The notes under the pieces were generated by a model that did no database searches, had not been told where the DNA came from, and saw only the letters and a list, made by a program, of their open reading frames with translations. Below, piece after piece: positions 1-64,000 of a stretch of DNA of 64,000 bases (the first letter of the stretch is position 1; each line of letters starts with the position of its first letter). The DNA comes from a virus: positions 21,257 to 85,256 of IMG/VR virus record IMGVR_UViG_3300037087_000181. One strand, 5' to 3'. The position numbers were made by a program, and so were the translations under genes.

Positions 1-1
1 A

Positions 2-33
2 TTTGGAAATCTCAATTATAAGTTATACTTTTG
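2..33 (+). promoter_or_regulatory. Bacteroidota-type promoter, full -33/-7
   Basis: TTTG at 2-5, a spacer of exactly 20 bases, then TACTTTTG (TAnnTTTG) at 26-33. The first start codon follows at 60. The whole element resembles the promoter at 55383-55414 base by base. It probably drives the 60-5189 gene run. Confidence 0.75.
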
Positions 34-59
34 GTGTATTAAATTAAAAACAAGAAACC

Positions 60-173
60 ATGAATGCAATACCAATTTACACTCCAACATTCCTTTATTG
101 GAAATTTAAGCCACTTACTACATTTCTTATTGGTCTTGTACTCGGATTAGTCATTATGTATTTAATAAAATAA
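60..173 (+). CDS. Small single-pass membrane protein (37 aa)
   Basis: ATG at 60 opens a 37-codon frame ending in TAA at 171-173, one base before the next gene. A polar N-terminal third is followed by a hydrophobic stretch (about residues 21-36, rich in Leu, Val, Ile and Gly) that would span the inner membrane once. The gene starts about 27 bases after a good promoter, which supports it being real. No family is recognised and the function is unknown. Confidence 0.5.
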   Translation: MNAIPIYTPTFLYWKFKPLTTFLIGLVLGLVIMYLIK

Positions 174-174
174 C

Positions 175-645
175 ATGGTCGAAAATCTTCAAACAATAAA
201 AGGAACGCTGTATTCAAAAGATACACGCAAGGTTGATAATAAAAAAGACCCAACGCAACCACCCTATGAATTTATGTCTATAAAAGTAGAATATAAACTC
301 GACTTTGGAGGAAAAGACAGAACCAATATTGCAGAGATGCAGTTAGACAGAGGGGTGGGCTTTGAGGAATTTAGTATTGGCGATAGTATCGGCGTTGATT
401 ATTATCTCTTTGGAAAAAAGATTTCAGATACTTGGTTTAAAACAGAAGCAAGGGTAGTTCACATAGGATTTACCGACAGAAATAGTACCTACGATAATCA
501 CAAGGGTAAGATAAAGGTTGATGCAATGAGCAATATAGATACCATTGCAGAACCACCTAAACATATTGAACAAAGAGAAAAGGTGTTTGTTAATCTTTCT
601 CCAAATGAATATGATGATGAAAACGGTGACCCATTGCCTTTTTAA
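175..645 (+). CDS. SSB-like OB-fold protein (DUF3127-like)
   Basis: Likely single-stranded-DNA-binding protein of 156 aa. The C-terminus is acidic and ends in DENGDPLPF, the tail bacterial SSB proteins use to recruit replication partners. The middle (FSIGDSIGVDYYLFGKK, then TWFKTEARVVHI) has the beta-strand rhythm of the small OB-fold family DUF3127, common in Bacteroidota and their phages. It sits first in a nucleic-acid block (nucleotidase and dNTP hydrolase follow), which fits replication or recombination. The family assignment is from memory; the SSB-type tail is seen directly. Confidence 0.6.
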   Translation: MVENLQTIKGTLYSKDTRKVDNKKDPTQPPYEFMSIKVEYKLDFGGKDRTNIAEMQLDRGVGFEEFSIGDSIGVDYYLFGKKISDTWFKTEARVVHIGFTDRNSTYDNHKGKIKVDAMSNIDTIAEPPKHIEQREKVFVNLSPNEYDDENGDPLPF

Positions 646-654
646 TTACATAAA

Positions 655-939
655 ATGAAAAAGAAAGTATTAACAACCGATGATCTTTATAATGGTTGGC
701 TTGTTAAATACCACGGCATAACAGTACAAGAACTTCTTGAAAAAGAACCGGAGTTATGCAAGACCTCCGAATGGTATAAGAAATATGCAGTTACTACCGA
801 ACAATATGACGAATGGTACAAATGGGCAATCAAAGAGATACAAAAGTTCTATCATTGTTCCAAGAAGACCGCAATAAGAAATTTTGCTTTTGATTATTTA
901 AATGTTTCACCGAGTATAAAAGATGAACCAGACAATTAA
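655..939 (+). CDS. Hypothetical protein (94 aa)
   Basis: Not recognised. Soluble, charged and rich in Trp and Tyr (WLVKYHG, EWYKKY, DEWYKW), probably all-helical, with no signal peptide or membrane segment. It lies 9 bases after the SSB-like gene and its last codons overlap the start of the first glycosyltransferase by 17 bases, so it is translated within the same operon. Confidence 0.55.
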   Translation: MKKKVLTTDDLYNGWLVKYHGITVQELLEKEPELCKTSEWYKKYAVTTEQYDEWYKWAIKEIQKFYHCSKKTAIRNFAFDYLNVSPSIKDEPDN

Positions 940-1597
940 TGTGGGGATAGCAAGTTTACCCGAAAGAAGTGGAAGCCTGCAAAAGGTTTTAGACTCACTT
1001 ACCAATCAGGCAGACAATATTTATGTTATTTTAAACTATGGTTTGCAAGAAGCACCGCAGTGGATCAATGATTTTAAAAATGTGTATTGGACTATTAGCG
1101 GTAATGAGTTTGGAGCCAACGCAAAATTCACCATGTCTGACAAGGTAAAAGGGTATTTTTTTAGCTGTGATGATGATTTATTATATCCTAATAATTATGT
1201 ATCTCTTACAAAAAACATGATTGATTTTTATCATTGTATAATAACCTATCATGGAAAACGGTATGACGGGGAAAGGCCAATATCATCTTATAAAAGATCA
1301 TTTACTACCAATATACGATGCTTAAATTCATGGTATAAAAACACTGAAGTTCATGTTGGAGGTACTGGGTGCATGGGTTTTCATACAGACGACTACAAAC
1401 CATCCTATGATGTACAGGCACAAAAAAACATGGCAGATATATTTTTGGCACAGGACGCACACATGAAAGGAGTAAAGATAATGGCACTTGCACATGGCAG
1501 GGATTTTTTAAGGTATTTGCCGCCTAATGATAAAACAGTTTGGCAAACATCTTCGGATATAGTACAAACTGAAATACTAAATTCTTTTTTGAAATGA
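923..1597 (+). CDS. Glycosyltransferase, GT-A fold (224 aa)
   Basis: Putative nucleotide-sugar-dependent glycosyltransferase of the short phage type. The N-terminus has the beta-alpha start of a GT2-like fold (VGIASLPERSGSLQKVLDSL). The metal/sugar-nucleotide motif appears as FSCDDDLLYP at about residues 80-89, that is DDD where GT-A enzymes carry DxD. A later HVGGTGCMGFH segment resembles the acceptor-side loop. The acceptor is unknown: modified DNA bases, virion proteins or host surface glycans are all possible. It overlaps the next glycosyltransferase gene by 4 bases, so the two are translationally coupled. Confidence 0.75.
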   Translation: MNQTINVGIASLPERSGSLQKVLDSLTNQADNIYVILNYGLQEAPQWINDFKNVYWTISGNEFGANAKFTMSDKVKGYFFSCDDDLLYPNNYVSLTKNMIDFYHCIITYHGKRYDGERPISSYKRSFTTNIRCLNSWYKNTEVHVGGTGCMGFHTDDYKPSYDVQAQKNMADIFLAQDAHMKGVKIMALAHGRDFLRYLPPNDKTVWQTSSDIVQTEILNSFLK

Positions 1598-2283
1598 AGT
1601 TTGGAATTTTAACAATAAGTTTTAAAAGAATTAAAATATTACGTCTTTTTTTAGCTTCCATAAAAAGATTAAGAAGCGATTGTGGTTATTTTCCCTGCGT
1701 GGTGGTTGGTGATGAAGAACACAAGCAACTCTGTGAGCAATACGAAGTCCATCATATCACACAAACCAATCATCCAGCCACGGCAAAGTTCAACACAGGA
1801 GTAGACTATCTTATGAGTATACAATGTAGATACATAATTGTTGCGGGATCAGATGATATTATTTCCACAACGCTACTAAAAAGGTGCATTACAGAAATGG
1901 AATTGGATTACGATCTTGTAGGAATTTCGTCTATATATTTCTATGCGGCTGATGGTCAACATAAAGGAAGTCTACGTCACCTAAAAACTAAAGATCAAAT
2001 TTTGGGCGTGTGTAGGTGTATCAATCGAAGGATCATTGAAAAGGTTGGTGGAGTACTTTGGAACAAAGAAAGTTCATGGGGCATGGACGGCATAGCACTA
2101 AGGAATATTCAACCCCATGTAAAGACATGGAAGATAGTTGAAGGGGATTGTTTTGATGTTAAGACCAAAGAAAATCTTAATAAGATAACTTTCTGGTTAA
2201 GCAAACTTCAAAGCCAAGAAAACCCAGAAAAGTTCTACTCAATACTTTCAAAGGAAGAAAAGCAAATACTAAATGAAATATAA
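1594..2283 (+). CDS. Glycosyltransferase-like protein (229 aa)
   Basis: Second GT-A-like enzyme. The N-terminus (GILTISFKRIKILRLFLASI) matches the opening strand and helix of GT2 enzymes, and IIVAGSDDI at about residues 86-94 supplies the DxD-like acidic motif as SDD. A Trp-rich loop (VLWNKESSWGMDG) follows, as in acceptor-site loops. It overlaps genes on both sides (4 bases upstream, 1 base downstream), so it belongs to one translational unit. The substrate is unknown. Confidence 0.65.
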   Translation: MKFGILTISFKRIKILRLFLASIKRLRSDCGYFPCVVVGDEEHKQLCEQYEVHHITQTNHPATAKFNTGVDYLMSIQCRYIIVAGSDDIISTTLLKRCITEMELDYDLVGISSIYFYAADGQHKGSLRHLKTKDQILGVCRCINRRIIEKVGGVLWNKESSWGMDGIALRNIQPHVKTWKIVEGDCFDVKTKENLNKITFWLSKLQSQENPEKFYSILSKEEKQILNEI

Positions 2284-2843
2284 TGAGACAACAAATCTTA
2301 CTTGACATGGATGGTGTGCTTGTAGACTTCCTTTCGGGGGCATTAGAAGCACTTAATAGAGACTTTAACAAGCATATTACCATCGAACAATACGCTTCCG
2401 AGTTCGGACAGTGGGGAACTTATGATTACTATGGGATAACCGTAGAGCAATTCTGGAACTCTATTCACGAGACTCCTGATTTCTGGTATAACCTCAAGCC
2501 GATGCCGTGGTATAAGGAACTTTATGCCTTACTGTCGGAAATAGGAGAAGTAACCATACTTACGACCCCATCGCTCGATCCGTCTTGCGCAATGCAGAAA
2601 CTTCAATGGCTCGATAATTACATGAACATTAAGTCAGATGCAGTCTTTCTTGGTTCACGCAAATATCTCATGGCAGGCAATGGAATCCTTATAGACGACT
2701 ATCAGAAGAACGTAGAAAAATTTAAGTCATCAAGAGGCGATGCTATTCTTATTCCATCTAACTGGAACACCAACGGACTCACGTTTAAGAGAATTAAGAG
2801 TACAATTGATCCATTTTTTGCAGGAGTAATTTTACCAAGATAA
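2283..2843 (+). CDS. 5'(3')-deoxyribonucleotidase, HAD family (NT5C-like)
   Basis: Dephosphorylates (deoxy)nucleoside monophosphates. HAD motif I is DMDGVLVDF, with nucleophile D8 and general acid D10. Motif II is the TT pair at T94-T95 (ILTTPS), motif III lysine is near K127, and motif IV is the DD pair at D138-D139 (ILIDDYQKNVEKF). At 186 aa it has the usual length of the phage/bacterial NT5C type. Together with the next gene it suggests control of the dNTP pool, for example removing a canonical nucleotide or salvaging host DNA. Confidence 0.85.
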   Translation: MRQQILLDMDGVLVDFLSGALEALNRDFNKHITIEQYASEFGQWGTYDYYGITVEQFWNSIHETPDFWYNLKPMPWYKELYALLSEIGEVTILTTPSLDPSCAMQKLQWLDNYMNIKSDAVFLGSRKYLMAGNGILIDDYQKNVEKFKSSRGDAILIPSNWNTNGLTFKRIKSTIDPFFAGVILPR

Positions 2844-2845
2844 AA

Positions 2846-3178
2846 ATGTCAGAAAATAAAGGATTACGGTATAACACAGGTAAGCGGAAATGGTCTTTAG
2901 TCCATTTCAAGTCATTAGAGCCGATGATTGAAGTCATGGAGTTCGGTGCAAAGAAATATGCCGTTGATAATTGGAAACAGGGATTCGACAAGAAAGAGAT
3001 TCTTGAGTCCCTACAAAGGCATCTTGCAAAACTCTTTGACGGAGAAGATATAGATCAAGAAAGCGGATTGCATCATATTGGGCATATAATGTGCAATGCA
3101 ATGTTTTACAGTTTTTACATGAATAAGGAGAAGGAAAGTAATGACACCAAAAACCGAAATATACCAAGTTCGATTTAA
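2846..3178 (+). CDS. dATP/dGTP diphosphohydrolase-like (DUF5664 family)
   Basis: An all-alpha MazG-superfamily-like protein that would cleave purine dNTPs to the monophosphate plus pyrophosphate. The N-terminal NKGLRYNTGKRKW, the FGAKKY motif and the helix RHLAKLFDGEDIDQESGLHH followed by GHIMCN match the dATP/dGTP diphosphohydrolase N-terminal family as I remember it. Acidic residues in GEDID would bind metal. At 110 aa it is a single domain. No PurZ homologue is visible in the window, so a Z-genome (2-aminoadenine) role is not supported here. Confidence 0.75.
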   Translation: MSENKGLRYNTGKRKWSLVHFKSLEPMIEVMEFGAKKYAVDNWKQGFDKKEILESLQRHLAKLFDGEDIDQESGLHHIGHIMCNAMFYSFYMNKEKESNDTKNRNIPSSI

Positions 3179-3413
3179 CAAGTACACCACGGGTAATGGA
3201 GACGTTGCATTTTCCTCCTATACCTTAGATAGTCCATATCTTGTTGGCATGGCAAAAATAAACCCCATAAAGATTGTATTAATCAAAGATAGGGTACACG
3301 TTACCTTTGAAGATGGAGGAAAACATGTATTCGGTTATGGGGCAGACACGGAATTACTCTATCGCCCGGTAGAGCAAAAGACAGAAGAAACTAAAACAGA
3401 CACAACAGAATAA
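3141..3413 (+). CDS. Hypothetical protein (90 aa)
   Basis: Not recognised. Predicted beta-rich body (residues 1-75) with a Thr/Glu-rich charged tail. The start lies inside the end of the preceding gene (38-base overlap in a different frame), an unusually long overlap that implies coupling. No signal peptide or Cys clusters. Confidence 0.5.
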   Translation: MTPKTEIYQVRFNKYTTGNGDVAFSSYTLDSPYLVGMAKINPIKIVLIKDRVHVTFEDGGKHVFGYGADTELLYRPVEQKTEETKTDTTE

Positions 3414-3417
3414 ACTA

Positions 3418-4185
3418 ATGGCTGAACTACTCAAACAGACGGTAAGTAAAAGGGAACTGGACGAAGGAATCATACCTATCAACATGGTTCTTTGCGAGCA
3501 ATACTACAGCAATGAAGGACTCACCACAAAGTCAGGTATCATAATAGGAGTTAATAAAGAGCTGATTTATGCTGATCCCGATAATCTCGATGATGACTCT
3601 ACACATGCGGCTGATCTCGCAGAGGTGTCAATGATCGTTTACAAAACCCCGCAAAAGCTATACTTTAATACTGAAGATAGGGAAAAGAGTATGCCGTGGT
3701 TGACCGACATGGCATTAGAAAAAGGATGGGAAATATGGACAAATACCATTGACAGCCTTAACGCAGTTACGCTTGTGTGTGATGGCAAAACCTATAAACT
3801 TATTTCATATTCAGATATTTATTGTGCAAGATACCGTATAACACTTACTAAAATCATGTTTGCAATCAAAGTTAGAATGCTAAATGGCTACGTTCTTGTC
3901 ACCCTAAAAAACAAAGAATCTCTTTCCGGGTTTGACGTAATATCAGAAGAGTGCTTAGATAAAACGAAAGGTGTAATCTCGTATATTGGAAACCCAGTCA
4001 AAGAATATCTAAATCCTGATTATAGCCATATAGAAGACCTTCGTACAGGAGATACTGTATTATTCAACCCTAAGGCTGGAATTTGGGCTTTGGAAAGGCA
4101 AAAGTATGCCAGCCGTTTTGACGACAAACAAATTTACTACGTGGTACATAGAAAGGATATTAATGCAGTCCTTTCAAGAAAATGA
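3418..4185 (+). CDS. Tandem GroES-like co-chaperonin (255 aa)
   Basis: Probable phage co-chaperonin, which would cap host GroEL during capsid folding as T4 gp31 does. The C-terminal half (from about residue 150) reads like Cpn10: GYVLVTLKNKE, a mobile-loop region, GVISYIGNPV, GDTVLFNP and a final beta strand ending KDINAVL. The N-terminal half repeats the pattern: INMVLCEQYYSNEGLTTKSG, a GVNKE strand, then KTYKLISYSDIYCARY at the end. So one chain seems to carry two Cpn10-like domains of roughly 120 aa each. Sequence identity to true GroES is low, so this is a fold-level call. It overlaps the following glycosyltransferase by 4 bases. Confidence 0.6.
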   Translation: MAELLKQTVSKRELDEGIIPINMVLCEQYYSNEGLTTKSGIIIGVNKELIYADPDNLDDDSTHAADLAEVSMIVYKTPQKLYFNTEDREKSMPWLTDMALEKGWEIWTNTIDSLNAVTLVCDGKTYKLISYSDIYCARYRITLTKIMFAIKVRMLNGYVLVTLKNKESLSGFDVISEECLDKTKGVISYIGNPVKEYLNPDYSHIEDLRTGDTVLFNPKAGIWALERQKYASRFDDKQIYYVVHRKDINAVLSRK

Positions 4186-5189
4186 CCATCTCCGTCTGCA
4201 TACCCGTTCGCAATGAAGACCCCGAACTCTTAATTGAAGTTTTGTATAATTTTACACGTGATTATCCTTATGATGAACTTGAGATAGTCTTTTATAACGA
4301 TGGTAGCGTTAACACAGATGGGTCATTTGCGTCACTCCATAACATAAATTTTCCGCAAAGGATAAAAAACTACCTAAAAATTATAGAAAGCAAAGAACAG
4401 TACGGAGTGGGATATGGCATGGATCGTTGCGTAGAAGCGTCCAGAGGCACGATCGTTGTTTTAGCAGGCGCCGATACATTTCCGCAGAGATCGTGGTTCT
4501 ATGACGTTAAATTGCTTGTAAAAGACAATCAAATCGGTTGCTGTGCAAGTGTGGGGCTTAATTTAGGCAATTATGATATTGATGCACCCGATAGAACTAC
4601 AAGATATGGGGCAAAATTACTTTATAAAGTGACAGTAGACGATTTGCCCATAGAGTCTAAGTTAAGAAGTAATCTTGAATATAGGGATATACTTGAAGGC
4701 AAATGGGCATCAAAGAAATCAGACGAACCTTATGAGATAAGTTGTTTAATGGGGGCGTTTTATTTTATGAAGCGTGAGTTCTACGAAAAAACATACGGTT
4801 GGGACACTATCGAAGGGCAACGATTAATAGGCCACCAAGGCTGGGGAAAGTTGGAAAGTTATTTAAGTTTAAAGGCACGTGTCTACGGAGGAAAATGTAT
4901 AGTTTATCCTAATATCAGGGTAGGGCATGTGTTTGCCAAATTCAATGAGGACGAGCCGCCAAGAGCCATAAGAGACGATCTAAAATGGTTCAATGGACTA
5001 TTTATGGCACATACTATGCTCGAAGAATCTTTCAGAGACGAGTTAATAAACTTTCCCCACCATAGTCTTAATTTAAGCACAGCACAGGCTTACATAAGGC
5101 GCAATTGGAGCAAGGTACAGGAAGTCAGAGATCGAAATGAAAGAGAAGGTAAATTACTCTCTAGAAATGATGTGGAAAATAATGTGTAA
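4182..5189 (+). CDS. Glycosyltransferase family 2 (335 aa)
   Basis: GT2 enzyme with clear landmarks: ISVCIPVRNEDPELL at the N-terminus, IVFYNDGS for nucleotide binding, a long YGVGYGMDRCVEASRG helix, VLAGADTFP where the DxD motif normally lies (here GAD), and a GalNAc-transferase-like late segment (YGWDTI, GHQGWGKLES, and VGHVF near residue 248). The last gene of the first operon; 45 bases separate it from the next. Substrate unknown. Confidence 0.8.
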   Translation: MTISVCIPVRNEDPELLIEVLYNFTRDYPYDELEIVFYNDGSVNTDGSFASLHNINFPQRIKNYLKIIESKEQYGVGYGMDRCVEASRGTIVVLAGADTFPQRSWFYDVKLLVKDNQIGCCASVGLNLGNYDIDAPDRTTRYGAKLLYKVTVDDLPIESKLRSNLEYRDILEGKWASKKSDEPYEISCLMGAFYFMKREFYEKTYGWDTIEGQRLIGHQGWGKLESYLSLKARVYGGKCIVYPNIRVGHVFAKFNEDEPPRAIRDDLKWFNGLFMAHTMLEESFRDELINFPHHSLNLSTAQAYIRRNWSKVQEVRDRNEREGKLLSRNDVENNV

Positions 5190-5234
5190 TTTTGTGGCGT
5201 TGTAAATATATTGTAAAATTAAATTTTCACGCCA

Positions 5235-5780
5235 ATGATTCTTTTTATTGCTAAAGTTTACTCTTGGAACGATTTCAGAAACGCCGGAATGAGAAAAACT
5301 GCATCTGATGGTGCATCAAGAGAGTTTTTGCTTAATCCGCATTTTATGACGGACATAACAACCAACGCCACCTATGGTTCAAATTTAAAGTACTCTGACA
5401 ATTTTCTTGACAGGAGAGAGGGTTTGAGTACGTTGATTATCGACAAGACTCCTGCACAAATTATCGTTTATGCTAACACGGCAGCTTATAGTAACACTAT
5501 TACACTGCCTGTTCATCCTCACAACAATCCTGATAAAGCTGGGGTTAATACCGTTATACAGTGGGCGAATATAGTCTACGCTAATAGATATAATCCTAAT
5601 CCGGGTGCTCATTGTTGGGTAGTTTATCTTGAAGGAGCATTTAAGAGAAAAGAAGTTCTTGTTAACCTTGCTATCGAAGACGTGATGAGCCGGGTAAGAG
5701 GGGGAGGAACAACATCAACATTCACTTCAGTTCATAATTTTTTCTCTCGTATCTACGAATTGACCAATAATATTATCTAA
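5235..5780 (+). CDS. Putative structural protein, paralogue A (181 aa)
   Basis: No named family recognised. It is clearly homologous to the next gene: both share a YxS..Y..NxxDxRE region, a Thr/Leu-Pro-rich TLPxxP segment, a K..VNTxI block and a closing K..V.VNL..(E/T) stretch. Probably beta-rich, without signal peptide. Position just before the terminase suggests a virion part such as a capsid decoration protein (inference). The 45-base gap upstream contains an inverted TGGCGT/ACGCCA pair and an AAAATTAAATTTT palindrome, possibly an operator. Confidence 0.55.
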   Translation: MILFIAKVYSWNDFRNAGMRKTASDGASREFLLNPHFMTDITTNATYGSNLKYSDNFLDRREGLSTLIIDKTPAQIIVYANTAAYSNTITLPVHPHNNPDKAGVNTVIQWANIVYANRYNPNPGAHCWVVYLEGAFKRKEVLVNLAIEDVMSRVRGGGTTSTFTSVHNFFSRIYELTNNII

Positions 5781-5783
5781 GCC

Positions 5784-6287
5784 ATGCCAGTAACCACTCA
5801 CTCATTTATTCCTTCGATGCTCTTTGCGGCAACTGTCACCAAATGGCAGACCGTCAAAGCAGATCACAATAGGAGGGTAAGGGATACCACAAGTGGTACT
5901 TCGTATCTTCTGAACACCAACAGGCTTACTGGAATCCGGGTAATGACCGATACAGCCTACTCAAGTCTCTATTACATTGAGAATCCTTTTGACAACAGGG
6001 AGCATAAAGAATATATGGAGTTACACATGACAGTAGCAGACATCAGTACTCAGATAAACACTACTCCAACTCATCTCGAAATGACATTACCGATCTATCC
6101 TAAGATGGATAGTACCAAAAGTACTGTAAACACCATAATCCCTATTCAAAACTTCGCATGGGCAGTAGCAGTTGCAGATAGTGGAAGCGCAGCCGATTCT
6201 ATTGTGTATTATATCGAAAGTGGATATAAACTTGTGCGGGCGAGAGTTAACTTAACTTTAACTGCTTTACTTGCACTTATAGCATAA
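5784..6287 (+). CDS. Putative structural protein, paralogue B (167 aa)
   Basis: Homologue of the preceding gene (shared blocks listed there), starting 3 bases after its stop, so the two arose by tandem duplication and are co-translated. The N-terminus is about 11 residues longer and aligns at MLFAATVTKW with the start of paralogue A. Predicted beta-sheet protein with a hydrophobic C-terminal tail (LTALLALIA). Likely virion component, exact role unknown. Confidence 0.55.
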   Translation: MPVTTHSFIPSMLFAATVTKWQTVKADHNRRVRDTTSGTSYLLNTNRLTGIRVMTDTAYSSLYYIENPFDNREHKEYMELHMTVADISTQINTTPTHLEMTLPIYPKMDSTKSTVNTIIPIQNFAWAVAVADSGSAADSIVYYIESGYKLVRARVNLTLTALLALIA

Positions 6288-6288
6288 T

Positions 6289-6310
6289 ACCATTACGAAA
6301 CCATTACGAA
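6289..6310 (+). repeat. Two tandem 11-bp direct repeats
   Basis: ACCATTACGAA occurs twice with no gap, directly after the stop codon of paralogue B and before the terminator. It could be a slippage product or a small protein-binding site. Confidence 0.6.
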
Positions 6311-6321
6311 TTTTCAACATC

Positions 6322-6352
6322 TAGGCAGAGTTAAACGCTCTGCCTTTTTTTA
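6322..6352 (+). terminator. Rho-independent terminator
   Basis: A perfect 8-bp stem AGGCAGAG/CTCTGCCT (arms 6323-6330 and 6338-6345), a 7-base loop and a run of Ts. It ends the structural-pair operon just before the terminase promoter. Confidence 0.9.
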
Positions 6353-6354
6353 TT

Positions 6355-6362
6355 TACCTTTG
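6355..6362 (+). promoter_or_regulatory. -7 box TACCTTTG (class lacking -33)
   Basis: TAnnTTTG followed by TG, about 20 bases before the terminase ATG. No TTTG lies 18-22 bases upstream. It overlaps an in-frame GTG at 6362, which rules that codon out as the translation start. Confidence 0.65.
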
Positions 6363-6382
6363 TGAAAACGAAACAGAAACGA

Positions 6383-8974
6383 ATGCCACGTAAAGCAAAA
6401 GAGGCAACATTAAGGGTTGTGCCTAAAGATAATAAACTTTCTTTTGAAACAGATTTTGAAGAAGAAGAGGCGATTCGCCTAAAGATCAGACCAGAAGATA
6501 TAGTAAAATACAAAGAAGAAAATAACGGCCTTCCTGATGAATATAATCCGTACTATGCAGGATATGTCATTGAAAAATCCAAGTTTATTAATGACGAAGA
6601 GCCAGACGATCAGTACGGAGATTGTCCGTACAAAAAATGGGAAGTAATTAATGAGAACGATCAAAGTCTTATTCCCATTTACTTTAGCTTACCAACCCCG
6701 CCCAAATACTTAACTAAAATAGATGGCTATAATCTCCTTAAAGATGAACAATATTTTCGAAGGATTGAAGTACCACGTAAATTTAAGTTAATTGAAGCCA
6801 AGGCACTCAAAGACCTCGCAGAGATAGAAAAAAAGAACAGACAGGATACCATACAGGGCTATAAGTTCTACATACGTTTTTGGGAACTCATTGAACAGGA
6901 ACAAGAAAATCTTACAGAAGAAATCGAGTGGTTAAAAAAGGCGTGGTGGTGGAGAACGTATGGTTACTGGGTTTACATTGACGGAGAACCAACCTTTATT
7001 CCTCCAGATTATTTTGATTTTCTTAATTTCTATTACATTGATGAGGCTATTACTTATCCAGAATATAGGGATGACGTAAGACGAAAATTTTGCTTTGCAA
7101 GGTATCTTGAATCATGCACGGAAACATTTGCAGACTTAGATGACACAGGACTTGCCAAAAAAAATAAGGATGGTAAATATGAAATGATTGACTTGGGTAG
7201 GCGTCTCTTCTTTGGGGACTGTGAACCCAAAACACGTAGAACAGGAGCTACACATGAGGCTGTGCATAAGATACTCATGGGTGCGATGACAAACCTTTCC
7301 TATTTTAGTACCATCATTTCTTTTGAGGGGAAAAACGCAGAGACACACTACAAAAAGAAATTACTCCCGGCTTTCGATGCTTATCCTATGGTGTTAAAGC
7401 CCATTTGGGAAGGGAATAGACGACCAACGATATTAAGGCTTGACGCACCTCCTAATGTCTACAGCATACGAGGATTAAAGAGTGCTATCGCCTACTCGGA
7501 TTCAGGAGGACTATTTGCTAATGAGGGAGACAGACTTAATGGGGTGTTGAATGACGAGCAGGGAAAGGGATTTAATTCAACAGCAGACATATTTGAGAGG
7601 TGGCATGTCAATAAGTTCACCATGTCAACTGGTATGGGTATCAATATTTTAAAAGGTGCGTATGTCAAGAACCCCAGTACGGTTGAGGATTTAGAAAGTG
7701 GCTCTGTACCATATTTTAAACTCTGCACCATGTCTAACTTCTATCATAGGATACCGATAAAAGGACAGACAACAGAAGGTTTTGCAAGAATATTTCTACC
7801 TGCATATTTGAGACTTGAGGGATATATTGACAGGTTTGGTAAGTCGGTTATAGAAACACCCACAGATAGGCAGATAAGACTATCTCCAATGTCTATTTTT
7901 GCAGTGAGTAAGAAAGGGGCAAAAGAAACAATGCAGGCGGAAAGAGATGCTTTATTAACTACCAACACACCGGAATCACTCGAACTTTATCGAAGTATCA
8001 GAAGAAAATCTCCTTTTGAATGGGCGGAGTGTTGGTTAGGAAGTTCTGGTAATGTTGGATATAATTTAGAGATAGTTGACACAAGGCTTAGTGAACTTAA
8101 CCGAATGAAATCACTTGGAAAGCCTCCTTATAAAACAGGGTTTTTTTATAGGGAAACAAGTGATCCCAATAGTAACGTACTCTTTGAACAATCCAATGAC
8201 ATACCCAAGTTCAAAATATCAATGGATTTACCCTCGCAGATGACTAATCAAAGAGAGGGTATCGAAATATGGGACGGGTTGAGTCAGAAGATGGTTATGT
8301 CATGGAGACCCCGTAATGGTCAGAGATTCACATGTGGTATAGACCCCTTTAGAAACCTTAATGCCAACCAGGCGAAAGCAAAAGCCAAGACAGGATTTTC
8401 CTTATCAAATTCTCGGCAGTCAAACGGGGGGATGGGCATACTTTGGGAGTATGATGATAATATAGACCGGGGAAAGGGGATAAGAGAATGGGACAGCTTT
8501 AAATGTATCTGTTCTTACTCCTATAGACCTGCAACACAAGAGGAATATTTTGAAGATGTCATCATGGCTTGCCAATATTATGGTGCTATGATGTATCCAG
8601 AAAAAAATGTAGAACAATTTATTGTCCATGTATATAAGAGGGGTTATGGGGGCTATTTTTTGTTTGATATGGGATTAGATGGTCGGTTAGCACCACTACC
8701 GGGACGATGGACAGACGCAGAGACATTACAAGATTTAGTGAGGGTTTATAAAGATTATATAGAAAATAGGGGACATAGAGAAAATCACGATGATCTCTTA
8801 CTTGAAATTAAGTCATTTAAGGGGGTGGAAGATTTCACAAGACTTGACTTAAAAACAGCATTTGGGTTTGCATTATTAGGCAGTAAGTCTCGATACCGAG
8901 AAATTCTATCCCATTCAGATAATTATGGAGCGATGGATTTAAGTGGTTGGGGATTGCTTGATGGAATATTCTAA
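6383..8974 (+). CDS. terL: Terminase large subunit
   Basis: Motor ATPase/nuclease that packages DNA into the prohead. The start is taken at ATG 6383 (MPRKAKEATL), because the frame can be extended to GTG 6362 only by reading into the promoter. The N-terminal third carries YWVYIDGEPTFIPPDYF, seen in Bacteroidota phage terminases. The ATP-binding loop is a degenerate Walker A (KTRRTGATHE, about residue 283), and the Walker B region near residue 370 reads AIAYSDSGG rather than the usual hydrophobic-DE. The C-terminal RNase H-like nuclease has GIDPFRN near 651 and NHDDLLLEI near 800 as likely metal-binding acids. Length 864 aa is normal for this phage group. Confidence 0.9.
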   Translation: MPRKAKEATLRVVPKDNKLSFETDFEEEEAIRLKIRPEDIVKYKEENNGLPDEYNPYYAGYVIEKSKFINDEEPDDQYGDCPYKKWEVINENDQSLIPIYFSLPTPPKYLTKIDGYNLLKDEQYFRRIEVPRKFKLIEAKALKDLAEIEKKNRQDTIQGYKFYIRFWELIEQEQENLTEEIEWLKKAWWWRTYGYWVYIDGEPTFIPPDYFDFLNFYYIDEAITYPEYRDDVRRKFCFARYLESCTETFADLDDTGLAKKNKDGKYEMIDLGRRLFFGDCEPKTRRTGATHEAVHKILMGAMTNLSYFSTIISFEGKNAETHYKKKLLPAFDAYPMVLKPIWEGNRRPTILRLDAPPNVYSIRGLKSAIAYSDSGGLFANEGDRLNGVLNDEQGKGFNSTADIFERWHVNKFTMSTGMGINILKGAYVKNPSTVEDLESGSVPYFKLCTMSNFYHRIPIKGQTTEGFARIFLPAYLRLEGYIDRFGKSVIETPTDRQIRLSPMSIFAVSKKGAKETMQAERDALLTTNTPESLELYRSIRRKSPFEWAECWLGSSGNVGYNLEIVDTRLSELNRMKSLGKPPYKTGFFYRETSDPNSNVLFEQSNDIPKFKISMDLPSQMTNQREGIEIWDGLSQKMVMSWRPRNGQRFTCGIDPFRNLNANQAKAKAKTGFSLSNSRQSNGGMGILWEYDDNIDRGKGIREWDSFKCICSYSYRPATQEEYFEDVIMACQYYGAMMYPEKNVEQFIVHVYKRGYGGYFLFDMGLDGRLAPLPGRWTDAETLQDLVRVYKDYIENRGHRENHDDLLLEIKSFKGVEDFTRLDLKTAFGFALLGSKSRYREILSHSDNYGAMDLSGWGLLDGIF

Positions 8975-8998
8975 AATAACCATTATTTTAAAACGTAG

Positions 8999-9006
8999 TA
9001 TCTTTG
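8999..9006 (+). promoter_or_regulatory. -7 box TATCTTTG
   Basis: TATCTTTG followed by TG, 21 bases before the portal ATG at 9028; no -33 TTTG at the expected spacing. Confidence 0.7.
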
Positions 9007-9027
9007 TGCTAAATCAATATAGCTACA

Positions 9028-11406
9028 ATGATTCCGAGTTTTAGCAAATATTCTAATTACGAATTTGCGTTTCCGCATAGAGATCGTAACCCAAAAGAGA
9101 AAAATGACGTTTATGACCGTAACAATGCCGAGGCAGTATACAGTTTGTTTTTAAGAAATAAGTGCGCATTTAATCTTTTTACTATAAATGATTTCTTAAT
9201 GAATCGACTGTATTCTAACGGAGATCAGCCAGTAGATCAGTATAAAAGTTTTCTTTTGCATACCGAAAGCAACGATGGCGACCTGATTTCTGTGAGTAGC
9301 TTTGATGATACACACATAGGTAAACTAAGCAAAAGACAGGGATGGGGAAATGTTCTTTTCAAAAATGTTTCACCTGCCCCAATGATACTAAATGCCATAC
9401 ATGGAATGATGGATAAGTATGATTGGGATGTGTATGCGGACACGATAGACTCTAATTCTAATGATTTAAAAGAAAATGCAGCATATACAAAACTCTGTGA
9501 GGGTATTAACGCTAACTGGCAGGTAGAGTATAAGAAAAATGCAGGTATCCCCGTTGATGAGGATACGGTTCTCCCAAAGTCCATTGAAGAACTAAAACAG
9601 TTTGAGGCCAAGGACGGCTTTAAGTTAAACGTGGCAAGAGCTATGCAAAAACTTACAAGACATTCCTTTAACATCTCAGATTGGGATGGTGACATACGCA
9701 AGAAGGTAGTAGATGATTTAGTTGTGCTTGGTTATGCGGCCGTTAGGGATGTTTTCGATAGCAGAGATTCTAAATGGAAGATTGAGTACACTGATCCCGC
9801 AAATCTTGTTATACAATTTTCAAACGAGCGTGATTATGATGATGCCGAATATGCTGGCTATCTTCATAAATGGACAATATCGAATTTAAGAAATAAACTA
9901 CCAGACGTACCCGAAGAGGAATGGGTTGCACTCGCACACGCAGCATATACACTCTACGATAATCCAAGGGATAAAACATGGGGATTTTATTCACAACTCG
10001 ATCCAACGACAACCACTTATAGATATGATGGATTTAAAGTACCCGTTTTTGAAGCACAGTGGATGGACACCGATACGCAGAAAAAACTTTATTATAAGTC
10101 AGTAAGGGGAAGAAACAGTATTATTGATCTTGATTATGACTCAGAAGTCAAACCACTCGACAAAGATAAAATTAATGCTAATGCAAATCAAGAAGTAAAA
10201 AAAATATTTAAGAGATATACAAGACAAGTTTTTTGGGTGCTTAATACAGACTATGTATTTGATGGAGGCCCTGTTAAAATGGCAGAAAGAGAAGGGCTAT
10301 CTACACCCCATCTTTCTTTTCATGTAGAACAGTTACTCCAACCGTCCTTAATAAAAAGGATGATTCCCATACTCGATCAGATTTCAATGGAGTTTTTGAG
10401 ATGGCAGAACTCGCTTGCCATGATGATTGAAAGAGGATATGCCATCAACACATCAATGCTTGCCAATGTAACCTATGGAGGCAAGACACTCAAACCAAAA
10501 GAAGTCTTGGAGATATGGCAGAAAACAGGAAGATTACTCTATTCTTATGCAAATACCCCCACCCAACTTTACTCTGGAGGGGCAGCCACTCCTGTTACTC
10601 CAATGGAGGGTGGTTTGGGTGCGAGGGTTGAAGAAACAATGAAAGCTCTTGAGATGCACTTTTGGGAACTTGAAAAAGTCACTGGTATTACAATGGCTAA
10701 TTTGGGCATGACCCCACTTCCTCAAACGGGCAAAGATACACAGAAAGATACTCCCATACAAACCCCTAATGTTCTTCAGATAATCATCAATGCTGTAATG
10801 GAGATAAAAAAGAGCGTTGCGACAAGCCTATTAAAAAGGATACAGATTGGACTCAGAAATGACAAGAAAATAAGAGAGGCTTACGAAGGTGTTGTGGGGA
10901 AAACCGACATAGACGCCCTCGTTATGATGGAGGGTGAGGGAGTGCAATATGGTATTGATCTACGACCAAGACCTGATCAGGCACAGAGGGCAACCTTCAG
11001 ACAGTGGATTCAGGTAGCGTTACAGAACACTAGAGAGCAAAGGCCGGGTATAGACCTCAACGATGCTATCTATTTTGAATCCAAATTAAATAATGGTGCT
11101 GATCTTAATGAACTTGAAAAAGAACTTGAATACGCTATCGAGAAGAACAAACAGGTGTCACAACAAAATTCACAGGCAATGATTCAGCAACAGGCACAAG
11201 CCAATGCACAAGCAGAACAGTCAAAGGCACAGGGTCAGATGGCAATAGATAAGAATGTTGCAGATGGCAAAGCACAGGCAGAGGCTCTAAGAGGTAATAT
11301 AAAAGACTCGCTACTTACAAAAGAATATAACATGCAGTTTTTACAGAGTCTTAGAGAAGCGGCAGATGCCGAAAGTGGTATTACTACAAATACTGATGGT
11401 AAATAA
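9028..11406 (+). CDS. Portal protein
   Basis: Forms the dodecameric ring at the capsid vertex through which DNA passes. Direct family motifs are weak, so the call rests on length (792 aa), position right after the terminase, and architecture. A conserved N-terminal block (YDRNNAEAVYSLFLRNKCAF) and a middle wing region are followed by a long helical C-terminus in which the last 80 residues are rich in Gln and Ala (QQNSQAMIQQQAQANAQAEQ), typical of the portal barrel and crown of podovirus-like phages. It has its own promoter. Confidence 0.85.
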   Translation: MIPSFSKYSNYEFAFPHRDRNPKEKNDVYDRNNAEAVYSLFLRNKCAFNLFTINDFLMNRLYSNGDQPVDQYKSFLLHTESNDGDLISVSSFDDTHIGKLSKRQGWGNVLFKNVSPAPMILNAIHGMMDKYDWDVYADTIDSNSNDLKENAAYTKLCEGINANWQVEYKKNAGIPVDEDTVLPKSIEELKQFEAKDGFKLNVARAMQKLTRHSFNISDWDGDIRKKVVDDLVVLGYAAVRDVFDSRDSKWKIEYTDPANLVIQFSNERDYDDAEYAGYLHKWTISNLRNKLPDVPEEEWVALAHAAYTLYDNPRDKTWGFYSQLDPTTTTYRYDGFKVPVFEAQWMDTDTQKKLYYKSVRGRNSIIDLDYDSEVKPLDKDKINANANQEVKKIFKRYTRQVFWVLNTDYVFDGGPVKMAEREGLSTPHLSFHVEQLLQPSLIKRMIPILDQISMEFLRWQNSLAMMIERGYAINTSMLANVTYGGKTLKPKEVLEIWQKTGRLLYSYANTPTQLYSGGAATPVTPMEGGLGARVEETMKALEMHFWELEKVTGITMANLGMTPLPQTGKDTQKDTPIQTPNVLQIIINAVMEIKKSVATSLLKRIQIGLRNDKKIREAYEGVVGKTDIDALVMMEGEGVQYGIDLRPRPDQAQRATFRQWIQVALQNTREQRPGIDLNDAIYFESKLNNGADLNELEKELEYAIEKNKQVSQQNSQAMIQQQAQANAQAEQSKAQGQMAIDKNVADGKAQAEALRGNIKDSLLTKEYNMQFLQSLREAADAESGITTNTDGK

Positions 11407-11421
11407 TTAAACAAAAAGAAT

Positions 11422-11730
11422 ATGTCTTGTGTTGATGATTATAAAATAGCCTTGAATATTTTAGCTAAACTGGGTATCAATCATCCTGATTTTATAAAGG
11501 AATATGCCAAGGCAAAGAACATGTTGCATCAATTTGATAGTTTTAATGCAGTGCAACATCATAAGAACACTCACGTATCCGTACTACAGTCCCCACAATC
11601 GACTCAAGTGGGTCAACCCGATCAAAGTACCGCACAGGAACCGTTGGGGGCTACGGGACTTCAAAGCGCACCTAATACACCAGCTACATCGCAGGGACAA
11701 CCCTCGGTAGGGAAATACGATAATATCTAA
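11422..11730 (+). CDS. Small putative virion-associated protein (102 aa)
   Basis: Helical N-terminal half (residues 1-45) and a low-complexity Ser/Gln/Pro/Thr-rich C-terminal half. It sits 15 bases after the portal gene and its stop abuts the start of the next gene. The disordered tail and location suggest a minor head or ejection factor, but no family is recognised. Confidence 0.5.
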   Translation: MSCVDDYKIALNILAKLGINHPDFIKEYAKAKNMLHQFDSFNAVQHHKNTHVSVLQSPQSTQVGQPDQSTAQEPLGATGLQSAPNTPATSQGQPSVGKYDNI

Positions 11731-12528
11731 ATGCCAAACAAGAATAGAGCATTATATGACCAATTAAAGAGTGAGGGCTATTATACTAAGTCCTATGACC
11801 AGTTTGTGTCCCAGTTTTCTAATCCCGATAAACTTGCGAGGTTACATGACGTAATGCAAAATGACGGATTATACACAAAAACAGTTGATGATTTTAAAAA
11901 CCAGTTTTTTCAACTTCCCGATTCAGACAAAGTGGATTATGGTGTAATCCCCGTAAAGGACACAAGAGAAAATGATTCAGTAACAAACATGCCAGTATCA
12001 GATAATAATAGATTACACGCCAATATTGATACTGATTCGGCAAAAGAAATAGTTAGTAAGGCTAAAAAACATGGTGTTGATCCATATACTGCTCTTGCTG
12101 TCGCATATCAGGAAACAGGATATTCTAATGAATATGGAGATAATCCCTTTTTCGTATTAGTAAAAAACCCGGATGAGCTTACTAAATTTCAAAAAGACCC
12201 AGTTGATTATAGTATGCAATTAATGAGTGATAAGAATAAGTATGCTAAAAAACTAGGGAAGAAATCGGATGAGGATATTATTCAGGCGTGGAACGGCTAT
12301 GGAAAGGTTGGCGGTAATAATGATCTTTCTATTTCTCCCATAAAAAAGATGTATGGTGTTGATGTGTCTAAAAATCCGATTGATATGAACAAGAATCCCG
12401 TTTACGGGAAGCGAGTAATAGATATACGGGATAATATTCTAAAGAAGAACCCCGATATAGTTAAATTAGTTAATGAGACAACATCTTCACAAGGCGGAGG
12501 TCAGGGAACACTTGATCTACCACAATAA
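11731..12528 (+). CDS. Virion lytic-transglycosylase-like protein with N-terminal repeats
   Basis: Two modules are visible. Residues 7-29 and 37-59 are copies of a short repeat (ALYDQLKSEGYYTKSYDQF / RLHDVMQNDGLYTKTVDDF). Repeats of the same style open the 2164-aa internal virion protein at 40509. From about residue 100 comes a goose-lysozyme/SLT-like domain: AKEIVSKAKKHGVDPYTALA, then VAYQETGYSNEYG with a catalytic-candidate Glu, and IIQAWNGYGKVGG. It would cut peptidoglycan glycan strands during DNA entry. The lysozyme fold is inferred from this pattern. It lies directly after the portal-adjacent gene, consistent with a virion-borne enzyme. Confidence 0.6.
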   Translation: MPNKNRALYDQLKSEGYYTKSYDQFVSQFSNPDKLARLHDVMQNDGLYTKTVDDFKNQFFQLPDSDKVDYGVIPVKDTRENDSVTNMPVSDNNRLHANIDTDSAKEIVSKAKKHGVDPYTALAVAYQETGYSNEYGDNPFFVLVKNPDELTKFQKDPVDYSMQLMSDKNKYAKKLGKKSDEDIIQAWNGYGKVGGNNDLSISPIKKMYGVDVSKNPIDMNKNPVYGKRVIDIRDNILKKNPDIVKLVNETTSSQGGGQGTLDLPQ

Positions 12529-12539
12529 AATGAAAGCCT

Positions 12540-12839
12540 ATGATATGCAATGTAGAAATATTAACATTTATACTTCTTTTCATTGCATATGTTTTATTTG
12601 ACTTTTTATATGGGTGGTACATCATCGCAGTTCAAAATCTTAAAATAACACTTGCTACATTTCTGAGCCTTATGATAGGCACAATATCTTACGGAGGAGT
12701 AATAAAAATAGTAGATAATCCCTATTGCGGAGTTCCAATAATACTTGGAGGGGGACTTGGAACATTCTTAATTCTTTGGTGGCAGAAGAAAAAATCAAGG
12801 TTTGCTCACGACATTAATGTCCCGACCAAAAATAGTTGA
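12540..12839 (+). CDS. Small integral membrane protein (99 aa)
   Basis: Three hydrophobic segments (about residues 5-25, 34-52 and 62-82), a short loop with DNPYCGVP and a basic C-terminal tail (WWQKKKSR). The layout FDFLYGWYIIAVQ...GG.LGTFLILW resembles small membrane proteins common in phages, whose role is not known; holin or accessory functions are possible. ATG 12540 is the only start that keeps the first membrane segment. Confidence 0.6.
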   Translation: MICNVEILTFILLFIAYVLFDFLYGWYIIAVQNLKITLATFLSLMIGTISYGGVIKIVDNPYCGVPIILGGGLGTFLILWWQKKKSRFAHDINVPTKNS

Positions 12840-12846
12840 TAAAATA

Positions 12847-12878
12847 TTTGGTAGTTTCATTTATTCGTCTTACATTTG
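12847..12878 (+). promoter_or_regulatory. Full -33/-7 promoter
   Basis: TTTG at 12847-12850, exactly 20 bases, then TACATTTG at 12871-12878. It lies inside a possible upstream extension of the next frame, which places that gene's real start at ATG 12895. Confidence 0.65.
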
Positions 12879-12894
12879 GGGAAAATTAAAGATT

Positions 12895-13080
12895 ATGTTT
12901 TATTGTAGTAAATGTGCAGAAGAAAATGATTATCCAATAACATTTATAAATTCTTATGGTGAGTGTGAAATTTGTAGAAAAGTTACTTTATGTAATGAAT
13001 GTCCAAGTTTACGTCTTCCTGAAAAGGGAAAATATGGGTGTGGAATAGATACCATAATAGAAACTCCCGCTAAAGAATGA
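12895..13080 (+). CDS. Small zinc-ribbon protein (61 aa)
   Basis: Start chosen at ATG 12895 (MFYCSKCAEEN) because the promoter at 12847-12878 lies upstream of it; the frame could be extended to 12802 but would then cover the promoter. Cys pairs YCSKC and CEIC, with a further LCNECPS, form a likely treble-clef/zinc-ribbon. The segment ending CNECPSLRLP is a familiar small phage protein pattern of unknown role. Own promoter and terminator make it an independent unit. Confidence 0.65.
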   Translation: MFYCSKCAEENDYPITFINSYGECEICRKVTLCNECPSLRLPEKGKYGCGIDTIIETPAKE

Positions 13081-13127
13081 ATTAAATATAAGAAATATGG
13101 CATAAAAACAATTGTATAAATTATAGT

Positions 13128-13160
13128 AATAACACTCCCTAAAAGAGTGTTATTTTTTTT
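13128..13160 (+). terminator. Rho-independent terminator
   Basis: Perfect stem ATAACACTC/GAGTGTTAT (13129-13137 with 13145-13153), 7-base loop and a T-rich tail of eight Ts. Confidence 0.92.
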
Positions 13161-13165
13161 TATAT

Positions 13166-13173
13166 TAACTTTG
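13166..13173 (+). promoter_or_regulatory. -7 box TAACTTTG
   Basis: TAACTTTG followed by TG, directly after a terminator and 25 bases before the scaffold-candidate ATG; no -33 TTTG. Confidence 0.65.
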
Positions 13174-13198
13174 TGCCGAAAAACAAAGAAACAGAGAC

Positions 13199-14344
13199 AT
13201 GGCAGACCCATTAGAAAGATTTACAAAACCTCCCGTGGAGGCAAGTGATCAAAATACAGTAACGGTAGGGACGCCTCCTGCTACTGAAACACTAACACCG
13301 AGTACAGAAACAAGTACTCCGACAAACCAGACTGCACAGGCACAGCCGCAGACGCCAACACCAAAGTCAAAGCCTGACGAGTTCATTGAGAATTTTAATA
13401 AACGATTTTCTACTCCGTTTAAGAATGATGATGACATTAAGAACATCCTCGGACTTCAGCAAAAGATAGTTGAATATGAGGGGAAGGCCAAACTTAGTGA
13501 ATCGCAGACTAAAGAGATAGAAGATTACAAAAAGCAAATTGAGAATTTTAAGAACAGCACCAACGGTGCGGAGTTACTTGAAAAACCCCTATTAAGGAAG
13601 GCTTACATAGCTGACCAATTGCTCGCTAAGTACCCCGACAAAGACCCGTACACATTACAAGAGATAGTAATGAGTGACGTAAGTAAGATGTCGGACATTG
13701 ATGTACTTGTAAAGGCACAGAAGATCAATCACCCCAACATTGCGGAGAATGATCTAAGAGCCGCCATTTACAAGAAAAATGGTATCGACCCTGACATAAA
13801 ACCAGAAGATTGGGATAGTGTCACAAGAGCCGAGCTTGCCATGAGTGCAGATGACGCAAGAGCAACACTAAAAACTTTAACTTCTGGTATCGAGTTTCCA
13901 AAGGCGGCAACGAAAGAACAGAGGGATGCAGATGAGGTAATAGCCCTGCAAAAGAGAATACAGGCAACGGATCCTCTAAAAGCAGAGTTCACCACATTTG
14001 ATAAGTTTAAATCAGAGAAGGGGAAAATTGATTATGATGTTCCGGCTGATTTCAAAGCCAAACTCCCGGATATGTTTCAAGCGATGTTTGTAGATGCAGG
14101 ACTTGATCCAACACCTGAGAATAAGGCAACGGCAATGGAGTTAAGAGATATGACTTTTCTTTACCAGAATATAGACAAGATAATCGAAGTTAAGGTTAAG
14201 GAGGGACAAACCGAAATCCAAAGGAAACTGGACGAGGCGCTCAATAACACCACGCCACCTAACACTAAAACAGCCACGGACGAAGGATCACCACAAGATA
14301 ACCGCAGAGGATTGGGAGCGTTTCTTGAAGATATGAAACACTAA
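13199..14344 (+). CDS. Scaffold-protein candidate (381 aa)
   Basis: Acidic/basic alternating, mostly helical and highly charged. A Thr/Pro/Gln-rich disordered N-terminus (residues 20-60) is followed by coiled-coil-like stretches (LQQKIVEYEGKAKLSESQTK) and a polar C-terminus with RRGLGAFLEDM. Such composition directly upstream of the major capsid gene (30-base gap) is the usual signature of an internal scaffolding protein. No protease motif seen. The function is inferred from composition and position, not from a recognised family. Confidence 0.65.
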   Translation: MADPLERFTKPPVEASDQNTVTVGTPPATETLTPSTETSTPTNQTAQAQPQTPTPKSKPDEFIENFNKRFSTPFKNDDDIKNILGLQQKIVEYEGKAKLSESQTKEIEDYKKQIENFKNSTNGAELLEKPLLRKAYIADQLLAKYPDKDPYTLQEIVMSDVSKMSDIDVLVKAQKINHPNIAENDLRAAIYKKNGIDPDIKPEDWDSVTRAELAMSADDARATLKTLTSGIEFPKAATKEQRDADEVIALQKRIQATDPLKAEFTTFDKFKSEKGKIDYDVPADFKAKLPDMFQAMFVDAGLDPTPENKATAMELRDMTFLYQNIDKIIEVKVKEGQTEIQRKLDEALNNTTPPNTKTATDEGSPQDNRRGLGAFLEDMKH

Positions 14345-14374
14345 TAATAACGACTTAAAAACTTTTAAAATAAA

Positions 14375-15844
14375 ATGTCAACAATTTCTTCACCCGCAGT
14401 ATTAAGTAACACAATTAATACTGGTTATAGCACCGTATGGGCATCTCTGTATGATACAGACATGCTTGTACCGCAGATTTGGGGCGAGATCGTAAAACTT
14501 TACGGCCCCGGTATTGGACTACTTGAGTTCCTCTATATGGCAGGTTCTATCGTTCCTATTGCAGGGCCGACAAAGAAACTGTTTGAAGAACTTTCTCTCG
14601 TAAGACTTGTTACTACTGAAGGCGCATCTGGCGCAGTAGCCCCAGCAGCAGCATGGACTCTTCATCTTTCATTAGCAGACTTTAGTGGAACAACTGACAA
14701 CGCTTATCTTTCAGTGAAGGATATCATTGTAGTTCCCGCTAAATACGTTACCAAAAACAGCGTAAAAGTTACCAAACCTTCATTGTGGCAGGTAACGGCT
14801 ATAGATACAACCGATACAACTGGTAAGAGCTATACTCTTTATGGTCTTGACGCTCTTGACCGTATTAATGTAACTATACCAACAGGAACTAAACTGATGG
14901 TTACTGGTGGAGCTTATGCCAATGGTGTACAGGGTGGAAGCCCCAAATCGTCAGGATGGCAGACAAGGCTTTTTTATTGCTCAACAAGACGTCAGAACTG
15001 GGCTATAATGGGTAGCCAACAGTCTAATCAGAGATACTACGAAACTCTTAGAGGTGGGGGAACTGGTATTTTTACCAAGGCAACCATGGAATGCGACTTC
15101 TTACTGAGTAAGTATATTAATGATGACATTATGCTTGGTCAGCTTTTAACAGCCGCCACAGCCCTTAATCAGACTGATAGGGACGGCAATAGTGTAAAAC
15201 CTACTAATACTCTTGGTCTTATAGGACACCTTGTAGATGGTGGAATGAAACAGTACTACACCACTTCGTATCAGTACAGCGATTTTGACGATATCAAACC
15301 TCTCTTGCTCTCACAGGGTATCACTGGTAGAAACGTCAACTTCTTCATGGGTAGCGAACTCTACAAACAACTTGAGAACTCCGGCTTAGACTTTAAAAAA
15401 GAATTTGCTGGCGGAACAACCTACGGAAACATAGGCGAGATTGACGCATCACTGAAGTTCATTCACAAGAACGGTGTGCAGACAACCTTCAAAGAGTTAC
15501 CATCATTCAGTGACCCGACAGCTTATGGAGCAACAGCCTTCGATGATTACTTCACAGGCATGGGATTTATTTGTCCCGATGTTGATGTAACCGTCAGAGG
15601 AAGCATGGAAGAACCCGCAGCCTTCAAGATGAAAAACCTTGCACTCGGATACAAAAACTACAACGGCGAAAATAGAACTCGTATCAATAAAGTTCTTCCG
15701 GGTGTAGCAAACATAGGACAAGTTCCTAGTGACATTGCTGTTGACACCTACGACGATGTGCGCGGCGAGATGTTATCAGAATACGCATTGATAGTGTTGC
15801 ACCGCAATCAGATGGTGCTCGTACAGTCTGACGCAATTCTATAG
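14375..15844 (+). CDS. Major capsid protein
   Basis: HK97-fold shell protein candidate of 489 aa, the normal length for this phage group. It follows the scaffold candidate, is followed by a strong terminator, and has even, host-like codon use expected for a highly expressed gene. Features include an Ala/Ser-rich N-terminal arm, an early WGEIVKLYGPGIG helix, and a C-terminal half with YRN/GENRTRINKVLPG and a terminal beta strand (EYALIVLHRNQMVLVQSDA). Called on position, size and overall character, because capsid sequences diverge fast. Confidence 0.85.
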   Translation: MSTISSPAVLSNTINTGYSTVWASLYDTDMLVPQIWGEIVKLYGPGIGLLEFLYMAGSIVPIAGPTKKLFEELSLVRLVTTEGASGAVAPAAAWTLHLSLADFSGTTDNAYLSVKDIIVVPAKYVTKNSVKVTKPSLWQVTAIDTTDTTGKSYTLYGLDALDRINVTIPTGTKLMVTGGAYANGVQGGSPKSSGWQTRLFYCSTRRQNWAIMGSQQSNQRYYETLRGGGTGIFTKATMECDFLLSKYINDDIMLGQLLTAATALNQTDRDGNSVKPTNTLGLIGHLVDGGMKQYYTTSYQYSDFDDIKPLLLSQGITGRNVNFFMGSELYKQLENSGLDFKKEFAGGTTYGNIGEIDASLKFIHKNGVQTTFKELPSFSDPTAYGATAFDDYFTGMGFICPDVDVTVRGSMEEPAAFKMKNLALGYKNYNGENRTRINKVLPGVANIGQVPSDIAVDTYDDVRGEMLSEYALIVLHRNQMVLVQSDAIL

Positions 15845-15864
15845 TCTTTAACTCATAAATTTTC

Positions 15865-15897
15865 AAAAGAGGGTGGAGAAATCTTCCCTCTTTTTTT
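15865..15897 (+). terminator. Rho-independent terminator after capsid gene
   Basis: AGAGGG/CCCTCT stem with partly paired TGGA/TCTT inner part, GAAA-type loop and seven Ts. Confidence 0.85.
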
Positions 15898-15917
15898 GTT
15901 TTATCAAATAAAAGCAT

Positions 15918-15925
15918 TATCTTTG
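15918..15925 (+). promoter_or_regulatory. -7 box TATCTTTG before HNH/Mom-like cassette
   Basis: TATCTTTG then TG. A TTTG 19 bases upstream lies in the terminator T-run. The 93 bases between it and ATG 16019 form a long untranslated leader. The downstream TGTAGGATAG resembles TGGAGGATAG after the 58318 box. Confidence 0.65.
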
Positions 15926-16018
15926 TGTAGGATAGATGGGAATAAGCTCCCCATTGATACGGGTACACCAACGCCCTTCCCTTCTTTTAATGTTGGTAAA
16001 ATTAAATTAGTTGGTTCA

Positions 16019-16759
16019 ATGGCACATAAAATTTGTACAAAATGTAAACAAGACAAAGAATTGTCTGAGTTTAATAAATGTAGCAGGGTTAAAGATGGAC
16101 ACAAGGCTGAGTGTCGGGATTGTCAGAAAAAAGGGAAGAAGGTCTATGACGATAATCATCCTAATCACAATCACGATTATTATACTGAAAATACTGAAAA
16201 AATATTAAAGCAAAATAAAGAATGGGCAATAAACCATAGAGAACAATCTAATCAGATTAAAAATAATTATGTAATAAGACATCCCAAGGAAAGACTTGAA
16301 CAAAGTAACCGCTATTACCATAACAATACAGATAGGGTTAAAATATATGTTAATAATAATAGAGAGGAAATTAATAAAAAGAGAAGGATATACATGCAAA
16401 CTCATCCACAAGCAAGAATGGCGCACAATCTCAGATCAAGGCTTGGTGCTGTATTGTCCGGGAGAAGTAAAGGTGGGCGATTATATTCACTTGTAGGATG
16501 TGATATGGATTACTTTAAAAACTATATTGAAAAGTTTTGGACGGAAGGAATGTTTTGGAGTAATTACGGAAAAGATCATGGTAGGTGGAGTCTGGATCAT
16601 ACCATTCCACTTGAATCATTTGATTTAACAAACGAAGAAGAGCAAAAGGAAGCGTTCCATTATACCAACATGAGACCGATGTGGTATCCTGAGAACTCAT
16701 CAAAAGGCAGTCTTCATAATGGGAAACGACACAACAAGAAGAATAAGTATGAGTATTAA
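16019..16759 (+). CDS. HNH endonuclease (free-standing, homing type)
   Basis: Nicks or cuts DNA. Start taken at ATG 16019 (MAHKICTKCKQ); extension to 15896 would run through the terminator tail and promoter. The N-terminal four-Cys zinc module (CTKCKQ...CRDCQKK) is followed by a basic Asn/Lys-rich linker. The C-terminal HNH domain has WSLDHTIPLESFDL with the catalytic DH, and a terminal ENSSKG. Closely related in plan to the gene at 22219. It lies between the capsid gene and downstream structural genes, as homing endonucleases often do, and overlaps the Mom-like gene by 11 bases. Confidence 0.85.
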   Translation: MAHKICTKCKQDKELSEFNKCSRVKDGHKAECRDCQKKGKKVYDDNHPNHNHDYYTENTEKILKQNKEWAINHREQSNQIKNNYVIRHPKERLEQSNRYYHNNTDRVKIYVNNNREEINKKRRIYMQTHPQARMAHNLRSRLGAVLSGRSKGGRLYSLVGCDMDYFKNYIEKFWTEGMFWSNYGKDHGRWSLDHTIPLESFDLTNEEEQKEAFHYTNMRPMWYPENSSKGSLHNGKRHNKKNKYEY

Positions 16760-17432
16760 AGAACAATATTCCATAAAACCTATTCCTTTTGATGACTGTA
16801 AGGAATGGCTGCTCTATAAACATTATGCCCACCGAATGTGTCCTATTTCTTTTTCCTTTGGTCTTTTTGATATTAATAATATAATAATTGGTTGTTGTGT
16901 GTTTGGTGGTTCAGCCAACAGAAATAATGTAAGGATAGGCAATTTTGATGTATTAGAACTTAATAGGTTAGTCGTTAATGAAGGACTTAAGAAAAACGTG
17001 TTATCTTTTTTTGTGTCGCAATGTTTACGACAACTACCAATCCCATTAATTATAATTTCTTATGCAGACCCCGGCAAGGGACATTACGGTTATATATATC
17101 AAGCCACAAACTGGTTATATTTTGGACAAGGGCAAAGGAAAGATGGTGGATGGGATTCAGGTGTAACTTCATTTATTAAAGACAATAAAGAGTATCATGG
17201 AAAAACAGTTTCTACTCTTATTGGTTCGGCATCAAAAGAGGAGGCAGAAAAATACGGATTTACTCGGTTATTTTCTAAACCCAAACATAAATATATCTAT
17301 TTATTAGGAACAAAACAAGATAAAAAACGTATGATGGCGGATATTCCTTATCATATTATGCCATATCCCAAAGGTGACAATATAAGATATGACACTAACT
17401 TCAAACTAACTACCCAAGGAATGTTATTTTAA
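16749..17432 (+). CDS. Mom-like DNA adenine modification protein
   Basis: Probable member of the Mom family (GNAT-fold relatives), which in phage Mu converts adenine in DNA to a methylcarbamoyl derivative and blocks many restriction enzymes. Seen here: KHYAHRMCPISFSFGLFD, VFGG, the block LELNRLVV (about residue 70), and ADPGKGHYGYIYQATNW (about 104-120), which is the family hallmark as I know it. At 228 aa it is close to Mu Mom. Start at ATG 16749; an alternative in-frame ATG at 16719 lies within the HNH gene. The overlap with the HNH gene makes them one expression unit. Confidence 0.75.
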   Translation: MSIKEQYSIKPIPFDDCKEWLLYKHYAHRMCPISFSFGLFDINNIIIGCCVFGGSANRNNVRIGNFDVLELNRLVVNEGLKKNVLSFFVSQCLRQLPIPLIIISYADPGKGHYGYIYQATNWLYFGQGQRKDGGWDSGVTSFIKDNKEYHGKTVSTLIGSASKEEAEKYGFTRLFSKPKHKYIYLLGTKQDKKRMMADIPYHIMPYPKGDNIRYDTNFKLTTQGMLF

Positions 17433-17439
17433 TTTTACC

Positions 17440-17447
17440 TATCTTTG
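17440..17447 (+). promoter_or_regulatory. -7 box TATCTTTG
   Basis: TATCTTTG then CA, immediately after the Mom-like stop codon. It excludes the in-frame TTG at 17445 as start of the next gene; ATG 17475 fits a 20-30 base leader like the others. Confidence 0.7.
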
Positions 17448-17474
17448 CATCCGAAACAAGTAAAACAGAAACAG

Positions 17475-18626
17475 ATGATCATTATTAACAATCAGCGTCT
17501 ATTAAATATAGACAGGGCTTACGAAGACGAAAACGACCCTCTTCATGTTTATGCGAAGGAGTATAAGAATGGGCTCAAAGAACTTCGTAGAAAATACCCC
17601 GAAGGAACAATAACTTTTAAACCCACAAAAGAAGAACCCACCATTGATCGCTATGACGGCAAGGGAAACGAGTTTAGGGATGTGCCTGAAGACCCCAAAC
17701 CAATTGCTATTCCACTAAGAGCAAACGTAGTAAACCCATCAAGAGGAACTGAATATTGGGGCGTATGTCAGGGTGCTCCTTATGAGGTTCGTAATAATGT
17801 TTGGGATATCGGAGATAAACTATCAAGTAAATCTAAGTTAGTTACAGGTAGTCTTATCGTAAACCTCAAGACAGAACCCGACCTTGCTTTCTTTATGTAT
17901 TTCAAAAGTCCGCTTGTCACTGGAGGTCATTGGAAGATTGATGATCCTAAAGCTGATGTAAGGGCAAAAGGTGACGAAGAAAGGGCAGCTCTTTCTTTAA
18001 GAACGGCTATCTGGCAGACACTCGGAGACGAAGATACGCTTAAACTTGTAGCCTCCGCCTATGGTATAGACAATGTAGAAACAAAGGAAGCTGATGAAAT
18101 AAGATTTGAGCTACGGGACACCCTCGATAGAAACAACAAACTCAAACTGTCAGACCCTACCTATAAGGGCACGGAAGAGTTCATGGAAGACTTAAAGATT
18201 ACAGACTATATTCTCCTTTGTGCTTTTATTAAACATTTTCTTAACTTGAAGGCTATCACTTGGAGACCGGACGGTAGATATAAGATCGGAGACAAAACTA
18301 TTGCACAGGTTCCCGCAGACTGGGTAAAACGCAAGTTTGAATGGCTATGCAATTATTTTACATCACCTAATAACCTTGAAAAACTTCAGTCTTTGATGAT
18401 TGATGTTGTCAATGAGGAATATCTTGACTCTATAAAAGAGGATAAAATCTTCCGTTGGATCGCTAAGGTAAAAGACATTCAGGGTTTCTATAATAAAAAA
18501 ACAGACGAGGTACGTGAGATGGTTTATGTGGACTTCGGCATACACGAGCCAATAGTCGAGGAATCCTTGACAGTTAACACAGAACCGCCCGCAAAAGTAA
18601 AAACAAATAAAACAAAGGGAACTTAA
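17475..18626 (+). CDS. Putative head/virion protein (383 aa)
   Basis: Start set at ATG 17475 (MIIINNQRLL), downstream of the promoter. Mixed alpha/beta protein without signal peptide or membrane segment. The N-terminal region has EYWGVCQGAPYEVRNN, and the C-terminus is an extended Val/Lys/Thr-rich tail. Position between capsid and connector genes and the strong double terminator behind it point to an abundant virion component, but no family is recognised. Confidence 0.6.
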   Translation: MIIINNQRLLNIDRAYEDENDPLHVYAKEYKNGLKELRRKYPEGTITFKPTKEEPTIDRYDGKGNEFRDVPEDPKPIAIPLRANVVNPSRGTEYWGVCQGAPYEVRNNVWDIGDKLSSKSKLVTGSLIVNLKTEPDLAFFMYFKSPLVTGGHWKIDDPKADVRAKGDEERAALSLRTAIWQTLGDEDTLKLVASAYGIDNVETKEADEIRFELRDTLDRNNKLKLSDPTYKGTEEFMEDLKITDYILLCAFIKHFLNLKAITWRPDGRYKIGDKTIAQVPADWVKRKFEWLCNYFTSPNNLEKLQSLMIDVVNEEYLDSIKEDKIFRWIAKVKDIQGFYNKKTDEVREMVYVDFGIHEPIVEESLTVNTEPPAKVKTNKTKGT

Positions 18627-18641
18627 AAATTCTGTTTCTGG

Positions 18642-18660
18642 TTTCCCTTCGGGGAAATTT
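18642..18660 (+). terminator. UUCG-tetraloop terminator hairpin
   Basis: TTTCCC-TTCG-GGGAAA, a very stable tetraloop hairpin, followed by three Ts. First of two hairpins after the 17475 gene. Confidence 0.75.
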
Positions 18661-18666
18661 CTTGTT

Positions 18667-18701
18667 CTTTGCCCCCTTACGTGTATCGGGGCAAAGTTTT
18701 T
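18667..18701 (+). terminator. Rho-independent terminator
   Basis: Perfect 9-bp stem CTTTGCCCC/GGGGCAAAG (18667-18675 with 18688-18696) and five Ts. Confidence 0.92.
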
Positions 18702-18733
18702 ATAAAATAGTTGGTGGATTCAAATATTTGACT

Positions 18734-18741
18734 TATCTTTG
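18734..18741 (+). promoter_or_regulatory. -7 box TATCTTTG before leader element
   Basis: TATCTTTG with a TTG 20 bases upstream (18711-18713). Transcription would start about 18746 and read the leader and the small basic gene. Confidence 0.65.
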
Positions 18742-18760
18742 TTGTCACTATTCGACAGAT

Positions 18761-18817
18761 AAGTATTAATAATTAAAAACGGAGGTCGCCATGAAGTAAA
18801 ACCAATACTTCAGTTAA
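18761..18817 (+). promoter_or_regulatory. Leader with two exclusive hairpins and a two-codon ORF
   Basis: GGAGG at 18781-18785 is followed, 5 bases later, by ATG AAG TAA (18791-18799). The arm AATACTT (18804-18810) can pair with AAGTATT (18761-18767), enclosing the Shine-Dalgarno site. Alternatively TACTTCA (18806-18812) pairs with TGAAGTA (18792-18798), which includes the mini-ORF. The two cannot form together. A strong Shine-Dalgarno is rare in Bacteroidota, so this looks like a translation-sensing leader, but that is inference. Confidence 0.45.
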
Positions 18818-18958
18818 ATGGCAAAGAAAAAAGACGGTAAGGGCAAAGGGACAAAGAAATATGGTCGCAACAAACGCCCTGTAAATTCCGCAATGAGTTC
18901 TTACGTCAGAGGGAAAATAACCTTTGAGAGTTATCAAAAACAAAACAAGTCTACCTAG
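18818..18958 (+). CDS. Small very basic protein (46 aa)
   Basis: ATG 18818 to TAG 18958. Lys/Gly-rich N-terminus (MAKKKDGKGKGTKKYGRNKR) and a short amphipathic C-terminus (SSYVRGKITFESYQ). Likely binds nucleic acid or the packaged genome. Supported by its own promoter 75 bases upstream and a terminator 28 bases downstream, which would otherwise enclose nothing. Family not recognised. Confidence 0.6.
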   Translation: MAKKKDGKGKGTKKYGRNKRPVNSAMSSYVRGKITFESYQKQNKST

Positions 18959-18986
18959 CCAATACCGCTTGTGTTAGTTGGCTCGT

Positions 18987-19018
18987 AAAAAGTCCTCGGT
19001 TTTGAACCGGGGCTTTTG
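18987..19018 (+). terminator. Rho-independent terminator
   Basis: Stem formed by AAAAGTCCTCGG and CCGGGGCTTTT with one bulged base and a TTTTGAA loop, ending in Ts. Confidence 0.8.
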
Positions 19019-19045
19019 CATTTCAAGACATTCCTAAAATCTGAC

Positions 19046-19053
19046 TATCTTTG
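19046..19053 (+). promoter_or_regulatory. -7 box TATCTTTG
   Basis: GAC-TATCTTTG-TG, 18 bases before the connector-gene ATG at 19072. Confidence 0.7.
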
Positions 19054-19071
19054 TGAAAATAATCATAGAGC

Positions 19072-19818
19072 ATGATTTATACTTCACAAATCTACGATAC
19101 CTTATTAACGGCAATCCGTAAGGATAAAAGGGGTTTATCCTTTTCGCCTGATGACTTTAACAACATTATAGTACAGGTAAATCAACGCATTTTCAGACTC
19201 AATTATGCGGGATTTGAAAGTTCCAAGTTGTCAATGGACGAGATGGATAGTTTTAAAAAAGTTAATGTTCCGATTAATCTTGATACCAATGGCATAGGAA
19301 TATTACCATCTGATTACTATCACTTAGTCGGCGATCCTTATTATATGCACCCCACATTCGGCAGACGTAGAGTAGACTTAATCACGTCACTTGAACACGG
19401 GCAGAGAGAAATGGACTATCTTACTAAGGCATCTATTACTTATCCTACTACTTTTATGGCTTATGGTGCAACAAGTGAAGACATGTCGTTATATGTTACC
19501 CCAACAACCTGTACCCCCATTTACATAGATTATCTCAGAAAGGTAACTACACCATTTTTGGATTATTATGTTGATACAAATCTTAATATTATTTATATGG
19601 CAGAAGGCGCAACGGTAGCGATACCACTTGGTAGTACATCGAGGAGTGGCGTGTCAGGAATGGCAAATGTCGTTTCACTGACCAAAAACTTTGAGTGGCA
19701 CGAACATGATATTCCTCAAATAATTAACCTATTACTTGGTACTGTGGGAATAGCGTTGCCGGACGAAGGACTTGTGCAAATTGCAGAGGCAGACGAACCG
19801 AAGATAGAACGTGGCTAA
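19072..19818 (+). CDS. Head-tail connector candidate 1 (248 aa)
   Basis: First of three tightly packed genes downstream of the capsid region. The N-terminal helical part (DTLLTAIRKDKRGLSFSPDD) and GILPSDYYHLV, then an insertion domain, resemble adaptor proteins that sit under the portal. The three neighbours share this plan (helix, a PxD(Y/L) strand region, closing helices), suggesting related adaptor or ring proteins. No diagnostic motif; called by order and style. Confidence 0.55.
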   Translation: MIYTSQIYDTLLTAIRKDKRGLSFSPDDFNNIIVQVNQRIFRLNYAGFESSKLSMDEMDSFKKVNVPINLDTNGIGILPSDYYHLVGDPYYMHPTFGRRRVDLITSLEHGQREMDYLTKASITYPTTFMAYGATSEDMSLYVTPTTCTPIYIDYLRKVTTPFLDYYVDTNLNIIYMAEGATVAIPLGSTSRSGVSGMANVVSLTKNFEWHEHDIPQIINLLLGTVGIALPDEGLVQIAEADEPKIERG

Positions 19819-19820
19819 AT

Positions 19821-20465
19821 ATGATAAAACAGGAAATAAGATCGCTCGTAAGGAATTCACTCCCCAAAATTGACAAAACAAATAGATTTGCAGATCGTTA
19901 CATAGATGCTGTTATAGAGAAGGCTCTTGCCTCACTTTATCATGATGTCTTTTTAACTAATCCATTAAGTCTTCAGAATTATACAAAAGTTTATTATACT
20001 ATAGGATTTGATTATAATACAACAGGAGTTACTTACTGCACACTTCCTGAGAGTATAATCCCCCTTGAGCGGAAAGGGTCAGGTGTCATTAGGGTTTCAG
20101 CGCCAGCACAAGGTCAACTTATATTCTTTCCTACAGATTTTAGGGAGATGGATTTAATTGCTAATGGTAGTTTTTTTAATTCAGTCAACACTAAGGTAGG
20201 CTACGCAGTTAATCAAACACGTATGGAGTTATATAATTTATCTATGTCCATAAAAGGTCTTAGATTGGATTTACTCATTCCATTTAGCAAATATGCAGAG
20301 GATGAAGAGGTAAAAATTCCAGAGATAACGGATGTAATAGGAACAAACTATCGGCAGGTAGCACAAACTTTTATGGATAGGGTAATGGCGATTTTGGGTG
20401 TTGTGGCTCCCGTGGACACAAAGGATGACAACGCTAGTGTAATGACTAACGCTAAAGACAATTAA
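19821..20465 (+). CDS. Head-tail connector candidate 2 (214 aa)
   Basis: Starts 2 bases after the previous gene. N-terminal helix with RNSLPKIDKTNRFADRYIDA, central beta strands (TYCTLPESIIPLERKGSG) and a C-terminal helical segment ending in an Asp/Lys/Asn-rich tail. Likely a ring/adaptor protein of the neck. Function inferred from its place between connector candidates 1 and 3. Confidence 0.5.
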   Translation: MIKQEIRSLVRNSLPKIDKTNRFADRYIDAVIEKALASLYHDVFLTNPLSLQNYTKVYYTIGFDYNTTGVTYCTLPESIIPLERKGSGVIRVSAPAQGQLIFFPTDFREMDLIANGSFFNSVNTKVGYAVNQTRMELYNLSMSIKGLRLDLLIPFSKYAEDEEVKIPEITDVIGTNYRQVAQTFMDRVMAILGVVAPVDTKDDNASVMTNAKDN

Positions 20466-20467
20466 TT

Positions 20468-21190
20468 ATGACAGATACAAGTGCTCTCATTCCAATTGAA
20501 CAGATAGTAACACGATGGCTCTTTAAATATCGTAAGTCGGTTGATGATTATGGTCTTTACGTGGAACATGCCGCCCAATGTTACCAGGATTTCAATCTTT
20601 ATGATGGTGAAATATTAACCACAGCAAAGGTCACTCTCAATCCAACTTTGAAGTGTATTGAGATGCCAGACGACCTACTTAAGTTCATTAATTTAGTAAC
20701 CCCAATCAAAGGTGGGTATTGGAGTTTCACACAAAATGATAACATTGTCAACACAACAACAACGGTAGGTGGCGTAGAGACAAGGGACGACACACAAGGG
20801 GAAGGTGTTAAAATGGACGTGGACAGGGTTGTGAGTTATGGTGCAAAGGGAGGATATAATAAGTTCAGATGTACTGTTGATATGGCGGCAAGACGAATCT
20901 ACACGGATAACACCTACACCGCCAATGATTATATGGTTCTTTTGTACGTGTCGTCAGGTATCAATGCCACAGGAGAGACCAAAGTTCCCTCATTCCTAAT
21001 ACCTGTTTTTGATGCTTATCTGCTTTGGAAAGAAACAATCATTGAGTTAAACCTCGCAAAGTTACACGACCAAAGATTTGATCAATACTGGAAAGAAAAG
21101 ATGAAGGTCAGAAATCTCATCAATGCTATGTCGAAGGATGAGTGGCTTGACATATTTTATTCACAATTTACACAGGCTCCACAGCGTTAG
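20468..21190 (+). CDS. Head-tail connector candidate 3 (240 aa)
   Basis: Starts 2 bases after candidate 2. N-terminal helices (IEQIVTRWLFKYRKSVDDY), CIEMPDDLLKFINLV, a beta-rich middle and a C-terminal helical bundle with HDQRFDQYWKEKMKVRNLI. The arrangement resembles podovirus adaptor proteins that join portal to tail. The last gene of this operon, followed by an accessory cassette with its own promoter. Confidence 0.5.
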   Translation: MTDTSALIPIEQIVTRWLFKYRKSVDDYGLYVEHAAQCYQDFNLYDGEILTTAKVTLNPTLKCIEMPDDLLKFINLVTPIKGGYWSFTQNDNIVNTTTTVGGVETRDDTQGEGVKMDVDRVVSYGAKGGYNKFRCTVDMAARRIYTDNTYTANDYMVLLYVSSGINATGETKVPSFLIPVFDAYLLWKETIIELNLAKLHDQRFDQYWKEKMKVRNLINAMSKDEWLDIFYSQFTQAPQR

Positions 21191-21209
21191 AAAAATAATT
21201 GTAAATTTA

Positions 21210-21241
21210 TTTGCATAATTCATTTATCTGGTTTATCTTTG
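21210..21241 (+). promoter_or_regulatory. Full -33/-7 promoter of accessory cassette
   Basis: TTTG at 21210-21213, 20 bases, TATCTTTG at 21234-21241. The flanks (ATTTGCATAATT, then GGTTTATCTTTGG) are nearly the same as at 39266-39297. Confidence 0.8.
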
Positions 21242-21277
21242 GTTCGTAATTAATTATGAATTTTAAAAACAAGAGAA

Positions 21278-21793
21278 ATGAAAAAGACATTCTTTATTAT
21301 TCTGACAATTATTGTGGTTTTTATATCCACAAGTACGTCAAGTTGTGACGACAAAAGCAGCAATACTGTTTTAGCACAGAAACAGGAAGCAATTATGCAG
21401 GAAGCCAACAGACAGGTTGGTATGCCTAATATCGTAAATTTTACACAAAGGAAACAGTTAAAAATGATTCAAGAACTTTGTGATCAGGAAAATCTCATTT
21501 GCTATGCTTATATTGTACCTGAATTAACAGGGAAACCTGTTTTTCTTGGCAAATGTATAGGATTTGGAATACCATTTTCTACTCAATACACAAATCCCGA
21601 AGCATACGTTCGTGTTTATTCTGGGAATTATGTTACACTACCACAAGCCGATCCTAATGGTTTATTCATGCCAGCAAGTGCAGAAGGAACATGGCTTATG
21701 TTAATTGACCCAAAAACAAATGAACCACATCCTGTATATATTGAACCAAGGGTTTTAGTATCTCCGTTTCCATTACCAACCGCAGTAAATTAA
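21278..21793 (+). CDS. Phage-encoded lipoprotein (171 aa)
   Basis: The N-terminus is a lipoprotein signal peptide: MKKT, a hydrophobic core, then STSTSSC with the Cys as lipidation site (about residue 23). The mature part contains EANRQVGMPNIVNFTQRKQL, ENLICYAYIVPELTGKPVFL, QADPNGLFMPASAEGTW and YIEPRVLVSPF, a pattern I recall from widespread phage and plasmid hypotheticals. It would sit in the cell envelope. Own host-type promoter and terminator suggest expression in the lysogen. Superinfection exclusion is a guess. Confidence 0.7.
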   Translation: MKKTFFIILTIIVVFISTSTSSCDDKSSNTVLAQKQEAIMQEANRQVGMPNIVNFTQRKQLKMIQELCDQENLICYAYIVPELTGKPVFLGKCIGFGIPFSTQYTNPEAYVRVYSGNYVTLPQADPNGLFMPASAEGTWLMLIDPKTNEPHPVYIEPRVLVSPFPLPTAVN

Positions 21794-21798
21794 ACAAC

Positions 21799-22131
21799 AT
21801 GAAGACAAGTAAAATAGTTTTATTATCAGTTGCCGGATTTGTTTTTCTTTTACTCCTTGGTTTAGGGTTGGGATATTATGGAGTATTTGCCACAAAAACA
21901 GTAGGCAAGGCACAGCAGAACGCCAACAGGGAGGTCTTTGAACAGACACAGAGTTATGTTGAAGGGAAAAGGCAAGAACTACAAAAGGATTATCACGAAT
22001 GGTTGAATACGAAACCAGAAGATAAGGTGGCAATTGAAGGAATTATAAGATCAAGTTTCGCAAGTTTTGATGAAGATAAATATTTAACTGGCGATTTATA
22101 TAACTTCCTTCATAAAATAAAAAATAAATAA
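21799..22131 (+). CDS. Membrane-anchored helical protein (110 aa)
   Basis: N-terminal membrane anchor (residues 6-30, hydrophobic with GLGLGYYG), then a soluble helical domain: TVGKAQQNANREVFEQTQSY, VEGKRQELQKDYHEW, and a C-terminal SFASFDEDKYLTGDLYNF. This domain pattern often follows the lipoprotein type seen just upstream in phage genomes (from memory). Translated 5 bases after that gene and closed by a terminator, so the two form one cassette. Confidence 0.65.
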   Translation: MKTSKIVLLSVAGFVFLLLLGLGLGYYGVFATKTVGKAQQNANREVFEQTQSYVEGKRQELQKDYHEWLNTKPEDKVAIEGIIRSSFASFDEDKYLTGDLYNFLHKIKNK

Positions 22132-22156
22132 TTACTAAACCTTATGTATCAATGAG

Positions 22157-22189
22157 AGGGGACGGTCAAAAACGACTGTCCCTTTTTCT
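22157..22189 (+). terminator. Rho-independent terminator
   Basis: GGGACGGTC/GACTGTCCC stem with one G-T pair, AAAAAC loop and a TTTTT tail (22159-22187). Confidence 0.9.
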
Positions 22190-22192
22190 TGC

Positions 22193-22200
22193 TATCTTTG
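22193..22200 (+). promoter_or_regulatory. -7 box TATCTTTG before second HNH gene
   Basis: GC-TATCTTTG-CA, 18 bases before ATG 22219. It overlaps an upstream extension of the frame (TTG 22189), excluding that start. Confidence 0.7.
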
Positions 22201-22218
22201 CAGAAGAATAAGATAATC

Positions 22219-22890
22219 ATGTGTGATATTCCAACAAAAGTTTGTTCTAAGTGTAAAATAGAGAAGCCTATTGATTGTTTTCATAAGAAAACAGCCAACA
22301 GGGACGGGCATAAGGCGGAATGTAAGGAGTGTATTGCAAAAGACGCCACTGTTTTTTATAAAAAAAACAAAGAAAGGGTTAATAAGGTTAAGAAAATATA
22401 TTATAACGCTCATAAGGAACAGTATTTTAAATATGGGAAAAAAGAAGGAAAGGTTGAGTATCAAAGGGATTATCGTAAAAGACATAAAGAATCATTAAAG
22501 GAATATAGTAGGGAGTATCGTAATAAAAATCGGATTCCCTTGAATGCAAAAAGACTTGCCAAGAAAAAAACAAATATTAATTTTATGCTGGCATGTACGC
22601 TCCGAAATGAGATATACAATGCTGTTAAAAAAAGCAAAAAGATATATAAGATGAAGGAGGTTCTTGGTTGTTCTCTTGATTTCTTAAAACAACACATTGA
22701 ATCTCAGTTCACAGAGGGTATGACATGGGAAAACCACGGAAGGTTTGGCTGGCATATTGATCATGTTCTTCCATGTAAGTCGTTTGACTTATCTGACTCA
22801 GAACAGCAGAAAAGGTGTTTCAATTGGAGTAATTTACAACCGCTTTGGTGGTATGACAATATATCTAAAGGTGCAAAGATAGTCGCATGA
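22219..22890 (+). CDS. HNH endonuclease (paralogue of 16019)
   Basis: Same plan as the first HNH gene: N-terminal four-Cys zinc module (VCSKCKIEKP...GHKAECKECIAK), a basic linker rich in Lys, Tyr and Arg, then the nuclease core WHIDHVLPCKSFDL with the catalytic DH and a closing DNISKG. Start at ATG 22219. It overlaps the following giant tail gene by 4 bases. Probably a free-standing homing or packaging-associated nicking enzyme; target not visible. Confidence 0.85.
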   Translation: MCDIPTKVCSKCKIEKPIDCFHKKTANRDGHKAECKECIAKDATVFYKKNKERVNKVKKIYYNAHKEQYFKYGKKEGKVEYQRDYRKRHKESLKEYSREYRNKNRIPLNAKRLAKKKTNINFMLACTLRNEIYNAVKKSKKIYKMKEVLGCSLDFLKQHIESQFTEGMTWENHGRFGWHIDHVLPCKSFDLSDSEQQKRCFNWSNLQPLWWYDNISKGAKIVA

Positions 22891-25800
22891 GCAACGTAAC
22901 GCAGGAAATTTTATTCAATGGGAGTGGCTTAAATACCGATGATAATCAGAACTTTATCGCCAACGGGGATTCCCCTTGGAGGTTGAATGTGATGGTTTCA
23001 GGAAACGAGGCGGCTGGTATTTTGACGAATATTTTAGGTAATAGTTTGTCTGTGGATATAACTGACCACAAACTTAGTCTATCACACACCTATACAACTA
23101 TTGGAAGTTATTATAATCGGCTAACCCGTAAGGTTTATTATTTTGTATGGTCAACTCCTTATGATAGTGGGGGTGGGGTGTATATTTATGATAATAGACT
23201 TTTTGAGTTTGATGAAGACAAGAAGACCCTTGAATTAATTTTTTTAGATTCTCATAATTATTTTGGTTTGTCCTTAAGTACACCTTTTAAGGATTCTTCG
23301 ATGCTCGGTGATTGGCTATATTTCAACCCAAGAGTATCAGAACCAAAGATGATTGATGTGGTTCGTGCCTTCAATTACACAAACTACGTTACATATTCTA
23401 CGTCATCAATATATGTCTTCGGAGACAAGGTTACATTCTATGGTGGGTTATTTGTAGCTTTAGCGGGCGTATCAACAGGACAGACACCGATAACTCATCC
23501 TGAAAAATGGAACAGGATAGGAGATTCTTATCGAGATAAGTCAGACTTAGTTTTTGACAGTGAGTTTGACTACGCTTTCAATGTACTTAAGATGCCACCT
23601 GTTATAAGACCAAAGGTGTCTTACGGTAATGATACACACATTCAGGTAAATAATGTAAGAGGAAAATTATTCAGATTTTCTTATAGGTATAAATACTTCG
23701 ACAATACATATTCTAAATATTCTGCATTTTCAGACATCACACTACCTGAGGAAAGTGAAATTTATAATGGAGAGGTACTCAATAGCACCGTTACTAATAA
23801 TTACATTAAGATTTCTATCAACGCTCATTCCCCCGCATTGGTTAAGGAGATAGAGATCGTTGCGCAAGAAACTACTGGTGACTGGAAAAGGGTTAAGATA
23901 ATAAATAGACAAGAACAGGCAGAACTCACTACCTTTGACATGTCTTTTAACTTCTATAATAATGAAAGTTATTTAACAGTAACAAACATAGAAGTAGCCA
24001 CGGTAAGTGATTATGTTCCACAGAGAGCAAACTCTATGGAGATAATAAATAAAAACATTCTGACCTATGGTGGGTGCTTAGAAGGGTTTGATAACATACC
24101 GAAAGATGAGATAAGGGTTGGACTGACACCCGTGTTGCAAAGTATATACTCACCCCCTATAATAGGTGCTACGAGAAGGAATAATATACCTTGGGATATT
24201 ACTGATGTTGTTGTTCTTTATGATGGCAATCCAATAGAATACGGGAAAGGAATTGATATAGGCTCTTGGTGGCCCGGAACGGTTGTGGCAGGAGATGTTT
24301 ATGTTGTCACTATTGATGGAAAGACAAACATCTATACAGTAACCGCAAATGATGTAGCACATACGAACGTTGCTATGGCTAGTCTGATAGCCTTTTTAAG
24401 TGATAATTATAGTACCTATGGCATAAGGATTCAATCCGACCCTAATTTAATAGACATATTGTCTCTCTATGGTAATCCGATAGTGGCAGACATCACACAG
24501 TCATTGTTTTGTGTAAATGGTGGTGCGAGTAATCTACTCACAAAGAAAAGTGGATTTAAGACAGGAGCTAACCACCCGTTCTGTATCTTCTATTATGACG
24601 ATAACCTACGCAGGTGGGATGCACAAGTCTCGAAAGAAAATGTACATATCTTCGGTTTAGAGATGCACGGGACAACTGTATATGTTCCCATGCTTAATGA
24701 GGTAAGCCCTCCTCCTGATGACACCTCATATAAATGGACTATTGATTGGGAAGTTTATCATCAACCCCCAGTAGGCGCAAGATATTGGAGATGGGGTTAT
24801 GCCGGGAATAGCCTATGTTCAAAAATGGTTCAGTACATAGTATCTGATGTTACCGATGGTGATCCCGCCACGGATGGAGCCAACCTATGTAAGGTAAATA
24901 TTACTCCGCTGCAAACGCTTAAGAGTACAATAACGGCAGATTGGAATCAGTACCCTAATTCAATCATTGATACCTATACATGGAAGACGGGAGATAGGAT
25001 ACGTTTTATAACCAAAAAGGTTGTCTCTGCGGGGTCAGCAGTACTTGGGGATATTATTGATGGTGTTTATGAATATGAAATATTAAAGCAATCTGGTGAT
25101 GATTCTGAATTTATATTTATTCAGGGATTAATTGCATCAAATGGTATAACGGCAGCCGATATAGGAGAAAATTCATTAGCAGAGATATATTCCCCTCTTG
25201 CGACTATTAGTGAGACACAGACGGTATATTATGAGTTTGGCGATATGATGCCTATTCGTGAAGATTCGGCAGGAGTAATGGTACATTATGGGCAGAACGG
25301 CATTCATAACCAAGATACAGTACTTTCTCATACTGCAATGGGTAGTTTTGATAGTGGAGATGTCTATCATATAATGAGGACACCATCAAAGCCTATTGAT
25401 ACTGACAACCCACTCGTGGGGTTCTTTCATGAGTCACAATGGTATTCAGATTTTTATGAAAGTACCGATTTTAATAAAGGGAAAATAGGCTTTGAAACTA
25501 ATTTTGGGCAGAGATTTCTAAATATAGTCAGATACTCACGACCCTACTTTCAGAACACAGAGATTAATGGGCTATCTACTTTTGAGGAAGACGATGCTAA
25601 TAACTGGCCGGGTTATAAAGAATATAACGACATCTTTGGGGATATTGTGGCTATTTATGAGTTTGGGGACACGCTAAAGGTTTATCAGGAAAGAAAACCA
25701 TCATCGACACTTGTCGGGAGGCAGGAATGGCTCGGTGCAAATGGAGAACCAACAGTAGCCGTTAGTGACGTTGTGCTCGGAGCAATAAGATATGATAAAT

Positions 25801-27767
25801 CTAATTATTCGACTATATTTCCCGAATCATTATCAAGAAATAATAACTTCATATATGGGTTTGATATTTATAATGGTGCAGCATGGAGGGACGGGAATAA
25901 TGGTATATTTCCTATAAGTGGTCGTTATACTACGGAAGATAATAATAACGATTACAAGATGCAGACCTATTTCAAACTAAAGGCAAAGGCACTTATGGAA
26001 TCTGGCATAAGTCATGTTAGCGTGCTTACTGTTTGGGATGAAGAATATAAGTTACTTTATGTTATTTTTAAAGATTCAGTTATCCAAGATAATAATGAAA
26101 CGATAGTTTTTCACGAACCGAGTAATAGGTGGATCACTTTCACGGAATTTGACCAAACATCCATCAATGGTTTCAACACACCCCTTGAATTTTTTAAAGA
26201 GTGTTATATAATAGTTAAGGGATTTGAAAATGGGATAGGGTTTTCTTTCGATTATGATACAAGATTTGCTCATTTTAATCTCGGAGGAGGACTTGGTACT
26301 ACGGCACTTACGCTCGTTAACCCGGAAATGTTACCTATTGAGATAACAATGCCTACTCCACAAATAAGTTCTTCCCCTTTATTATCTACGATGCCTCTTA
26401 ACATAGTATTAACACTTCCATTACCAGATATTGGAGTTTCGTGGGTTCATAATAGTAATCCAGTCATGATATTTGCTGCCGAAGACCACACATCGGATAT
26501 AGCACAGATCACTTATATGGATATTATAGGAAATGTTCGTGTATTCATTGGCGAAATTCCCAATTGGATTACCGTGTGGAACTATTCTGGGAGATATGCT
26601 TTCAGTGCGGGTGATGATATTTTTGAGGGAGAGGATATAAGTATTTTCCCCAATAGTGTCAATACATCTTTTCAACGCACGGTATCGGTTATTTTTGCCG
26701 ATTTATTGGGTAATATAAGCACAGTTTCAGTAACGCAGGAAGCATCGGTTATTGAACCCTTAGTCGTTATTTCTAAGAATCCACTCGACACCACAGACTT
26801 TTTGATATATCCTAATATAACTTCAGGGTCATGTTATGTCGGGGATAATACTGTTTCGATTACATTTTCAGTACATAAATCATCTCTTGGAACGGGGATG
26901 CCGCTGATTGTTTATTATGTTATAACAAGAGATGGTGTTTATGATGAACAAGGTGAGTTATCTGCGAGGGACGGGATACAAACAGCTAAAATTATTTCTT
27001 TAAGCAGTAATGCTATTGCCAGTGAGGTAATAATAGTTTACTTAAGTGGTATTCCGGTAGGTTCTCCAACGGGGATTATGGATGTTAATATAAGTGCGGG
27101 TATATTGCCATTGGTTATTACACTACCAACCCCTATTGTTAGCGTATCATGGATTACGGTTAGTAATGACACCATGAATTGGACGGCATTACAGTATGGT
27201 TCGTCCCAAAAAAGAATTTCTATTGTTTCTGTAGTCGGAACATGGGCAACATTACAGTCATTTCCATCATGGATTACTATTGTCGAAAATAGTGAGGGAA
27301 GTATTATCGAAATAGGTGATACAATATCTGATGGAGAAACAATAGCATTATATCCAAAGAATATAAATACCCTCCCAACGATAATATCAGGTTTTGTTAG
27401 CATTATTGATAATATTGGAAATATAAGTACAATACAGGTTACACAACAGGCGTCCTTAGTTAATCCAGATGTAAGGGTATGGATGAATCCATCGGATACA
27501 TCAGGAATCACATTATCTGGTGCATTTGGGACGGCTGCAATCGGGAGTAAGAATATAAATATTACCTTTACGCCTAATGATCCGTATGTAGGTAATGGAG
27601 GGGTATTAAATTTGGAATATCAAATATGGAAGAATACCATACAGGTAGGTGGTGGAAATTTAATGAATCTTTCAAACAAGAAAGTTAACACAAAACTATT
27701 AACAATGTCATCTATAGCAAACGCAGGGGATATAATCACAGTATATTTAAACGAATCAAATTTATAA
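22887..27767 (+). CDS. Large tail protein with C-terminal BACON-like repeats (1626 aa)
   Basis: Beta-rich protein whose first 1100 residues resemble the tail nozzle/stabilisation proteins of podovirus-like Bacteroidota phages (ILFNGSGLNTDDNQNFI, LYFNPRVSEPKMIDV, YKYFDNTYSKYSAFSD). From about residue 1150 come two tandem modules of about 230-250 aa. Each starts with a Leu-Pro-rich LPxxITxPTP strand and holds a BACON-like domain: IPNWITV / FPSWITI, a GDxI..GExI..P pattern and GNISTxxVTQ(E/Q)AS. BACON domains bind glycans such as mucin in other contexts. The modules may help the virion attach to mucus or capsular polysaccharide. Confidence 0.7.
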   Translation: MSNVTQEILFNGSGLNTDDNQNFIANGDSPWRLNVMVSGNEAAGILTNILGNSLSVDITDHKLSLSHTYTTIGSYYNRLTRKVYYFVWSTPYDSGGGVYIYDNRLFEFDEDKKTLELIFLDSHNYFGLSLSTPFKDSSMLGDWLYFNPRVSEPKMIDVVRAFNYTNYVTYSTSSIYVFGDKVTFYGGLFVALAGVSTGQTPITHPEKWNRIGDSYRDKSDLVFDSEFDYAFNVLKMPPVIRPKVSYGNDTHIQVNNVRGKLFRFSYRYKYFDNTYSKYSAFSDITLPEESEIYNGEVLNSTVTNNYIKISINAHSPALVKEIEIVAQETTGDWKRVKIINRQEQAELTTFDMSFNFYNNESYLTVTNIEVATVSDYVPQRANSMEIINKNILTYGGCLEGFDNIPKDEIRVGLTPVLQSIYSPPIIGATRRNNIPWDITDVVVLYDGNPIEYGKGIDIGSWWPGTVVAGDVYVVTIDGKTNIYTVTANDVAHTNVAMASLIAFLSDNYSTYGIRIQSDPNLIDILSLYGNPIVADITQSLFCVNGGASNLLTKKSGFKTGANHPFCIFYYDDNLRRWDAQVSKENVHIFGLEMHGTTVYVPMLNEVSPPPDDTSYKWTIDWEVYHQPPVGARYWRWGYAGNSLCSKMVQYIVSDVTDGDPATDGANLCKVNITPLQTLKSTITADWNQYPNSIIDTYTWKTGDRIRFITKKVVSAGSAVLGDIIDGVYEYEILKQSGDDSEFIFIQGLIASNGITAADIGENSLAEIYSPLATISETQTVYYEFGDMMPIREDSAGVMVHYGQNGIHNQDTVLSHTAMGSFDSGDVYHIMRTPSKPIDTDNPLVGFFHESQWYSDFYESTDFNKGKIGFETNFGQRFLNIVRYSRPYFQNTEINGLSTFEEDDANNWPGYKEYNDIFGDIVAIYEFGDTLKVYQERKPSSTLVGRQEWLGANGEPTVAVSDVVLGAIRYDKSNYSTIFPESLSRNNNFIYGFDIYNGAAWRDGNNGIFPISGRYTTEDNNNDYKMQTYFKLKAKALMESGISHVSVLTVWDEEYKLLYVIFKDSVIQDNNETIVFHEPSNRWITFTEFDQTSINGFNTPLEFFKECYIIVKGFENGIGFSFDYDTRFAHFNLGGGLGTTALTLVNPEMLPIEITMPTPQISSSPLLSTMPLNIVLTLPLPDIGVSWVHNSNPVMIFAAEDHTSDIAQITYMDIIGNVRVFIGEIPNWITVWNYSGRYAFSAGDDIFEGEDISIFPNSVNTSFQRTVSVIFADLLGNISTVSVTQEASVIEPLVVISKNPLDTTDFLIYPNITSGSCYVGDNTVSITFSVHKSSLGTGMPLIVYYVITRDGVYDEQGELSARDGIQTAKIISLSSNAIASEVIIVYLSGIPVGSPTGIMDVNISAGILPLVITLPTPIVSVSWITVSNDTMNWTALQYGSSQKRISIVSVVGTWATLQSFPSWITIVENSEGSIIEIGDTISDGETIALYPKNINTLPTIISGFVSIIDNIGNISTIQVTQQASLVNPDVRVWMNPSDTSGITLSGAFGTAAIGSKNINITFTPNDPYVGNGGVLNLEYQIWKNTIQVGGGNLMNLSNKKVNTKLLTMSSIANAGDIITVYLNESNL

Positions 27768-27771
27768 TAAA

Positions 27772-28188
27772 ATGGCAAGTTCAATTCCAAGAGAGAGAAG
27801 AAAAGATTATGCGGTAGCAATGGCAGCTAAAAATTTGAAGATAGCTTTCTTCACAGAGATGGCAGCTTATGATCCATTAACGGCAACGACATATACAGCG
27901 CTTGCCGCTATTTGTACAGAGGTTTCCAGTTCGGGTACTGGCTATACTACGGGTGGTTACGCACTCACTGGTAAGACATCAGCATACTTATCCACTAATG
28001 GGGCGATAATGACGGCATATCTATTAAGTGTTTCTAATGCCACATTTTCAGTGCAATATGGGGTTATTTATGATTCAGCAACAGATAAGATTGAGGGCGT
28101 GCAAGATTGGTACACAACTTATGTTGTAACGAATGGAACGATAACTATTACTTTCGACAATTCAAATGGGGTATTTAATATTCAATAG
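27772..28188 (+). CDS. Small putative tail protein (138 aa)
   Basis: Starts 4 bases after the giant tail gene. N-terminal charged segment (SIPRERRKDYAVAM), then Ala/Thr/Gly/Ser-rich beta strands and a closing TITFDNSNGVFNIQ strand. The composition fits a tail accessory or fibre-attachment protein. No family recognised. Confidence 0.5.
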   Translation: MASSIPRERRKDYAVAMAAKNLKIAFFTEMAAYDPLTATTYTALAAICTEVSSSGTGYTTGGYALTGKTSAYLSTNGAIMTAYLLSVSNATFSVQYGVIYDSATDKIEGVQDWYTTYVVTNGTITITFDNSNGVFNIQ

Positions 28189-28193
28189 GTTTA

Positions 28194-30059
28194 ATGAATA
28201 AGACCAATCAATTCAAGACGTGTTCGTTTTTTATGGCGAAGAATGATGTTCTTCACATGCTTATCTTGGATGAGAATGGCACTCCCGTTACTGTTGAATT
28301 GATTGGTGATGAGACTACTCCATCCGCTCCCGGTCAGGTTACTGCTATTGATGCGACAAATATAACCGATTCTGGATTCACGGCAAACTGGTTACTTACA
28401 GAGAACGCAGATGGGTATTATTTTAATCTTGCCACAGACCCCGACATGACACCCCATATAAGCGGATATGAAAATCTTGATGTGGAAAATGTAAATCATG
28501 TTGATATAACAGGACTCACTCCGGGGGTTGTTTATTACTATCAGGTGAGTGCTTATAACAATATAGGAGAGGGTCTTGAATCTAATATTATTTCTACACT
28601 TATTCTTTCGGCTGTATTACTTGAAGACTTAGATGGAAACGAGTATCACACTATTGTCATTGGTAATCAGGAATGGATCGTTGAAAATCTTAAGGTAACG
28701 CAATATGCCGATACATCAATAATCCCGAATGTTACTATAGATGCTGATTGGGCAGCATTAACAGCCATAGATAATAAAGATACTTATGGTGGGATATATA
28801 ACTGGTATGCTGCAACTGATGCAAGAAATATTGCACCCGTAGGTTGGCACGTACCAACATTTGCAGAGGCAGTAGTATTACAATATGCTATTGGAGCTAT
28901 TGATGATCAGGAATATGAAGGGCCGGGTTATGATACAACCATAGGTCAAGTTCTTAGAGAAATAGGCACTACGTATTGGATAACTGACGATGGTACGGAT
29001 ACGAAAGGATTTCATGCCAGAGGATCGGGAAGAAGAAATTATGATAGTGGAAATTTTGAGGCAATTAAGGCTTTATTTGTATTTTGGCTTTCAGATGCTG
29101 GCCCATTAGGTGCATTACAATCTGTTAGAATTAGTGATGATAATACATATTATATAGAAGAACTCACCGCTGGAGTTGGTCAAGAAGCACAAGGTTATTC
29201 AATTCGTCTTATAAAAGATGATTCTACTGATCCGGGAACAGTAACAGGTAATGATGGCAAAGTTTACACAACTGTTAAAATTGGTGATCAAGTATGGATG
29301 GCAGAGAACAGTGCAGAAACAAAATATCAAAACGGAGACTTAGTTACAGTAGTGACAGACGATACAACATGGGCAGCAGAGACAAGCGAAGCAATGTGCT
29401 ATTACGATAATATCGCCTTATCCGATGGGGATGCCTATTGTTGGTATAATAATGATTTAGCAACTTATAAGGCTATTTATGGGGCGCTGTATAATGACTA
29501 TGCTGTTTTAAGTGCAAAAGAACTTGTTTATTTTACAAGAAGTGCAGTACATGAGTTAGGATGGAGGGTAGCTACAAAAACAGATTGGGATGATCTTATC
29601 GCCGTTCTTGACGGATTGACAGTGGCGGGAGGACGGCTAAAAGAAATAGGGACAACACATTGGACTCCCCCTAATACAGGTGCAATAGATTCAGTGGAAT
29701 TTAAAGCCGTTGGCGGTGGATATAGACAAGAAACGGGTACATTTGGTGGCATAAGAGATAGTGCTTTCTTTTGGACGTCTACATCAGAAGGTTTGCTATC
29801 GGGAGTTAATTTTTATCTCAATTATGATACCCAGGATATAAACCATGTAAATACTGTTAAGGGGGCGGGGTATTCAGTTCGCTGCGTAAGAGATATATAT
29901 ACTTCTACTGTTTATGTAATTTACACAGATGGTATAAGTACTTGGCGTAAGGGAGTAAGAAGTCATGCTTTTGTTCTTGATAAGACAATAACTCCGTTAG
30001 GTTTTAGTGGGGTTGAGGATACAGATTGGGTTAATATAAAATCAGTTAAATTGGACTAA
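28194..30059 (+). CDS. Tail adhesin: fibronectin III plus two FISUMP domains
   Basis: Putative receptor-binding protein (621 aa). Residues about 40-135 form a fibronectin type III domain (PSAPGQVTAIDATNITDSGF, GLTPGVVYYYQVSAYNN). Residues about 138-345 and 346-580 are two FISUMP-like domains, each opening with DG(N)xY.T(I/V)xIG.Q.W(I/M)xEN and the second closing with WTST, then GYSVRCVRD. FISUMP domains have a C-type-lectin-like fold used for surface binding. The last 40 residues (WRKGVRSHAFVLDKTITPLG) recur in the next gene. Confidence 0.75.
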   Translation: MNKTNQFKTCSFFMAKNDVLHMLILDENGTPVTVELIGDETTPSAPGQVTAIDATNITDSGFTANWLLTENADGYYFNLATDPDMTPHISGYENLDVENVNHVDITGLTPGVVYYYQVSAYNNIGEGLESNIISTLILSAVLLEDLDGNEYHTIVIGNQEWIVENLKVTQYADTSIIPNVTIDADWAALTAIDNKDTYGGIYNWYAATDARNIAPVGWHVPTFAEAVVLQYAIGAIDDQEYEGPGYDTTIGQVLREIGTTYWITDDGTDTKGFHARGSGRRNYDSGNFEAIKALFVFWLSDAGPLGALQSVRISDDNTYYIEELTAGVGQEAQGYSIRLIKDDSTDPGTVTGNDGKVYTTVKIGDQVWMAENSAETKYQNGDLVTVVTDDTTWAAETSEAMCYYDNIALSDGDAYCWYNNDLATYKAIYGALYNDYAVLSAKELVYFTRSAVHELGWRVATKTDWDDLIAVLDGLTVAGGRLKEIGTTHWTPPNTGAIDSVEFKAVGGGYRQETGTFGGIRDSAFFWTSTSEGLLSGVNFYLNYDTQDINHVNTVKGAGYSVRCVRDIYTSTVYVIYTDGISTWRKGVRSHAFVLDKTITPLGFSGVEDTDWVNIKSVKLD

Positions 30060-30061
30060 TA

Positions 30062-30367
30062 ATGGCAGTTCAATATATTTATTATACCTCAGGGACAATG
30101 GTTGAATACACGGATGGTGTGGATGTGTTTAGGGATGGTTCTTTAGGGGGTTCATACATAGTGGAGGTTCTTGATGGTGCTTCTTGGGATGATTTGGAAA
30201 GTATTGATGCCGAGGGTGCAATAGGTATAGATACATTCCGTGATGGTGTTCGTGGGGGAGCATACGTTATAGATAAAACACTTACTCCAATAGGATTTGC
30301 AGGAATAGAATCATTAGATGATGGGATTACAGGTGATTGGATAAATTTACGAATATCAGATATATAA
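30062..30367 (+). CDS. Small protein sharing the adhesin C-terminal module (101 aa)
   Basis: Almost entirely a beta-rich module present at the end of the upstream adhesin: TFRDGVRGGAYVIDKTLTPI and GDWINLRI match its VRSHAFVLDKTITPLG and DWVNIK. Two Asp-Gly-rich repeats are visible inside it. Probably a partner or chaperone-like cap for the fibre, or a duplicated tip. It overlaps the next ATG by one base (ATAATG). Confidence 0.5.
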   Translation: MAVQYIYYTSGTMVEYTDGVDVFRDGSLGGSYIVEVLDGASWDDLESIDAEGAIGIDTFRDGVRGGAYVIDKTLTPIGFAGIESLDDGITGDWINLRISDI

Positions 30368-33300
30368 TGAAAAAGATTTTAACAATTTTAATTGCACTTG
30401 CCATAGCCTTGGTGAGTTGTGCACAACAGACTTTTAATGTAAATGTGGTAATTCAAAAGGCCACACCTACATTATCTTTTAATGGAAGTGGAGGGATCAT
30501 TGACTTTCTTAATGGAAGTGCCCACATAACGCTTACACAGAGTTTGAATACGTTAACTCTTGCGGGTGGAAACTTATCACTTGGAACAAATAACCTCCTT
30601 ACAACGGGTTTTATTGGAGTTACGGGGGCAAGAATAACAAAAGGATGGTTTATTGATGGAGAGTTCTCTAACATGCCTACTGTTGCGGGAAACTCATTAA
30701 CATCATATTTCGCTACTTCGGCACAGCTATCGGCAATAACGGCAACATCATTGGGGCTTGGAAATGTTAATAATGTTAGTGTTGCGACTATTCTTACAAG
30801 TCCTGCACTCACAGGAACCCCAACAGCACCCACGGCAACAGTTGGTACTAACACCACACAGGTAGCTACAACTGCCTTCGTGTTGGCTAATGGAGGTGGC
30901 GGAGGAGGTGCTGGCACATGGGGAAGTATAACAGGAACCCTTTCTTTACAGTCAGACCTTGAAACCGCACTGAATTTAAAACTTAATACCAATGGGAGTG
31001 CTGCAAGTCTGACAAGTTTTCCTACGCTAAACCAAAATACGACAGGAAGTGCCGCTACGTTAACTACACCAAGGGCAATTTATGGAAATAATTTCAATGG
31101 TTCGGTTGCCTTAACACAAATAATCGCATCTACTTATGGCGGAACGGGTAACGGATTTACTAAATTTACAGGGGCAACACAAACAGAGAAAACCTACACA
31201 TTACCTGATGTAAGTACTACTATCTTGACTTCTAATTCTCCAGTGACGGTAGCACAAGGGGGAACTGGACGAGTAACGTCAACAATTGCATACGGATTAT
31301 TGGCTGCGGGGACAACGGCAACGGGGGTACAACAGACACTCGCCACCGGATCAGGTGGACAGATACTTCGTAGTGGTGGTAGTGGAGCGTTACCTTCATA
31401 TTCAACAGCAACCTATCCGGCAGTGGCAGGAACAGCACGTAAAATGGTGGTTTCTGATGGTACTAATCTTGTCATGTCTACCGAGACTTATGATACACCG
31501 GGGGCAGTAGGAAATATGCTTATGTCTGATGGTACAAATCAGGTTAGCACCACGCCCGTTGACATCGCAACTGTTATGTCTCAATATTATATTGATGCTA
31601 CAAGTTCTATACAGGGACAGTTAAATGCACTTTCCACACGAATTACGGCACTCGAAGGTAATACTCCTTCATATCCAAATTATTATGTTGCAAATGCCGG
31701 ATCAGATGCAGCAGATGGGTTAACCCCTGCAACTGCATGGCAGACAATTTCAAAAATAAATGGATTAACTATATTATCGGGAACAGGGATTAATTTTAAC
31801 AAAGGGGATACGTGGCATGAGATATTGACAGTTCCTTCTTCTGGTATTTCAGGCAACCCCATTGTATTTGGTTCTTACGGTACAGGGAATAAGCCTATCA
31901 TTGATGGATCAGATATTGTTTCTACATGGACGGCTGATAATAGTGATGTAGAAACAGGAGGGACATTTGTTTCAGGATTAGAGACTGAGACAAGTGCTTT
32001 TACAACTGAATGGACAACAAAGACAGTAGCAAATAGTAATACTATGACTGTTTCTTCAACTGTAAAAAATCATGGTACTAATTCTGCACTAATTACTTTC
32101 AATGGTACTGGACAGGAAGCGTATGCTTATAAGGATCTTTCTAACCAAACAGAAATGAATTTTAGGTTTTATTTCTATTTGGCTTCAGATTTTGCAATGC
32201 ACGCAAATGGTAGTTCTATTGATCTTGGTTTGATGTATGATACTGGTAATGGTTGGTTATTTGGTGTGGTTTTGGAAGCAGATGCGGGGAGTACAACATC
32301 CTTTCATTTGAAAGGAGATAGGATAAAACCAACAGATGCCATTGTTTACACTGGAGCTAATGGTTCGATTTCAAGAGGCGCTTGGCATTATGTTGAAATA
32401 GAGTTCGATAGAGGAACTACAAATGGAGGATGGCAGATGTGGTTGGATGGTAATTCTGTCGGAAGTGATTTTACATTAAATACAATTATATATAATCCAA
32501 ACAGGGTTTATATAGGAGATGCTGGTGAATTGGGTTATCCTGCAAGTACAGCAAAAATATATTTTGATGATATAAAGGTAAGTACTTCTGTTATCGGGGC
32601 ATTCCCGGCGGGAGTGGCTAATGTTTATGATGCTACAATAGCAGCAACAACAGTTCAGGTTTTCAGAGACGGGTTAAGAGCAACCAAGGGATCATCAAAA
32701 GCGGCACTTAATGATCATGAGTGGTTTTGCAGTGGTACAACATTATCATATAGAGATGATTCAGGAACACCACAAGGGGCAGGATATGTTATTGCAGCCT
32801 CGGTAAGAAATAGTTGTATTGAAGTTTCAAAAGGATTTGCACAAACAGATTATATTACTATTGATGGTCTGGATATAAGAAATTCAAATTTGAATGGAAT
32901 ATTTTTCCCTGCAACTTCAACTGGTGCGATTATAAAAAACTGTGATGTGAAGTATAATTATAATGATGGTATTCGTTCATCGGCAGGCGAAGTAGCATCT
33001 AATGTATTAGTAACAACTTGTAATTTAAGTTGGAATGGAGGTGGTGGTGTTGATATAGTTACTCCAAGTCATAACTGGACGATTAGTTATAATAATGTTT
33101 TTAGAAACTGTCAATACAATGATAGTTATCAAAATCACAATTGGAATGCAGGAATACACACATGGTGCGAGGATGCTACAGTTAAATCAATCCAGATAAT
33201 TCACAATACCATTTATTCTAATGGGAAATTACCTAATAATACTTATGTAAGTATATCATCTGGCAGGGGAATACATTTTGATACTGTTGAAGAAACAAAT

Positions 33301-33936
33301 TATACGGATGGATCATTTGTCGGATATAATTTTATTTATGATAATAATCAAGTGGGAATACTTCTTGAACACGCTAGTTATCATACTGTTGCTTACAATC
33401 TTGTTTATAATAATATTGGAGCATACGGTATAGCAGTTTCAGATTATTCTACTCTTTCAGAAGCAAGCTATAATAAAGTTTATAACAATGTATGTTATGG
33501 TAATCTTACAGGTATTGTCATACAGGGCACAAGTAGTTTAACTGCAAACAGATGTAGGGGGAACATTGTAAAGAATAATATTTCTTTCGGTAATTCAAAT
33601 AATCAATTAGGATGTTATTATGGTGGTGAGAATGATGGTACGATGGGTAGTGGCAACGTGTACCAGAATAACGCATTGGGCGTAGAAGGCACTGGTTTTA
33701 TTCAGTGGGGTAGCGGTGTGAATAAAAACACTTATGCTGCTTGGGCTTCGGCCTATGGTAGTTCTACAAATTCAATTCAAACCGATCCTTTACTTGTAAA
33801 TTCCACAAGTTTAAATTTTCAGTTACAAACAGGATCACCCTGTATAAATGCAGGAGTAAATGTGGGATTAACAACCGATTTCTTAGGAAATCCTATAATT
33901 GGACTTCCCGATATTGGAGCATACGAAAAACAATAA
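30367..33936 (+). CDS. Exported or lipidated fibre/beta-helix protein (1189 aa)
   Basis: Start taken at ATG 30367, because the protein then begins with a clean lipoprotein signal (MKKILTILIALAIALVSCAQQ, lipobox LVSC). Next comes typical phage-fibre repeat sequence (TSPALTGTPTAPT, GTNTTQVATTAFV, LRSGGSGALPSYSTAT). Then from about residue 440 a secreted-enzyme-like part: NYYVANAGSDAADGLTPATA, a concanavalin-like insert, and a right-handed beta-helix (DYITIDGLDIRNSNLNGIF). A Sec/lipoprotein signal on a fibre is unusual; see findings. Possible polysaccharide depolymerase. Confidence 0.7.
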   Translation: MKKILTILIALAIALVSCAQQTFNVNVVIQKATPTLSFNGSGGIIDFLNGSAHITLTQSLNTLTLAGGNLSLGTNNLLTTGFIGVTGARITKGWFIDGEFSNMPTVAGNSLTSYFATSAQLSAITATSLGLGNVNNVSVATILTSPALTGTPTAPTATVGTNTTQVATTAFVLANGGGGGGAGTWGSITGTLSLQSDLETALNLKLNTNGSAASLTSFPTLNQNTTGSAATLTTPRAIYGNNFNGSVALTQIIASTYGGTGNGFTKFTGATQTEKTYTLPDVSTTILTSNSPVTVAQGGTGRVTSTIAYGLLAAGTTATGVQQTLATGSGGQILRSGGSGALPSYSTATYPAVAGTARKMVVSDGTNLVMSTETYDTPGAVGNMLMSDGTNQVSTTPVDIATVMSQYYIDATSSIQGQLNALSTRITALEGNTPSYPNYYVANAGSDAADGLTPATAWQTISKINGLTILSGTGINFNKGDTWHEILTVPSSGISGNPIVFGSYGTGNKPIIDGSDIVSTWTADNSDVETGGTFVSGLETETSAFTTEWTTKTVANSNTMTVSSTVKNHGTNSALITFNGTGQEAYAYKDLSNQTEMNFRFYFYLASDFAMHANGSSIDLGLMYDTGNGWLFGVVLEADAGSTTSFHLKGDRIKPTDAIVYTGANGSISRGAWHYVEIEFDRGTTNGGWQMWLDGNSVGSDFTLNTIIYNPNRVYIGDAGELGYPASTAKIYFDDIKVSTSVIGAFPAGVANVYDATIAATTVQVFRDGLRATKGSSKAALNDHEWFCSGTTLSYRDDSGTPQGAGYVIAASVRNSCIEVSKGFAQTDYITIDGLDIRNSNLNGIFFPATSTGAIIKNCDVKYNYNDGIRSSAGEVASNVLVTTCNLSWNGGGGVDIVTPSHNWTISYNNVFRNCQYNDSYQNHNWNAGIHTWCEDATVKSIQIIHNTIYSNGKLPNNTYVSISSGRGIHFDTVEETNYTDGSFVGYNFIYDNNQVGILLEHASYHTVAYNLVYNNIGAYGIAVSDYSTLSEASYNKVYNNVCYGNLTGIVIQGTSSLTANRCRGNIVKNNISFGNSNNQLGCYYGGENDGTMGSGNVYQNNALGVEGTGFIQWGSGVNKNTYAAWASAYGSSTNSIQTDPLLVNSTSLNFQLQTGSPCINAGVNVGLTTDFLGNPIIGLPDIGAYEKQ

Positions 33937-33948
33937 AATAATATAACA

Positions 33949-36246
33949 GTGAAAAAACTATTTTTTCTTTTAACATTTTTAATAGTCACCCTGTCACTTA
34001 AGTCAACGACTTATTACATTGATCCGGCGGGCAATAACAGTCATACAGGATTGATTAGTTCTCCGTGGCTAACTTTAGCCTATGCCTGTGCACATACAAC
34101 ATCTGGCGATATTATTCATGTCAATGCCGGGACATTTACCGAGACAGTTCAATGTACTAAGGCTGTCGGTGTAAGTATCGAGGGTGTTGGAGTGACTTCT
34201 CATATAATAAGTCAGGTTGTCTTTACACGTTCTGGCGACTTAACAGGAGCTGCCATCATGTGTTCCAGCGCATCAGAAGGTACAAATGACAATAGTCATA
34301 TAAGCGGGATTTGGTTAGATGGTAATTACTATGCAGGCAGCACGGGATCGTCTTCAGCAACAGGGAATGACGGTATTTTTGTACAAAGAAGAAGTAATGT
34401 CAAAATATTTAATTGTACAATATCGGGATTCTATCTTAATGGGATTGCACTTCACGGATCAACTATTTATGCACAACCATCAATCTATGCTACAGGAAAT
34501 GAAATACATGATTGCATAATAACAGATAATGGTAATGAAGATTCTACATGGGGAGGTGGGGGCAATATTGAGATTGGAGGGCAGGGTGACGGAACGCTTA
34601 TACATGATAATACAATAAGTTGCATAGGCAGGCAAAATCATGGGTTAATCAATGGGAATAATCTTTCGGGAGCCTACCATAATGAGGGAGTAAAATTTTA
34701 TAATAATCTCTGTTATAAGAATGAGCAAGAATCTGTATGGAGTTTCCATATTGAGATGTGGAATACTGATGGTGGCATGGAAGCATATGGTAATACCTTT
34801 AACGGAGGAGATACAGGGATAGATATTGCTGGAGATTGGAGTACTAAAGGCAGTTACGCTTATTCATGGTATGTCCACGATAATCTATTTACCGGTAATT
34901 ATTTAACGAGTCATGAGAAAAAGATTGGTATTGATATCGAAAACGGAACACAACAAGATATTTGGATTTATCGTAATCATTTTTATCAGAAACATGCTCC
35001 CTTTAACATAACTAATGGTGATGATGCAAGTGTAGTTATACAAAGGGTTTGGATTGCTTATAATATTATGGAGAGTTGTGGATATGGTGTACCGGGTGGC
35101 TATCAGGTAATTAACAATATTCACCTACCAGGTGACATGACTCTTACAGATTTTTATTTCTGTAATAATGTAATTATAGGCGAAGCTGATGCTTACTATA
35201 TTGGGTTTGATATTGACAATGCTGGTACAATAACCAATATGTATTTTAGAAATAACATAATTGTTAATTTTTTACATTCTTTCGGATGGTTGTATGTGGC
35301 TAATGCAGGAAGTATGAATGGATTGTATGTTAATAATAATATTCAATATAATAATTCAAATAGTAATGATCCCTTATTAACAGGCAATTCTGTTAGTAAT
35401 TATTCATATACGAATGCCACTAAGACAGCACCACCATTTGTTTCATCGACTGATTTTCATCTTACGGCTGCAAGAAATGGAGTTGCCGTATCATTTCCTA
35501 TTACATGGGCTGATTATGATGGCAATACATTAGCGAGTCCTCCCGAAATGGGTGTTTATGAATATGGGACAATAAGTGCACCCACCGTTACAACAACCGC
35601 AGCATCAAATATAGCACAAACAACTACAACCAGCGGGGGAAACGTAACAGCCGATGGCGGTGCAACGGTTACGGCAAGAGGGGTTTGTTGGGGAACGTCG
35701 GCTAATCCTATTACTTCTGGTAGTCATACTTCAGATGGAACTGGTACGGGAACATTCGCCAGTTCAATTATAGGTTTAACGGCTTATACTATATATCATG
35801 TGCGTGCTTATGCAACAAATAGTCAGGGTATTTCTTATGGGTCTGATGTGCAGTTTACAACATCTGCCGCAATAACCATACCCGTAGTTACCACGACAGC
35901 AATAACAAGTATAACAATTACTACGGCAACAAGTGGAGGAACGATTTCATCGGATGGAGGATCAACGGTTACGGCAAAGGGTGTTTGCTGGGGGATATCG
36001 ACTAACCCCACCACATCTGGCAATCATACTTCAGATATTAGTGGTACCAGTACTTTTACAAGTGCCATAACGGGATTAACGGCAGGAACGGTTTATCATG
36101 TAAGAGCATATGCCTCTAACGGTGTAGGGACAGCCTATGGATCAGACGTACGGTTTACAAGTGCGGTAGTGACGTCTATATCTCCCGTAACACATAATGG
36201 AGTTCCTGTGATATCGGGGGGTAAGATATTAATTATAACAAGATGA
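33949..36246 (+). CDS. Secreted right-handed beta-helix spike with two fibronectin-like domains
   Basis: GTG start at 33949 followed by a Sec signal peptide (VKKLFFLLTFLIVTLSLKS read from Met). Residues about 20-530 form a beta-helix with TYYIDPAGNNSHTGL, DIIHVNAGTFTETVQ and repeated NN(I/L)xxN turns. Two tandem domains of about 95 aa follow, each with (G)N(V)T(A/S)DGG(A/S)TVTA(R/K)GVCWG and HVRAYA(T/S)N, typical of secreted Bacteroidota proteins. Length 765 aa. Likely polysaccharide-binding or degrading spike. Overlaps the next gene by 4 bases. Confidence 0.65.
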   Translation: MKKLFFLLTFLIVTLSLKSTTYYIDPAGNNSHTGLISSPWLTLAYACAHTTSGDIIHVNAGTFTETVQCTKAVGVSIEGVGVTSHIISQVVFTRSGDLTGAAIMCSSASEGTNDNSHISGIWLDGNYYAGSTGSSSATGNDGIFVQRRSNVKIFNCTISGFYLNGIALHGSTIYAQPSIYATGNEIHDCIITDNGNEDSTWGGGGNIEIGGQGDGTLIHDNTISCIGRQNHGLINGNNLSGAYHNEGVKFYNNLCYKNEQESVWSFHIEMWNTDGGMEAYGNTFNGGDTGIDIAGDWSTKGSYAYSWYVHDNLFTGNYLTSHEKKIGIDIENGTQQDIWIYRNHFYQKHAPFNITNGDDASVVIQRVWIAYNIMESCGYGVPGGYQVINNIHLPGDMTLTDFYFCNNVIIGEADAYYIGFDIDNAGTITNMYFRNNIIVNFLHSFGWLYVANAGSMNGLYVNNNIQYNNSNSNDPLLTGNSVSNYSYTNATKTAPPFVSSTDFHLTAARNGVAVSFPITWADYDGNTLASPPEMGVYEYGTISAPTVTTTAASNIAQTTTTSGGNVTADGGATVTARGVCWGTSANPITSGSHTSDGTGTGTFASSIIGLTAYTIYHVRAYATNSQGISYGSDVQFTTSAAITIPVVTTTAITSITITTATSGGTISSDGGSTVTAKGVCWGISTNPTTSGNHTSDISGTSTFTSAITGLTAGTVYHVRAYASNGVGTAYGSDVRFTSAVVTSISPVTHNGVPVISGGKILIITR

Positions 36247-36500
36247 AGATAATTTTATTTATATTATTTTCATTAGGAGTTTTTGCTCCACAGAGTGGTA
36301 GAGCGTGGATCATGTACCCTAATCCCGCTAAAGATCATGTAACAATAGAGATGACAGATGGGGTAATGCCTAAGTATGTGAAATTCTATGATATAAATGG
36401 GAAAGTGGTTTTAAGGGTGGCAACAGAGGGAAGATTAATTATTAGAATAAATTTTCATCTCATGTCGGGTAGGTATATTGTAAATCTGGAGGATAACTAA
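36243..36500 (+). CDS. T9SS sorting-domain-like small secreted protein (85 aa)
   Basis: N-terminal signal peptide (MKIILFILFSLGVFAP) and then YPNPAKDHVTIEM, KFYDINGKVV and GRYIVNL, the pattern of the type A sorting domain that directs proteins to the type IX secretion system in Bacteroidota. Normally this is a C-terminal domain on a cargo, not a protein of its own. It overlaps the stop of the beta-helix spike by 4 bases, as if it had been split from or captured next to it. Confidence 0.55.
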   Translation: MKIILFILFSLGVFAPQSGRAWIMYPNPAKDHVTIEMTDGVMPKYVKFYDINGKVVLRVATEGRLIIRINFHLMSGRYIVNLEDN

Positions 36501-37093
36501 TGTCACGTCAAATTGATCTCATAGCTTCAAGCAATGGTGAACACTACGTTTTATTTGGATTTAATGCCAATGAGTTAAGTTCCTTTAGTATAATGTTTTG
36601 GATCACACATTATGGTGTAAGAGCTTTGGATTGGGTACAGGCATTAAGCCTCGGATTTTGTTCTTTTCTAGGTGGCGATATATGGGTTCATAATTCCACG
36701 GAAGTGCCAAGGAATAATTTATTCGGACAACAGAGAAATTCAGAGGTCGGAATAGTCGCTAATCAAAATGCAAATGAGATAAAGATTCTTGATGCTATCG
36801 GGATACATAGTGATGGGGCTTGGTCGGTGGATTCTATTACCATCCCAAAAACGCTTAATCAGCCCAATGGTATGTATAGCATGATCCCTAAAGAACGATT
36901 TAAGAAAAGAGAAGGCGTTTGGCAAGCAGAATTTTTGAGAAATATGAAAACAACTTCAGGAGCGGCATTGGCAATAGAAGCCATTAAGGGAGAAGTCCTT
37001 CGTGGATATAGTGCATTTTTGGTGTTAAAGAATACGGATAATACTGAGGTTAAGCTTTTTAAGGTTAATCTTGGAATGACCAAATCGAGGTAA
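36500..37093 (+). CDS. Putative tail/virion protein (197 aa)
   Basis: Shares its start base with the stop of the previous gene. The sequence has SLGFCSFLGGDIWVHN, a QPNGMYSMIPKERFKKREG block and GEVLRGYSAFLVLKN, which I recall from the C-terminal parts of tail-nozzle proteins in related phages. It may be the separated C-terminal domain of that protein type. No signal peptide, so it belongs with the virion genes. Confidence 0.5.
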   Translation: MSRQIDLIASSNGEHYVLFGFNANELSSFSIMFWITHYGVRALDWVQALSLGFCSFLGGDIWVHNSTEVPRNNLFGQQRNSEVGIVANQNANEIKILDAIGIHSDGAWSVDSITIPKTLNQPNGMYSMIPKERFKKREGVWQAEFLRNMKTTSGAALAIEAIKGEVLRGYSAFLVLKNTDNTEVKLFKVNLGMTKSR

Positions 37094-37106
37094 TGTGCAA
37101 AATGAG

Positions 37107-37114
37107 TAACTTTG
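37107..37114 (+). promoter_or_regulatory. -7 box TAACTTTG
   Basis: TAACTTTG then TG, 15 bases before ATG 37130; no -33 TTTG. Confidence 0.6.
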
Positions 37115-37129
37115 TGACAATTTAATAAT

Positions 37130-37885
37130 ATGGCAGGAATAGGTGATATAGCAGGCAGTACAGTAGGCGGTGCGGGGGCTGGTGCTGCATTGGGCCCCAT
37201 AGGGGCAGCAATAGGTGGTGGTCTTGGACTAATTAAGGGGATTTTTGGTGCGGTACAAACTGCCCAAGGTACAAGACAATTAAATTCCCTACTTAATAAT
37301 AGACCACAATACCAGATATCGCAAGGCTATCAGGACGCATTTAAAACATATCAGAGCATGGCAAATTCTCAATTGCCGGGATATGACATAATGAAAGGTC
37401 AGATAGATCAAAGTGGTGCAAGGACACAAGCCAATCTTGAAAGAGGGGCAATGAGTTCCAATCAACTCATGAGTGGTGCATTAAGTTCTCAGGATAAAGA
37501 GTTAGATGCTATCAAGAATCTTGGGTTAATGTCGGCACAATATCGTCAACAGCAACAGCAGAATCTCGCAGGGGCGCAGCAAATGATGGGTGGTCAGCAA
37601 GATAAGGCGTTTGATTATAATGTTAATCAACCTTGGGAGATAAGGGCAAATATGGCAGCAGGGAAGGCTGGTGTGGGTCAACAGAATCTCTTTAGTGGGT
37701 TACAGGATATAGGATCATCTCTGCAAAATTTTGCGGGAACAAATGCCTACATGAAGGTATTCCAAGGTATGCAAGGACAAGGTGGTGGACAATCATCGCA
37801 GGGAACTAATGCTTTTGGTATTCCTAATAATACTCCCATTGCTTCCGATCCGTTCTCTAATCATAATCCTTCAATAAGTATGTAA
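37130..37885 (+). CDS. Ejection/internal virion protein candidate (251 aa)
   Basis: The N-terminus is a glycine-zipper hydrophobic stretch (residues 1-42, many GxxxG) able to enter membranes. The rest is Gln/Asn/Ser-rich and mostly helical with LNRG.MS-type repeats and a disordered C-terminus. This matches the podovirus proteins that leave the capsid before DNA and build a channel. The following gene overlaps it by one base (ATG within its stop TAATG). Confidence 0.6.
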   Translation: MAGIGDIAGSTVGGAGAGAALGPIGAAIGGGLGLIKGIFGAVQTAQGTRQLNSLLNNRPQYQISQGYQDAFKTYQSMANSQLPGYDIMKGQIDQSGARTQANLERGAMSSNQLMSGALSSQDKELDAIKNLGLMSAQYRQQQQQNLAGAQQMMGGQQDKAFDYNVNQPWEIRANMAAGKAGVGQQNLFSGLQDIGSSLQNFAGTNAYMKVFQGMQGQGGGQSSQGTNAFGIPNNTPIASDPFSNHNPSISM

Positions 37886-39243
37886 TGGAATTTAACAACT
37901 CATTTACGGGTAAAAATATAATAGCACCTCTCCCGTCAAGCGAGGGTTTACAGAGGTCACAGGAGAATATGGATAACATGATTCTTGGGGCTGAGAAATT
38001 AAAAACAGAAATTTATCAAAGAAACGCTGAACAGTTTCAGAAAGCATCTAATGTCCCTCCTGAATTTGTACTTGCCGATTCAGCACAGAAAACACAGATG
38101 GGCTTGATCAATGCATTTAATCAGAAATGGGGTAAGGCATTCCAACAGTCAGGTGGTAATCTTTCGGATGAGCAGAAGATGCAGATGACAACAGACAAAA
38201 ATGTTCTACTCATGCAACAGCAGCAGATGCAATCAAGCATGGTTAGGGCAATGAAAGATAGAGAAGATGTTCAGAAAGATGTACAGGGGAATTTAGACCA
38301 TGAGGATTTTAACAATAGGTGGAATGATTACCTAAAAACAGGAAATTATGATCAGTCTCCATTACTTCCTGCATCAATAAGTCCAAATGATTATTTCAAT
38401 AAAGATGCTAATAAGTTTAAGGGCAATCCTGCTGATGTGACAACGGTTGAAAATATTGGTGGTGTTCCTCAAAAGGTAACAAGAACTGCAAGTGGCACTG
38501 AAGCACAGGGCAGAACATGGGTACAGGACAGGCTTCATAATGATGACAGATTTGCAAGGGGTGTTATTCAAGATTTTCAGAACCTAAAAAACACAAATCC
38601 TTCGTTATATAAGCAGTATCTTGACACGGATATCAATGGAACCGTATCACCAGATGGGGCAAGGGCATCTCAATCGGTAAATAGCAATCCTATTTTAAAA
38701 TATGCTCAAGATAATTATTGGCAAAATGCATTAAAACTGGGTGAAAGTAAACCAGTAACGCTTAAAATGGGTAGTGCAACAAAGTTTGATTATAGTAAAG
38801 TAAATGCTACTAATAACCAAAACGGATTATATACACCACAGGACGGTTTCGCTGCCAAAGACGCAACTGGGAAGGTATTTAACTTACCCTCTTATCAGGA
38901 CTTAGGTCAGAAAAAGGTAGTCACCGTAGATCAGAATATTAAACAGATATACACCAAAGATAAAAACGGGAACGAAACACTTGTTCCTTTTAATCAATCA
39001 GCAAAATTTGATATTACCGGGTATAGTAAAGACAAAGATCAGATTCTTATAACTCTTGATAGCGGTACAACTGGCGATGGTGATTATAGTAAGGGAGATC
39101 AGCTTGTAGTACCAGCAGCAGATTTTGATGATGTGTTGAAAAATAAATATGGAATCTTTAGGGGACAACAAACTACAACAGCCACTACAAACTCTATTTT
39201 AGAGAGAGCCAAGCAACTTAATTCAAAGCCATCTAAAAAATAA
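37885..39243 (+). CDS. Internal virion protein candidate (452 aa)
   Basis: Long helical N-terminal half rich in Gln and Met (TDKNVLLMQQQQMQSSMVRA), then an alpha/beta C-terminal half with GVPQKVTRTASGTEAQGR, repeated KxK-D-GN segments and a polar tail. No signal peptide or membrane segment. Position between the glycine-zipper protein and the 2164-aa protein suggests all three are co-packaged and ejected. Exact role unknown. Confidence 0.55.
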   Translation: MEFNNSFTGKNIIAPLPSSEGLQRSQENMDNMILGAEKLKTEIYQRNAEQFQKASNVPPEFVLADSAQKTQMGLINAFNQKWGKAFQQSGGNLSDEQKMQMTTDKNVLLMQQQQMQSSMVRAMKDREDVQKDVQGNLDHEDFNNRWNDYLKTGNYDQSPLLPASISPNDYFNKDANKFKGNPADVTTVENIGGVPQKVTRTASGTEAQGRTWVQDRLHNDDRFARGVIQDFQNLKNTNPSLYKQYLDTDINGTVSPDGARASQSVNSNPILKYAQDNYWQNALKLGESKPVTLKMGSATKFDYSKVNATNNQNGLYTPQDGFAAKDATGKVFNLPSYQDLGQKKVVTVDQNIKQIYTKDKNGNETLVPFNQSAKFDITGYSKDKDQILITLDSGTTGDGDYSKGDQLVVPAADFDDVLKNKYGIFRGQQTTTATTNSILERAKQLNSKPSKK

Positions 39244-39265
39244 TTTTAAAATATTTTAAGATAAA

Positions 39266-39297
39266 TTTGCATAATTGGATTATGTGGTTTATCTTTG
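39266..39297 (+). promoter_or_regulatory. Full -33/-7 promoter of accessory cassette
   Basis: TTTG at 39266-39269, 20 bases, TATCTTTG at 39290-39297. Near duplicate of 21210-21241. It lies only 5 bases before an ATG at 39302, implying either a leaderless message or use of ATG 39350. Confidence 0.8.
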
Positions 39298-39349
39298 GTG
39301 AATGGAATATTACGAAGATTTTGAAAAAATTATTGAGTGGACAAAACTT

Positions 39350-39514
39350 ATGAATAAGATTAAAACTCAAATTTTGGATTTAGCATCTCCTAAAAATTGG
39401 ATAGAAGATTATCCACACGAGAATGGAAATTATGTTAATAAGTGTATCCAATGTGGAGAGTTCTTTCTTGGGCATAAAAGAAGGGTGATTTGTAGAGAAT
39501 GTCAAACATCGTAA
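39350..39514 (+). CDS. Small zinc-finger protein (54 aa)
   Basis: The start at 39350 (MNKIKTQILD) is preferred, since ATG 39302 would leave no untranslated leader after the promoter; the 70-aa version remains possible. Cys pairs KCIQCGEFF and ICREC, with His between, form a likely zinc finger around GHKRR. The DYPHENGNYVNKC lead-in is a pattern I recall from small phage proteins. Probably nucleic-acid binding; role unknown. Confidence 0.6.
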   Translation: MNKIKTQILDLASPKNWIEDYPHENGNYVNKCIQCGEFFLGHKRRVICRECQTS

Positions 39515-39543
39515 ATAGCACCTAATCAATAATAAAGACCATT

Positions 39544-40005
39544 ATGGACAAATCGGTATTAACTTTATTAAGAGAAAACGGGCATTACATTGTTGAAAAT
39601 GACGTTTTTTCTGACAGGGAGGGGCGAAATTGGATATTGCATGGTATGTTGGGAAATAATAATTTCACGCTTTCTTGTTTAGATGATACCTTATGGACGG
39701 AAGTTACCTTAAAGGAATTAAGAGAAAAATACACATTCAAATGCGATGCACTTGTTATTTTAAATTCTCCCGAAATTCAAGGGAATCTTTCACGGGCTAA
39801 TCCTATAAGGAATCTTCCAATATATATTGAACATCTAAAAGAACCATCTATTGTGGCACAAATATTGGATGATTTAAAGGCTGAAATGCAGAAAGATTCT
39901 CCGTGGATAGAAGAAGAGGCAATAGATGATTTTTTAAAAACATACGGAGATGGTTTTGTGAAATTTGCGGCACTTTATAATGGACATGACCCCGCAAAGA
40001 ATTAG
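39544..40005 (+). CDS. Hypothetical protein (153 aa)
   Basis: Not recognised. Soluble, acidic, mixed fold: N-terminal helix and beta strands (FSDREGRNWILHGML), a middle PIRNLPIYIEHLKEP and C-terminal helices. Shares the accessory promoter with the zinc-finger gene. The absence of virion-like repeats suggests a host-takeover or lysogeny role, but that is a guess. Confidence 0.45.
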   Translation: MDKSVLTLLRENGHYIVENDVFSDREGRNWILHGMLGNNNFTLSCLDDTLWTEVTLKELREKYTFKCDALVILNSPEIQGNLSRANPIRNLPIYIEHLKEPSIVAQILDDLKAEMQKDSPWIEEEAIDDFLKTYGDGFVKFAALYNGHDPAKN

Positions 40006-40035
40006 TGATATTAAAACGCTTTAAATAAAAAGACT

Positions 40036-40043
40036 TATCTTTG
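40036..40043 (+). promoter_or_regulatory. -7 box TATCTTTG upstream of structured RNA
   Basis: GAC-T-TATCTTTG-CA. No start codon with a meaningful frame follows for 465 bases; instead the structured region begins. This is the main reason to think it transcribes an RNA. Confidence 0.65.
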
Positions 40044-40047
40044 CACC

Positions 40048-40440
40048 GGAAAATTAATCCTATGCGAGATAATTTGACACATAATCAAATAAAGATACTG
40101 GACTCCGTAGAGAGTTGTGTTGCGTTCTATTCGCATAGGATTCTATCAACCAACTTGACACGGAGTTCTTATGACTTATTCTCTCCGATTGCTAATTTCA
40201 TTTAGCAAAATCAAAGCAACGTAGTGGTTTATGGGATACCCAATGCGAAAAGAAGCTGTGTGACAGCCTTGAATGAAAGACAATAGCATTGGGATGGAGT
40301 ATAAAAGCGGTAGTCGTTGACAACAGGAGGGGAAACAAGTCCGCACTGGATTAATAAGAAACAACAGTTAAGGGGTACTCTCTTAAACCACAGTCTTCGG
40401 AAGCACCAAGAGAAGGGCATCTCTACATTCAAGGGATTTC
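40048..40440 (+). ncRNA. Candidate large structured noncoding RNA with pseudoknot
   Basis: About 390 bases with no convincing gene, its own promoter, and G+C of 41 percent by hand count (148 of 360), against 26-35 percent by eye in the following gene start. A compound hairpin pairs 40100-40108 with 40160-40168 and, after a 3x3 internal loop, 40112-40117 with 40151-40156. The loop of this hairpin contains 40131-40140, a perfect 10-base complement of 40058-40067, giving a pseudoknot. Further helices: 40072-40077/40085-40090, 40189-40195/40202-40208, 40239-40246/40286-40293 enclosing AGCTGT-GTG-ACAGC, and long-range 40224-40231/40384-40391. No known RNA class is recognised. Confidence 0.55.
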
Positions 40441-40480
40441 ATTCTTCTTTTGTGCTATTTAAAGGTTTGCCAAAAGTGAC

Positions 40481-40488
40481 TATCTTTG
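40481..40488 (+). promoter_or_regulatory. -7 box TATCTTTG
   Basis: GAC-TATCTTTG-TA, 20 bases before ATG 40509 of the giant gene. It gives that gene a start independent of the RNA promoter. Confidence 0.65.
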
Positions 40489-40508
40489 TAATCTATTAAT
40501 AATCCTTC

Positions 40509-43500
40509 ATGGAAGATAAAACACAACAACTATTTAATCTTTTAAATGAGTCTAAGGATTTCAAGGGTGCATTCAAAACCCCTGAAGAGTTAACCGCTAC
40601 ACTTTCTGATGAAACTAAGGTTGGTGCGTTATATTCATTGCTTAACGAGAGTGCTGATTTCAAAGGAGCATTTAATTCAATAGATGAGTTTAAAACATCA
40701 TTTGATATAAAAAAAAAAGTTTCTTCACAAGATGCGCTCACTTCTGCTTCGGGCAAAGAGGAACTTCCTTTATTAGATCAGTTAGGGCAAAAGCCACAGG
40801 ATTCCTTAACTCAACCATCACAGTCAACATCGGCTGAACCTGTTCAAAAAACAGAAGCGTTCACGTTCCCTGAACAAGCACCAATAATTGAACAACCAAG
40901 GGATGCCACTAATGTTAATATAGTACAAAGGACATCTTTGCCTACACCTCCCGAAACAGTAATGCGCCAAGGTAGAGGTCTTAAACCAGAAAATTTAGGG
41001 GAATATATTAAAGCCTTTGGTGGAACTCTTAACAGAGCCTTTGAAGAAGTACCCAAACTTGCCGATTGGATTCAGTCGACTGCTAATGATGCTGTTCTAC
41101 AAACTGTATATGGATTACCCGTGGCACAACAAGCACAGAAATTAAGAGCAGCAGGATTTGATTATTCTACTGCATTATCAACCGATCCAATGCAGCGTCC
41201 ATTTGGCATGATAGCTGATCTTCTTGAGGGTTGGACAGACAAAACCGTTGGGAAACTTGTATTACCACAAGGTAAGGAAAAGGGTGGTGTTATTGGTGAC
41301 ATAGCAACGGGTACGGCAAATGTATTACCCGATATTGCCTACGCATCAGTCCTTGCAACAGCAATGCCAGAGGTATTGGCGTTAAAAGCCATAGAGATGG
41401 CAACAGGAATAAACCTTGCGAGCAACTTTGGATTTGAACAGGGAATCAAAACTGCCGTAAGTAAATCTCAACAATTTGAAAATGGCGGTAATCTACAAAA
41501 GGTTCTTGCACCCGCAGTTGGGATGATAGAGGGTTATGCCCAAGGGTATTTCTTTGCGAATATGAGTACGAAAGGCAATGAGATAGGAAAGTCCATTGCC
41601 GATCAGGTTATGCCCAAAGTGACTACTGAAAGTCAGGCAATAAACAAAGCCATAATCCAAACAGGGGGGGCTACTGTAAGTACAGCAGGCATGTTTGGTG
41701 GATGGGGAGTACTTGATGAGTATAGAAGAACTGGGCAAGTTTCAGAGGATACTTTCTTATCCAACGCAGGACAGGGAATGGTGTTTGGTACAAAAGACCC
41801 ATTAAGAATGTTGCTTTCTAAAGGTGTGATGGCTTTTGTGGGCGCACCAAGACAGATGATTAATGATATAGCCAAGAGCGATATCCCCGCAGAAGAACAC
41901 GCTAAAAACGCACATGAAAAGTTTGATGCCGTAGCCAATGGAACATCAGCCAATCCCGAATCAGACCTTGCATCAGGTAAATTATCAATAAACACAGCCA
42001 TTTTAAAGGCTACTACAGAGCAGGTTTTAAATAATAAGGATGGGTTAATTTTAGCAGTAAAATCATCTACTTTTGAAACAAAAATTAAGGATGCTATTAT
42101 TGATAAAATTAATGCTATTGATGCCGACAATGACACTAAAATACAGGCTACAAAAGATATTACTGATAAAATCTCTAAGATTGATGATGCATTAAGTAAT
42201 ATAAGTGGTAATAATTCATGGGATGATGTCAGGAAAGAGGTTGAGTCAGCCCCGCTAAAGGAAAGAAAAGAAGAACTCAAACAGGACGCTAAAAAAGTCT
42301 ACGGTATTGAGCCTAAAGAACAGCCAAAAGGGGAAGATGGAAAGGTTAAGGAAAAACCGAAGGCAGTACAGACAGAATCGTCACAGAAATTTTTAGATGA
42401 CCTTGATAATTATAAGTTGGGTGACAAAACCTTCAAAAGTAAAGAAGACCTTACTAATTGGTTAGATAAAAACTACAATGAGAACGACAGGTTTAGTTCT
42501 GTCAACGAAGAAGGTTATCTTGAACCTAATACCATGAAAGTCTTTAACGAGTGGTATAAGGGTAATAAAGATAGGCTCGCTAAAGAAGAAATGGATCGCA
42601 TAGATAAAGAAAACCAAATTAATACACAGGAGGGAACACAAAATGCCAGTGAAAATAGAACATCAGATAGCCAACTCCCTGACCAAGGCACATCCGAATT
42701 GGAGCAAGGAAAAGGTAATGTCGACAATGTGGGCAACAATGAACAAAAAGGGACTACTCAAGAAGAAGTAAAACCAGTTGAAAATTCTATGTCTGATTCT
42801 AAGGATATCCCAAAAGGGGTCGAAGAACAGGTAAAGGAATACAAGAAACCCGGAGAGCTTCAAAAAGGATGGGAAGAAGCATTGCCCAATGTTCCTAAAA
42901 AAGAAATTGGCACATTAGACGATGGACGTAAAGTATCTATCGTTAATGGTACTGAAATGCGCAACAAGGTTTATACTAATTTCACGGAAGGGGGTAATTC
43001 TCATGCTTATCCGTGGATGAATAAGGGCGATCTTTTTATCGAAGACGTGGAAAGTGGTGAGGATAAGGTAGCTGATCTTATTCATGAGGCAGAAGAAGAC
43101 AGGGCTATGGATAAGCTTGGCATCTCTTACGATAAGGCACATGAAGAATATGGATTGCCTGCTGAACGAGAATATCGGGATACAGGAAAAATCCCTGATT
43201 ATCTTAAGCCAATAGCAGAATTATTATTAAAAGAACCTGCCGAACCCCTACAACAGCAGGAAAATGTCCCACGGGAGGGTACTATACCCCCAAAAGGCGA
43301 AGGAACTCTTCTAAAAGGTACAGAAGTACCACCGGAACAAATACCCCCTACCGAGCCGCCTATACGGGGGACAGTGGGTAATCAGGATAACCAACGGGAA
43401 AAGGGATTACTTAATAGGATTAAAAAAGCTAAGAATTTCAAGGAATTTGGTAAGGAAATAGAGGAAAAAGGATTAACATACGAGCAAATACCAAATAATG

Positions 43501-46500
43501 CCACGGCAGCACAGGTAGATGCCATGATTGCATCAAGAGGATTAAGACAATCCGAGGCAGATATCCGTAATGAGTCACTTAATATCCCGGACAGGATACG
43601 CTCAATGGGTGCTGTGCAAATACTTGACAAGTACAGGGAATTGGCACGGGACTCCAAAGATGATGTCGAAAAACAAGACTACATAAAACGAGCAGTTGAT
43701 TTAGCTGATTGGGTTGATAAAGCGGGACGTAATTGGGGACAAGCTATACAGGCACTTGCCTCCGAAAGAGTAAATAATATTCTTACTCCTGATATGCAAC
43801 TGCTAAAGGCTAAAAAGATGGTAGACAGTATGCGTCAAAAATTGCTTGATAAAAATGCTGATGACATTGCCACCAAGGGTCAGCAGATGAAAGACATTAA
43901 TAATAATGTTGTAGATCAGGTAATAAATTCTAAAGAATATCAGGACTTAAAGGATAGGGTTGCGGAACTTGAAAAGAAAGTTGCGGAACAAAAGGCAAAC
44001 CAGCCCAAATACAAAGCACGAATAAAACAAATACAGGCAGATCGTGCAAAAGAATGGGATGCATTCTTTAAAAGTTCACAGACTTCTGTATCGGCTATCG
44101 GATTAAGTTCAGAACAAATAGAACACCTTGGTAATATCTTGTCGCTATACGCACAGGAAGGGATTACAAGAGCAGAAGAAATACTCGATAGGTTTAAAAG
44201 GGAATATCTTGAGAAATCAGGGCAAGAACTTGATGATGATAAGGCAAAAGCATGGATAGCAGCGGCACAAAAAAGAAATGAAGAAGGTGGAGTAACAGCA
44301 GATGAACTTGATAATTATGTTGAAGCAAGGGAGAAAGGAAAACAAATTGACCAAATCGTCAAAGACCACTATACTAAACCTGATAAATCAGGAAGAAGTT
44401 TAAAAGAAAAACTTATTGAGGATGGAGGGTTAAAAGATGCAGATGCACAGAAGATAGCAGATAAAGCAGCGAAGAAATTCAAAGACCTTGCTACTCCTGA
44501 GAAGAAGAAAATATTAAAAGGGAAAAACAGCCTTGTAAATAAGATAATAGAACTCACTAATGCGGGAGCATGGGAAGATTCTGATCTAACAGATGCTTAT
44601 GCAAGGGCTTTTGGTTGGCCAAAACTGACAGATGAAAATATTAAAGAGATAACCAGATTGGCCGAATTGGCAGACAAAGCACCCAAAGGAGAACAGAAAA
44701 ATAAAGCGATACAAGCATTGCTCGCCTATCAATCGGCACACATCAAGGGAATTGATTTAGGTGATATAGGTAATGCCCTTTGGTATGCCTCCGCTCTTTC
44801 TGGTCCACATACGCATACGAAGAAAATGTCATCTGAATTACAAACAGTAGGACTCGAGACAATAGTAACTTCTTTGTATCATGCAAATCATCCCGGAGAT
44901 ATTCCCCATTTATTTTCAGCACTTCTGCGTGGATGGGGTGCTGGATATCAAAAAGCACTTGATGTATTAAAAACGGGGTATAACCCAATGAATAAGGAAG
45001 AAACCCCCGCTCTTCTTGAAATGGTTGATTCCCCGATAGCTAAAGTTGCCAGATATGTACAACGTATGTTCGTAGCAGTACAGCAGTTTAATGCAGGGCC
45101 ATCAAGAGAGATACGTGCTACTGAACTAGCTGTAGCAAAAGCGAGGGCAGAGAGACCCAGCGCAACAGAACCAGATAAAACTGATTGGGGGCGTGCATGG
45201 GATATATTGGCAAAGACACCCGAACAAAGGGTACAGTTTGAGCAACAGGCACAAAGTGAAGGATTAAAAGGGAGAGATTATAAACGTAGGGTGTGGGAGT
45301 TAATGGAACAGAATCGCCCCGATGATATAATGGAAAAAGCAGAAGCGTATTCTTTAAGAACTACATATATGGGACCACCCGAAGGACTCCTCGGTATGTT
45401 TGCTCACAAGATAGGACAAATGACTACTGCGGCTAGTGGAACTATACCAATACCATTTACCAAAAAAGAATATACACTCTATCCATTAAAGAGGATAGTT
45501 CCTTTCACCCGAGTATTGGCGAATCTTGGAAATCAGATGCTCGATTATTTTCCGCCTACGGGGCTTGCTCGTGCTGGCATTGGAAGCATGGGGGTATCTG
45601 GAATGAATAAATATCAATTTTCTAAGGGATATTACCGCAAATATACTCCTGAAGAAAGAGGAAAAGAAGCCATGAAAGGGTTAATCGGGATGGCAACTAT
45701 TGCCGGTATATGGGGGTTAACACAATTAAAAGATAAAGATGACAAACCATTCGTAGAAATAACTGCCAATGGCTATGGGAAGGGTGATCCACGCAATGAT
45801 GAATTAAAAAGACTTGGGTGGCAACCATTTTCATTAAGAGTCGGTGATCGTTGGTTTAGCTGGCAACATTCTCCTCTTGCATTAGCTATCGGCCCGTTGG
45901 GTTATTTTGATGATCTTTCAAAATATCACAAAGACGAGTCAGTAGATGATAAGTTTGCAATGAAGGTGGTAAAATGTTATGGAAATTCTATGACTACTAT
46001 TTTTTCTGCTCCTTACATAGAGGGCCTTAATAACTTTTTTGCAGCTATCGGATCAGGTGATCCTAATAAAACGGGAACATATATTTCCAGGTTAGCCTCG
46101 TCAATGGGTAAAAGTGTTGTCTATCCTAAATTAATAGAACAGACAGTACAGACTATTGATAATCTATCGAAAACAACAGAAAAGACGTCATCGGCTTGGG
46201 ATGCACAGATAATTAGAAACATGCCAGTGGCAAGAAATAAACTTAATGCGCTTTATAATTCTTGGGGAGATGAAGTGAAGACGCCCCCTGTCTTTGGTAT
46301 AACGAAGGTCGAACATGATCCTTTCTATGAATATCTTGTTAAAAATAATCTTAATTTAGCCGCACCCCGTCAGAAAGAGCCACATTACGATGATACTAAG
46401 GGTATTCTACGTCCGATGACTGATGATGAGTATGCCGATTTTATCCACAAAAGCGGGCAGGTTATCAAACAAAGGGTACAAAGTGAGGTTATTGACAAAA

Positions 46501-47003
46501 AGTTACCACAGGATGAAGCCGAAAAAGTTAAAAATAATATTTCAGGAGATGAAAGAAATAAATATATAACAGAATTATTCGGCTGGGGACAGTTAAGGCA
46601 AACTCATCCCGACGATTGGAAGGTAATGAAGGATAATGGGGCATTACAGATACCCCCCACGTCTGAACATCTCAAGGTAGGAAAAGAAAAAGTAACCATT
46701 GCCACAGAAGACAAGATTCCGTCAAAAGAACTTGAAACATTTAGAAATGCTGCGATGGAAGAATATCGCAAGAAAGTCATGCCGTATCTTCAGGATGCCG
46801 ATAGAGTAAAAGCCGATAAAAACAAGCCTGCTAAATATGAAACGGGTGAACAAAAGGGTAAAATCATGACAGATGAATATAATAATCCCATAATTAAATT
46901 TAACAATAAAATAAAAGGATTATGGGCAGATGCTCTTGCAAAAGCCAAAGATCAAACCGAAACAATATTAAAGCAAGAGAAAAATACAACAACTCAAAAG
47001 TAA
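40509..47003 (+). CDS. Giant internal virion / polyvalent protein (2164 aa)
   Basis: Largest protein in the window. Residues 7-32 and 40-65 are two copies of a short repeat (LFNLLNESKDFKGAF, LYSLLNESADFKGAF), the same type that opens the transglycosylase-like protein at 11731. Then come a disordered Gln/Pro/Glu-rich stretch, hydrophobic segments near 255-315, and a charged region. Near residues 800-880 is a domain with VYTNFTEGGNSHAYP and LIHEAEEDRAMDKLGISYDK, a module I recall from phage polyvalent proteins (H-E-x-x-E). The C-terminal third has amphipathic and membrane-active helices (about 1722 onward). It fits an ejected protein that crosses the envelope with the genome. Confidence 0.7.
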   Translation: MEDKTQQLFNLLNESKDFKGAFKTPEELTATLSDETKVGALYSLLNESADFKGAFNSIDEFKTSFDIKKKVSSQDALTSASGKEELPLLDQLGQKPQDSLTQPSQSTSAEPVQKTEAFTFPEQAPIIEQPRDATNVNIVQRTSLPTPPETVMRQGRGLKPENLGEYIKAFGGTLNRAFEEVPKLADWIQSTANDAVLQTVYGLPVAQQAQKLRAAGFDYSTALSTDPMQRPFGMIADLLEGWTDKTVGKLVLPQGKEKGGVIGDIATGTANVLPDIAYASVLATAMPEVLALKAIEMATGINLASNFGFEQGIKTAVSKSQQFENGGNLQKVLAPAVGMIEGYAQGYFFANMSTKGNEIGKSIADQVMPKVTTESQAINKAIIQTGGATVSTAGMFGGWGVLDEYRRTGQVSEDTFLSNAGQGMVFGTKDPLRMLLSKGVMAFVGAPRQMINDIAKSDIPAEEHAKNAHEKFDAVANGTSANPESDLASGKLSINTAILKATTEQVLNNKDGLILAVKSSTFETKIKDAIIDKINAIDADNDTKIQATKDITDKISKIDDALSNISGNNSWDDVRKEVESAPLKERKEELKQDAKKVYGIEPKEQPKGEDGKVKEKPKAVQTESSQKFLDDLDNYKLGDKTFKSKEDLTNWLDKNYNENDRFSSVNEEGYLEPNTMKVFNEWYKGNKDRLAKEEMDRIDKENQINTQEGTQNASENRTSDSQLPDQGTSELEQGKGNVDNVGNNEQKGTTQEEVKPVENSMSDSKDIPKGVEEQVKEYKKPGELQKGWEEALPNVPKKEIGTLDDGRKVSIVNGTEMRNKVYTNFTEGGNSHAYPWMNKGDLFIEDVESGEDKVADLIHEAEEDRAMDKLGISYDKAHEEYGLPAEREYRDTGKIPDYLKPIAELLLKEPAEPLQQQENVPREGTIPPKGEGTLLKGTEVPPEQIPPTEPPIRGTVGNQDNQREKGLLNRIKKAKNFKEFGKEIEEKGLTYEQIPNNATAAQVDAMIASRGLRQSEADIRNESLNIPDRIRSMGAVQILDKYRELARDSKDDVEKQDYIKRAVDLADWVDKAGRNWGQAIQALASERVNNILTPDMQLLKAKKMVDSMRQKLLDKNADDIATKGQQMKDINNNVVDQVINSKEYQDLKDRVAELEKKVAEQKANQPKYKARIKQIQADRAKEWDAFFKSSQTSVSAIGLSSEQIEHLGNILSLYAQEGITRAEEILDRFKREYLEKSGQELDDDKAKAWIAAAQKRNEEGGVTADELDNYVEAREKGKQIDQIVKDHYTKPDKSGRSLKEKLIEDGGLKDADAQKIADKAAKKFKDLATPEKKKILKGKNSLVNKIIELTNAGAWEDSDLTDAYARAFGWPKLTDENIKEITRLAELADKAPKGEQKNKAIQALLAYQSAHIKGIDLGDIGNALWYASALSGPHTHTKKMSSELQTVGLETIVTSLYHANHPGDIPHLFSALLRGWGAGYQKALDVLKTGYNPMNKEETPALLEMVDSPIAKVARYVQRMFVAVQQFNAGPSREIRATELAVAKARAERPSATEPDKTDWGRAWDILAKTPEQRVQFEQQAQSEGLKGRDYKRRVWELMEQNRPDDIMEKAEAYSLRTTYMGPPEGLLGMFAHKIGQMTTAASGTIPIPFTKKEYTLYPLKRIVPFTRVLANLGNQMLDYFPPTGLARAGIGSMGVSGMNKYQFSKGYYRKYTPEERGKEAMKGLIGMATIAGIWGLTQLKDKDDKPFVEITANGYGKGDPRNDELKRLGWQPFSLRVGDRWFSWQHSPLALAIGPLGYFDDLSKYHKDESVDDKFAMKVVKCYGNSMTTIFSAPYIEGLNNFFAAIGSGDPNKTGTYISRLASSMGKSVVYPKLIEQTVQTIDNLSKTTEKTSSAWDAQIIRNMPVARNKLNALYNSWGDEVKTPPVFGITKVEHDPFYEYLVKNNLNLAAPRQKEPHYDDTKGILRPMTDDEYADFIHKSGQVIKQRVQSEVIDKKLPQDEAEKVKNNISGDERNKYITELFGWGQLRQTHPDDWKVMKDNGALQIPPTSEHLKVGKEKVTIATEDKIPSKELETFRNAAMEEYRKKVMPYLQDADRVKADKNKPAKYETGEQKGKIMTDEYNNPIIKFNNKIKGLWADALAKAKDQTETILKQEKNTTTQK

Positions 47004-47004
47004 C

Positions 47005-47012
47005 TATCTTTG
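47005..47012 (+). promoter_or_regulatory. -7 box TATCTTTG
   Basis: AAC-TATCTTTG-CA, 21 bases before ATG 47034, one base after the giant gene's stop. Confidence 0.65.
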
Positions 47013-47033
47013 CACTAATAAATACAAAATAAA

Positions 47034-47450
47034 ATGGCAGTACTATTAACAAACACAGGAAGTCCGCTTCCATTATGGTTTCGGGATATCCTTTCATATT
47101 CAAGCATAGGAACAGTAGCCATAGACCCGGTAGCTACTTATCAGGCAAGTGCCAAAGCAACATCTAACCTATCTTTGATGAATGAGTATGTGGCTCATGG
47201 CTTTGGCGTAAAGAACGCCACAGACACCGCAGCTTATATCTTTGCTATTACCCTTGCACAGTACGAAAGTTACGTCACGCAAAACAGAGGCATATTACCT
47301 GCAAACTATGTTCTAACTGGTATTACCCCAAGACAGATTCATCTTGCAGCAGGGGAGTGGTGTTTGACTCCAATCGTAAAGGTTTTCGCAGGTAACGCTG
47401 GTGGTGGATTTGCAAGCACAGTTACGGTTGTAAATGTCGGGCTTATATGA
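47034..47450 (+). CDS. Small putative tail protein (138 aa)
   Basis: Starts MAVLLTNTGSPLPLWF; beta-rich with Ala/Thr/Gly/Val, no signal peptide. Contains GFGVKNATDTAAYIFA and PRQIHLAAGEW. Position before a fibre block suggests a fibre-base or collar protein. Its last 4 bases overlap the GIY-YIG gene, which appears to have been inserted here. Two further TATCTTTG strings lie inside it (47170, 47237). Confidence 0.5.
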   Translation: MAVLLTNTGSPLPLWFRDILSYSSIGTVAIDPVATYQASAKATSNLSLMNEYVAHGFGVKNATDTAAYIFAITLAQYESYVTQNRGILPANYVLTGITPRQIHLAAGEWCLTPIVKVFAGNAGGGFASTVTVVNVGLI

Positions 47451-48052
47451 ATCGAGTAGGTGTATATCAAATTAGTTCCATTTGTAAGTCTAATAGGATG
47501 TATATTGGAAGTTCGGTGAATATACAGAAACGGTGGTTAATGCACCTATCACAGTTAAGGATTAATAAACACCACTCTGTTAAACTCCAACGTCATTATA
47601 ATAAATACGGAGAAGAAGATTTATTTTTCTCTATATTATACCAAACAAGAAAGGAAGACGTTCTTTTAATGGAGCAAGTATTACTGGATATACACAAACC
47701 TTATTTCAATAATAGTTATGTGGCGGGCAGTCCACGAGGATGTAAAAGAAGTAAGAAAACAATAGAGAAGCACAGAAAACAAATTATTGGTAAGCCATCT
47801 TGGAACAAGGGTATTCCCATGAGTGAAGAGACCAAAAGAAAAGATAGTGAATCTCATATTGGTAAAATTCCGTGGATGAAAGGGAAACATCATAAGGCGG
47901 AATCAAATCAAAAGAATAGGGATGGCCACCTTGGTAAAAAACATTCTGATTCTACTATTAATAAATTAAAGGAGCGCATTCCTTGGAATAAGGGACTTAA
48001 AAAGAAGAAAGGTGCAATAGGCGTGATTAGTAAAAACAATTTAATACTTTAA
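47447..48052 (+). CDS. GIY-YIG homing endonuclease with NUMOD3-type repeats
   Basis: Residues 1-90 are a GIY-YIG nuclease: GVY, MYIGSSVNIQKRW with the catalytic Arg, and MEQVLLD with the metal-binding Glu. The rest is a string of DNA-binding repeats (SKKTIEKH, PSWNKGIPMSEETKRK, WMKGKHH, PWNKGLKKKKG) typical of NUMOD3-like homing-enzyme tails. Free-standing and coupled to the upstream gene by a 4-base overlap. A mobile element by nature. Confidence 0.85.
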   Translation: MNRVGVYQISSICKSNRMYIGSSVNIQKRWLMHLSQLRINKHHSVKLQRHYNKYGEEDLFFSILYQTRKEDVLLMEQVLLDIHKPYFNNSYVAGSPRGCKRSKKTIEKHRKQIIGKPSWNKGIPMSEETKRKDSESHIGKIPWMKGKHHKAESNQKNRDGHLGKKHSDSTINKLKERIPWNKGLKKKKGAIGVISKNNLIL

Positions 48053-48056
48053 GAAT

Positions 48057-49829
48057 ATGCCCGGAGCAGGAGCAGCAGCTTGGAGTCTTGGGAGGAATAA
48101 CTTATCAGGCGGTGTAGCATGGACTCCCTCATCTTTAGTTGTTGAAAATGCAGGATCAAATGAGGTTCTTATAACATGGCCGTCTAAAAAGACAATTCTT
48201 ATAAGTGATTTTACTATTGTGGGAATCACAGCGACAGTTTTAGGTGTGTCGTGGGATCCGGGGGTAGGAAATGTTTGTACTTTGATATTAAGTGTTCCGG
48301 TTGTTTATGGAGATGTTTTTAGTGTTGTTTATAAAGGAAAGAGTTATCCAGTTACCAACAATGTTGTCGCATGGACACCCCTAAGTGTACCAACTAAGAT
48401 TATTGGTTGGTACAAAGAGTCAGAAGAAAGTGGAGGACAGCAACCAAATAAGATGGATGGCGGTGCTACTCATCTGACGGTTGTTAGTGGTTCCGGATTA
48501 AATAAAGTCTATACACTTCCTGCCGGGTGGGTTGCTTATGATACTGATAATGCTTGGTGGAAAACTGATGCGAGTTTAAGTACAACTGACGGTAATAGAC
48601 TAATTGCTTATGATTTTGCCCGGACAATTGTAAAATATGATAATACTTCACCTTATGTTTTAAGAGAGATAATAATTCTTTCACGGGCACTTTCAACTGA
48701 CGAAATGAATCATTTGAGAGATTATGCTCAACTTTCTATTTGGTGGAGTGGTGTTGTTTCTGGTTATGGGAACCTGAAGGGCAATAAACCAATAGCACAA
48801 CAATACGTATGGACACCAGAAACAATTACTGTCCCGACAATTTCAACCAAAACAATAGAACAAGCATCACCTTCTAATATAGTTATTACTTTTGACAATA
48901 CACTAAATACTTCTTATATTCCGGCAACTACGGATTATGCAGTTTTAGTAAATTTAGTTGCACGAGGAGTTATTACTGTGGCGGTTGCAGGAGCAGTAAA
49001 TACATTAACTCTTGCCAGTGCGTGTACTCTAGGAGATGTAATAACGGTTACATATACGAAATCAGTTACTAATTATTTAAGAGATAATACAACGGGAGGT
49101 GCAGTTGCAACATTTTCCGGACAATCAATTACAAATAATATCATTTACCCTTTAATCCTTGAGCATCAAACAGGCGGCGTCAATGATACTTCGGCATGGT
49201 ATGATTTTAGAGATTTAACAACAATCACAAAAGATGGCAGTAATCACGTAACAAGAATAAATAATAAATTACTTGTTTCTGAAAGTGATTTATCAATATA
49301 TAAAGGGAATAGTAGGGTATGGAGTGCTGATGGTGTGACATTTAACGGGCTTGTAGATGGTAGTTTAATTACAGATGATCATCTCCGTAGTGCTGCTTTT
49401 GAACTCAATCAGCCGGTTTTTTATTATTTTGTTGTTAAACCATTAAGGTGGACACTTTATGACACTTTTTTCGATGGATATGCAAATAATCAGGGACAAA
49501 TACAGGAAAATGCTGTTACTCCCAATATAAGGGCGCGCGCGGGAAGTGCTTCGACTACAACCGGAATCACTCTAAATGCGTGGAATATTATCAGGGTATT
49601 ATTTAACGGAGCAAATAGTAAACTTATAGTTAATGAAGGAGTACCCGTGACAGGAGATTTTGGTGCTGCAAATCCGGGAGGTATAATAGTTGGGGCATCA
49701 ATGTATTTGGGTAATGCTATTTGTCCTAGTAATATTTTAGTTGCGGAAATGATTGTAAGGAAAGTTGCTGATTCAGTAAGTGATGAGGGAATGATTTATA
49801 ACTATCTCAAGACAAAATACTCAGTATGA
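48057..49829 (+). CDS. Tail fibre with two SwmB-like domains and a LamG-like domain
   Basis: No signal peptide (MPGAGAAAWSLGRNN). Residues about 20-100 and 262-358 are SwmB-like beta domains; the second shows SNIVITFDNTL, LTLASACTLGDVITVTYTKS and an (R)DNTTGGAVATF ending, and the first has NEVLITWPSKK and LSVPVVYGDVFSVVYKG. From about 370 to 590 is a concanavalin/LamG-like lectin fold (TSAWYDFRDLTTITKDG, VFYYFVVKPL, WNIIRVLFNG). Such domains bind carbohydrates, so this is a likely receptor-binding fibre. Overlaps the next ATG by 4 bases. Confidence 0.6.
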   Translation: MPGAGAAAWSLGRNNLSGGVAWTPSSLVVENAGSNEVLITWPSKKTILISDFTIVGITATVLGVSWDPGVGNVCTLILSVPVVYGDVFSVVYKGKSYPVTNNVVAWTPLSVPTKIIGWYKESEESGGQQPNKMDGGATHLTVVSGSGLNKVYTLPAGWVAYDTDNAWWKTDASLSTTDGNRLIAYDFARTIVKYDNTSPYVLREIIILSRALSTDEMNHLRDYAQLSIWWSGVVSGYGNLKGNKPIAQQYVWTPETITVPTISTKTIEQASPSNIVITFDNTLNTSYIPATTDYAVLVNLVARGVITVAVAGAVNTLTLASACTLGDVITVTYTKSVTNYLRDNTTGGAVATFSGQSITNNIIYPLILEHQTGGVNDTSAWYDFRDLTTITKDGSNHVTRINNKLLVSESDLSIYKGNSRVWSADGVTFNGLVDGSLITDDHLRSAAFELNQPVFYYFVVKPLRWTLYDTFFDGYANNQGQIQENAVTPNIRARAGSASTTTGITLNAWNIIRVLFNGANSKLIVNEGVPVTGDFGAANPGGIIVGASMYLGNAICPSNILVAEMIVRKVADSVSDEGMIYNYLKTKYSV

Positions 49830-52069
49830 AGAAATTAGTAATATTTTCGTTATTTATATTATTGTCCGTTTGCGGATATGGTCAAACCACCATAACGGCA
49901 GGGATGACTCAATTACAGTTTTTTACTGCAATAAATGCGAACTTTAGTTCAATAAATATCACATCTGGCAGTCAGGCAACCCTGACAACTATTAGTGCTT
50001 CTACTTCCTATACTGTTATTAATGGCAATTTTGATGCTCTTAATGCCGTTGTTCCTACTGCGATAACTATTTTTTATCTCTATCCCGGAATGTCCGGGAC
50101 TGCTTATATTAATGCACTTAATACAAATTTTATAAATTTAGTAGCTTCATTTAATTCAGTCCTTACTCAAAGTAATACAATTTATGTAAGTAATTCAGGT
50201 AATGACGGAACAGGCAATGGGACAATAATAACTCCTTATGCAACTTTAGTAAAAGCAACGACAGTATTAACTGATAACACTAAAATACTTATTGCAAAAG
50301 GATCAACATTTATTAATGATAAACTTGACCTATCCGGTAAGACAAATATATTTGTAGATTCTTACGGCAATGGTATTGCACCAATTTTGACAGCATTAAA
50401 ATCAGTTACAGGATGGACTGATGAAGGAGATAATATTTGGAGCAAACAAGATAATAATTTTCCATCTGAAATAACGAATGTTTTTATTGGGGGTACAAAA
50501 GCAATATTGGCTAGAAAAACAATAAGCACGGCAACAGCGGGGAATCAAACGACATTAACCGATTCGGGTCTTGAAGATGCCGATGGGTTTTGGAATAATG
50601 CAGAACTTTATATTGATTATAATACTTTTCTATTTGGCATGTCAAGGGTGAGCGCTTATGCAAGTAAAACATTTACCATACCGGGGATGGATTTAGACCC
50701 GGAGCATATATATAATCCATCGGGTTTATTGTTTCCAGTTGTGGCAGGATATACATATTACGTACAAAATCACAGGGGATGCTTAACAACTCAAAATCAA
50801 TATGCTTATAATAATTCAACCAAAACACTTTATGTTTATTCTACAACTCAGCCATCTGGAGTTACGGTAACTTATGGAGATGATTGCATTTATGGTAATA
50901 TATGTAAAAATATAACAATTCAAAATTTAGATTTTGAAAGCACAGATCAATGTGATATTCAAATTAAAAACAGTTCGTATATCAATATTCTTAATATTAC
51001 TTCTAATTATGCTGGTTATTATCCTATATTATTGAAAACATGTCAGGTCTGCAAAGTAGATGGGTGTACGATGACTGATCAAAATTCTGATGGGATTATG
51101 GTAATGTATTGTAATCAGGTTATTTTACAAAACAATATTATTAATAAATGTGGCTATACAACAGGAAGTGAAAGATATTTATATGGCATATTTCCCGGAC
51201 AAAACGGGAATGGTATTGGGAGTAAAGGAACAACTTATTTAAGTATTTTATATAATGAAATTTATAATACAAATTATTCTGGCATTTGCTTGATGTATGC
51301 AACTAATCCATTGATTCAATATAATTATGTGCATGATGTTAATTTAATACATTTTGACGGTGGTGCCATTTATATGTCATATTCTACAAATGGACATATT
51401 TTAAATAATATTTGCACAAACGGTACTGTTTATAACTGGAATGCAGGAATATACATTGATTTAAGTAGTTTAGATAATGAAATTGATCATAATTTTGTGA
51501 CGGGATATACACAAAATGTGATGATTGGTTATGAAGATCAACAGGTTAATTTTCACGATAATGTTTTATTTTCTACGAATAGTACAAACAATATTTGGTT
51601 CACTTTATATGGCAGTAGTGCAAATAATACAATTAATAATAATCTTTTTGTGGCACAAGCTCCCGCAACGTGTAGTATTGGAATTTATACTGCTTTAACA
51701 AATACTGAGACAATTACGAACAATAAATATTACTATCCTTTCGGGAAAGCCGGAACAGGTGGAAATAATACAATGTTCAAACTAACTACTTCATGGCTGA
51801 CACTTGCTCAATGGATTGCTGATGAAAACACACGTGTATGGGGAAGAACGGCATTGAATGAATTGGAGATAACTCCTTCGATGTATGCTGGAAGTGCAAA
51901 ACCAGAAACAGATTTCCTCATTTATCTAATTAACCCCGCAAAAACCGTGAGGATAGTTCAGGCAGCAGAATTGCCTTATAGTGACTATGTTGATATGGAT
52001 GGGGTTGCGCAGACATATCCTTTTACAATGCAACCATATACAAGTAAAGTTTTAGTAAGACCAAATTAA
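49826..52069 (+). CDS. Secreted right-handed beta-helix protein (747 aa)
   Basis: Starts with a Sec signal peptide (MKKLVIFSLFILLSVCGYGQ; cleavage after GQ likely). Then comes a short stalk region and, from about residue 120, a beta-helix with IYVSNSGNDGTGNG, DNTKILIAKGSTFIND and many N-x-(I/L)-x-N turns; NIWFTLYGSSANNTI and similar rungs run to about residue 640. Resembles phage tailspikes and secreted polysaccharide lyases. Having a signal peptide, it may be exported before assembly or serve the lysogen. Confidence 0.65.
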   Translation: MKKLVIFSLFILLSVCGYGQTTITAGMTQLQFFTAINANFSSINITSGSQATLTTISASTSYTVINGNFDALNAVVPTAITIFYLYPGMSGTAYINALNTNFINLVASFNSVLTQSNTIYVSNSGNDGTGNGTIITPYATLVKATTVLTDNTKILIAKGSTFINDKLDLSGKTNIFVDSYGNGIAPILTALKSVTGWTDEGDNIWSKQDNNFPSEITNVFIGGTKAILARKTISTATAGNQTTLTDSGLEDADGFWNNAELYIDYNTFLFGMSRVSAYASKTFTIPGMDLDPEHIYNPSGLLFPVVAGYTYYVQNHRGCLTTQNQYAYNNSTKTLYVYSTTQPSGVTVTYGDDCIYGNICKNITIQNLDFESTDQCDIQIKNSSYINILNITSNYAGYYPILLKTCQVCKVDGCTMTDQNSDGIMVMYCNQVILQNNIINKCGYTTGSERYLYGIFPGQNGNGIGSKGTTYLSILYNEIYNTNYSGICLMYATNPLIQYNYVHDVNLIHFDGGAIYMSYSTNGHILNNICTNGTVYNWNAGIYIDLSSLDNEIDHNFVTGYTQNVMIGYEDQQVNFHDNVLFSTNSTNNIWFTLYGSSANNTINNNLFVAQAPATCSIGIYTALTNTETITNNKYYYPFGKAGTGGNNTMFKLTTSWLTLAQWIADENTRVWGRTALNELEITPSMYAGSAKPETDFLIYLINPAKTVRIVQAAELPYSDYVDMDGVAQTYPFTMQPYTSKVLVRPN

Positions 52070-52135
52070 ACGAGATGAAAAAGAAAACAAACAAACCGGT
52101 TGAATAAAATAATCTGAAATGGCAGAGGATAAAAT

Positions 52136-52471
52136 ATGGGAAAGGTTCTAATATGGATTAAAGGTTTGGCTGAAGGATGGAAGATATTCTTTGGATTGGT
52201 TGGTATGGTAACGATCATTGCAACGGCAGCTATCAAGATCAATCATTGGACGGAAAAAGGAGAAAGTCAGTCTAATACTATTGAATATCTCAAAAAGGAA
52301 GATCAAAGTAAAAAGAAAGCAGAGCGCATCAGGGATTCGATTGATATAGCCAAATGGAACGGAGTAAATTACAGATTGGACAATATTTCTGATAGTTTGA
52401 GTCTTGCTCCTGATAGAAGTGGATTGATTTCCGCACAACAATTTAATTTATTTAAGAATTTAAATTTATAG
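52136..52471 (+). CDS. Single-pass membrane protein with coiled coil (111 aa)
   Basis: An N-terminal amphipathic/hydrophobic segment (IFFGLVGMVTIIATAAIKI, residues 17-35) and a periplasm- or cytosol-exposed charged helical region (KKEDQSKKKAERIRDSID). Similar in layout to the next two membrane genes. Could be a holin or spanin-like lysis protein or an inner-membrane DNA-entry factor. No family recognised. Confidence 0.5.
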   Translation: MGKVLIWIKGLAEGWKIFFGLVGMVTIIATAAIKINHWTEKGESQSNTIEYLKKEDQSKKKAERIRDSIDIAKWNGVNYRLDNISDSLSLAPDRSGLISAQQFNLFKNLNL

Positions 52472-52550
52472 TCGCATCGGAGTCAGGCGAAACGAAATGA
52501 AAGGAATAAAAGAAATAGGTTCGTTTTTTTCAAGTGTTCACGGGATATAA

Positions 52551-53033
52551 ATGAAACAGGTAATACAGAATATATTAAAATGGTTTGAGCAGCTCAGTAC
52601 TTTTGTGAAAGTAATAGGAGTTATTGTTCCGCTTTTGGCGGGTGCAGTTAAATTAGTTAATGCGCATGATAATAAAGTCCGGGCAGAGTATGAAAAACAA
52701 AAAACAGAACAACAGGATCAGACTGAGTTAAAGGCTAACGTGAAAACCATTATGGTTCAAAATGACTCCTTGTTTAAAGTAGTACATAGGTTAGAGTGGG
52801 GTCAACAGGATATTCGCAGTGATATGACTAGGGTAACTACGGTTGTAAAGAAATTAAGTGATGATTTTGTAAACCACCTTTCTAAAGACCCTACCATTAC
52901 TAAGCAGGATATTATAGATGTAATGGGCGGTCTTCAGTTCGAAATAAGTCAACCGGCGGGTAATGTGAATAAATCTATGGATAAGTCCGCAGAACCGGGT
53001 TTTAAGATTAAAATAATTCCAATTAAAAAATGA
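52551..53033 (+). CDS. Membrane-anchored coiled-coil protein (160 aa)
   Basis: N-terminal amphipathic helix then a transmembrane segment (FVKVIGVIVPLLAGAVKLV, residues 18-36), a long charged coiled coil (QQDQTELKANVKTIM; DIRSDMTRVTTVVKKL) and a basic hydrophobic tail. Same layout as the 52136 protein. Lies just before two more membrane genes in the lysis region. Spanin-like i-type protein is one possibility. Confidence 0.5.
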   Translation: MKQVIQNILKWFEQLSTFVKVIGVIVPLLAGAVKLVNAHDNKVRAEYEKQKTEQQDQTELKANVKTIMVQNDSLFKVVHRLEWGQQDIRSDMTRVTTVVKKLSDDFVNHLSKDPTITKQDIIDVMGGLQFEISQPAGNVNKSMDKSAEPGFKIKIIPIKK

Positions 53034-53158
53034 ATGACACAGGGTTTGGAATGTATGCGGCATTAGTAATCGGGGGATTGAGTCTCTTGGTATTAGTTTT
53101 TGTGTCCATTAAGGCATTAATATACTCAATAAAATTCTTATTTAAACAAGGGAAATAA
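53030..53158 (+). CDS. Tiny membrane protein (42 aa)
   Basis: ATG 53030 overlaps the upstream stop by 4 bases, and its own stop (53156-53158) overlaps the next ATG by 1 base, a tight translational chain that argues for a real gene. Almost all hydrophobic: MYAALVIGGLSLLVLVFVSI then KALIYSIKFLFK. One transmembrane helix. Holin-like size. Confidence 0.55.
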   Translation: MNDTGFGMYAALVIGGLSLLVLVFVSIKALIYSIKFLFKQGK

Positions 53159-53847
53159 TGACAGACGAAACAAAAGATAGGTATGATATTAATAATATTC
53201 CGATAAGCGAAAAAACTTACAAGGGATTAAGCACAGAAAACATTAATATGCTTGGTGCTATTGGAAGAATGTTATCCCTACAAGACGAATTTATAGGGGA
53301 TATACTTGGGGAGATTAAAGAGGCAATTGTTAAAATAACACAAAGACTTGATATTATCGAAACAAGACTTACTAGGGCAGAAGGAGATGCTAAAGAAGCA
53401 CTGGGAAAAATTATTGAAGAGGACAGCAGGATTTTAGAACATGATAATAGACTCAACAAGAAAAAACAGGAAATAGAAGAGCTTAGGGGTGAATTTGAAA
53501 AGTATAAAGAACATTTAGAATATGTTTCCAAGATTAAACCAACGCTTGAAACACTACAAAATGCATTTAGGTTTTGGAGATGGAAGAACTGGTGGAAAAT
53601 TGTTAGTATTATTGTAGGAATTATTCTTGTTTTTTCCTTAATGGTTATTGGCATCTATTCTTTTATGCGTCAATCTGGATGGCTTAGTCAAAGCAAAACA
53701 TCAGGTATAGAAAAGGTTTGGACAGATATTAAAACCGGAAATATTTCAAATGATGTCAGAACAATTCATTTTAATAACTTAACGCCGACACAGAAAGACT
53801 CTCTTATTAATGAAAATGAAAAAGAAATTTTAAGCACAATTAAATAG
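53158..53847 (+). CDS. Coiled-coil protein with C-terminal transmembrane helix (229 aa)
   Basis: Residues about 40-130 are a heptad-rich coiled coil (EIKEAIVKITQRLDIIETRL, then KKKQEIEELRGEFEKY). Around 145-168 is a membrane segment (WWKIVSIIVGIILVFSLMVI), followed by a soluble C-terminal tail. No signal peptide, so probably N-in. Together with its three neighbours it forms a membrane module ahead of the endolysin. Confidence 0.55.
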   Translation: MTDETKDRYDINNIPISEKTYKGLSTENINMLGAIGRMLSLQDEFIGDILGEIKEAIVKITQRLDIIETRLTRAEGDAKEALGKIIEEDSRILEHDNRLNKKKQEIEELRGEFEKYKEHLEYVSKIKPTLETLQNAFRFWRWKNWWKIVSIIVGIILVFSLMVIGIYSFMRQSGWLSQSKTSGIEKVWTDIKTGNISNDVRTIHFNNLTPTQKDSLINENEKEILSTIK

Positions 53848-53856
53848 ATACAAGGA

Positions 53857-54051
53857 ATGGGATATAAAAACCCTTATCCTGAATGTGAAAACTGTAAAAC
53901 CCTTGGGGATTGCCCCCATCCTGATGTGGCACAAGATTTGCTGGGGTCGCCAATGCCTCCGGATTTATGTCCAAGACCATTAACTATAATGGCAAATACT
54001 TTAAAGAAACGGAAACTTAAATTTTCTCAATATTTAAAAGGTGATGACTGA
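53857..54051 (+). CDS. Small Cys-containing protein (64 aa)
   Basis: Cys residues at 10, 13, 19 and 38 (CENCKTLGDCPHP, DLCPRP) suggest a metal-binding fold; the C-terminus is basic (LKKRKLKFSQYLKG). It overlaps the endolysin gene by 11 bases. Function unknown. Confidence 0.5.
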   Translation: MGYKNPYPECENCKTLGDCPHPDVAQDLLGSPMPPDLCPRPLTIMANTLKKRKLKFSQYLKGDD

Positions 54052-54472
54052 TTTATTATTGGAATTTCTCTCACATTATGGCCTTAAAGAAATAGATGGC
54101 CCCGAAAGCAATCCCGACATTATTGCTATGTTTAAAGAAATAGGTTACGATGTTCAGGATGACTCTACGACAGCTTGGTGTTCCGCAGCAATGAATTACT
54201 ATGCAAAGAAAACAGGATATGAATATACGGGGAAACTTGATGCAAGGAGTTGGCTTAAAACGTCAATAATAATATTAAAACCAACAATGGGTGACATTGT
54301 CGTGTTTTGGAGGGATAAACCAAGTGGATGGGAAGGTCATGTCGGACTATTTATAGCATGGGATGAAACAAATATCTATACACTTGGGGGTAATGAAAGC
54401 AATATGATAAAAATAAGTCCATATCCGAGGGCACAATTATTAGGATTCAGACAATTAAAAAAAATAATATAA
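54041..54472 (+). CDS. Endolysin, CHAP/NlpC-like peptidase (143 aa)
   Basis: Cuts peptidoglycan for host lysis. The short TIGR02594-type architecture is visible: an N-terminal helix (LLEFLSHYGLKEIDGPESNP), the catalytic Cys at C47 in AWCSAAMN, MGDIVVFWR, and the catalytic His at H100 in GHVGLFI, then GGNESN. No signal peptide, so it needs a holin for export. Neighbouring membrane proteins supply candidates. Start at ATG 54041 (MM...). Confidence 0.8.
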   Translation: MMTDLLLEFLSHYGLKEIDGPESNPDIIAMFKEIGYDVQDDSTTAWCSAAMNYYAKKTGYEYTGKLDARSWLKTSIIILKPTMGDIVVFWRDKPSGWEGHVGLFIAWDETNIYTLGGNESNMIKISPYPRAQLLGFRQLKKII

Positions 54473-54624
54473 TGGCAATAGAAATTAAGAAATCACACGT
54501 TGGTATGTTTGCCGCATATAAAAAACGTACAGGAAAAACCACACAGGAAGCCTTGCATTCCAAAGACCCTCATATTCGTAAGATGGCAAATTTTGCCAAG
54601 AATGCAAAAAAATGGCATCATTAA
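54472..54624 (+). CDS. Small basic protein with conserved C-terminal motif (50 aa)
   Basis: ATG 54472 overlaps the endolysin stop by 1 base. Very basic (IEIKKSHVGMFAAYKKRTGK), with a C-terminal ...HIRKMANFAKNAKKWHH that I recall from small proteins in unrelated phages (R/K-x-A-x-FA-x-NA-KKW). Too short for automatic callers. Likely binds DNA or another phage protein. Confidence 0.6.
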   Translation: MAIEIKKSHVGMFAAYKKRTGKTTQEALHSKDPHIRKMANFAKNAKKWHH

Positions 54625-54637
54625 AAAATAATAAGAT

Positions 54638-55381
54638 ATGAGAAAATTAATGTTTGGGAAAAAATCCCCACGTCTCGATTATAGAACATTGATGTTCACA
54701 AACTACCTGACACCAGAGATAGCACCTCCTCCTCCGGCATTCGATAATCTTATCACTGTTTATAATAAGACAAAGATATCTGATCCTACAAAACTTTATC
54801 CGATGCTAGGAAACGATCGTCTCGGAGATTGTACCATTGCGGGCATGGCACATGCCAGAACAGTCTATGCAGGATTAATTGGACAAAAATCTATACCGAC
54901 TGAATGTACTGTTACAAAACTCTATAAAAAACTTACAGGAGGGCCAGACACGGGGTTAGTGGAACTCGATGTTTTAAACTATTGGAGACAAAATTCCTTT
55001 AGCGGGGAAAAGATACTTGCCTATGCAAAAATATCTGACATTACAAATCATGTTCATGTAAAACAAGCCATACAATTGTTTGGGGGTCTTTACTTGGGAT
55101 TTAATGTTCAAGAGAACTGTCTAAGTGACTTTGGCAACCATATACCTTGGACTCCCGGTAAGTTATTAAACGAGGGACATGCTATCTTTGCGACATCATA
55201 CGATCCCGATTTTATTACTGTATTAACATGGGGTAATACCCAGAAGGGTGATTGGAAATGGTGGGATGAATGTGTTGATGAAGCATACGTGATTCTTCCG
55301 ATGGAAGCAAAAAATCCATCATTCTGTCCCGGCTTTGATTTTCAGCAATTAGAGGAAGACCTTACCATCGTTTCAAAATAA
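54638..55381 (+). CDS. Papain-like cysteine protease (247 aa)
   Basis: A C1-type peptidase fold is supported by a complete triad: C65 in LGNDRLGDCTIAGM, H181 in NEGHAIFATSYD and N200 in LTWGNTQKGDW. Contains no signal peptide. Similar stand-alone proteases occur in phages and other mobile DNA, where they may process virion proteins or cleave host proteins. Located between the endolysin region and membrane genes; its gene ends just before the next promoter. Confidence 0.7.
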   Translation: MRKLMFGKKSPRLDYRTLMFTNYLTPEIAPPPPAFDNLITVYNKTKISDPTKLYPMLGNDRLGDCTIAGMAHARTVYAGLIGQKSIPTECTVTKLYKKLTGGPDTGLVELDVLNYWRQNSFSGEKILAYAKISDITNHVHVKQAIQLFGGLYLGFNVQENCLSDFGNHIPWTPGKLLNEGHAIFATSYDPDFITVLTWGNTQKGDWKWWDECVDEAYVILPMEAKNPSFCPGFDFQQLEEDLTIVSK

Positions 55382-55382
55382 A

Positions 55383-55414
55383 TTTGGATTTCTCAAATAT
55401 AAAGTTTATCTTTG
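55383..55414 (+). promoter_or_regulatory. Full -33/-7 promoter
   Basis: TTTG at 55383-55386, 20 bases, TATCTTTG at 55407-55414. Closely resembles the promoter at 2-33 (ATTTGGA-TTCTCAA-TATAA-GTT). Serves the membrane/OMP cassette up to the terminator at 56433. Confidence 0.8.
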
Positions 55415-55449
55415 ATGCTTAATAGTATAAACTTAATAATTTAAGAAAA

Positions 55450-55650
55450 ATGGATTTATTAACGATTGTAATTATTTTGATTGCTGTTGGAATACTTTTG
55501 TTTATTATAAATCGTATTCCATTCATTGATGCTGGAGTAAAAACTATTCTCTATTGGGTAGTTATAGGCGTTGTTGTAATTTGGTTACTTGCCCCGTTAG
55601 GGGTATTCCATTACATAGGTAATGTGCATATTGGTAGATTTCGAAACTAA
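55450..55650 (+). CDS. Two-pass membrane protein, Thivi_2564-like (66 aa)
   Basis: Two hydrophobic helices (LLTIVIILIAVGILLFII; TILYWVVIGVVVIWLLAPLG) around a short INRIPFIDAGVKT loop, and a basic C-terminus. Matches the small two-helix membrane family found widely in phages and bacteria (from memory), perhaps a holin or membrane-stress protein. First gene after a strong promoter. Confidence 0.65.
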   Translation: MDLLTIVIILIAVGILLFIINRIPFIDAGVKTILYWVVIGVVVIWLLAPLGVFHYIGNVHIGRFRN

Positions 55651-55659
55651 TAATTTAAA

Positions 55660-55923
55660 ATGAAAGCTAATTTTTTGAATTTAAATTGGTATGATTTTGG
55701 TAAGGGTGCTGTTGTTGCTGTTCTTACAGCCGTATTAGCCACGCTGACAACACTCTTACAAACAGGTAAATTATTTGATAAAGCCAGCTTACCCGTGATT
55801 GGAACCGCCGCTCTTACTGCTTTTATAGCATATCTTGGAAAGAATTTATTTACTAATTCGCAAGGTCAGTTATTGACTACTGAAAAAAATGCAACACCAG
55901 AAATTGTAAAACCTTTAAAATAA
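55660..55923 (+). CDS. Holin-like membrane protein (87 aa)
   Basis: Two likely transmembrane helices (GAVVAVLTAVLATLTTLLQ and LPVIGTAALTAFIAYLG) and a polar C-terminal tail with KNLFTNSQGQLL. The layout and the tail are those of small phage holins from Bacteroidota. Lies 1 kb after the endolysin but in a different transcription unit. Confidence 0.6.
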   Translation: MKANFLNLNWYDFGKGAVVAVLTAVLATLTTLLQTGKLFDKASLPVIGTAALTAFIAYLGKNLFTNSQGQLLTTEKNATPEIVKPLK

Positions 55924-55948
55924 AACAAATTAAAAACAAGAAAAAGAA

Positions 55949-56413
55949 ATGAAAAAACTAATCGTAATTTTTACTCTTGCAATGTTCACCATTGCTGGGA
56001 TGTCACAAAGTGTATTTAAACCCGTCCCTAAAGACTTATTTAAAACAATCAACCTGACGGTGGCAAAAGCAAATCTTATTAATACCACTTTCTTATGGCG
56101 GTTTAACGCATCGGTTGTTGGTGATGAACTGGTCTATAATAAGACAACAAAACAGTTCGATTCAGCTCCTTTAAGTGGCGTAGGCCCTGGATTCGGGATA
56201 CGTCATTATTATCAAGCACCTGATGGCACACCCGCAAGCGATTGGGGTATAAGTTTTGTTGCATTACTCGGTACTGATATTAATAACATCACACCAGCTT
56301 CAATTAAACCAGCAATTACCATTAATGCCTTCAATTTTGTTAATGTAGGTGTCGATTATGGATTTGGAAATAAAGCATTTGGAATAATTTTAGGCGCACA
56401 GGCGAATTTTTAA
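55949..56413 (+). CDS. Secreted outer-membrane-barrel-like protein (154 aa)
   Basis: Signal peptide MKKLIVIFTLAMFTIAGMSQ (cleavage after SQ). The mature protein is a row of alternating beta strands (NTTFLWRFNASVVGDELVY, PGFGIRHYYQ, VDYGFGNKAFGIILGAQANF), with aromatic C-terminal Phe as in outer membrane barrels. Could alter the lysogen surface to block other phages. Ends before a strong terminator. Confidence 0.6.
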   Translation: MKKLIVIFTLAMFTIAGMSQSVFKPVPKDLFKTINLTVAKANLINTTFLWRFNASVVGDELVYNKTTKQFDSAPLSGVGPGFGIRHYYQAPDGTPASDWGISFVALLGTDINNITPASIKPAITINAFNFVNVGVDYGFGNKAFGIILGAQANF

Positions 56414-56432
56414 CACACTTTCTTTCTTAATT

Positions 56433-56466
56433 AAGCGGGCAATTAACTTTGACCCGCTTTTTTTTA
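56433..56466 (+). terminator. Rho-independent terminator
   Basis: AAGCGGG/CCCGCTT stem (56433-56439 with 56453-56459), 13-base loop and a run of eight Ts. Confidence 0.92.
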
Positions 56467-56487
56467 TGAAAAATAGTTGAGTCTTTA

Positions 56488-56519
56488 TTTGTTTAATTCA
56501 AAACTTAAGTTTACATTTA
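56488..56519 (+). promoter_or_regulatory. Near-consensus -33/-7 promoter
   Basis: TTTG at 56488-56491, 20 bases, TACATTTA at 56512-56519 (last base A instead of G). Follows a terminator and precedes the FISUMP lipoprotein cassette. Confidence 0.6.
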
Positions 56520-56543
56520 CACAGTAAACTTAAAAATAATACT

Positions 56544-56669
56544 ATGAAAACATTAAAATTTTACTTGCCATTCATTTTATGGAGCACTGGAACAGTAATC
56601 CTAACGATTATCTGTTTCATTTTACTGCCCATATACTTATTGGTCGAGAAATTATTTTATAGGAAATAA
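56544..56669 (+). CDS. Tiny membrane protein (41 aa)
   Basis: ATG 56544 to TAA 56669, 15 bases before the lipoprotein gene and 25 bases after the promoter. One hydrophobic helix (LPFILWSTGTVILTIICFIL) flanked by basic ends. Likely inner-membrane; unknown role. Without it, the gap 56414-56684 would hold only the terminator and promoter. Confidence 0.55.
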   Translation: MKTLKFYLPFILWSTGTVILTIICFILLPIYLLVEKLFYRK

Positions 56670-56684
56670 TTAAACTCCCAGACT

Positions 56685-57395
56685 ATGAAAACATTAATCT
56701 TTCTTTTACTTTTCTGTTTTGCCTGTACAAAGATAGAATACATTACGGAACAGGCAGCGGCTACTGATTCAACTAATATAGGAGGGAAAAAACCCGTTGA
56801 TACAATCATGAAAAAGCCATACACCCTTCATGATATTGATGGTAATGTTTACGACTCTGTTATGCTTGGCACACAGACATGGATGGCAGAAAATCTAAAA
56901 ACAACTAAATATAATAATGGATTATCTATACCAAATGTTACTGATAATAATACATGGAAATCATTATCCACAGATGCCTTTTGTTGGTATGACAATGATA
57001 TTTCTTATAAAAATATAATGGGGTGCTTATATAATTATTATGCTGTTACCGATAAACTTTGCCCGGTCGGTTGGCGTGTACCAAGAGATGGCGATTGGAA
57101 GATATTAGAGATGTTAATGGGGATGAGCCTTACTGAAGCAGATAGTTTAAACTGGCGGGGTGATGGGGATGCTTTTATACTTGAATCATCTAATTTCAAG
57201 GCGTTATTCGCAGGCTTTAGAAGTGGGTGGTATGGTGATTTCGGAGACTACGGACAAGGAGCATATTTCTGGACTGGTTCAGAATATGATAAAACTACAG
57301 CATATTGTAGATCTCTTGAATACCCCATAAATAAAATAAATAGAGGGCCAAATGCTAAATCAAGCGGGTTCTCAATAAGATGTATAAAAAATTAA
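56685..57395 (+). CDS. FISUMP-domain lipoprotein (236 aa)
   Basis: Lipoprotein signal (MKTLIFLLLFCFACT, Cys14 for lipidation) then an Asp/Thr linker and one FISUMP domain from about residue 45: YTLHDIDGNVYDSVMLGTQT, WMAENLKTTKY, DKLCPVGWRVPRDGDW, YFWTGSEYD and GFSIRCIKN. The same fold forms the phage's tail adhesin at 28194. Position beside the integrase fits a lysogenic-conversion gene that changes the host surface or mimics a receptor (inference). Confidence 0.7.
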   Translation: MKTLIFLLLFCFACTKIEYITEQAAATDSTNIGGKKPVDTIMKKPYTLHDIDGNVYDSVMLGTQTWMAENLKTTKYNNGLSIPNVTDNNTWKSLSTDAFCWYDNDISYKNIMGCLYNYYAVTDKLCPVGWRVPRDGDWKILEMLMGMSLTEADSLNWRGDGDAFILESSNFKALFAGFRSGWYGDFGDYGQGAYFWTGSEYDKTTAYCRSLEYPINKINRGPNAKSSGFSIRCIKN

Positions 57396-57399
57396 AGAC

Positions 57400-58311
57400 A
57401 TGAAAACATTTGATGAAATTATTCCCTCATTCCTTTCCAATATAAAAATAAAGGTAAAAGAAAGGACATATAAATCTTATCTTGGAAAAATTAATATCTT
57501 TAGTCGGTGGTTAGCTTTGTACGGATTTAGCGACACCCCCTTGGCTAAAATTGATGAACAGATAATTGAGCAGTTCTCCATCTATCTTGCTGATGAGAAG
57601 AAATTAGATCGCCCAACATGTCATAAATATTGCAACAATATAAGACAGGTGTTCCAATACGCAATGACAAGAGGTGAGATAATAAAACTTCCATTTGATC
57701 TCTTTGTGTTGCCACAAAAAAAGGCAGACATGGGCGCACAAGTCATTGAGAAAGAACACATGCGTACCCTGTTAACAGAAATTAAAAAGAAAGATAAGCA
57801 ACTCTATGTGGCCTGTCTGATGGAATATTATTGTTTTACCAGGCCGGGGAGAGAACTACGACTCCTGAAAGTAAAAGACATTGATACTATCAATTGGACA
57901 ATAAAAGTAGATGCCGACCACGCTAAGAACGGACACAAAAGAATAGTTACTGTCCCAAATGAGCTTATAACTGTTCTTAAAGAATATGGCATAGAAAAGG
58001 CAGATAAAGACTTATTTATCTTTGGGAAGCATAAAAATACAGACACCGTTCCTTGCAGCATTAACGTGCTCCGTTATCGGTTTAATAAGTATAGGGATAA
58101 ATTTGGAATGCCTAAAGAGTATAAGTTCTACAGTTTTAAAGCGACAGGAGCTACTTCTTTACATAATACCAACATGGTCTCCTTACGGTCTATTATGACA
58201 CAATTGGGGCATCTTAATTTATCATCTACTCAGTATTATATACAAAAACACGCAGGAATTATTGACACAGTAATAAGAGATAATTTCCCCAACCCTATGC
58301 GTATAAACTAA
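57400..58311 (+). CDS. Tyrosine recombinase (integrase)
   Basis: Integrates and excises the phage. SAM-like N-terminal domain (residues 1-110), catalytic domain 115-303: R151 in TRPGREL, a lysine near K176-K180 in AKNGHKR, the third box near 244-249 reading YSFKAT in place of the usual H-x-L-R-H-T (so H to Tyr and Arg to Lys), H271 in LGHLN and Tyr 279/280 in STQYYI. Conservative Lys/Arg change may keep activity, but this degenerate box is notable. The gene ends 24 bases before the convergent early operon, the likely attP region. Confidence 0.85.
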   Translation: MKTFDEIIPSFLSNIKIKVKERTYKSYLGKINIFSRWLALYGFSDTPLAKIDEQIIEQFSIYLADEKKLDRPTCHKYCNNIRQVFQYAMTRGEIIKLPFDLFVLPQKKADMGAQVIEKEHMRTLLTEIKKKDKQLYVACLMEYYCFTRPGRELRLLKVKDIDTINWTIKVDADHAKNGHKRIVTVPNELITVLKEYGIEKADKDLFIFGKHKNTDTVPCSINVLRYRFNKYRDKFGMPKEYKFYSFKATGATSLHNTNMVSLRSIMTQLGHLNLSSTQYYIQKHAGIIDTVIRDNFPNPMRIN

Positions 58312-58336
58312 AAATACTATCTTTGTGGAGGATAGT
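58310..58336 (-). terminator. Weak terminator of the minus-strand operon
   Basis: On the minus strand, ACTATC and GATAGT (58336-58331 and 58321-58316) form a 6-bp stem followed by ATTTTT. The stem overlaps the plus-strand promoter-like box at 58318. Confidence 0.45.
58318..58325 (+). promoter_or_regulatory. -7 box TATCTTTG facing into the minus-strand operon
   Basis: AC-TATCTTTG-TGGAGGATAG, the same flanks as the virion-type promoters and similar to 15918. No plus-strand gene follows, so transcription would be antisense to the replication genes. Confidence 0.45.
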
Positions 58337-58881
58337 CAGATTTTAGGAATTGCCTTTTGCCAGAGTTTGGCTACCTGACCTTCCATAGAATTAATGGCAG
58401 TTTTATAACCCTGAACTCCTTTTTGATTATCTTTAAAATCTTCTAGTTTCAAACTTAAATCAAGTAGTTTGATGTATAATCGGTAATCGAGTTTGCCATC
58501 AGTGCTAAAATAGGCTTTATAGAGCCTCCGTAGAGTCTCTGAGACACTATCTACCCTCTTTTGGGACATCAGTATGGTTAGCGTCTTGTCTTCAACAAAA
58601 TGCCTTATATTAGATATCGCCTCATCTTCGCCTTTGTAGAAATAAAGTTCGTCTATCGTGTATGCCCGACCAAGCCTTTTATAATAACGCTTAACGTTAG
58701 CATCATAAACACAGTAGTACGTATATAAAAAATAAATAAGATTATCTTTGATAAGTGTTGTGGTACGACCCCTTAGTTCAAACAGCTGAAGGACTGACCA
58801 ACATGGTATCGGGGTGTAGTCGGGTTTGAAATCATCTAATGCATCTGCCCAAATCATATCGTCTTGCTCGGTGTGAATCAT
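58336..58881 (-). CDS. Hypothetical protein (181 aa)
   Basis: Last gene of the leftward operon. Mostly helical, charged, no signal peptide or known motif; N-terminal WADALDDFKPDYTPIPCW, middle DEAISNIRHFVEDKTLTIL. Its start overlaps the stop of the RecB-like nuclease gene by 4 bases, so it probably works with that enzyme. Unknown function. Confidence 0.5.
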   Translation of the reverse strand: MIHTEQDDMIWADALDDFKPDYTPIPCWSVLQLFELRGRTTTLIKDNLIYFLYTYYCVYDANVKRYYKRLGRAYTIDELYFYKGEDEAISNIRHFVEDKTLTILMSQKRVDSVSETLRRLYKAYFSTDGKLDYRLYIKLLDLSLKLEDFKDNQKGVQGYKTAINSMEGQVAKLWQKAIPKI

Positions 58882-59915
58882 TTATTCTTTTTGATAAGTT
58901 CAATAAACGTAAGTTCCTCTATATTCCCAGCCAATCCTTTAACTAAATCCACAATTCCACTTACTAAAGTAAAAGAGTTTTGACGCTTGCTATCTTCTAT
59001 CTTTGCGAGGGCTACCAAATGAGGTAATTTCTGTGCATTACGACTGTCTGTCTGATCTTTTAGATTGTATGATGGTGTAGTTCTCCATTCTTTCGGACTG
59101 AAATTCATAAACTTATCAACAGGAAATTCAGGGAAATGAATGTTCCACATCTCCTTATAAGCACAAAGTTGTATTTCGGCACTTTCGTAGAAAGATTTTC
59201 TTCCACTTTTAATGTCAATTATAGCACGAATCCTTCTGACTTGTTTAGATTCCTTTGGCTGACCTTTATTTACACCAGAAAGATATTTTTCACCAAAGAA
59301 TCCCTTTTCTATTAAGTCCATCTCACAAACGATATCAATAGCCCCCGCATAGCCATCAATAGGATGCCATAGACAGATCTCTATAGCTAATGGTTTGCAG
59401 TTGGTGTCTATCATAAATTGAGCAAAAGCAAGAACATCCTTCTTTAATTCATCTGCCCACTTGATTCTGTCTGTTGGAATATTATTAGCGGTCAAATAAA
59501 CCTGTAGTAATCCTTGTAGTTTATCGAGATCATAAGTACCATTAATTAACAGCGATCCGCACTGAATGTGAAGAAACGTACCATAATGTGCCCTTTCCTC
59601 GGCTTCATCCTTGCCATTATCACCACCCTTGTCAATAAGCCATTGAATAAGATGGGGGCTAGTTGGCATAGTATTACGAATCATGGTAGTAACTGACGTA
59701 TAGAACTCCGGTTCTTCTCCATTGAATCGGTAATAGTATCTATGCCCGGCAGAGTCTAAACGATATAATGGTTCTGGCTGACACTTCAGTTTGGTCGCAT
59801 CAAAGAATATTGCAGATAATTTCTCGGAAGTTATTCCTGTTGCAATTTCCTTAATGTCAAGTTTAAGTAACTGGGTTAGTTTCTTATTTGGTCTCTTTGC
59901 TTTTACTGCTTTCAT
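58878..59915 (-). CDS. PD-(D/E)XK nuclease, RecB/Cas4-like (345 aa)
   Basis: Exonuclease-type fold with its motifs in order: H116 in YGTFLHIQCG, E179 in LAIEICLW, GAIDIV with D194, DIKSG with D234 and K236, and E247-I-Q249-L-C-A-Y253 as the closing motif. Such phage enzymes process DNA ends in recombination or replication, often paired with an SSB or recombinase. It shares 4-base overlaps with genes on both sides, so the operon is co-translated. Confidence 0.8.
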   Translation of the reverse strand: MKAVKAKRPNKKLTQLLKLDIKEIATGITSEKLSAIFFDATKLKCQPEPLYRLDSAGHRYYYRFNGEEPEFYTSVTTMIRNTMPTSPHLIQWLIDKGGDNGKDEAEERAHYGTFLHIQCGSLLINGTYDLDKLQGLLQVYLTANNIPTDRIKWADELKKDVLAFAQFMIDTNCKPLAIEICLWHPIDGYAGAIDIVCEMDLIEKGFFGEKYLSGVNKGQPKESKQVRRIRAIIDIKSGRKSFYESAEIQLCAYKEMWNIHFPEFPVDKFMNFSPKEWRTTPSYNLKDQTDSRNAQKLPHLVALAKIEDSKRQNSFTLVSGIVDLVKGLAGNIEELTFIELIKKNK

Positions 59916-60175
59916 ACTCTAAACTCCTCGAAATATAAATAATTGAAATGTGAATAAACACCTATTTTATGGGTCTCGCTGCGATATTTGTCTTGTAGAA
60001 AAGTTAGTAAATCACGGAAGAACTCAAAATCGCCATAAGCTATTATCATATTAACAACATGAATAAAATGCCCTTGTAAATATTCCTCATAAATTGACAA
60101 TAGCATTTCCCTGTCTTTAATAACAAGTTTTGGCTTGTCAAATAGCATATCCGATAATCGTTTACTTTTACGCAT
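59912..60175 (-). CDS. Hypothetical protein (87 aa)
   Basis: Basic N-terminus (MRKSKRLSDMLFDKPKL) then helices. Overlaps neighbours by 4 and 8 bases. No family recognised; could be a small partner of the nuclease. Confidence 0.5.
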   Translation of the reverse strand: MRKSKRLSDMLFDKPKLVIKDREMLLSIYEEYLQGHFIHVVNMIIAYGDFEFFRDLLTFLQDKYRSETHKIGVYSHFNYLYFEEFRV

Positions 60176-60419
60176 AGCTTACAGAACCATCTTCGTTTTT
60201 ATGATACAGATAAGAAGTATCTTCTTCAATATCATTATATTCTAAAACAGTATCACATTTAGGACATACTAAATCATCCCATTCTTCCCATCCCCATGTA
60301 TCTGTATCTGTATATCCCGTTCCACGATAAGCGCCAAAATGTTTCGTTTTAGCCTCTCCAATACTACCTTCCCAATCACACTTAGAACAATAACATTCGT
60401 TTTTCATAATTTTACGCAT
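60168..60419 (-). CDS. Zinc-ribbon protein (83 aa)
   Basis: CYCSKCDW and VCPKCDT supply two CxxC knuckles about 40 residues apart, with a WGWEEWDD loop between. C-terminal acidic segment and a tail HKNEDGSVSYA. Start at 60419 (MRKIMKN); M5 is an alternative. Small zinc-ribbon proteins often bind DNA or RNA polymerase. Function unknown. Confidence 0.55.
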   Translation of the reverse strand: MRKIMKNECYCSKCDWEGSIGEAKTKHFGAYRGTGYTDTDTWGWEEWDDLVCPKCDTVLEYNDIEEDTSYLYHKNEDGSVSYA

Positions 60420-60570
60420 TTAAATAATCTTTTAATATTTTAATTCGCCTTTCAATTTTCCATAAATAAAAATCAATTGCAACAAAGTCTGGGTCAGGTT
60501 GCCTAATTAAGCGTTTAATGATTTTAATATACTTATCAAATTGTTTCCAAATTTTGTCTTCCTTTTTCAT
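60412..60570 (-). CDS. Small basic helical protein (52 aa)
   Basis: ATG at 60570 reading left to TAA at 60412, overlapping the zinc-ribbon start. Sequence KKEDKIWKQFDKYIKIIKRL then FYLWKIERRIKILKDYL is strongly basic and helical. It fills what would be a 185-base gap and is coupled by the ATGCGTAA overlap, so it is likely real. Function unknown. Confidence 0.5.
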   Translation of the reverse strand: MKKEDKIWKQFDKYIKIIKRLIRQPDPDFVAIDFYLWKIERRIKILKDYLNA

Positions 60571-60604
60571 TCAACATTCAATTCAGATAATTTCTATGAC
60601 TTCC

Positions 60605-60982
60605 TCATTTCAAGTATTCGTCTATTGTTTCTTTACAATTGTCAAATCCAATTCCAAACTGGCATGAATAACCAATTGTTCTGAGTTTATCCATACACTC
60701 TAATTGTTCGGCTATATGGGGTGTGGCGGGATCGCCATTAACCTTAAATAGTCTTGTGCCTTCAGTTTTAATCTCAACGAATATACCCAAATACTTTTTA
60801 TATGGGCCAGCAATAAATAAATCCGGCCATCCCCGACCACTTTGGATTGCTTTCATCATACCTGCTTGCGCACGTGAAAGATTCAGTCCTGCTAAGTCAA
60901 AGTGAAAGATAACATTCGGGTATTGCATTCGCATATAAATTGCAATGTCCTTACAAATCTGATATTCTCTATTTTTTCTCAT
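60605..60982 (-). CDS. VRR-NUC nuclease (125 aa)
   Basis: Holliday-junction-resolvase-like nuclease. Motifs: an early Glu in NREYQICKDI, GRGWPDLFIAG with catalytic D54, and FVEIKTE with E70 and K72, then a Gln/Ala-containing closing helix (IAEQLECMDKL). Length is normal for stand-alone VRR-NUC proteins in phages. It would resolve branched replication intermediates. Overlaps the DnaA-like gene by 4 bases. Confidence 0.8.
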   Translation of the reverse strand: MRKNREYQICKDIAIYMRMQYPNVIFHFDLAGLNLSRAQAGMMKAIQSGRGWPDLFIAGPYKKYLGIFVEIKTEGTRLFKVNGDPATPHIAEQLECMDKLRTIGYSCQFGIGFDNCKETIDEYLK

Positions 60983-61314
60983 AATCCAATATTTGTTAAT
61001 AGTGTCTTATAATTTCTCTTTATTTTATCTGACCCGTAAAACTCGTTTGATAATTCCTCTTTGAGTTTATTATAATGAATTGATAAGATTGGTCGTGATT
61101 TATAACCAAGAACGGATTGTATTTCGGTGAAATCAAGGTCTGTATTATCATAGAGAATAAGAATAAGGTAGCGTTTCCATTTCCATACGCTATTGCTGTT
61201 GCTTCTCCCTTTTTGAGTAGTTGTTAATTCACTAATATCGACCCCATAATAATCACATGCCCTTTTAAGAAGACAATCAACTCTTTCCTTCCTTATTCCG
61301 TTAACATTCACCAC
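60979..61314 (-). CDS. DnaA domain IV-like DNA-binding protein (111 aa)
   Basis: Resembles the C-terminal DNA-binding domain of DnaA: CDYYGVDISELTTTQKGRSN matches the domain opening, and YLILILYDNTDLDFTEIQSV...SRPILSIHYNKL its helix-turn-helix and signature helix (DnaA has D-H-S-T-V-L). There is no ATPase domain, so it may recognise the phage origin, recruit host DnaA or repress. Common in Bacteroidota phages (from memory). Confidence 0.6.
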   Translation of the reverse strand: MVNVNGIRKERVDCLLKRACDYYGVDISELTTTQKGRSNSNSVWKWKRYLILILYDNTDLDFTEIQSVLGYKSRPILSIHYNKLKEELSNEFYGSDKIKRNYKTLLTNIGL

Positions 61315-61520
61315 TATTTACAGTCATTAACGGTTAATAAACAATAAAGAGCTTTACACGCTTGCGGGGTTAAGACAGAACAATCAATCTCAATGCCTTT
61401 ATTGAACACCTGAAATATCACTCCATTCGTTTTTACTCGCTTTATTTGGTAGTCGAGTCCTTCAATGGTTACTTTTACTTCACCAAAATTAGGTTTTGCG
61501 TCAAGGAGAAAGTTTTTCAT
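61314..61520 (-). CDS. Hypothetical protein (68 aa)
   Basis: Beta-rich small protein (VKVTIEGLDYQIKRVKTN), no motif. Shares one base with the DnaA-like gene and is spaced 4 bases from the next. Unknown. Confidence 0.45.
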   Translation of the reverse strand: MKNFLLDAKPNFGEVKVTIEGLDYQIKRVKTNGVIFQVFNKGIEIDCSVLTPQACKALYCLLTVNDCK

Positions 61521-61524
61521 AGGT

Positions 61525-61803
61525 TTATTTTTTCAAGTCCACTTCCTTATTAGTTTCCTTAAGATAGACCCTTCCCCCTTCTGAATTATACTTATCAGGA
61601 AGCGGTTCAAAATCCTTTTGTTCAAAAAAATCAACATCGGCAGATTTAAAGGCATAGCCATACCCCTCATTATCAACGAACCACACAGTCCCCCTTGTGT
61701 CCATGTCTTTCAGGATGCCATTTACTGTCTTTCTATAACCCTTTTCTCCTGCCCTTATTGAGCCAAATTTACCTATGTTAAGTCTTAAATCTGATACGTT
61801 CAT
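61525..61803 (-). CDS. Hypothetical protein (92 aa)
   Basis: Beta-strand-rich, with GKFGSIRAGEKGYRKTVNG and a GTVWFVDNEGYGYAFK segment, acidic C-terminus. Could be an SH3- or OB-like fold but I cannot assign it. In the same operon. Confidence 0.45.
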   Translation of the reverse strand: MNVSDLRLNIGKFGSIRAGEKGYRKTVNGILKDMDTRGTVWFVDNEGYGYAFKSADVDFFEQKDFEPLPDKYNSEGGRVYLKETNKEVDLKK

Positions 61804-61813
61804 GTTATTAATT

Positions 61814-62125
61814 TTAAAGAAATTTCCATACTTTTTTTAGTGGCAACCATTCTATCCCTTTATCTTGTTTTTTGGAAGTCCTTACAAAAATTCCGAAGTT
61901 TGTAGCCCAGAAAACAGTTACTTCCAGTAAAAACTCCGAGACAACTTGTTGTGACATCCCCGCAATAGTCTTATAATTCAAAATACGTTTATGAAATTCA
62001 TGTAGAATTGCCTTGTTCTCTTTCGTGGCGTCAACTCCAATTTCGTAAAGTATGTCTTTCATCATTAATGAGAAATATACACGATACAAAATAGAATCAG
62101 CGATATCCTCACGAATTGCATTCAT
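61814..62125 (-). CDS. Hypothetical protein (103 aa)
   Basis: Helical: EDIADSILYRVYFSLMMKDI and MSQQVVSEFLLEVTVFWAT, ending in a basic WKFL. No known motif. Overlaps the upstream gene by 17 bases. Unknown. Confidence 0.45.
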   Translation of the reverse strand: MNAIREDIADSILYRVYFSLMMKDILYEIGVDATKENKAILHEFHKRILNYKTIAGMSQQVVSEFLLEVTVFWATNFGIFVRTSKKQDKGIEWLPLKKVWKFL

Positions 62126-62555
62126 CTATGGCATCATATAGATAGCCTGTCAATTCTTTGTGTTTGGGTTGAATCTGATCCCATGTAATTTTGTCCGCAA
62201 TAAAACAATCAACCATGAACTCCATCGCTTTAATAGTAGCGCTTGCCTTTGCTTCACTTAACGATGATACTGTGAGTGATAATTTATTTGGTTGTGGTGG
62301 CGTTTGTGCTGGAGGCAGGGGTTGTGATTGCGGTTTTATTGTGGCAACATCCAATTTTACACCATAGAGTGTGGATGTATTCCCCGCCTTGCTTGTGTAA
62401 GGAATCTCTGTTACAATAACATTATCCCCTACACGTAATCCTTTATCAGATTGCTTTTCGTCCATGTTACCACTTCGGTTATCGTCAAAAGCAACCGTGA
62501 ATCCAGATGGTTTATTCTGGAAAGTTTTCTGTTCGATCTTTGCGAGTTTTGTCAT
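62109..62555 (-). CDS. Hypothetical protein with Pro-rich linker (148 aa)
   Basis: N-terminal beta-rich part (FTVAFDDNRSGNMDEKQ, GDNVIVTEIPYTSKAGN), a Pro/Gln linker (QSQPLPPAQTPPQPNK), then a helical C-terminus with MEFMVDCFIADKITW. An OB-type nucleic-acid-binding first domain is possible but unproven. Starts the tight part of the operon. Confidence 0.45.
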   Translation of the reverse strand: MTKLAKIEQKTFQNKPSGFTVAFDDNRSGNMDEKQSDKGLRVGDNVIVTEIPYTSKAGNTSTLYGVKLDVATIKPQSQPLPPAQTPPQPNKLSLTVSSLSEAKASATIKAMEFMVDCFIADKITWDQIQPKHKELTGYLYDAIDECNS

Positions 62556-62574
62556 GTCTCTTGTTTTTAATTAA

Positions 62575-62943
62575 TTAATCAATTACTTTTTTAAACACCT
62601 TTTCGTAGGGATTATATTGTTTCTGTATCCCTATCTCATAGGTTCCTGGAGGAAGAAGAATACTTTTGTGATCTGCAATGGGAAGTTCTTTTACCTCTGT
62701 CATACATTTTGGAGTAAGAATATTTTCCTTCACGTGTTGCATTCTTGCGCCATCGTTTCCGACAACAGCAAAGGTTTTTCCTTCAATCTCAAAGAGTTCT
62801 ACATTCCCGGTAAGTACATGAACGTGTCCCGATACTTCTCCATAAGCAAGGGGTTTATTTTTTACTTTAACCGCATTTTGTGGTAGCGATTCAACCATTT
62901 TGATTTGTACATCGCCATGATGTGCTTTAATTAAATGTTTCAT
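62575..62943 (-). CDS. GEVSGHVH-motif protein (122 aa)
   Basis: Small beta-barrel-like protein: KAHHGDVQIKMVESLPQNAV, LAYGEVSGHVHVLTGNVELF (two His, possible metal site), VVGNDGARMQHV, and ILLPPGTYEIGIQKQY. I recall this pattern lying beside DUF6745-type repeat proteins in phages and bacteria, as it does here. Function unknown in every case I know. Confidence 0.6.
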   Translation of the reverse strand: MKHLIKAHHGDVQIKMVESLPQNAVKVKNKPLAYGEVSGHVHVLTGNVELFEIEGKTFAVVGNDGARMQHVKENILTPKCMTEVKELPIADHKSILLPPGTYEIGIQKQYNPYEKVFKKVID

Positions 62944-62961
62944 TTTGTTTTGTTTTTATTA

Positions 62962-64000
62962 TTAAGTTCTAAAATCAAATGAATATTCTTCTGTCTTAAA
63001 AAGGCTTAATGATGCGGCAGCTTCTTTTGCATTTATATGATGAGGTTCACAAGCAATAAGATAATCTGATCCTGTTGATGGACAAATAAATTTAACCCAC
63101 GCAAAGGGGTTGTTGCCTATTTCGGGAAAAGATTCTTTTGTCTTATAAAGTTTTACTATCTCAATATCCTCATTTGCATGTTGGATAACTTGTTTGTCTA
63201 CTTCTGATGCACCAAGTAATTCCATAATCTTCCTTTCCCCAAGCACTGTATAAATTCCCCCCCGTATTTCTTCATTTTTTTCAGATAGAAATTTTTCTTT
63301 TGTTATTTCGTCTTTCTTTTCCCAAATCCATGATGGTAAAATACGTCCATGAATAGCGTAAATAGAATACCCGTCCTTAAAAGTTACCGCAGCTTTATTC
63401 ATATTATGTAAACGGTTATTAATATCCTGATAAATTTCAACCGGGCCTGAAGAAACGAATATAATTTTTTTAAAGGCCACAAAATCATAAATTCCTGATT
63501 TTAAAAAATCTTGAATGTTTACAAAATCACTCCAATCAAATTTGAAGTAATTGAGTTGTTTAAAGTAATCATAAAAGGCTACCCATCCAAAATCAGAAAG
63601 ATTACAATAGCAAGAAAAAGATTCATAGGAAAATTTGTTAGCCCAAATGTTAGCCCGAATGTTAGCCCGAAGGTTAGCCTCAATGTTAGCCCGAAGGTTA
63701 TCCACAATGTTAGCCTCAATGTTAGCCCAAATGTTATCCCAAATGTTAGCCTCAATGTTAGCCCGAAGGTTAGCCACAATGTTAGCCCCAATGTTATCCC
63801 AAATGTTAGCCCCAATGTTAGCCACAATGTTAGCCCCAATGTTAGCCCCAATGTTAGCCCCAATGTTAGCCCGAATGTTAGCCCGAATGTTAGCCCCAAT
63901 GTTAGCCTCAATGTTAGCCCGAAGGTTATCCACAATGTTAGCCCCAATGTTAGCCACAATGTTAGCCCCAATGTTAGCCCCAATGTTAGCCCGAATGTTA
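62962..64000 (-). CDS. Four-residue-repeat protein with DUF6745-like C-terminus (partial)
   Basis: The reading frame is open past the right edge, so the N-terminus is missing. The visible first part is a chain of about 30 tetrapeptide repeats of the form (I/L)-x-(A/D)-N: NIGA, NIRA, NIWD, NLRA. Tetrapeptides, not the five-residue unit of pentapeptide-repeat proteins. The C-terminal 220 residues hold FKDGYSIYAIHGRILPSWIW, SEKNEEIRGGIYTVLGERKI and EIGNNPFAWVKFICPSTG, which I recognise as resembling DUF6745. Role unknown; early operon gene next to its usual small partner. Confidence 0.65.
   Translation of the reverse strand, partial: NIRANIGANIGANIVANIGANIVDNLRANIEANIGANIRANIRANIGANIGANIGANIVANIGANIWDNIGANIVANLRANIEANIWDNIWANIEANIVDNLRANIEANLRANIRANIWANKFSYESFSCYCNLSDFGWVAFYDYFKQLNYFKFDWSDFVNIQDFLKSGIYDFVAFKKIIFVSSGPVEIYQDINNRLHNMNKAAVTFKDGYSIYAIHGRILPSWIWEKKDEITKEKFLSEKNEEIRGGIYTVLGERKIMELLGASEVDKQVIQHANEDIEIVKLYKTKESFPEIGNNPFAWVKFICPSTGSDYLIACEPHHINAKEAAASLSLFKTEEYSFDFRT
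63637..64000 (+). repeat. 12-bp in-frame tandem repeat array
   Basis: About 30 copies of a 12-base unit (GTTAGCCCCAAT with variants) running past the window edge. Each unit equals four codons of the minus-strand gene, so gain or loss of copies keeps the frame. Confidence 0.9.

Follow-up and report, generated by a model that had tools for sequence, protein, structure and literature searches.

To our knowledge, only a few large structured RNAs have been described from phages, most of them with no assigned function, and the phages of peatland Bacteroidales have been little explored. ROOL and GOLLD, ornate RNAs of phages and prophages, measure about 600-850 nt, often lie near tRNA islands and are represented by Rfam models (PMC12286853). 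The intergenic sRNAs of Bacteroides, for example GibS, have a promoter of the form TAnnTTTG, the consensus of the Bacteroidota -7 box, and those that were validated mostly end in an intrinsic terminator (PMC7366714). In gut Bacteroidetes, comparative genomics has yielded candidate structured RNAs of 27-219 bp near phage genes (PMC8040213). Here we describe a stretch of 435 bases, inside the otherwise gene-packed virion region of a phage, that probably specifies a novel large noncoding RNA of predicted structure and putative role.

The window that we analysed is 64,000 bases long and corresponds to bases 21257-85256 of an 85,256-base IMG/VR virus record. PLLX01000048.1 (84,916 bases), from a Bacteroidales MAG labelled fen_983, is the same contig, and the RNA stretch is identical there. 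The terminase and portal match PHROGs families and are only distantly like those of known Bacteroidota podoviruses (21-24% identity to the references). A neighbouring gene, at 36500-37093, encodes a crAss muzzle C-terminal domain (E 2e-12 to PF25729), from which the tail appears to be distantly crAss-like. Given the binning with a Bacteroidales MAG, the low terminase and portal identity and the muzzle domain, we regard this as a poorly sampled phage that infects Bacteroidales of peatland. An integrase is present among its genes, so the phage is probably temperate.

The preceding open reading frame stops at 40005 and that of a giant gene begins at 40509. Between them, 40006-40508 is the sole long gap without coding signal in the first 58 kb (1-58 kb) of the window; the gaps of this phage are otherwise short. 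The first-pass annotation had seen no gene in about 390 bases here and had held that a conserved reading frame would speak against an RNA; the stretch is noncoding in all six frames. Markov scores across the gap range from -6 to -30 bits per 100 nt, where in-frame phage DNA scores +2.8 to +15.8, and the period-3 signal is about that of shuffles (1.14 vs 1.03; gene windows 2.2-11.4). An ATG-initiated ORF of 47 aa at 40063-40206 does lie at a promoter distance usual for the phage, but we rejected it as a small protein gene (Markov score -23.9, no Pfam or PHROGs match). The G+C content is 40.0%, close to the 41% counted earlier by hand, against 28% in the other gaps. The remaining inspected gaps longer than 100 nt in 1-58 kb contain small ORFs or terminators, including those flanked by promoters, which we had considered as sites of further copies of the RNA. 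Among such places, 12871-13080 is easily mistaken for a gap and has a promoter-like box together with 61 codons for a protein that is cysteine-rich (zinc-ribbon-like), while 18734-18958 holds a 46-codon gene with its own promoter, encoding a small lysine-rich protein without family match and followed by a terminator-like hairpin. The features of the locus are as follows:

39302-40005, plus strand: two small upstream genes forming an accessory cassette, with products of 70 aa (paired cysteines) and 153 aa
40036-40043, plus strand: TATCTTTG, a Bacteroidota -7 box (consensus TAnnTTTG), with a predicted RNA start at about 40046-40050
40049-40356, plus strand: predicted folded body, closed by helix P1 (MFE -91.2, z -4.8, 0 of 300 shuffles as stable)
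40053-40066, plus strand: 5' strand of P1, ATTAATCCTATGCG, overlapping the 5' strand of S1
40056-40067, plus strand: 5' strand of S1, AATCCTATGCGA, the pseudoknot strand of the first-pass annotation extended by 2 bases
40098-40170, plus strand: compound hairpin S2 (ACTCCGT..AGTTG / CAACT..ACGGAGT), z -4.5 in isolation
40131-40142, plus strand: 3' strand of S1, TCGCATAGGATT, within the S2 loop, a 12-bp complement of 40056-40067
40166-40346, plus strand: predicted long branched domain including CCCAATGC/GCATTGGG (40239-40246/40286-40293), z -2.5
40341-40355, plus strand: 3' strand of P1, CGCACTGGATTAAT, giving 12 bp interrupted by a 2x2 internal loop
40401-40456, plus strand: 3' hairpin whose 3' arm is U-rich, a possible RNA 3' end (40395-40458, z -3.2)
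40481-40488, plus strand: second TATCTTTG box, the predicted giant-gene promoter, with the ATG 20 nt downstream, a usual spacing in the phage
40509-47003, plus strand: giant gene, 2164 aa, a virion-region protein with distant podovirus relatives

The flanking genes have few recognisable kin. The giant protein falls into no Pfam family above cut-off, the 153-aa upstream protein is without clear relatives, and the 70-aa gene is preceded by a TATCTTTG box of its own (39290). Second in line beyond the giant gene, at 47447-48052, comes an apparently free-standing gene for a GIY-YIG homing endonuclease with a NUMOD3 motif.

Both boxes reported earlier, one belonging to the stretch and a second downstream for the next gene, are present. 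TAnnTTTG occurs at 7.1 per kb in gaps vs 0.54 per kb in genes, a 13-fold difference, and because the motif is thus concentrated in gaps, the boxes at 40036 and 40481 are likely promoters. The same TATCTTTG box with its flanks also precedes genes in Bacteroidales genomes. From the box at 40036 to the nearest gene start downstream there are 465 nt, the largest such distance among the gap boxes, and the second box intervenes.

The stretch is more stably folded than its shuffles as well as noncoding, the combination by which structured noncoding RNAs are recognised. Its 431 nt give a z of -3.6, and it contains seven perfectly paired helices 8 bp or longer where 1.46 are expected, a number reached in 1 of 400 shuffles. 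In a coarse scan of the plus strand of the window with segments of 300 nt, 40051-40350 was the strongest fold (z -4.1) and coincides with the P1-closed body; elsewhere in the phage z reaches about -3 to -3.9. The runner-up, 22001-22300 (z -3.85), contains a long hairpin that resembles a terminator (GGGGACGGTC../..GACTGTCCC), with a T-run and a TATCTTTG box behind it. The compound hairpin, first placed at 40100-40117/40151-40168, was recovered with 40102-40117 pairing with 40151-40166. The minus strand, judged against its own shuffles, folds almost equally well (z -4.4), and the choice of RNA strand therefore rests mainly on the promoter. The motif CGCAnnGG recurs within 40056-40352 in both orientations (40056, 40131, 40237, 40341), which is why two of the RNA helices share sequence.

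The first-pass annotation had described the candidate as pseudoknotted, on the strength of a perfect 10-base complement for which chance was considered unlikely. The complement exists and is longer than described, 12 bp (40056-40067/40131-40142), but the statement about chance was too strong: perfect pairing over 10 bp or more arises somewhere in 83 of 1000 shuffles (8%), and over 12 bp or more in 3 of 1000 (0.3%). Among real phage windows, 7 of 293 (about 2%) reach 12 bp or more; the helix in window 39776 is S1 itself, leaving six windows at four other sites. The S1 pairing is unusual, not unique. S1 crosses S2, which makes a pseudoknot possible by sequence, whereas P1 closes the whole body instead and offers the same 5' strand a competing partner at 40341-40355. 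By nearest-neighbour energies the nested P1 fold reaches -91.2; in the S1 alternative the fold with the S1 arms kept unpaired gives -71.9 and S1 itself -17.4, a sum of -89.3 to which the pseudoknot penalty has yet to be added. The computed energies lean towards the nested P1 fold, not decisively, and S1 would be a putative pseudoknot of the candidate RNA. Since the shared 5' strand has two pairing sites, a two-state fold is possible. AATCCTATGCGA might switch between closure by P1 and the 12-bp S1 pseudoknot, and the RNA might be the first-seen member of a new phage RNA class, a suggestion that we offer tentatively and regard as rather doubtful.

On balance, and with some reserve, we favour the reading that the stretch encodes a stand-alone, phage-encoded structured ncRNA, an orphan, within a cassette of small accessory genes. 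Host RNA polymerase would start the RNA at the TATCTTTG box at 40036 and yield a transcript of about 310-410 nt, in which P1 (40053-40066 with 40341-40355) would close a body enclosing the compound hairpin and the long branched arm, followed by the 3' hairpin at about 40401-40456. It would work in trans, whether as folded RNA or as an RNA-protein particle, and would be produced in lysogens or infected cells. Action in trans seems the most likely mode because the RNA lies among small genes with promoters of their own in the virion block, in the manner of accessory ('moron') genes. Of the roles proposed earlier, that of a phage-encoded ornate RNA fits best, as a structured ncRNA with its own promoter, although 'pseudoknotted' was too strong a label; a packaging or ejection RNA found no positive support, the terminase genes being more than 30 kb away.

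Among the alternatives, the best placed is that the stretch is a structured long 5' leader, as the first-pass annotation had also proposed: transcripts from 40036 would continue into the giant gene and the fold would control the amount of protein. The giant gene is on the same strand and directly adjoining, and we found no clear intrinsic terminator on the plus strand, either near 40401-40456 or between the RNA and the giant gene. Furthermore, 40348-40366, which overlaps the 3' strand of P1, can pair with 40487-40505 beside the start codon (-7.1 kcal/mol), but this pairing is weak and AT-rich. The proposal is weakened by the separate TATCTTTG box 20 nt upstream of the giant-gene ATG, and for most other own-promoter genes of the phage the leader is no longer than about 80 nt. 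We consider a leader unlikely.

Relatives of the stretch were sought widely. Rfam 15 cmscan gave nothing at gathering across the window, and at E up to 5 the region 39980-40540 yielded just two spurious minus-strand matches, SNORD47 and Esr41. ARAGORN found no tRNA in the 64-kb window (of the 85-kb record). These searches agree with the earlier view that the candidate is not a tmRNA, RNase P, group I or II intron or 6S RNA. blastn of the stretch against phages, plasmids and 117 family genomes returned promoter fragments, which sit before or within ordinary genes, or chance matches only. A sequence model (R1) gave noise in 395 Bacteroidia genomes (at most 20.6 bits, the best 14 matches mostly inside long reading frames). 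The covariance-model search that the first-pass annotation had recommended was carried out with a structured model (R2, from 40166-40346) on 393 Bacteroidales genomes and related phages, and it matched its own copy alone. In eight scans of IMG/VR no record reached besides its own contains the stretch, and the neighbour proteins had no relatives; TerL relatives lie on short contigs not extending to the RNA. The giant protein has one relative there (L027, 30% identity), whose gene is preceded by no gap, and the RNA is therefore not a fixed partner of the giant-gene family.

This lack of relatives showing conservation, in Rfam, IMG/VR, reference phages, plasmids and sampled Bacteroidales genomes, would suit a stretch that is no functional RNA at all: a non-functional insert, a decayed accessory gene, or a protein-binding DNA element with inverted repeats. 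The inverted repeats fold on either strand (z -4.8 and -4.4), the related CGCAnnGG motifs are repeated, and 12-bp repeats are matched elsewhere in the phage. Nonetheless, there is no coding remnant in any frame, the stretch has its own promoter box, its G+C exceeds that of other gaps and its helix content that of shuffles, and the phage otherwise keeps its gaps short. This explanation ranks next after the leader, and we likewise think it improbable. An unrecognised ribozyme or retroelement RNA (a group I/II intron relic, a retron or a diversity-generating template) is very improbable indeed: the size, closing helix, possible pseudoknot and GIY-YIG homing endonuclease gene would suit it, but the stretch interrupts no gene and matches no such Rfam family at E up to 5. 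We also rejected a retron or diversity-generating template since the 85-kb record has no RVT_1 (control genomes were positive), and a retroelement since the window holds no second copy or variable repeat.

Returning to a stand-alone structured ncRNA as the preferred reading, an RNA kept under its own promoter by a coding-dense phage points to a selected role in trans. Compared with the gut Bacteroidetes candidates, the fen-phage candidate is known from one sequence, with no homologues for comparison; it resembles them in being intergenic, structured and in a phage neighbourhood. It differs from GibS-type sRNAs in lacking an intrinsic terminator and any sequence match, and shares with them its intergenic position and its own TAnnTTTG promoter. 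By Rfam 15 cmscan, the stretch was assigned to none of the ROOL, GOLLD, OLE, HEARO and raiA families. The tRNA-island location is usual, not obligatory, for ROOL and GOLLD; the candidate, at about 310-410 nt, lies in a virion block with no tRNA in the window. Nonetheless, like ROOL and GOLLD, it would be a large structured RNA, possibly pseudoknotted and carried by a phage.
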